DNA of 25,212 nucleotides from a virus, in IMG/VR virus record IMGVR_UViG_3300024348_000222, positions 1 to 25,212 of that record, one strand, 5' to 3'. The notes beneath the pieces were generated by a model. That model was not told the DNA's origin. It did not search any database and saw nothing but the letters and a program-made list of their open reading frames with translations. This document shows, one piece after another, positions 1-25,212 of this stretch (within the stretch, counting starts at the first letter, position 1; each line of letters starts with the position of its first letter). The translations under genes and the position numbers were made by a program.

Positions 1-1
1 T

Positions 2-1354
2 TGGTCTCTCTATGGATTTAATCTGAAGGCGGAGGATCTTTTTAGAGTATATGGACCGGTTTCCAATTCTCTTGGGACCTCTAGTAAATTTGGATATTTC
101 TTATCGGCCAACACACCTATAAACTATACCGTCGTTCTTAGTGATAACACCTCGATGAATAGCGGAACTTCATTTCCGAATCCTCAATATTCCAAATTCG
201 TTTTATCTGTTAACGGGAATGACCAGAACAAGAAAATCATGGAGTTTGCAAAGATTGAATACACAACTCCATCTTTTACAGCAGGTAATCCTATGTTTTA
301 TTGGGATCAGGGTGCAACTGCTGATAGAGGTAATTATGGATTAAGATTCCGTAATTATGACAGAACAAAATTTACCTTACCAAATTCCGCATTAAGATTC
401 GAATCCACAGCATCAACCTTTGCTATGAATTCTGTCGGGTTTAACCTCTATATGAACACTGCTCAGTTGTTTACTGTTAATGTTCTGAATAACATATATT
501 TTAATTTTAATAACGGGACAGCCTTATTTTCCACTAAAAATATTGGGTATAGCGCGGGTCAATTCAATATTTCGACAAGCTTTAATTTATATTCAGAAGC
601 AACCGATTCAACACCTCCACTGCATCTAATATCTGCCTCACCGACGACTGGAAATCTAAGATACTTATACAATTCAACACCAAATAGGAGTGCTTTTCTT
701 TTTAGAGTTATACAGGGTTCAGGTATATTATTTGCTGTTTATGGTGATGGCTATGTCTATATGGATAAGAAGGTAAATTCTTTGCAACCTCCTCAGACTA
801 TAACACAAACTGTTTCGGGTACATACATCAGTACAAATATAAACTGGACAACTCTGGTACCTTCTATTGCTATGAATACCGCAGCCGGGAATTATTTTTA
901 TTGCAATAATGGATCTGATTTCGTTGTGCAAAAATCTCCATCCGCATCATCAGGTGAGAGAGGAATCTGTATATGGACTCCTGCAACAGGTGGTGCTGTC
1001 GGATTTAACGGAGGATGGCTAAATTTGGTTGAAGATCAGGAAGCAATAACATTCAGGGTTCACAGCAGCAGTCCTGGATCAACCGCTGATTGCTTTAGAT
1101 ACATCGGGTTGAATACATCACAATCACCAAATACTTTGCCAAACCCATTTAGTGCATTTATCAATGAATCGATAGCAACATTACCAGCTGGTGAATATGC
1201 ATCAACTGCTGAGTTTACTGTGGTAAACGTGAAAGGTGCTACTGGTAGCACTGGAGGTACCAAAAGATGGTATAAAGTATTTTATTCTGCTTGGGGTGGT
1301 AATCTAACCAATACCTGCTGTGGAGTTTTAGCAACATGTAATTCAACGTCTTAA
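2..1354 (+). CDS. Phage fibre-like structural protein, 5' end missing
   Basis: The frame is open from the first base, so the gene starts upstream of the window and a start at the Met codon at 155 is unlikely. The visible 450 residues are rich in Asn, Ser, Thr, Gly and aromatic residues, as in beta-structured phage fibres. A segment around codons 40-100 (VVLSD, then IMEFAK, then FYWD) matches the same ordered motifs in the next gene (LVLSD, IMSFAK, FYWD), so the two proteins share a module. A short GATGSTGGT stretch near the C-terminus resembles the collagen-like linkers of phage fibres. The last residues contain a Cys cluster (CCGVLATC). Unlike its neighbour it has no Hint domain. The next gene starts one base after its stop, so they are co-expressed. 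Fibre or adhesin is an inference from composition and context; which fibre is unknown. Confidence 0.6.
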   Translation, partial: WSLYGFNLKAEDLFRVYGPVSNSLGTSSKFGYFLSANTPINYTVVLSDNTSMNSGTSFPNPQYSKFVLSVNGNDQNKKIMEFAKIEYTTPSFTAGNPMFYWDQGATADRGNYGLRFRNYDRTKFTLPNSALRFESTASTFAMNSVGFNLYMNTAQLFTVNVLNNIYFNFNNGTALFSTKNIGYSAGQFNISTSFNLYSEATDSTPPLHLISASPTTGNLRYLYNSTPNRSAFLFRVIQGSGILFAVYGDGYVYMDKKVNSLQPPQTITQTVSGTYISTNINWTTLVPSIAMNTAAGNYFYCNNGSDFVVQKSPSASSGERGICIWTPATGGAVGFNGGWLNLVEDQEAITFRVHSSSPGSTADCFRYIGLNTSQSPNTLPNPFSAFINESIATLPAGEYASTAEFTVVNVKGATGSTGGTKRWYKVFYSAWGGNLTNTCCGVLATCNSTS

Positions 1355-1355
1355 T

Positions 1356-3515
1356 ATGCATTTTAACAGTAAATATATTTTCCAGGGTGATTCTCAGAAA
1401 GAGATATCAAATAAGATTAATTATAATTTTGATCAGATAGTATCTTTCGCCGTGGGTCCTGATGGACATTTAGGTCCCAGAGGAGGAACTGGATTATATG
1501 GACCTGCTGGATATAAAGGTGCATCAGGGGCAACCGGAACTAGAGCTTCTAAAATATTCAAACAACCAACCCAGCCAATACCAGCAGAAAGCCAACAATA
1601 TGATGTGTGGGTGGACAACTCCTCCGGTGAAGGTGATGTTAAAGTGTTAGGAGCGACTGGTACTTGGAGCTATTCAGGATATTCTTTCTTTACTTCATCA
1701 TACTTTGCAACTTTCTCTGGAATACAAGGCCCAGCAGGATCGACTGATAAGTACGTGGTGGGAATAAAGGACGTGGCGAATTCCCCTGATATTAGTCTAG
1801 TTCTGAGCGACGGTGATCCTGTACCTTCATATTCAAATCCAAATAAATCTAAACTTCTTGTTGCCACACAGGATCAGATAACTACTCCGATAATGAGCTT
1901 TGCTAAGTCGGGAGCAGTTTCACAGGGTACTCCGTCATTTTATTGGGATTCTGTTGGTTCTAATAGGGATCTGAACTATAAATCAACAGGGGATCTTGAT
2001 ATAACTTCCCAATTAGGACTTACCGTGGATTCTTCGCTTGCAAGAACACTTCTATTTGGAAACAACTTTAATTTAACTGCATCAAGCTTTACTGTTGGTG
2101 GATCTGGCGATTTTCAATTAGCTTCAAATACGACTGTAGGTAGTGGAGGGGTATTTAATATTAAATCTTCGAATTTACTTCTTTCATCTTCATATCTTAC
2201 ACATATTGATCCGACTACGATATACGCTTCAACGGGAGGATATGTCTTAAATGACGTTCCTAATTCTGCCGGTCTTAATTCAGGGATAACTGTAGCAACT
2301 ACAGCATCAGCAAACGAAACTTTTTCAATAAACGATTTAACTGGTAACCCTATCTTATCTGGTAAGCCATATGGTACTATCGACACTGGAAAGCACTCTG
2401 AAACGATATTTGGATCTACTGGAGGTGCTACTGGAGGTACTGCTGGTCCTTTTTCATACCATGTTAGAAAGGCACCACAGGTTATAAAGAGCACGATAAC
2501 TGTTAATTCGGTTGCACTTTATCCATCAACCGCTGCGGGGACAACAACACTTAATAATGTATTCGATCTAAGTCAAACATCACTTTGGGATTCTAATGTC
2601 ATAGTAGTTACTCCGACATTATATACAGCGGGATCTCAGGGCGGAGTTTATTTAAGAGTGCCGGCTTCATATTTGAATACTTTGGATCCTGTATACAGCA
2701 CAGGGAAAACAAACATCTATCGCATTTTATTAAATAACTTAGATTCGGTACTTTATGCAAGATACATTCAGGGATTAGTTTTTAGTTACACTAATTACGG
2801 GTCAGGTGGTTTAACATCAACCTCAGTATTAAGTTATGTTGATTTTCCGACTGTCTCGGGAATAACTAGACTTTGCCAATATATCGATTTGCATTGGCTT
2901 GGTGCTGCAAACACAACCAATCTTAACCCAAGACTTTTTTATAAGGCTTGCAATGGTGTAGGTGGATACGTTGAATTGACAAATCTAAATAGTATAGGAT
3001 CAAGCCAGCCTATTACGTCAGGAACTTCTCCAGCAACATCGGGAGGTGAATATGATACTGGCGGTGGATATGATGAGCCTTTCGATCCTATTCCTGGATC
3101 ATCTTGTCCAACACCAGATATGCTTATATTCTTGGGAGAAGATAGATGGATTCCTGCCGGTGAAGTTGAAATTGGCACAGAGGTTTATACCATGCACGAA
3201 CACACTAATGAATGGGGTTATTATACCGTATCTCATGTGGAAAGAGCGATACAACCAGTTATATCTGCTGTGATCGGTGGTAAGGAAATACGTGCTTCTG
3301 AATCTCACAGATTCTTAACAACCGACGGTGAATATATTGCACTAGCTGAACTTGCTGAAGGTTCCGTACTTAAAACAGTAGACGGTACGGTAATTCTGGA
3401 ATCCAAGGAAGATATAGGAAACATGGAGGTCGTTAAGATAGAGGTATGCAATGCACATACTTACGTTCTTGAAGGCGTATTATCTCACAATATTAAAGTC
3501 TACATAGGATTATAA
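1356..3515 (+). CDS. Fibre-like structural protein with C-terminal Hint domain
   Basis: This 719-residue protein begins with a short region typical of phage fibres (QKEISNKINYNFDQIV), then a collagen-like run of Gly-X-Y triplets at about residues 34-63, then a long Ser/Thr/Gly/Asn-rich beta-type body. Residues of about 145-200 repeat the module of the upstream gene (LVLSD, IMSFAK, FYWD). Residues 584-712 form a Hint domain: it begins with Cys584 (CPTPDM), carries a block-B-like His (SESH), and ends with SHN at 710-712, followed by only seven residues (IKVYIGL). Hint domains catalyse an N-S acyl shift at the first Cys and cyclisation of the final Asn; whether this one cleaves, splices or transfers is not visible. 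The nearest relative in the window is the C-terminus of the gene at 4654. It is probably an adhesive tail or baseplate fibre; the exact role is unknown. Confidence 0.7.
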   Translation: MHFNSKYIFQGDSQKEISNKINYNFDQIVSFAVGPDGHLGPRGGTGLYGPAGYKGASGATGTRASKIFKQPTQPIPAESQQYDVWVDNSSGEGDVKVLGATGTWSYSGYSFFTSSYFATFSGIQGPAGSTDKYVVGIKDVANSPDISLVLSDGDPVPSYSNPNKSKLLVATQDQITTPIMSFAKSGAVSQGTPSFYWDSVGSNRDLNYKSTGDLDITSQLGLTVDSSLARTLLFGNNFNLTASSFTVGGSGDFQLASNTTVGSGGVFNIKSSNLLLSSSYLTHIDPTTIYASTGGYVLNDVPNSAGLNSGITVATTASANETFSINDLTGNPILSGKPYGTIDTGKHSETIFGSTGGATGGTAGPFSYHVRKAPQVIKSTITVNSVALYPSTAAGTTTLNNVFDLSQTSLWDSNVIVVTPTLYTAGSQGGVYLRVPASYLNTLDPVYSTGKTNIYRILLNNLDSVLYARYIQGLVFSYTNYGSGGLTSTSVLSYVDFPTVSGITRLCQYIDLHWLGAANTTNLNPRLFYKACNGVGGYVELTNLNSIGSSQPITSGTSPATSGGEYDTGGGYDEPFDPIPGSSCPTPDMLIFLGEDRWIPAGEVEIGTEVYTMHEHTNEWGYYTVSHVERAIQPVISAVIGGKEIRASESHRFLTTDGEYIALAELAEGSVLKTVDGTVILESKEDIGNMEVVKIEVCNAHTYVLEGVLSHNIKVYIGL
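3105..3491 (+). other. Hint (intein/hedgehog-type) domain, copy 1
   Basis: This segment encodes residues 584-712 of the fibre-like protein. Visible signature elements are Cys at position 1 followed by PTPDM, an IGTEV turn at 23-27, SESHRFLT with the block-B-like His at 68, AHTYVLEG at 117-124 (block F-like) and terminal SHN (block G-like). At 129 residues it has room for the splicing fold only, with no homing endonuclease. The residue after Asn is Ile, not the Cys, Ser or Thr needed for standard splicing. Confidence 0.85.
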
Positions 3516-3545
3516 AATTTACCAATATAAAAAAAATAGATAAAT

Positions 3546-3812
3546 ATGATACAACTAACAAAAAAAGAACAAGAGGGTATGCTTAACCTATCTAAGGAAT
3601 TCGTAAGCATTCACCAAGAGATCTTGCAGGTTGAAAGAACTATCAAGGAAATGGAGGATCGATCATCCGAACTAATAGGACAATTAGAGAGATGTAGAGA
3701 GGATGAAGGGGATTTCATTTCTGGATTAGAAAAAAAATACGGACAGGGCTCGTTAGACCCTATTAATCTAACATGGCAAAAAGAAACTATAAAAGATGAA
3801 ATACATCAATAA
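3546..3812 (+). CDS. Small predicted coiled-coil protein, unknown function
   Basis: The 88-residue product is highly charged and predicted helical: MIQLTKKEQEGML, then IHQEILQVERTIKEMEDR and further heptad-like spacing of Leu/Ile with Glu/Lys. It has no signal peptide and no Cys. The start follows an A-rich leader containing TATAAAAA (3526-3533) and no Shine-Dalgarno. Its last 17 bases overlap the next gene, which encodes a membrane-anchored protein with its own helical segment, so the two are translationally linked and may interact. I do not recognise a family. Small coiled-coil proteins at this kind of site can be chaperones or lysis accessory proteins, but nothing in the sequence decides this. 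Confidence 0.7.
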   Translation: MIQLTKKEQEGMLNLSKEFVSIHQEILQVERTIKEMEDRSSELIGQLERCREDEGDFISGLEKKYGQGSLDPINLTWQKETIKDEIHQ

Positions 3813-4644
3813 AGAAAATTTAAACAAAGCAGCTGGATTACTAAATAACCGGTTTTTCTTGTTAGCAGTGATCGTGATTTTAATTATGCTTACTCTAAAA
3901 CAATGTGGAGCAGCAGATCACGCCAAAGCAGAGGCTCTAAGAGAGCATAACAATTACCTTGCTTCATTGGACTCTGTTAGGGTTATTAAAAATGATCTTG
4001 GTGAGCTAATCGTTGAAAAATCTGCTTATCAGTTAAAGGTATCAGAATTAAGCAAAGAACAGAAGGATTTGATTAAAAGACTAGATTTAAACTCTAACGG
4101 AAGAGGAAATACACCTAGAACAGTAATTCAAACAGTTTCTGAATATAGAGATAGTATAGTAAATATAGCTTCGGAGGTTGTTAAGGATCCTAATGGATCT
4201 GAAGCAATCGCATTCTTGCATGAACCACAATTACCAGGAAAAAATAAATTGAAAATAGCAGGTAAAGTTCCCTATGATCTTAGACTTTCTAAAGATCCAA
4301 GAGACACTACCAAATATATCGCATCTGTTATCCCAGGTGGAACTTCTTTAACTATAGAACAAAATATTGACATAGTGACTGCATTATATCAGGATCCTAA
4401 ATCTAAAAGAATAATGACAAGAGTAAGTACAACATATCCCAACTTAACTTTTAGTGATGTTAATTCTTTTGATATAACGGATAACCCTGAAACTAGAAAA
4501 GCTTTAAAAGCTGCTAGAAAGGAATTTGGACTTGGTGTTAATTTAGGATATGGATTACTTGGCTCATCCACAAGTTTAACAACAGGATTTTACATTGGTG
4601 TCGGTGTTCACTACTCACCAAAATTTTTACAATTTGGAAAATAA
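3796..4644 (+). CDS. Membrane-anchored coiled-coil protein, possible envelope or spanin-like role
   Basis: The 282-residue protein has one clear transmembrane segment near its start (about residues 19-36, RFFLLAVIVILIMLTLK) followed by Cys38. Residues of about 45-100 are charged and helical, consistent with a coiled coil. The middle holds a basic or polar domain, and the C-terminus (about 245-280) alternates Gly, aromatic and hydrophobic residues like outer-membrane beta strands (LGVNLGYGLL, FYIGVGVHYSP). The layout of inner-membrane anchor, periplasmic coil and beta-like tail is what an envelope-spanning phage protein could look like, hence the spanin suggestion. The region around Cys38 (LKQCG) is a poor lipobox, so a lipoprotein is not supported. 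It overlaps the preceding gene by 17 bases and lies nine bases before a virion protein gene. Function is inferred only. Confidence 0.6.
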   Translation: MKYINKENLNKAAGLLNNRFFLLAVIVILIMLTLKQCGAADHAKAEALREHNNYLASLDSVRVIKNDLGELIVEKSAYQLKVSELSKEQKDLIKRLDLNSNGRGNTPRTVIQTVSEYRDSIVNIASEVVKDPNGSEAIAFLHEPQLPGKNKLKIAGKVPYDLRLSKDPRDTTKYIASVIPGGTSLTIEQNIDIVTALYQDPKSKRIMTRVSTTYPNLTFSDVNSFDITDNPETRKALKAARKEFGLGVNLGYGLLGSSTSLTTGFYIGVGVHYSPKFLQFGK

Positions 4645-4653
4645 AATATAAAA

Positions 4654-7389
4654 ATGGCATTTACTACTACATCTAAGTTTGTCCAGATTACTCCATATTT
4701 ATTGATGGAGTATATGTACGCTGACGAACCCACACCAGAAACACACTTTGTTAATAACGGTGGGGTTACTGTTGGATATGATAAATTAATAAATGGATTT
4801 AGAAGTAATAATGTCCAAGTATTTAATAAGGATTCCAATTACGATACAACACATAACACCACGGAAAACAACGTGGTTAGAATCGGAGAGAGCTCGTTCG
4901 TAACACTCGATTCAAATCTAATTGTACCATTCAACGACTATTCGGATGAATTAACCAACACGGTGGATTTACCGATCGTTTTTCCTTCCAATCTATTGGT
5001 TGTTTATGATACCGTAAGATATCACATAAGAGCTGGATATAATCTAAACAACATAGATGGTATCATCTTGACTGTTGAGTACCAGGATCAAAATCTAGAA
5101 TATGTTACAGGTTCACAGATACTTATTAAGAAAGGAACTGAGCAGGAATATTTCTTAAATCCAAATCCTGTAACTATCGGTTCCAATATCTATGATAAAT
5201 ATTTCGAGATAAAGTTGCCGAATCTGAAGGATATGAATGACAAGTATCTTGCAGCTTCTCCAGCATTTCAGCCTGATACCTTGGCATCGTTGATAAGCTC
5301 GAGTGGGGATGGGTTCATTTACGGAGCTCCAATAAGGGTAACAGCTTGGCAAGTACAAAATACTGTCGATTATAATGGATATCCAAGATATGACTGTGCT
5401 AGAATAGCAACATTATCTTTAGAGCAGGAGGATCCATTTTCCAATATTGGTGCAACCATAAAGGAATCGGAGAGGGGTCAATTCTTTGAATACTATGCAA
5501 CCGATAACGAGGGATTCATAGAGGATTTTATACTATTCCAGAATTCAATAGGAAACGGGTATTACATAAGTCATCAAATAGAGGTACTTGAACAAATAGG
5601 GGCTGCACTTATACAGACATCGGGATTTCAGTCAATCCAGACAACAGCATACGATCTGCCTAATTACTATCGACCTATAGTTAAAAATGCTGCTGTTGCT
5701 GCAAGTTTTACTTTGAGATATACGATGTCGCTAATCAATAGCGTTGACCAAAGCAGAGTTATCAGGATATCATCATATAGTTCAGTAAATCCTGCACAAT
5801 GGGGTACCAGTATAACTCCAATTAAATTAAGTACATTCCCGCAGGTACAGAAAATTTATAATAGGGTTTATTCTCAAGCATCAATAACAGTTGGCGGAGG
5901 AAATACAAATCAGCCTAAGGAGATAGTTAAATACACTAACGTCTTCATTAACCAAAATTACGTTACCTCAACCGTAAATAATCTGACATTCACTGACAAT
6001 ACACTGAAGATAAATTCAGGAGCAGAACAAACAACAGCATTCGGAACTGGTAAAATGACAATTTCGATTTCTCCTTTTGATAATTATTACAAATTTAAAT
6101 TTATTAAAAGCGGACCTTCTTCGGATCCTGTTGCTATCGACTTAAGTGCTTCCGGGAAATTCAATATATCTTTTGTTGATCCGGTTGGTAATAAAATACA
6201 GGTTCCTGCTTTGGAAGATAAAAATTTAGCAAATCCTTCTGCCGGAGAACTTGCATTTAAAATTGATGAATCTATATCAACTAAGGTGCTTCAATTAAAC
6301 GATAGAAGATTCTTCATCACTAATGGAACCTCTATAAACACAGCACAGGACGGTGTTGCTACAAAGCAGGTAGTTTCTGTTGATTCCGGCGTCACTAGTA
6401 ATGTCATCGAGAAAAGAATAGAATCTGTAATAGCGAATAGAAGAAATGAAGCTGCGGCGATAAATGGAGCCAATAACTACATAAACTTACCTGCATCTAA
6501 TATACTTACTCCGGTTAATAATGCTAATTCTGTTATGTACTGGGGTTATTGGAAAAAGGAGGGTGAGGCTGATTTCGTTACCGGACCTACTGCAGCACCT
6601 GCACCTGTAATAACATCAGGAAGCGGAACTGGTATGGTTGGCGCAATTGAAGCTAGTCCGAGTCCGATTATTAAAAATATACTGCCTTTAAGCTCAACTT
6701 CTGGAATTTTCACAATAGGAGCAGCAACTTCAAATACATACGAGACTTTGACCGGAAGCGCTCTTATCGCAGCTTTAAGCGCTGAGATCGCCGGTTACAA
6801 CGCTACTGGGTGGAAAGATCAAACGATAATTAATTATTTCCTAACTCCAGGTAAAGCTGGTTACATTAAATATCCAGGACTAACCAAAGCAGAATTTACT
6901 AAAGCTGCAACCGGTATTTTAGCACCTGCATCTTTAACCAATCTGAATAAAAGGAACAAAGGCGGAGGAGGTGGATGTCCTACTCCAGAGATGAGAATCT
7001 TATTGGCCGACGGTAATAGCATAAAAGCTGGGGATATAAAGGTTGGTACTAAATTATGCACGGTCCACGAGAAAACAGGAGAATGGGGTCACTATAAAGT
7101 TTCTTACGCTGGAAGAATGATACAACCAATACTTTCTGTTAAAATAGGGGGCACTTCAGTCAAGGTGTCAGAATCTCATAAATTCTTAACAGAGAATAAT
7201 GGTTACGTTACGATATCAGATCTTAATATAGGATCCGTTATTAGAACAGTTAATGGATTATCTAAACTGGAAAGTAAAAATAGAATCGGCGAAGGTGAAG
7301 TCGTTAAAATAGAGGTCGAAGAGGCACACACTTATGTAATGGAAGGAATAATTTCTCATAACATTAAAGCTGCTACGGAGGTTCTATAA
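4654..7389 (+). CDS. Large virion structural protein with C-terminal Hint domain
   Basis: The 911-residue protein has no signal peptide and a mixed beta-rich composition. Its body (1-770) is not recognisable by eye, but its size and position before a tail-tube-like gene fit a tail or baseplate component. A Lys/Arg and Gly-rich linker (NKRNKGGGGG) leads to Cys775, which opens a 129-residue Hint domain ending at SHN (901-903), followed by eight residues (IKAATEVL). The Hint domain aligns without gaps to the one in the gene at 1356, with about half the residues identical. The Gly run looks like an exposed linker presenting the scissile bond. The start lies directly behind AAAATATAAAA, with no Shine-Dalgarno. 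It is co-directional with, and 15 bases ahead of, the tail-tube-like gene. Whether the mature virion keeps the Hint domain is the key unknown. Confidence 0.7.
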   Translation: MAFTTTSKFVQITPYLLMEYMYADEPTPETHFVNNGGVTVGYDKLINGFRSNNVQVFNKDSNYDTTHNTTENNVVRIGESSFVTLDSNLIVPFNDYSDELTNTVDLPIVFPSNLLVVYDTVRYHIRAGYNLNNIDGIILTVEYQDQNLEYVTGSQILIKKGTEQEYFLNPNPVTIGSNIYDKYFEIKLPNLKDMNDKYLAASPAFQPDTLASLISSSGDGFIYGAPIRVTAWQVQNTVDYNGYPRYDCARIATLSLEQEDPFSNIGATIKESERGQFFEYYATDNEGFIEDFILFQNSIGNGYYISHQIEVLEQIGAALIQTSGFQSIQTTAYDLPNYYRPIVKNAAVAASFTLRYTMSLINSVDQSRVIRISSYSSVNPAQWGTSITPIKLSTFPQVQKIYNRVYSQASITVGGGNTNQPKEIVKYTNVFINQNYVTSTVNNLTFTDNTLKINSGAEQTTAFGTGKMTISISPFDNYYKFKFIKSGPSSDPVAIDLSASGKFNISFVDPVGNKIQVPALEDKNLANPSAGELAFKIDESISTKVLQLNDRRFFITNGTSINTAQDGVATKQVVSVDSGVTSNVIEKRIESVIANRRNEAAAINGANNYINLPASNILTPVNNANSVMYWGYWKKEGEADFVTGPTAAPAPVITSGSGTGMVGAIEASPSPIIKNILPLSSTSGIFTIGAATSNTYETLTGSALIAALSAEIAGYNATGWKDQTIINYFLTPGKAGYIKYPGLTKAEFTKAATGILAPASLTNLNKRNKGGGGGCPTPEMRILLADGNSIKAGDIKVGTKLCTVHEKTGEWGHYKVSYAGRMIQPILSVKIGGTSVKVSESHKFLTENNGYVTISDLNIGSVIRTVNGLSKLESKNRIGEGEVVKIEVEEAHTYVMEGIISHNIKAATEVL
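6976..7362 (+). other. Hint (intein/hedgehog-type) domain, copy 2
   Basis: This segment encodes residues 775-903 of the 911-residue virion protein. It begins with Cys (CPTPEM), contains SESHKFLT with His at domain position 68, AHTYVMEG at 117-124, and ends SHN. By hand count 68 of 129 positions match copy 1 with no insertions or deletions. There is no endonuclease insert. The residue after Asn is Ile. Confidence 0.87.
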
Positions 7390-7404
7390 AATATAAAATA
7401 AAGT

Positions 7405-7953
7405 ATGTTACTTAATCCAAAATCTAGCAGTTTTTACTTTGTCTTCCCTAAGGGATTTTTTCCCGCTAAGGTTGTGGATAAGTATTTACCATATTTAAAA
7501 AAGCAACCTATCCCATTTGATACTGTATCTGCCTATATGAACAGTACTATCAGATCTGTTGGGTTTCCGTCGATGACGATCGATTCGGTTGAGCAAGTAA
7601 GACCGTTGGGGAAAAAGATCAACTATAAAAGTGGAACACCTGTTCAAGAGCTTTTTAGCAAGGACTTTGCTATTCAATTTAAATTGGTTGACGGCTTTAT
7701 AAATTATTTTATAATGCTTGATACTATTTTGCACTTTTTGGACTTTGAAAACCCCAATTTGTTCATACAGGATTTACCGCTTAGAGTAATGGATAATGAG
7801 GGAAATATAGTGACATCAGTTTCTTTCCAGGGGGTAACATTAACATCTTTTTCCGAGATAGAATTAGCATACACATCCAATGCACCACAAACTGTTTCAT
7901 TTAATGTTGGATTTAAATGCAACTACATAGATATAGTTTTGGAAGCTAAATAA
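7405..7953 (+). CDS. Tail tube or tube-initiator-like protein
   Basis: The 182-residue product has the size and feel of the T4 gp19/gp54 tube family: a short N-terminal arm, a central segment with VGFPSMTIDSVEQV then a loop, a strand such as KDFAIQFKLVDGFINYFIM, and a C-terminal pair of strands (QTVSFNVGFKCNYIDIVLE). In this family the protein stacks as hexameric rings forming the inner tail tube, or starts tube polymerisation on the baseplate. I cannot tell tube from initiator, and the match is by pattern only. It follows the 911-residue virion gene by 15 bases, in an A-rich gap without a Shine-Dalgarno, and closes the structural part of the window. No odd residues or truncation are visible. 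Confidence 0.5.
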   Translation: MLLNPKSSSFYFVFPKGFFPAKVVDKYLPYLKKQPIPFDTVSAYMNSTIRSVGFPSMTIDSVEQVRPLGKKINYKSGTPVQELFSKDFAIQFKLVDGFINYFIMLDTILHFLDFENPNLFIQDLPLRVMDNEGNIVTSVSFQGVTLTSFSEIELAYTSNAPQTVSFNVGFKCNYIDIVLEAK

Positions 7954-7955
7954 GA

Positions 7956-7963
7956 TATATAAG
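7956..7963 (+). promoter_or_regulatory. Possible late-type promoter (TATATAAG)
   Basis: The sequence resembles the T4 late promoter core TATAAATA and ends 17 bases before the ATG of the gene at 7981, a workable spacing. It lies in a 27-base gap after the tail-tube-like gene. AT-rich sequence makes chance matches common. Confidence 0.3.
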
Positions 7964-7980
7964 TTAAATAAAACAATAAC

Positions 7981-8211
7981 ATGAAAACATTTACAAATTT
8001 AAAACAATTAAACGAGATGAAGTACGGTCAAGCACTTTATAGTGAAAAAGACCATATGAAAAACCTTTTGGTTGCTGCATCAGGAAACGATCAAAGAGTA
8101 CTAAACGATATTGTAAATTGTTTGACTGACGATCAAATGAAAAAGTGCTACGAGAAACTATCTAAAGTTTATGGTTATACTGGTAGCGTGGGTCAAAAAA
8201 TAACAGGATAA
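7981..8211 (+). CDS. Small protein, possibly an internal head protein
   Basis: The 76-residue product is predicted helical and is not a family I recognise. Its start, MKTFTNLKQLNEM, is loosely like T4 capsid-targeting sequences (MKT, aromatic residue at 4, hydrophobic at 7, then L-N-E as a possible prohead-protease site). That resemblance is weaker than in the genes at 13921, 14459, 17481 and 18773. The remaining part has several Lys and Asp residues and one or two Cys, with a Gly-rich end (YGYTGSVGQKITG). It sits between the structural block and the recombination block and is preceded by a TATATAAG element. Function unknown. Confidence 0.65.
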   Translation: MKTFTNLKQLNEMKYGQALYSEKDHMKNLLVAASGNDQRVLNDIVNCLTDDQMKKCYEKLSKVYGYTGSVGQKITG

Positions 8212-8235
8212 TTCTAACCCCCTAAATCTATTTAC

Positions 8236-8943
8236 ATGAATTTAGTTGGAATAGACTTCTCTATAAACTCACCAGCTTTTTGCTGCTTTAGGAACGGTAA
8301 ATACACTTGGGGATCTGTTACAAGATCCGATAGATCTGCCGATTCTCTATTAAAAAATACTAAAAAACCCTACTTTATTTTGGAACAAGATGATAATTTT
8401 GTTCTACAGTTTGTTGATAAGGGAAATTTACCCGATGACTATTCGGGAAGGGAGAGAGCTAAAATAGGCTACTTCCTTGAAATAGTTAACGCTCTTTGGA
8501 ACTCTATAATAGATGTGATGGGACACGAACCATTTCAAGTTGCCATGGAAGGATTAAGTTTCTCTTCCAATGGTAATGCTCTTATAGACATCTCGATGGC
8601 AACCGGACTACTGAGAGAAAGAATAATCTCGGAGGTCGGAGTGGATTCTTTCCATGTATTTTCTCCAACCACTATCAAAAAATATGCGGTGAAGGGGAAT
8701 GCAAAGAAAGATGAATTGTACCATGCTCTTTATAATTTCAAAGAGGATGAAACAAATTTGAATGATTTTGGTAAAATACTAGAAGCAAACAAAGAAGAGT
8801 GGATAACCCCAAGTAAAGTGGTTAACAAACCGATCGATGATATTGTGGATGCAACTTGGATTAATTTATATTTAAAAAAGGAATTAAAAGAAATTTATGG
8901 AATTAAAGGAAATTTTGAAACAACACTTACAGCAAGCCTCTGA
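8236..8943 (+). CDS. RuvC-like Holliday-junction nuclease (RNase H fold)
   Basis: The 235-residue protein starts VGIDFSINSPA, giving the first catalytic Asp (D7) of the RuvC/RNase H fold. The second acidic site is E105 in VAMEGLSF. The final pair is D202 and D205 in PIDDIVDATW. A basic KGNAKKDE segment at 153-160 precedes them, as in RuvC enzymes, which cut four-way DNA junctions using two metal ions. It is longer than bacterial RuvC (about 170 residues) because of an insert at about 25-85. In a T4-like phage it could resolve recombination intermediates before packaging, a job T4 gives to the unrelated gp49. Its last 47 bases overlap the start of gmhA, so both are translated from one message. 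Family assignment is good; substrate is inferred. Confidence 0.75.
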   Translation: MNLVGIDFSINSPAFCCFRNGKYTWGSVTRSDRSADSLLKNTKKPYFILEQDDNFVLQFVDKGNLPDDYSGRERAKIGYFLEIVNALWNSIIDVMGHEPFQVAMEGLSFSSNGNALIDISMATGLLRERIISEVGVDSFHVFSPTTIKKYAVKGNAKKDELYHALYNFKEDETNLNDFGKILEANKEEWITPSKVVNKPIDDIVDATWINLYLKKELKEIYGIKGNFETTLTASL

Positions 8944-9490
8944 CATTTTAAATGACTTCATCAACAACGACCAGTATCTAAGCTCGGTAGAGGAGGCAGC
9001 TCAAACAATTATCACATCATTACAGAACGGCAATAAAATAATCTCCGCGGGGAACGGTGGATCTATGTGTGATGCTATGCACTTTGCTGAGGAGCTTAGT
9101 GGGAGATACAGAAACGATAGAAAAGGCTTAGCGGCAGTTTCTATATCTGATCCATCACATATTACATGTGTGGGCAACGATTACGGATTCAAATACATTT
9201 TTTCAAGATATCTCGAAGCTCTAGGAAATCCTGGAGACGTTTTCTTTGGTATTAGCACATCTGGTAATTCTGAGAACATCATCTGTGGATGTCTGGAGGC
9301 TAGGAGAAGAAACATGAAGGTTGTTATACTTACATCCGATCGTGAAGGTGATTTACAAGTCGATTACGAAGACTTAGTGGACGTTTTCATAAAAACCCCT
9401 TCTAACAAATACGCTGACCGTATACAGGAACTACATATCAAAATAATACATTCCCTGATTGATATGATAGAGCAAAAATTGGGAATATAA
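8897..9490 (+). CDS. gmhA: Phosphoheptose isomerase (sedoheptulose 7-phosphate isomerase)
   Basis: The 197 residues match bacterial GmhA (about 192) along their full length: SAGNGGSMCDAMHFAEEL with the SIS-domain phosphate loop at about 50-56, E66 as the likely acid-base residue, CVGNDYGF, GISTSGNSENI, and YADRIQELHIKIIH with His180. GmhA converts sedoheptulose 7-phosphate to D-glycero-D-manno-heptose 7-phosphate, the first step to activated heptose for lipopolysaccharide and other glycans. No HldE, GmhB or heptosyltransferase is visible here, so the product must feed host enzymes or phage genes elsewhere. The start overlaps the RuvC-like gene by 47 bases in another frame; the ATG is supported because homology begins within the first few residues. 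It is a phage-carried metabolic gene, probably acquired from a bacterium. Confidence 0.93.
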   Translation: MELKEILKQHLQQASDILNDFINNDQYLSSVEEAAQTIITSLQNGNKIISAGNGGSMCDAMHFAEELSGRYRNDRKGLAAVSISDPSHITCVGNDYGFKYIFSRYLEALGNPGDVFFGISTSGNSENIICGCLEARRRNMKVVILTSDREGDLQVDYEDLVDVFIKTPSNKYADRIQELHIKIIHSLIDMIEQKLGI

Positions 9491-9549
9491 AATAAATTTA
9501 AAGAAACAAAAAGTAAACAAAAAGTAAAATTAAAAACAAAAACAAAAAC
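9491..9549 (+). promoter_or_regulatory. A-rich, G-poor leader of gp32 gene; possible autoregulatory site
   Basis: This 59-base gap is made mostly of A with some C and T, and only three G, ending in repeated AAAAAC units right up to the ATG; AAACAAAAAGT occurs twice. It cannot form stable hairpins and has no Shine-Dalgarno. T4 gp32 represses its own translation by binding an unstructured A/U-rich leader next to the start codon, so this could be the equivalent. That function is inferred. Confidence 0.45.
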
Positions 9550-10509
9550 ATGAGTAATTTAGACATCTTCAATTTGGACGCAGAGGCGTTCGTAACGAAA
9601 ACCGCTCAACAAGGTGGCGGAAAAGACCTTGAGTTCTACAAGCCTTATCCAGAGGACGGAAAAGACGGAGTTTACAAATCTTTAATCAGATTCGTACCTA
9701 ACCCAGTTGATCCGGCTAAATCTAAAGTTCACAAATACTATGTGTACTTAAACGATCCAGTATCTGGTGATGGATTCTCTGTAGATTGTCCTTCAACTGT
9801 TGGAAAGAAATCGATTCTAAAGGATCTTTTCTGGAAACTTAAAAATTCTCACTCTGCTGCAGACCAAGAATTAGCTAAGAAATTTTCTAGAAAAGAGGAT
9901 TTTTATTCTTTGATCCAAATTGTACAGGACAAAAACAAACCGGAATTAGAAGGTAAGGTCATGATCTTTAAATTTGGTAAGAAGCTAAATGACATGATCG
10001 AGGCTCAATTGCAACCTGAATATGGTGATCCTTGCAACCCTTACGATCTTTTCGAAGGACGTGAATTTGCAGTAAGCGTTAGAAAAGTTGGTGAGTGGAA
10101 CAACTACGATCTTTGTTCTTTCGTTGGTGAGAAAACACCAATCCGAGTTAACGGGGTTGGCATGAAGAAAAATCAGGATGATATGAAAACTGTTCTTGAT
10201 TATTTAAATGAAGGTCCTAAGAACTTAACCAGCTTTGATTACAAAGACTGGGATGATGATGTAACTGATAAAGTTATGACTGTTATCAAGAACACTGTTC
10301 CTGAGCAAAGAGTGATTAATGAGATCATGGGTGGAGTATCCACTGCTAAATCTACACCTGCTCCAGCTGCTAAGCAGACTTCTACCTCTGATTTATACAG
10401 CGAGGTTAGTCAAACTAAAGTTTCTGGTCACGTAGAAAAGCCTGAAGCTCCTGCACAATCAGCAAGCAGCTCTTCGTCTTCTCTGGAGGACTTATATAGC
10501 GATCTTTAA
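9550..10509 (+). CDS. 32: Single-stranded DNA-binding protein, T4 gp32-like
   Basis: The 319-residue protein matches the gp32 core pattern: SLIRFVPNP, then SLIQIVQDKNKPELEGKV followed by FKFGKKLNDMI, then FAVSVRKVGEWNNYDLCSF, corresponding to the T4 segments around its KVFKYRFGKK and FSNYDESKF motifs. It coats single-stranded DNA during replication and recombination and contacts primase and UvsY. The C-terminus is a Ser/Ala/Pro-rich linker ending in an acidic tip (LEDLYSDL), as in T4 gp32, where the acidic tail recruits partners; a similar SDLYSEV string occurs upstream in the linker. The zinc-binding CxxC of T4 is absent: only one Cys (DCPSTVG) remains in that region, so the protein is probably zinc-free. 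It sits between an unstructured leader and a terminator and so is likely its own strongly expressed unit. Confidence 0.85.
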   Translation: MSNLDIFNLDAEAFVTKTAQQGGGKDLEFYKPYPEDGKDGVYKSLIRFVPNPVDPAKSKVHKYYVYLNDPVSGDGFSVDCPSTVGKKSILKDLFWKLKNSHSAADQELAKKFSRKEDFYSLIQIVQDKNKPELEGKVMIFKFGKKLNDMIEAQLQPEYGDPCNPYDLFEGREFAVSVRKVGEWNNYDLCSFVGEKTPIRVNGVGMKKNQDDMKTVLDYLNEGPKNLTSFDYKDWDDDVTDKVMTVIKNTVPEQRVINEIMGGVSTAKSTPAPAAKQTSTSDLYSEVSQTKVSGHVEKPEAPAQSASSSSSSLEDLYSDL

Positions 10510-10525
10510 TAGACACAATTTAAAC

Positions 10526-10557
10526 GGGGTAGTTCCTTAGAAGAACTGCCCCTTTTT
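10526..10557 (+). terminator. Rho-independent terminator after gp32 gene
   Basis: Ten-base stem GGGGTAGTTC / GAACTGCCCC (one G-U pair), seven-base loop, followed by TTTTT. It lies 16 bases after the gp32 stop and just before the primase gene, so primase is either expressed by read-through or from a nearby promoter. Confidence 0.85.
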
Positions 10558-10563
10558 ATTACC

Positions 10564-11628
10564 ATGCAGCCAGAAAAAATAGAGGATACCCTAAGATTAA
10601 TTCTTTCCCGAGAATTTAAGGACAGCCCAGCTAAGCAAATAATATACAAAGCTGGTACTCGATTAAATTTCTCCTGTCCTTATTGTGGGGATTCCCATGA
10701 TGCTAAGAAGAAGAGAGGCAATTTTTATCTGGACACTTTGGGTTATAAGTGCTACAATGGTGGATGCGGAATATACAAGGATCTGATATCATTCTTTAAA
10801 GACTTCTCCGTTTACTCAAGATTAACAGGTGAGGAGAGGGAAGAGATTCGCAGCATACTTGACGAGGGAAAAACCAAGAGAAGAAGTGCATATGGTAAAA
10901 TTGATATCGGATACTTTTTTGAGAATGACATAAGCGATGTTCTGATAGATAGATCCAATTTTATGGAGAAGCTAAAATTACAGGAAGTATGGGGTTCTCC
11001 GATACAAAGGTACATTAGTAGAAGGAGCCAGAAGTTGGATAAGAAGTTTGCCTGGGATAATAAGAAGGAAAGATTATTTCTATTCAATCTTACACCAGAT
11101 GACAAGATAATAGGACTTCAGGTGAGAAACATGAACTCAGCGAAGGGGTCTCCGAAATACTTTACATATAAACTTAGTGGAATATACGAAAAGCTTTTGT
11201 ATGTTACGGATAAGGAATTTCTAGAGAAAGCAAGAGCGGTAGATCCTATTTCCCATGTTTTTGGGATAGGCACATTGGATTTTTCATCGGATATAACCGT
11301 ATTCGAGGGTCCTATGGATTCTTGGTTTTGGACCAATTCGATTGGATTATGTTCTCTTGAGAATAAATTTCCATTCGAAGTTGATAATGTTAGATACTGG
11401 TACGATTGGGATAAATCAGGGATAGAAAAAACAATGGATTTATTAAGCAGAGGTCAAACTGTTTTTAATTGGGGTAAATTCTTAGAAGAGAATTCCATAT
11501 CTAAAAATAGAAAATGGGATTTGAACGACCTGGTCGTTCATCTAAGAACCACTGGAAAAAAGATTAAAAGATTGGATAATTACTTTACTAACGATGTTCT
11601 CGACCTTAGATATTTTATTAACGAATAG
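10564..11628 (+). CDS. 61: DNA primase, T4 gp61-like
   Basis: The 354-residue protein has an N-terminal zinc-binding module (C38, C41, H45, C63, C68 in SCPYCGDSH and YKCYNGGCG), a middle RNA-polymerase-like region, and a TOPRIM-type metal site with E248 (VFEGPMD) and D281/D283 (YDWDKSG). Primases of this class make short RNA primers for lagging-strand synthesis, working with a hexameric helicase (gp41 in T4), which is not in this window. Length is close to T4 gp61 (342). The start lies directly downstream of the gp32 terminator, in the sequence TTTTTATTACC, with no Shine-Dalgarno. The family assignment is strong; the gp61 name is by length, domain order and phage context. Confidence 0.85.
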   Translation: MQPEKIEDTLRLILSREFKDSPAKQIIYKAGTRLNFSCPYCGDSHDAKKKRGNFYLDTLGYKCYNGGCGIYKDLISFFKDFSVYSRLTGEEREEIRSILDEGKTKRRSAYGKIDIGYFFENDISDVLIDRSNFMEKLKLQEVWGSPIQRYISRRSQKLDKKFAWDNKKERLFLFNLTPDDKIIGLQVRNMNSAKGSPKYFTYKLSGIYEKLLYVTDKEFLEKARAVDPISHVFGIGTLDFSSDITVFEGPMDSWFWTNSIGLCSLENKFPFEVDNVRYWYDWDKSGIEKTMDLLSRGQTVFNWGKFLEENSISKNRKWDLNDLVVHLRTTGKKIKRLDNYFTNDVLDLRYFINE

Positions 11629-11635
11629 AGAAAAG

Positions 11636-11875
11636 ATGGGATCTGATTTAACAGAAGAATGGGAATTTGAATTAGCTAGACAAGAAAAACCTAAGCTAAA
11701 ATTCCCTCTGAAGGTTATCGAAGCGGATCTGGATAAGGTGGAGTTAGGATTTATTGATCCTGTTATAAAAGAACCAAAAAAGAAGAAGGAAGATAAGAGA
11801 TCTCAGGAGGCTAAGGTCATAGATCTTTCCAAGAAAAAAAATCCGAACAAAAAGGATAAATCAAAATTATTTTAG
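11636..11875 (+). CDS. Small highly charged protein, unknown function
   Basis: I place the start at ATG 11636 (MGSDLTEEWEFELARQ), seven bases after the primase stop, giving 79 residues. A longer frame from 11594 would overlap the primase end by 35 bases and adds only a Leu-rich stretch that looks like a by-product of primase codons. The N-terminal half is acidic and Trp-containing; the C-terminal half is very basic (KEPKKKKEDKR, KKKNPNKKDKSK) and probably disordered or nucleic-acid-binding. The stop is directly followed by the ATG of the UvsY-like gene, so the genes are coupled. Its location among primase, UvsY and UvsW suggests a helper role in replication or recombination, but I recognise no family. 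Confidence 0.65.
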   Translation: MGSDLTEEWEFELARQEKPKLKFPLKVIEADLDKVELGFIDPVIKEPKKKKEDKRSQEAKVIDLSKKKNPNKKDKSKLF

Positions 11876-12319
11876 ATGTCAACAGAAAAAACAGATTTTA
11901 ATAAGATATTCGAGAATGAAAGATTCGAATGGAGGGAGAAAGTCCAGGCATTAGCAATTCAGATGAAGGACATTAAAACCCTAGCGAAAGCTCAGGTTGA
12001 TTTATTTAGTCAACGTCAGGTTCTTTTGGAATACAGCTATAAGTTAGCTTCGATTATATCTAAGCTCAGTGCAAGATACAGAGCGGATAAATCAAAAAAA
12101 CTTAAGGACTACTCTGAGAATAATGACGTTAGATACGGATCAAATGAAAAAACAGTTCTCATAGAAGGGGATCTTACCGAGATCACTGAGAAAATAGAAT
12201 TAGTCGAGGGGCATAGAAAATTCATAGACCAAACCATACAGACGATCGACCATATGCTTTATGGAGTGAAGAGTAGGATAGCACTGGAGGATTATTTAAG
12301 AGGATCCACAGTAAAATAA
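11876..12319 (+). CDS. uvsY: Recombination mediator, UvsY-like
   Basis: The 147-residue, largely helical protein fits T4 UvsY (137 residues) in layout: a helical N-terminal half with a YSYKLASIISKLSARY segment, a DYSENNDVRYG loop corresponding to the DYYSGRGDGDEF of T4, then KTVLIEGDLTEI, and a C-terminal GVKSRIALEDYLRG matching the IKSRGFAIKHI region of T4. UvsY loads UvsX recombinase onto gp32-coated single-stranded DNA. Adjacency to the uvsW-like helicase, as in T4, adds weight. Start directly follows the stop of the previous gene. The match is by eye and the overall similarity is low, so the name is probable rather than certain. UvsX is not in the window. Confidence 0.65.
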   Translation: MSTEKTDFNKIFENERFEWREKVQALAIQMKDIKTLAKAQVDLFSQRQVLLEYSYKLASIISKLSARYRADKSKKLKDYSENNDVRYGSNEKTVLIEGDLTEITEKIELVEGHRKFIDQTIQTIDHMLYGVKSRIALEDYLRGSTVK

Positions 12320-12330
12320 TATATAATTGC

Positions 12331-13884
12331 ATGTTAAAATTCCAAGTTTCCGAAGACCAACAATGGATGATTTTAATCGAGTCACTTGATGAGGTGGAGA
12401 AAAAACAAATAGACATCTCATTAACTAAAAAGATCCATAATTTTTATTTCCATCCTCTTGTTAAAAAGAAGATCTGGGACGGAAGTATATGCTTCATAGA
12501 AAAGAAGGGCGGATTTTGGAAAGTCCCAATTGGATTGTGGAGAGAGCTTTTACAGATTGGTGAGGAGTATAAGATAGAGATAGAGATCAACGGAATAGAA
12601 AATATAATACTGAAGGATCCAACTCTGGAGGAATTTACTGAGTGGGTCGATGAGTTTTTCAAAGATGGTATTGGAGGAGATATAAATAAAAAACCTAGAG
12701 ATTATCAGATAGAGACCGCATGGAAGCTGATCAAATACAGATACTCGGTTTCCGAGGTGGCAACATCTTCGGGTAAAACGTTAATCGCCTTTATGATATT
12801 TTCATATCTTAAATCTAAAGGTTTAATTAAGAAGTTTCTGATGATCGTTCCTAGTACTAACTTGGTCTTTCAGGGAAGCGAAGATTTCGAAGATTATGGA
12901 CTAGATAGAATAGGAACTAAGATTCAACAAATCGGAGGAGGAAGCAAATTAAGAGAGGGATGTGATCTTATTATAGGAACATTTCAATCATTGGTGAAAC
13001 AGGATGATGAATTCTTTGCTGATGTCGATGCGGTCTTTGTAGATGAGGCACATCACACAAATAGCATGTCCATAAAAAAGATCGTTGCACACTGCATGCA
13101 TTCTAAATGGAGATTTGGTCTAACCGGTACATTAACAAAAAGAGGCACTGCGGACTATTTAACAATTCAGCAATTTCTGGGTCCTCTTGTTGTAGAGATT
13201 CCACCAAGCTTCCTTTTTGATAATAACTATGCAACACCCGTTTCTATTAAGGTGGTTGTCATGGATTGGCTCGAACCGGAATACAAAGAAAAACTTGCGG
13301 AGCTTAAGTCCAACAATAGCAAAGGAGGTGACAATAAGATAGAGGGTAACGAATTTTATAATATAGAGAGAAAGCTTGTTATCGAAAGCAAGAAGAGGCT
13401 TAATTATGTTGTTGACTTCATCAATAAAACATCAAAGAATTCACTGGTTCTATTTCAATCTGTTAAGGATGAGTACGGTAAGCAAATATGGAACTCGCTC
13501 AGAGAAAAGAGCTCTGATAGGGAAGTATTTTACGTTGACGGTGACACCGACGAGGGATTAAGGGAGGAATACAAAACAAGAATGTCTACCGGAACAAACA
13601 AGATCCTGATAGCAACATATGGTACATTCGCCACCGGTATTTCGATCAACAACCTGCACAATATTTTCCTTGTCGAATCATATAAAAGTGAGGTGTTAAT
13701 CAAACAAAGTCTTGGTAGAGGGATGCGTAAGATGGACGGAAAGGAAAAGGTTAATGTGATAGATTTCGTGGATGACTTTAGTACCAAGGGATATCAAAAC
13801 TACCTAATAAAGCATAGTGAGGCAAGAATACAGATCTACAGAAAGGAATGCTTCGATTACAAGATATTTAATGTTAAACTTTAA
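12331..13884 (+). CDS. uvsW: UvsW-like superfamily 2 helicase
   Basis: The 517-residue protein (T4 UvsW about 503) has an N-terminal domain of about 115 residues, then helicase motifs in order: Walker A TSSGKT (145-150), DEAHH (238-242), LTGT (264-267) and motif VI QSLGRGMRK (459-467). UvsW unwinds branched DNA, regresses stalled forks and removes R-loops, moving phage replication from origin-dependent to recombination-dependent mode. The PRDYQIETAW segment just before Walker A is a Q-motif-like element seen in this subfamily. It follows the uvsY-like gene by 11 bases. The next gene begins after a 36-base gap with a TATATAGA element, so the recombination cluster ends here. No truncation or missing motif is visible. 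Confidence 0.88.
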   Translation: MLKFQVSEDQQWMILIESLDEVEKKQIDISLTKKIHNFYFHPLVKKKIWDGSICFIEKKGGFWKVPIGLWRELLQIGEEYKIEIEINGIENIILKDPTLEEFTEWVDEFFKDGIGGDINKKPRDYQIETAWKLIKYRYSVSEVATSSGKTLIAFMIFSYLKSKGLIKKFLMIVPSTNLVFQGSEDFEDYGLDRIGTKIQQIGGGSKLREGCDLIIGTFQSLVKQDDEFFADVDAVFVDEAHHTNSMSIKKIVAHCMHSKWRFGLTGTLTKRGTADYLTIQQFLGPLVVEIPPSFLFDNNYATPVSIKVVVMDWLEPEYKEKLAELKSNNSKGGDNKIEGNEFYNIERKLVIESKKRLNYVVDFINKTSKNSLVLFQSVKDEYGKQIWNSLREKSSDREVFYVDGDTDEGLREEYKTRMSTGTNKILIATYGTFATGISINNLHNIFLVESYKSEVLIKQSLGRGMRKMDGKEKVNVIDFVDDFSTKGYQNYLIKHSEARIQIYRKECFDYKIFNVKL

Positions 13885-13896
13885 TTTAGTTAGGGA

Positions 13897-13904
13897 TATA
13901 TAGA
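13897..13904 (+). promoter_or_regulatory. Possible late-type promoter (TATATAGA)
   Basis: TATATAGA resembles the T4 late core TATAAATA and ends 16 bases before the ATG of the gene at 13921. It is in the gap separating the helicase gene from the four-gene operon of probable virion-packaged proteins, where a late promoter would be expected. Confidence 0.35.
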
Positions 13905-13920
13905 AAAATATGTTTTTATT

Positions 13921-14466
13921 ATGAGTATTAAATCCTTTAACGATTTTATTGGCGAAAATTTGACAGAGAGCGAAGTATATGGTGCCGAAGGTAAAACCAA
14001 ATTCAGCAGATGGCTTAGAAATGTAAATAGCCGTATTAAGGATGATATGGGGGATAGCTATTATTCCAAATACTATGATGATCATAATGATCCGAATAAA
14101 TCTATGAACCGAGTGGCTAGTATAATACCGGGAGCCGTGAGATTAATTACCGGTGCAGCTGCAGCCTTATCCGATTTCTTTTTCAAAGGGGATAATAAAG
14201 AGGATTTTGCTAAACTTTCTAAGGAGGATTTAAAATCTAAAAAGAAAGAGGTTGTTGATAAATGGGACAATGATAACATAGCTTCAAAGGAGGTCACTGA
14301 GGCAGATGCTGAGAAATTTTATAAATCGGGTGTTCTGAGAGGTAAAAAATATTTTGGTAAAGAGTATGATCCAGCTAATCCTAAGAACAAGGAAGAAGAG
14401 ATGTACACAGATTATGTTAATGATGTAATGGAGAGATACCATAAAAAAATCAAAAAGAATGCATAA
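13921..14466 (+). CDS. Probable internal head protein with capsid-targeting start
   Basis: The 181-residue product begins MSIKSFNDFIGENLTES. SFNDFIGE matches position by position the T4 internal-protein leader TYQEFIAE, and both IGE and LTE (14-16) fit the T4 gp21 protease rule of hydrophobic-x-Glu. By analogy the leader directs the protein into the prohead and is then removed. The rest is Lys- and Asp-rich, with a short hydrophobic or Ala-rich segment at about 70-85 (AVRLITGAAAALSDFFF). It has no recognised enzyme motif. Its end overlaps the nucleotidyltransferase gene by eight bases, which also has a leader of this type. Internal packaging is inferred from the leader; the activity is unknown. 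A short peripheral-membrane or injection role is possible but unsupported. Confidence 0.6.
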   Translation: MSIKSFNDFIGENLTESEVYGAEGKTKFSRWLRNVNSRIKDDMGDSYYSKYYDDHNDPNKSMNRVASIIPGAVRLITGAAAALSDFFFKGDNKEDFAKLSKEDLKSKKKEVVDKWDNDNIASKEVTEADAEKFYKSGVLRGKKYFGKEYDPANPKNKEEEMYTDYVNDVMERYHKKIKKNA

Positions 14467-15394
14467 TAGTAGGATTTTAAATTTTTCCGGATTTGCTATA
14501 TTATTAGAAGGTGGTGCTGCTATTAAAACCTCAAGAAGGATCAGAGAGGACGAATTTCCAAAAACCCTCGATAATATAAAGCAGGTTCTTTTTCCTATGC
14601 TTTCCATTGATCCAACAAAGGCCAATGAGCAGTATATTATAATAGGAAGCATCGGCAAGAAGAAGAATCCTGAAGACACGTCGGGAGATCTTGATTTGGG
14701 ATATGATAGCTCATGGTTTGCTAGAGAACACAACATAACGGTTAAAGAGGTCTCAGCTTTCACATACAGTCTTCTATCCGAAAAATTAGCGGATGCTCTT
14801 GGGTTCCAACCCGAAATAGCATTTTTAAAAGGATTAAATATAGTTAGCATCGGATGGCCGGTTGAAGGCGATGTTACTAAAGGAATAGTTCAGCTAGATC
14901 TTATTCCAATCTCAAGCATGGAGTGGGCAGAATTTATTTATTATTCACCCAATTATAAAATAGGTGAAAGTAAGTACAAATCAGCACATAGAAACTGGTT
15001 ATTAGCTGCCATACTAGCCGCAAGAAGGGAAGTTATAGATAACGATGAGAATGGAGAAATAATGGATTATAACTCGCCCGTATTGATTCTTAGTGATGGT
15101 CTATTCTGGCACACTAAGTCATATAGAGGTAAATTAAAATCAAGACTAAAAAATCCAAAGAAAATTGAAGGAAGCGAAAGGTTTGTTACCAGAGATCCTC
15201 AGGAATTTATAGATTTTGCTTTGGGTAAGGGATATACACCGAATGACGTTAAGACATTGGAAGCTTTGTTAAATATCATAAAATCCCCAGATTTTGAACT
15301 AAGTCAGAATCTGCAGGAAATTAAGGATAAGTTTATAGAATATCTAACTAGAGCTAATCTAGAGATACCCACCGAAATAAATCAGATATCTTAA
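14459..15394 (+). CDS. Pol-beta-type nucleotidyltransferase, probably packaged in the head
   Basis: The 311-residue protein has the Pol-beta nucleotidyltransferase signature: G63-S64 in IIGSIGK, D77 and D79 in SGDLDLGYD, and a third acidic residue D147 in VQLDLIPI. These enzymes transfer a nucleotide from an NTP to an acceptor such as RNA 3' ends, proteins or small molecules. The first residues (RILNFSGFAILLEGG) again resemble a capsid-targeting leader: F-x-x-F followed by L-L-E before G, a good prohead-protease site at E17. If cleaved there, the mature enzyme would begin GGAAI. It overlaps the upstream gene by eight bases and is followed after 23 bases by a ligase fusion, suggesting work on the same nucleic-acid ends. 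The substrate is unknown; CCA-adding, poly(A) and toxin-type enzymes share the fold. Confidence 0.7.
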   Translation: MHNSRILNFSGFAILLEGGAAIKTSRRIREDEFPKTLDNIKQVLFPMLSIDPTKANEQYIIIGSIGKKKNPEDTSGDLDLGYDSSWFAREHNITVKEVSAFTYSLLSEKLADALGFQPEIAFLKGLNIVSIGWPVEGDVTKGIVQLDLIPISSMEWAEFIYYSPNYKIGESKYKSAHRNWLLAAILAARREVIDNDENGEIMDYNSPVLILSDGLFWHTKSYRGKLKSRLKNPKKIEGSERFVTRDPQEFIDFALGKGYTPNDVKTLEALLNIIKSPDFELSQNLQEIKDKFIEYLTRANLEIPTEINQIS

Positions 15395-15417
15395 GTATAA
15401 CAGTAAAGAATTTAAAT

Positions 15418-17478
15418 ATGTCAGGAATAAGTCACTTATATGATATTTACAACAAGAAGGGTAAAGATTTTATTAACAATCTCTTTAACTCCTATGTGAC
15501 CGTTAATGAAAAGATGGATGGATCCGCTTTTGTGTTTGACAGGGATTTGGAAACTGGCAGATTTAATTTTTATAAAAGAGATCAGAGAAATCCTATCACT
15601 CTGGTTGATAGAACACTCATGAAGTATTATGAGATTCCTATCCAATACATCGAATCATTACCTCCTCATATAATAAAGGATATTCCGAGAGGTTGGAAAT
15701 TTGGACTTGAATATTTTGCAAATATAAAACCTGTTGAGATTGCGTATGATAGATTACCTAAGAATAATCTGATTCTTTCATACGTCCACACTAAGAGCGA
15801 AAATGGTAAGCCATCAGCCACCATACAGGACAAGGAAAAACTTGATACATGGGCAGATTTATTGGGAGTTGAAAGACCACCGATAGTTTTTCAAGGTTAT
15901 CTAAACGAAGAACAGAAGGATAAAATACTGGACTTTCTAAGAACACCATTTGAAGAGCTTGTTAGTGAATATAAAACCAGAAGTTTTGTTCGCTATATTA
16001 TCGGTGTGCTTAATCCGGAGGCTCAAGCTAGTGCTTTAAACAACGATCTAGATAAGCCTATCGAGGGTATAGTTTTTAGATTTGGTGAAGAAGATGGTGA
16101 ATCTGAACCGATACTTTCAAAGATGGTTGATCCAGTATTCACGGAAATGGCTAAGGAGAAATCGAAGAAAAAGATAGAAGAAAAGCCTAGCGATTTCTTG
16201 GGTATAACCATATTGGATGTAATGAACTTTATATTAGAAAGAGGTGTTGATAGCTTCGGAGTCAGTGGAAACACCGATGACGAGAGATACATCTCATTCA
16301 TATCTGATGTTTTTGCCAAATTCCTTGAAGAATACGGCTACAAATACAAGGGAGCGGATTTTCAGGAGCCTGATTATTTAAAGAAGGATGAGTTTAGATT
16401 AAATAAACCACTCATAAAGGATAAAAGAGTATTAAGCTATCTTGAATCTGATGATTCTTACGAGTCTTTATTTAAACTAATTCTAAATTCATTTAGGAAG
16501 ATAAAGAAAAGAGCAGGTGGTATTATCACTGCCGGTATAATCGACCAATTCAATTTATTGGTTGGTGACATCCAAAGGGTGGTATCAGCTAAGAGCACTC
16601 CAAAAATACAGGAATCGCAAGTTCCTTCATTCCTTGATTTTAAGAAAAATAATCTATCTGCGAAAACCGTGGATTATACAACCTCAGAGAACGAGGAATC
16701 CGACAAGAACGAGGAAGAATACGACCACTTCTATTCATATAACGAATTCATCTCAGCTTTAGAGACTCTGGACACACAAGAAAAACCAAAGGAGATCATA
16801 ACGGAGACCGATGAGAAAAAGGAGGAACCTAAAGAAAAAGAATTGCAGGACGTAAATCTTTTAATTGGTAGATTCCAACCATTCCACAACGGACATATGA
16901 ATATGGTAAAGAAAATGGCAGAGGAGAACGAGTTACCTAGTATTATTGCTGTTGTACATCCCGGACATAATAAATCTGGTAAAACTCCATTCAGCGAGGA
17001 TCTTGTTTCTAAATACATGGAAACAGTTGTTAAGGAGAATGCTGGTAAGATACTTGGATATTTTATTATCAATAGAGGTCTTCTTGGAGTCATTTACGGG
17101 AAGGCTAAAGAACTTGGATATTTGGTTAAGGCCATTGCAGCTGGTGATGATAGAATAGATGACTATAAAAAACAAGCGGAATACCTTAAGAAAGCTGGTG
17201 GAGATTTTCCTGAAGACATCGAGTTAATACAGACCCCAAGATCCAGCAGTGGAACTGAGGTTAGAGAAAAGATAGATAATGAGGATTTCGTGGGATTCAA
17301 AAAATTGGTTCCCCATGCGGTTGCTACTTTCTACGATCAGCTAGTTTCATCTCAAAAAGGTAGGGAACTTAAAGAATCCGAGGAAGTTAATTTTCTAAAT
17401 GAATATGGTGACGAAAAAACCAGAGAAGAAATAGAGAGAGAATTAGCAAATAAAGAAATAAAAAATAACGAACAATAA
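15418..17478 (+). CDS. Fused nucleic-acid ligase-like / NMN adenylyltransferase-like protein
   Basis: The 686-residue protein joins two enzymes. The N-terminal part has covalent nucleotidyltransferase motifs: K32 in EKMDGS (motif I), a FGLEYF strand at about 100, E216-G217 in KPIEGIVF (motif IV) and K235 in LSKMVDP (motif V), as in ATP-dependent RNA and DNA ligases. Residues of about 240-390 are helical and unrecognised. A long charged linker (400-480) leads to a nucleotidylyltransferase of the NMNAT type: GRFQPFHNGH (484-493, the HxGH motif) and PRSSSGTEVR (607-616, the ISSTxxR-like motif). NMNATs make NAD from NMN and ATP. Within the linker SYNEFISALE (440-449) looks like an embedded capsid-targeting leader. 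Two bases separate it from the next gene. Whether the ligase acts on RNA or DNA, and uses ATP or NAD, is unknown. Confidence 0.75.
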   Translation: MSGISHLYDIYNKKGKDFINNLFNSYVTVNEKMDGSAFVFDRDLETGRFNFYKRDQRNPITLVDRTLMKYYEIPIQYIESLPPHIIKDIPRGWKFGLEYFANIKPVEIAYDRLPKNNLILSYVHTKSENGKPSATIQDKEKLDTWADLLGVERPPIVFQGYLNEEQKDKILDFLRTPFEELVSEYKTRSFVRYIIGVLNPEAQASALNNDLDKPIEGIVFRFGEEDGESEPILSKMVDPVFTEMAKEKSKKKIEEKPSDFLGITILDVMNFILERGVDSFGVSGNTDDERYISFISDVFAKFLEEYGYKYKGADFQEPDYLKKDEFRLNKPLIKDKRVLSYLESDDSYESLFKLILNSFRKIKKRAGGIITAGIIDQFNLLVGDIQRVVSAKSTPKIQESQVPSFLDFKKNNLSAKTVDYTTSENEESDKNEEEYDHFYSYNEFISALETLDTQEKPKEIITETDEKKEEPKEKELQDVNLLIGRFQPFHNGHMNMVKKMAEENELPSIIAVVHPGHNKSGKTPFSEDLVSKYMETVVKENAGKILGYFIINRGLLGVIYGKAKELGYLVKAIAAGDDRIDDYKKQAEYLKKAGGDFPEDIELIQTPRSSSGTEVREKIDNEDFVGFKKLVPHAVATFYDQLVSSQKGRELKESEEVNFLNEYGDEKTREEIERELANKEIKNNEQ

Positions 17479-17480
17479 AA

Positions 17481-18026
17481 ATGACAAAGATAGTAACATC
17501 GTTTGATCAGTTTATCAGCAATCTGAGCGAATCGGATGGATTTGGAACATCACCATTTCTATTAGAAAAGTCTGGTGATGTATATCACTATTTCTTTAAT
17601 CTAGATCAAGAAAGCAGCGATGATCAAATTGGATTCCATCTAATTGTTGGAAAATATTCCGACAATGAGGTTATCGAGGGACCAAAAAATTCATATTGTG
17701 TGCTAACACTGAATCAGATTGCACCCGAGGTTATTGATGACATCGCGGTAGAGAAAGAAGAGATTCCACAAACAAACAAAGAGAAATTCAAAATGGGAGG
17801 AAATGAGATATCCAGACTCATGGAATCTGTATTTAAGTGTGTTAATAGCTACCTTGAAGCAAACTCAAAAGTTATCAGAATCTATGACGAGATGCAGGAC
17901 AATTTAGAATTTGAAGGTAAGGGAGAATATATGGAATATATGAAATCCATAGCCATATCCCAGCTTGGAGGCAATTGGGCAATCCAGCAAGGTGCCACTC
18001 AAAAGTCTATTATTATTAGTAGATAA
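17481..18026 (+). CDS. Probable internal head protein with capsid-targeting start
   Basis: The 181-residue protein starts MTKIVTSFDQFISNLSES. SFDQFI matches the core of the T4 internal-protein leader (TYQEFI), and LSE at 15-17 before Ser fits the prohead-protease rule. The rest is acidic, with a QIGFHLIVGKY strand, an EVIDDIAVEKEEI stretch and a C-terminal GGNWAIQQGATQKSIIIS. No enzyme motif is seen. It closes the four-gene operon that holds the nucleotidyltransferase and ligase fusion, all with a leader of this type or one inside the protein. A partner or inhibitor role among co-packaged proteins is possible. The leader is the only functional evidence. Confidence 0.6.
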   Translation: MTKIVTSFDQFISNLSESDGFGTSPFLLEKSGDVYHYFFNLDQESSDDQIGFHLIVGKYSDNEVIEGPKNSYCVLTLNQIAPEVIDDIAVEKEEIPQTNKEKFKMGGNEISRLMESVFKCVNSYLEANSKVIRIYDEMQDNLEFEGKGEYMEYMKSIAISQLGGNWAIQQGATQKSIIISR

Positions 18027-18050
18027 CGAAACAAATTAGTAAACCCGATA

Positions 18051-18058
18051 TATAAATA
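18051..18058 (+). promoter_or_regulatory. Late-type promoter match (TATAAATA)
   Basis: This is an exact match to the T4 late promoter core TATAAATA, 20 bases before the ATG of the histone-like gene, in a gap after the operon end at 18026. It is the best promoter match in the window, although AT richness tempers it. Confidence 0.5.
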
Positions 18059-18078
18059 ACAAATAAAAACAAATTAAA

Positions 18079-18258
18079 ATGGAAAAATTCGAACAAATTA
18101 AAGCTCTTATCGAGCAGACCCAAGGAGACGCTGAAAAGTTTTTTAGCAAAGGGAATGGAACAGCTGGTACTAGAGTTAGACAAGCTATGCAAGAATTGAA
18201 AAAACTTGCTCAAGATCTTAGAATCGAAGTACAGGAAGCTAAAAACAACAAAGCTTAA
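18079..18258 (+). CDS. Histone H1-like (Hc1) DNA-binding protein
   Basis: The frame encodes 59 residues beginning MEKFEQIKALIEQTQ and ending EAKNNKA. The pattern KGNGTAGTRVRQAMQELKKLAQDLR is the core of the short histone H1-like proteins common in Bacteroidota (the Hc1 family, PF07432, related to the Chlamydia Hc1 histone): a helix, a Lys-Gly-Asn turn, an Ala-Gly-Thr-Arg-x-Arg step and a basic helix. These proteins bind and compact DNA in the host nucleoid. A phage copy could cover or condense phage DNA, or disturb the host nucleoid. It follows a TATAAATA element and an A-rich leader, so it is likely a separate late gene. It is short for some members but close to the usual Bacteroidota length of about 57-60. 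Confidence 0.85.
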   Translation: MEKFEQIKALIEQTQGDAEKFFSKGNGTAGTRVRQAMQELKKLAQDLRIEVQEAKNNKA

Positions 18259-18283
18259 TTTTTAACCCTTTAAAACAATTTAC

Positions 18284-18517
18284 ATGGCCTATTATCTTGT
18301 AAAAGTTAATTTTGAATCTGGTGAAGTTAATAAAGCTGGAGATCCAATCTACAAGAAATCTGAATTTCTTGTTGCTGGTGAATCAGTAATCGAATGTGAG
18401 AAAAAAGTTGCCGAGTATATGGACGGCACAGTTGGAGGCTTCGAAACTTTTCAGATTTCTAAAACAAAAATAGAATCTGTCATTTATGACAAAGAAAAGT
18501 ACGAAGACATCATCTAA
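18284..18517 (+). CDS. DUF4494-like small protein
   Basis: The 77-residue product reads YYLVKVNFESGEV, then PIYKKSEFLVAGESVIECEKKVAEYM, then FETFQISKTKIESVIYD. That order (an N-terminal VKV strand, KK-x-SE-x-LV, a helix with regular acidic and basic residues, then a final strand) is similar to the DUF4494 proteins found in Bacteroidota and their phages, though this copy is short. The family's function is unknown. It is preceded by a 25-base A/T-rich leader behind the histone-like gene and overlaps the next gene by 32 bases. Assignment is moderate and based on recalled family sequence, not a search. Confidence 0.55.
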   Translation: MAYYLVKVNFESGEVNKAGDPIYKKSEFLVAGESVIECEKKVAEYMDGTVGGFETFQISKTKIESVIYDKEKYEDII

Positions 18518-18746
18518 TCCTGCTGACACCAGCTCATATGTTCCACCTCAATCTCCAATTGCTATACAGCCGGGAGATACGGGATTCACTACTGTCGGCA
18601 AAGCCTATAATAGATTTATCTGGACATTCAGTGACTGGCACAAACAGAAAAAGAAGATTATAAATCCCAACACAAATTGGGATCTAAATTCGAAACCCAT
18701 GACTGATAAAGAATGGGAGACTAAGAAAAAGGACTTATATTTATAA
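18486..18746 (+). CDS. Small protein, unknown function
   Basis: The 86-residue product has a Thr/Ser/Pro-rich N-terminus (MTKKSTKTSSNPADTSSYVPP), then a segment with Trp, Lys and Phe (YNRFIWTFSDWHKQKKKI) and an Asp/Trp/Lys-rich C-terminus. I recognise no family. The start overlaps the upstream gene by 32 bases; no in-frame later ATG gives a sensible product, so this ATG stands. The stop lies inside the stem of a rho-independent terminator. Coding and terminator therefore overlap, ending this transcription unit. Basic and aromatic residues may point to nucleic-acid binding, but that is a guess. Confidence 0.6.
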   Translation: MTKKSTKTSSNPADTSSYVPPQSPIAIQPGDTGFTTVGKAYNRFIWTFSDWHKQKKKIINPNTNWDLNSKPMTDKEWETKKKDLYL

Positions 18747-18758
18747 GTCCTTTTTTTT
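18728..18758 (+). terminator. Rho-independent terminator overlapping gene end
   Basis: An 11-base stem AAAGGACTTAT / ATAAGTCCTTT, four-base loop and a run of eight T. The stem begins inside the coding sequence of the gene ending at 18746, so the last codons double as terminator. Confidence 0.85.
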
Positions 18759-18772
18759 GTGATATATAGTTC

Positions 18773-19519
18773 ATGGGGAATATTAAAAGATTTGCAGAAT
18801 TTATTTTTGAAGGTTTATCAGACTTGACAAAAAGTGCACTGGATAGCGTCGTTCTAGAAGATCCACCTGGATCAAATAAGGGGGACAAAGTCGAGGCTAT
18901 GCAAAGATCAGTTGGTATTTCTCCCGGAGATCCTTGGTGTGCAGCTTTTGTTTATAGCATCTTCAAGAATGCAAATCTTGATCCTGCTATAATGAAGAGA
19001 ATACCCAAATCCGGTGGTGTAAATAAAATGTGGCAAAGTGCTACTAATGTCAAGAAAATAACAAAGGAGGAAGCTTTAAAAAACCCGGATCTCATACTCC
19101 CAGGAATGATTTTTTTCTATTTAACCAAGAACGATAAGGGTCAATATCCAGGAACCGGACACACGGGCATGGTAATAAAAGTTGACAAAAACAATAAAAC
19201 GATCACATCAATCGAAGGTAATACTAATCCATTCGATGGTGCCAGAGAGGGGTTTGGCTCGTTTGTGATTACTAGAAAAATGGAGGATCCAAGTATATCT
19301 AAAGATCCTAAATTACACCCCTCCAAAATGCTTGGCTTTATAGACTTCCTTGACGGGTACAGAAATCCGAAAGATCCCGAATATTCAAAATTTATTAAAA
19401 GCCTTGGTAAGATAGAATTAGCATACAGAAACCAAACAATAAAGGAAATTTGGAAAATCCAAAAATTTCCGGGCATATTGGATCAATATGCATTAAATTA
19501 CGAAAATAGAGATAAATAA
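18773..19519 (+). CDS. CHAP-type peptidoglycan hydrolase with capsid-targeting-like start
   Basis: The 248-residue protein carries a CHAP-family (NlpC/P60-like) cysteine peptidase/amidase site: C56 in DPWCAAF, H130 in GTGHTGMVI and E148/N150 in SIEGNTN. Such enzymes cut peptide bonds or amide links in peptidoglycan, helping lysis or local wall opening during injection. The start (MGNIKRFAEFIFEGLSD) fits the T4 internal-protein leader: RFAEFIFE against TYQEFIAE, with IFE before Gly as a possible cleavage site. It has no signal peptide or membrane segment. It starts 14 bases after a strong terminator and TATATAGT ends two bases before the ATG, leaving little room for a promoter, so read-through or another mechanism is needed. 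Endolysin and virion-carried hydrolase are both possible. Confidence 0.75.
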   Translation: MGNIKRFAEFIFEGLSDLTKSALDSVVLEDPPGSNKGDKVEAMQRSVGISPGDPWCAAFVYSIFKNANLDPAIMKRIPKSGGVNKMWQSATNVKKITKEEALKNPDLILPGMIFFYLTKNDKGQYPGTGHTGMVIKVDKNNKTITSIEGNTNPFDGAREGFGSFVITRKMEDPSISKDPKLHPSKMLGFIDFLDGYRNPKDPEYSKFIKSLGKIELAYRNQTIKEIWKIQKFPGILDQYALNYENRDK

Positions 19520-19531
19520 AACAAACGTAAT

Positions 19532-19909
19532 ATGCCAGCAGTAAGTACAGCACAACAAGCACTAATGGGACAAGCGTATGCAGTTAAGATTGGAGAACTA
19601 AAGCCCTCCGAACTTAATCCCAAATACAGAAAAAGAATTTTAGCACTTGCGGATAGCATGACTAAAAAAGAACTTGATGCATTTGCATCAACAAAACATA
19701 AGGGATTACCACATCATATCGACGAGGAAGTTACTGGTGAGCTTGCAGTTAGCTTGGAACCAGTCGGATCCGATGAAATGCCAAGTTTCCAACCCAAGGG
19801 ACCAGGTAAAATAATTCCATTCTTAGATCCCGATTCGAAACAGAAAATTAAGGGTAAGAAAAATCTCCAGAATCTGAAAGATTATAGGGACTGGATAGCT
19901 AACAAATAA
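19532..19909 (+). CDS. DUF3008-like protein
   Basis: The 125-residue protein begins MPAVSTAQQALMGQAYAVK and contains ADSMTKKELDAFASTKHKGLPHHI at about 52-75. That order (MPA-x-S-x-AQQ-x-x-MG at the start, then SMTKK-x-x-x-FA-x-TKHKGLP) is the hallmark of the DUF3008 family found in phages and bacteria. The family's role is not established. Here the C-terminus adds a Pro/Gly- and Lys-rich segment (PSFQPKGPGKIIPF and KIKGKKNLQNLKDYR). It lies 12 bases after the CHAP gene and 19 bases before the collagen-like fibre gene, so it may be carried with the virion module. Confidence 0.7.
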   Translation: MPAVSTAQQALMGQAYAVKIGELKPSELNPKYRKRILALADSMTKKELDAFASTKHKGLPHHIDEEVTGELAVSLEPVGSDEMPSFQPKGPGKIIPFLDPDSKQKIKGKKNLQNLKDYRDWIANK

Positions 19910-19928
19910 AAAGTCATATAGCTAACTA

Positions 19929-22900
19929 ATGGCTCAATTCCCATCCAACCCCCGAATAGGACAAGCTTTTCTTGCAGACTCTAATCTTTATGTTTGGAGT
20001 GGCTACCAGTGGATCGTTGCACAGGTGGGGAATAGCTCAGCAGGTACATCGGGAACTAGTGGTGTTGATGGTAATTTCTACGGTTCCTCAGGATCTAGTG
20101 GAACGAGAGGATCCAGCGGAACATCGGGAACACCCGGAACACCTGGTGGTGACGGTGAACCAGGATCAGCAGGAACATCAGGAATCAATGGGTCCAGCGG
20201 AACATCAGGATCAACAGGAACACCAGGATCTTCTGGATCTTCTGGATCAGCAGGAACATCGGGATCAACAGGAACGCCGGGATCTTCAGGATCTGCTGGA
20301 ACTTCGGGAGCAATAGGATCTCCAGGGTCTCCTGGATCTGCTGGAACATCAGGAACACCTGGTTCTGCTGGAACATCTGGTTCTAATGGTTCCTCCGGGG
20401 TCAGTGGTGTCAATGGGGTTGATGGTTCTACAGGAACTAGTGGAACTAGTGGAAGCTCCGGTGTAACCGGATCTGCTGGAACTTCAGGCTCCTCAGGATC
20501 TGCTGGAACTTCGGGAGCAATAGGATCTCCAGGGTCTCCTGGTTCTGCTGGAACATCAGGAACCCCTGGTTCTGCTGGAACATCTGGTTCTAATGGTTCT
20601 TCCGGAGTCAGTGGGGTCAACGGTGTTGATGGATCTGCTGGAACTAGTGGAAGCTCCGGTGTAACCGGATCTGCTGGAACTTCGGGATCTGCTGGAACAT
20701 CAGGATCTGCTGGAACATCAGGAGCAATAGGATCTCCTGGATCTCCTGGATCCTCCGGAACATCAGGATCCACGGGAACATCTGGTTCTTCCGGAGTCAG
20801 TGGGGTCAACGGTGTTGATGGATCTGCTGGAACTAGTGGAAGCTCCGGTGTAACCGGTTCTGCTGGAACATCGGGTTCTGCTGGAACATCAGGATCTGCT
20901 GGAACATCAGGATCTGCTGGAACATCAGGATCTGCGGGAAGTACAGGATCAAGCGGATCAAGCGGATCTTCGGGTCAAAGCGGATCTTCCGGAACATCAG
21001 GATCGAATGGATCTTCCGGAACATCAGGATCAACTGGAACCTCTGGATCTTCTGGTGTCAGCGGTGTCAATGGTGTTGATGGATCTGCAGGAACATCTGG
21101 AGCTAATGGATCTTCGGGAACATCAGGATCGAATGGATCTTCGGGAACATCAGGATCGAACGGATCTTCGGGAACATCAGGATCATCAGGCTCTTCCGGA
21201 GCATCGGGAGGATATCTTAGCATAACCCAGCTATTAGATAATATTCCGGCTACTACGAGATCAGGTTCTACTATAGTAACTGAATGGACAACTTCATATA
21301 CGTCTGTTGCTGGTAGTACATTAATGTTTAACCTTAGCTTTTCTGCATATGTTCCTTCGAGTTTAGGCGCAAAACAATTTGATCTAGTTATAGACAGTGT
21401 AACTGTTGCATCAACAACATTTTTCTTTAACTCAGTAAATGTTCATGCCACAATACCTTGCTTATTTAACGTAGAGAATCTATCAGCCGGTTCTCATAAT
21501 ATTCAAATAAGAATACCTTCTGGTGTTACTGTAGATGCACAAGACTATGCTCACCTAACAGTTATAGAAACTATGGGTACCGGAGTACCTGGATCTTCCG
21601 GAACAAGCGGTATATCGGGATCTTCAGGATCTAGTGGAACCTCTGGCTCTTCAGGTTCATCTGGCTCTTCTGGAACAAGAGGATCTTCCGGATCAAGCGG
21701 AACATCGGGTTCAACCGGGACAAGTGGAACTTCCGGATCGACTGGAACTTCCGGAACATCAGGATCCTCTGGTGTCAGCGGGGTCAATGGTGTTGATGGA
21801 TCTGCGGGAACTTCCGGTGTCAATGGTTCGTCCGGAACATCCGGATCTAGTGGGATTTCTGGATCTAGTGGGGCATCGGGAACATCAGGATCTAGTGGAA
21901 CATCAGGATCTAGTGGAACATCAGGATCTAGTGGAAGCTCTGGATCTAGTGGAAGCTCGGGAACTAGTGGTTCAGCGGGAACTTCAGGAACAAGTGGAAC
22001 ATCGGGATCTTCTGGAACGAGCGGAACATCAGGTTCATCCGGTGTCAGTGGGGTGAATGGAGTTGATGGATCATCAGGAACAGCTGGATCAACAGGGACT
22101 AGTGGAACCTCGGGATCTTCTGGATCAGCGGGGACTAGTGGAACTTCCGGATCTGCTGGAACAAGTGGAACATCAGGTTCTTCCGGAAGTTCTGGATCTA
22201 GTGGATCCAGTGGAACAAGAGGATCTGCAGGAACATCAGGATCTTCTGGAACGAGTGGAACATCAGGTTCAAGTGGAACAAGTGGAACATCAGGATCAAC
22301 CGGAACAAGTGGAACATCGGGTTCTTCTGGAAGTTCCGGATCTAGTGGGTCTAGTGGAACAAGAGGATCTTCTGGGTCTGCTGGAACATCGGGATCTTCT
22401 GGAACAAGTGGAACATCAGGATCAACCGGAACTAGTGGAACATCGGGTTCTTCAGGATCTAGTGGGTCTAGTGGAACAAGGGGATCTTCTGGAACATCAG
22501 GTTCAACGGGAACAAGTGGAACATCAGGTTCATCCGGTGTCAGTGGTGTGAATGGAGTTGACGGTAACAACGGAGCTAATGGATCAAGTGGAACTTCAGG
22601 CACCAGTGGTTCAAGTGGAATTTCTGGCTCTAGTGGTTCAAGTGGTGTTTCTGCTACAATATTTAACAATGCTGACGATCGGGTAATTACCGGTAGTAGC
22701 ACCTCCGGACAGCTAAACGGGGAAAGCGGATTTACATTCAACGGAACTACAGCATATATTAACGGTGCCCTTGGGGTTGGTACATCAACACCAACAACTA
22801 CAGGTTTAATTAGGGCCACCAATGACATCGTGGCATATTATTCTTCCGATGAAAGGCTAAAGGAGAACAAGGAGATAATACAGGATCCTCTGTATAAATT

Positions 22901-23162
22901 ATCTAGCATATCTGGATATGAGTTTGACTGGATACCTAAGAAGGGAATACACGAAAACGAGGGAAGGGATATAGGGGTAATCGCCCAGGAGATAGAGAGA
23001 ATTTTTCCGCAGCTTGTTCAGACCAGAGATAATGGCTATAAGGCGGTAAAATATGAAAAACTTGTACCCGTCTTAATAGAAGCTATAAAGGCATTAAAAT
23101 CTGAGGTTGATATTCTTAGGATGGAGAACGCTGATATTAGAAATAAAATAAGTAAACTTTAA
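19929..23162 (+). CDS. Collagen-like receptor-binding fibre with S74 self-cleaving chaperone domain
   Basis: The 1077-residue protein starts with a short [11 protein letters not shown]-type fibre N-terminus, then a collagen-like Gly-X-Y block (about 36-427, mostly GSS, GTS, GSA and GTP triplets), a non-repeated beta-sandwich-like domain (429-550) and a second collagen-like block (551-908). The end is a beta-rich spacer and an intramolecular chaperone domain of the peptidase S74 family: S973-D974 in [11 protein letters not shown], with K978 as the expected Ser-Lys dyad, then [15 protein letters not shown] and a leucine-rich coil. S74 domains trimerise the fibre, then cut themselves off. The Gly-X-Y blocks would form a triple helix holding the shaft apart. 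This is probably the host-recognising tail fibre. [11 protein letters not shown] segment recurs seven times as a landmark between runs. Confidence 0.85.
20034..21209 (+). repeat. Collagen-like Gly-X-Y coding repeat, block 1
   Basis: About 390 residues of uninterrupted Gly-X-Y triplets, built from degenerate 9- and 18-base units such as GGATCTGCTGGAACATCA. The [10 protein letters not shown] segment occurs four times here. Longer blocks (for example [18 protein letters not shown] and what follows) are nearly exact copies, pointing to internal duplication. Synonymous codons vary between copies. Confidence 0.9.
21579..22652 (+). repeat. Collagen-like Gly-X-Y coding repeat, block 2
   Basis: About 358 residues of Gly-X-Y triplets, enriched in GTSGTSG and GSSGSSG, with [10 protein letters not shown] three times and [12 protein letters not shown] strings as a second landmark. 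It has fewer Pro-containing triplets than block 1 and is separated from it by the beta domain. Confidence 0.9.
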
Positions 23163-23172
23163 TATATAGGTC

Positions 23173-23586
23173 ATGGAGAATTTGTTGAATTTTAAAGATT
23201 ACGAGCCAGCTGAAGAATATAAATCAGAATCTAGGAGATCTCTGAATCTTGATAGTGTTAGAGGGTCTAAGGAATACAAAAGAATCATTAAGCTCGGATT
23301 CGAGGAGGAGACTTCACACCAGCAGGAGATCAATAACACCATGAAATTCATCAGAACTAAGCAGAAGCAGAAGGAGAAGGGTCACGATGATGTTTTTTAT
23401 ACCATCCACCCGACCGGAACAGTTCGCAGATACAACCCTATAAAGTCAGAAGAGATTCCACAAGGTAGCGGTAATGACATCAAAAAGTTTATAGAACCTT
23501 TTGAAAAACCAAAGGACTATATCAAAGGTCTAAACTATCTTTGGCAATATCTTAAAAGAAAAGAAGCTAATAAGGATTTTAGATAA
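23173..23586 (+). CDS. Small basic protein, unknown function
   Basis: The 137-residue product is rich in Lys, Arg, Glu and Asn, with a KQKQKEKGHDDVFYTIHPTG segment and a C-terminal YLWQYLKRKEAN helix. Its start, MENLLNFKDYEPAEEY, has the F-x-x-Y spacing of a capsid-targeting leader but lacks a clear hydrophobic-x-Glu site, so that reading is weak. It follows the fibre gene by ten bases with TATATAGG just ahead of the ATG. Fibre-assembly or head-decoration roles are possible but not supported by a motif. No family recognised. Confidence 0.6.
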   Translation: MENLLNFKDYEPAEEYKSESRRSLNLDSVRGSKEYKRIIKLGFEEETSHQQEINNTMKFIRTKQKQKEKGHDDVFYTIHPTGTVRRYNPIKSEEIPQGSGNDIKKFIEPFEKPKDYIKGLNYLWQYLKRKEANKDFR

Positions 23587-23596
23587 TATAAAAGAT

Positions 23597-23833
23597 ATGG
23601 ATAACGATTGCGGTTGCGGAACGCCGGACATTTCAGATTACAGGGAAAGAAATCATTCTAAAGAGGTGAGTCAAATTCTAAACAAATGGATTTTGGATAA
23701 CCTAGGACGCAAACTTCTTATACAGGAACCAATTTATGATATATACAAAGATATCATAGGATACATAACTAAAAATACAGAGGGAAACGTAATTCGAATT
23801 TTCTCCAATAATATAAAACAAATAATAGATTAA
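23597..23833 (+). CDS. Small Cys-rich-start protein, unknown function
   Basis: The 78-residue product begins MDNDCGCGTPDISDY, with two Cys in CGCG. The remainder is a helical and beta mix with Ile-rich stretches (IYDIYKDIIGYITKN and IRIFSNNIKQIID). The Cys pair is too little for a zinc site alone, unless the protein oligomerises. It starts ten bases after the previous stop and stops one base before the next start. No family recognised; the coupling implies co-expression with its neighbours. Confidence 0.55.
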   Translation: MDNDCGCGTPDISDYRERNHSKEVSQILNKWILDNLGRKLLIQEPIYDIYKDIIGYITKNTEGNVIRIFSNNIKQIID

Positions 23834-23834
23834 T

Positions 23835-24287
23835 ATGTTCTACCCAAAACTCGAAAATAGATGCTTGATTTGCATGAATGATGAGGAAAGAGAGATAGAA
23901 GAAGCCATTGCAAACTGTGAGGATTCCGAAGTTCTTGAAGCTCTAACTGAATGGTTAAATGAAAAAGAATACTGTGTGGAAAAAAGACAGCTGGAAAAAT
24001 ATCTAGCAGACAAAGGCATAGTTCAAAAACTAGACGAGGATGGAATGGGAGGTGCACCTGCACCAGCCGCTGGTTTGGCTACTCTTGGAGATGTTGGAGG
24101 TATGGGAAATCCATCAGCACCTAGTAACGGGGGAACAAACTCAGGATTTTATGATGCCACTAGATCAGGATCTGGAGATAAATTCCCATCGTTAAATGTT
24201 GGAACACCAGCAGCTAGAAAGAAATCAAAAAATTCTAAAACCCTACTTTCATATTTGGCTTTTGTTAAGGGCAACAAGAAAAAGTAA
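23835..24287 (+). CDS. Small acidic protein with disordered tail, unknown function
   Basis: The 150-residue product has a Cys-containing N-terminus (RCLICMNDEEREIEEAI) and an acidic helical first half with a third Cys-bearing segment. Its middle is Gly/Ala/Pro/Met-rich (GMGGAPAPAAGLATLGDVGG), and its tail is basic (ARKKSKNSKT and KGNKKK). This is the pattern of a disordered linker between two small parts. No family recognised. It is the last gene before a strong terminator and a 156-base gap, so it closes the fibre-downstream unit. Confidence 0.6.
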   Translation: MFYPKLENRCLICMNDEEREIEEAIANCEDSEVLEALTEWLNEKEYCVEKRQLEKYLADKGIVQKLDEDGMGGAPAPAAGLATLGDVGGMGNPSAPSNGGTNSGFYDATRSGSGDKFPSLNVGTPAARKKSKNSKTLLSYLAFVKGNKKK

Positions 24288-24315
24288 ATCCGGATAACAC
24301 AACACATTATAAGAC

Positions 24316-24342
24316 AAGCCTGCTAACTAGCAGGCTTTTTTT
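24316..24342 (+). terminator. Strong rho-independent terminator
   Basis: A perfect nine-base stem AAGCCTGCT / AGCAGGCTT with a four-base loop AACT and seven T. It ends the unit upstream of hsp20. Confidence 0.93.
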
Positions 24343-24345
24343 ATT

Positions 24346-24389
24346 GACATTTTGTCGGATTAATTTTCACTGAGTGGACAATTTGTCCA
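24346..24389 (+). promoter_or_regulatory. Paired palindromic operator candidates before hsp20
   Basis: Two sites share the form GACA-N3-TGTC: GACATTTTGTC at 24346-24356, and GACAATTTGTC at 24377-24387, the latter extended to the perfect 15-base palindrome TGGACAATTTGTCCA at 24375-24389. Their centres are 31 bases apart, about three DNA turns, so a dimeric regulator could occupy both on one face. They lie between the terminator and the hsp20 start, with about 55 bases left for a promoter and leader. The rest of the gap (24288-24443) holds only the terminator and AT-rich sequence. Confidence 0.55.
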
Positions 24390-24443
24390 TTTTATCCATT
24401 CGGAGCATAGTTTGCAATAGTTATTATAAAAAAAATTATAACT

Positions 24444-25212
<769 letters not shown>

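Follow-up and report, generated by a model that had tools for sequence, protein, structure and literature searches.

Predicted Hint-domain tails on phage tail-type proteins, with a lysine conserved behind the terminal His-Asn

Phage Hint domains have so far mostly been described as inteins in enzymes. Elsewhere, the hedgehog autoprocessing domain, which has no terminal His-Asn, works on a lipid acceptor and transfers cholesterol; PT-HINT domains are followed by a toxin domain; and BUBL BIL2 belongs to a eukaryotic polyubiquitin-like context. For the BIL domain of C. thermocellum, we take the native +1 residue to be Ala. A-type BIL domains are defined by a terminal His-Asn and the lack of a required +1 nucleophile, and domains resembling them mainly cleave (reviewed in PMC7765530, PMC7664689). 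Peptidase S74 is a self-removing C-terminal chaperone of phage fibres, with catalytic residues that differ from those of the tails described here (PMC7824862). Searches of the open-access full-text literature brought up inteins in phage enzymes and no account of virion proteins with Hint tails.

Two C-terminal tails in one phage genome fragment

The window, i.e. the whole stretch of DNA analysed, is one entire 25.2-kb IMG/VR record. Two of its genes, P0001 and P0002, encode proteins with closely similar C-terminal tails. The features referred to below are:

1356..3515, + strand: P0001, open reading frame of a 719-aa fibre-like protein with body residues 1-583; weak collagen-like repeat and tail-fibre matches, and tailless homologues among relatives
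3000..3104, + strand: variable Gly/Ser/Pro linker from the last conserved body motif to Cys1, recognised by its dN/dS and by tailless homologues that end in or near it
3105..3491, + strand: predicted Hint tail 1, P0001 residues 584-712, with Cys1 at 3105-3107 and His-Asn at 3486-3491
3492..3512, + strand: trailing peptide IKVYIGL behind Hint tail 1, with +1 Ile and +2 Lys (3495-3497)
4654..7389, + strand: P0002, open reading frame of a 911-aa probable baseplate or tail protein with body residues 1-774; tail-tube neighbour, MaF61 homologue and viral fold neighbours
6961..6975, + strand: GGGGG immediately ahead of Cys1 in P0002; family-wide, positions -1 to -5 most often hold Gly
6976..7362, + strand: predicted Hint tail 2, P0002 residues 775-903, with Cys1 at 6976-6978 and His-Asn at 7357-7362; AlphaFold model with VIA Z 19-20 to inteins and BIL domains
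7363..7386, + strand: trailing peptide IKAATEVL behind Hint tail 2, with +1 Ile and +2 Lys (7366-7368)
7405..7953, + strand: tail-tube protein, a context gene (phrog_45, E 7e-10)

The original prediction had described a matched pair of 129-residue C-terminal Hint domains, at residues 584-712 of P0001 and 775-903 of P0002, on bodies that do not look alike, and both observations were confirmed. The tails, each running from CPTP to SHN, were identical at 68 of 129 positions without a gap (chance level: mean 9, maximum 20 identical positions in 10,000 shuffles), with 60% identity of their DNA. The full-length BLASTP match between the two proteins (E 7e-41) was due to the tails, and the bodies compared alone gave no significant match (best E 1.5). 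Fibre tails and P0002 tails fell largely into separate clusters, tails mostly keeping to one type of body; as judged from this clustering, the two tails of the window did not arise by a recent duplication.

The Hint identity of the tails, also part of that prediction, was weak in Pfam and clear by structure and by profile comparison with PDB sequences. Profile search bore it out in part, as Pfam recognised both tails with matches that all lay below its cutoffs (PF14890, E 3e-5; PT-HINT, E 0.004). On tail 2, PF07591 (PT-HINT) reached 17.8 bits against a gathering score of 27.7, and on tail 1 it was not listed up to E 1; some distant relatives of the tail family passed this gathering score. In the AlphaFold model of P0002, the tail (pLDDT about 70-88) was predicted to adopt the horseshoe Hint fold that characterises the HINT superfamily, so that the structural check agreed with the prediction at a Z of about 19-20. 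Compared with inteins, BIL and hedgehog domains by VIA, it gave best Z values of 17-20 with an rmsd of about 1.4-2.2 over 123-139 residues (DnaB inteins, 20.0-20.5; BUBL BIL2, 19.6; C. thermocellum BIL, 19.0), and the best Foldseek E was 3e-10. The nearest PDB sequence to a profile of 18 tails was 2lwy (E 3e-10). We infer a Hint fold for tail 1 as well, because of its 53% ungapped identity to the modelled tail 2. Cys1, the block-B His and the terminal His-Asn were present in both tails and an endonuclease in neither; the +1 residue is Ile in both. With no Cys, Ser or Thr at +1, canonical splicing would be unavailable.

The P0001 body showed a weak collagen-like repeat and weak tail-fibre matches. 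The P0002 gene adjoins the tail-tube gene (phrog_45), and its homologue in Flavobacterium phage MaF61 is flanked on both sides by baseplate genes; on these two grounds P0002 probably belongs to the baseplate or the tail. The weak fibre matches and the gene neighbourhood suggest that both P0001 and P0002 are virion proteins. A first model of P0002, built from 9 sequences, had a poor body and a second, built from 41, a better one; in a comparison of this better body with the PDB no convincing named fold was found, and its viral fold neighbours were uncharacterised myovirus proteins. In four loci (L086, L087, L089, L095) the P0002 homologue is split at about residue 593 with the remainder in another frame, through a frameshift, an intron or an assembly fault. 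Elsewhere the window encodes a cytidylyltransferase-like domain fused to an RNA-ligase-like domain (15418-17478) and an Hsp20 followed by a DnaK-like protein (24444-25212).

Occurrence and selection of the tails

Relatives with the same tail were collected first by close search and then by profile. With the P0002 body alone as query, 71 loci were found, and most of these proteins stop directly behind the body. The P0002-type tail was present in the window, L039, L065, L055, L071/L072, L076 and L080, as well as in the distant homologues L025, L027 and L031; L077/L078 carry a second Hint family at the same position. In some twelve loci the fibre gene of the neighbourhood ends in the first Hint family, in L053, L071/L072, L074 and L076 it ends in the second (CF..GT...VHN), and in the remaining loci it has no Hint; in L053 the fibre place is taken by a different body with a beta-propeller repeat, again Hint-terminated. 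Tailless fibre homologues stop 12-34 residues short of the Cys1 position. The second-family tails of L053 and L077 match Pfam AXH (PF08517; E 4.5e-12 and 4.1e-8), which may point to a relation between AXH and Hint or to a common profile.

Tail presence differed between close relatives, and the tails lay behind variable linkers. On a tree of P0002 bodies, the minimum number of changes was 3-5 for the state of the P0002 tail and 5-7 for that of the fibre tail, varying with the choice of rows, gain and loss being indistinguishable. Judged from these homologues, the tail is an optional, exchangeable module on P0001- and P0002-type proteins. Both tails co-occurred in one genome in 6/7 versus 6/32 cases (Fisher 0.002); because these amount to only 2 independent pairs on the tree, linked co-occurrence is not claimed.

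Purifying selection acts on both tails. In a comparison with the nearest relative, the fibre tail had a dN/dS of 0.11 and the P0002 tail one of 0.05, close to the values of the respective bodies (0.07 and 0.03); for the final 20 linker residues of the fibre it was 0.58, versus 0.07 in the fibre body.

Fibre homologues from three loci (L052, L067, L070) carry quite different, unrelated C-terminal extensions exactly at the position of the Hint tail. Like the repeated changes of tail presence on the tree, this would suit a module whose catalysis goes unused, the Hint serving in folding, in trimerisation or as a receptor-binding tip and being one of several C-terminal modules exchanged there. We regard this as quite unlikely, given that the catalytic residues are nearly universal in the wider family described below and are lost jointly in the one lineage without an N-flank. 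A selfish mini-intein or intein relic that came to be C-terminal by chance would account for the fold and ancestry common to inteins and for the sporadic distribution. This appears highly improbable: there is no endonuclease, and +1 is never Cys, Ser or Thr; the tails stand at the ends of variable proteins, unlike the helicase intein of relatives, which lies in a conserved enzyme motif; and they largely keep to their own body type instead of moving freely.

The original prediction had proposed a dedicated processing tail in place of a selfish intein, and one half of this stands. With the Hint fold, intact catalytic residues, purifying selection, a C-terminal position and neither endonuclease nor +1 nucleophile, the tails are more like an autoprocessing domain than like a selfish intein. 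The other half, that virion maturation has the tail as a dedicated or required step, does not hold as stated, since most homologues of both proteins have no tail and end near the would-be cut. The Hint tails are conserved and probably active, yet optional.

Catalytic residues and a lysine in the wider phage family

The wider family was scanned with the internal motif [IL][TE]VxxAHTY[VFI], which selects on neither end of the domain. The scan matched 188 stretches, 162 of them encoding relatives; the 77 loci retained yielded 64 distinct complete domains, and only one match was incomplete, cut by a contig end. A 68-domain alignment was made of these 64, the two window tails, L142 and L229; nearly all were found by the internal motif, and the conservation of AHTY is therefore by construction of the search. 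Cys1 was present in 65/68 domains, the block-B His (His68) in 65/68, S/T65 and the terminal His-Asn in all 68, and T29-x-H31 in nearly all. The family thus shows the residues of the HINT superfamily, Cys/Ser at position 1 and (T/S)xxH in block B. In one lineage (L181, L206, L213) the Hint stands at the protein N-terminus; it has no Cys1, Asp in place of the block-B His, and an HN-Lys that is kept. This joint loss argues that the N-side residues are retained for catalysis and are absent where an N-flank, their target, is missing.

Residues -1 to -5 before Cys1 are most commonly Gly across the family. In many marine members 100-980 residues lie behind the Hint, so that it is not always a terminal tail. 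Besides the collagen-like fibre and the P0002 family, the bodies include J-like tail-tip proteins (L142, phrog_31/5616; L229, phrog_1101), DUF4815 proteins (L164, L177), DUF4214 proteins (L034, L166) and a jacalin-like lectin protein just below the Pfam cutoff (L030). A first scan of bacterial genomes found no close relatives of the tails, and a second gave distant Hints only, one of which fits the family: this tail protein from a Sphingomonas genome (L229; Phage-tail_3, Rcc01698_C, phrog_1101) has SHNIK, ends 8 residues later and was the only bacterial match with the family's other marks. A control scan for viral PT-HINT gave only 2 partial loci.

Some proteins carry more than one such domain. 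L035/L036 have a tandem pair of this family's Hint domains in one protein, and in L187 and L209 a weak second Hint-like match lies downstream of the Hint (preceded by GGGGGC in L187) and may represent a further C-terminal Hint-like type. In Ruminococcus phage NatCom_3870 (L141), three adjacent proteins have PT-HINT-like domains followed by differing C-terminal domains, in a polymorphic-toxin-like arrangement.

From sequence and model together we consider it probable that the tails are BIL-like, A-type-like autoprocessing Hint modules on the C-termini of tail-, fibre- or baseplate-type proteins, and that a thioester of the body is resolved by cleavage or aminolysis. As the fold and residues suggest, Cys1 would attack the preceding peptide bond, and an N-S acyl shift would leave the body ending in a thioester. 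By analogy with BIL chemistry, hydrolysis or an amine would then resolve the thioester, and cyclisation of Asn129 would free the trailing peptide. The proposed cut would leave the body near the natural end of tailless homologues, an agreement of ends that is observed. The module would thus probably trim or chemically activate phage structural proteins; a part in the timing of assembly, or in joining the body to an amine, is our guess. Its benefit is unclear, as most homologues manage without a tail, which counts against this explanation.

Among the 64 family members, +1 was Lys in 46, Ile in 8, Val, Arg and Met in 3 each and Leu in 1, and never Cys, Ser or Thr; members without Lys at +1 have it at +2. 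Lys thus stood at +1 or +2 in 34/34 clusters at 60% identity and in 20/20 at the 50% threshold, counts that are non-independent events because the clusters share ancestry, and at +3 to +12 of the 34 clusters Lys made up 0-8% with no common sequence. It was retained with 6-20 trailing residues as well as with up to 980, and 4/5 tails of the second Hint family also have it at +1. Thirteen distant bacterial Hints, mostly from toxin-like proteins, have C, A, G, S, E or T at +1 and Lys at +2 in 1/13; the Fisher value of this comparison (1e-10) ignores shared ancestry and is to be read as descriptive. Genuine inteins from the same searches read HN/T (L007) and SN/C (L129) at the junction. In the P0002 model the residues behind HN are of low confidence. 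The best explanation of the conserved Lys is that it belongs to the function of the module, as acceptor amine or as tuner of C-terminal cleavage; it may be an acceptor, a brake on C-cleavage or part of the fold.

Taken further, this constancy of the Lys could mean that it replaces the +1 Cys, Ser or Thr of splicing. Its amine (that of the side chain, or the alpha-amine after Asn cyclisation) would attack the thioester and link the body, perhaps through an isopeptide bond, to the peptide or module behind the Hint, while the Hint itself is freed. The C-terminus of the tail protein would so be moved to an amine in cis or trans, giving a covalent or branched tail part. The exact placement, the retention ahead of short and long trailing parts and the second Hint family all suit such a ligation, and titles in the reference lists of PMC7765530 and PMC7664689 name BIL splicing without a nucleophilic +1 side chain. 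We nevertheless think it unlikely: the Lys stays in the lineage that has lost Cys1 and is therefore not kept only for attack on a thioester, and joining a 7-residue peptide offers no obvious benefit.

By analogy with hedgehog, the acceptor might instead lie in trans, the thioester being resolved by an amine on the host surface or on a different virion protein, with the body anchored covalently. The kinds of protein that bear the family would fit this, namely tail tips (phrog_31/5616, phrog_1101), fibres and one lectin-like protein, in many cases with a flexible Gly linker ahead of the Hint, but no acceptor was identified, and the 7-8 residues behind the Hints of the window leave no region for recognising an adduct; such attachment seems very unlikely to us.

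Comparison with known Hint systems

The Hint/BIL type itself is known; what appears to be new is a widespread phage-tail Hint family with a lysine fixed behind HN, which the original prediction had missed. This large Hint module, optional and exchangeable, occurs on baseplate-type proteins, fibres and tail tips of phages, and its Lys is constant where splicing needs Cys, Ser or Thr. Were it active, phage tails would gain a chemical step of maturation or attachment, and protein ligation a useful natural Hint that accepts amines. Point mutants can test the mechanism directly, given this lysine and the lineage from which both catalytic residues of the N-side are missing.

Inteins such as gp41-1 and DnaB have the fold, Cys1, block B and HN in common with the tails, which differ in being terminal and optional in homologues and in having neither endonuclease nor C/S/T at +1. 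Class 1 inteins have C/S/T at +1 and are inserted in conserved proteins with a needed C-extein; both tails have I at +1, 7-8 residues follow them, and tailless homologues end earlier. An intein reading of the tails was ruled out by the +1 residue and the position. In L129/L130, relatives of window 12331-13884, the helicase carries an intein with an endonuclease-like insert at DE/C...SN/CHH, which the helicase of the window does not have.

PT-HINT (PF07591) gave a weak profile match for 10/18 members of the tail family. The window tails were not assigned to it, as they score below its gathering cutoff and the residues behind them are no toxin domain. The hedgehog autoprocessing domain (1at0) resembles the tails in fold (Z 17.1) and in C-terminal thioester chemistry. 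BUBL BIL2 of Tetrahymena (6y75, 6tmm) was the top Foldseek match, at only 14% identity. Peptidase S74 belongs to an unrelated Pfam family and is alike in being a C-terminal, self-removing fibre domain; the window itself encodes a long, collagen-like fibre that ends in one (19929-23162), so that a second type of self-processing tail would not be surprising in this phage.

The closest likeness is to the A-type BIL of C. thermocellum (2lwy), which shares with the tails the Hint fold, Cys1, the terminal His-Asn without a +1 nucleophile, and a location in variable regions of non-conserved proteins. The putative A-type-BIL-like assignment is based on these definitions and on the nearest PDB match. 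What sets the tails apart from this BIL is their place on phage tail-type proteins, the signature of T-x-H-[E/Q] and AHTY, and a Lys fixed at +1 or +2.
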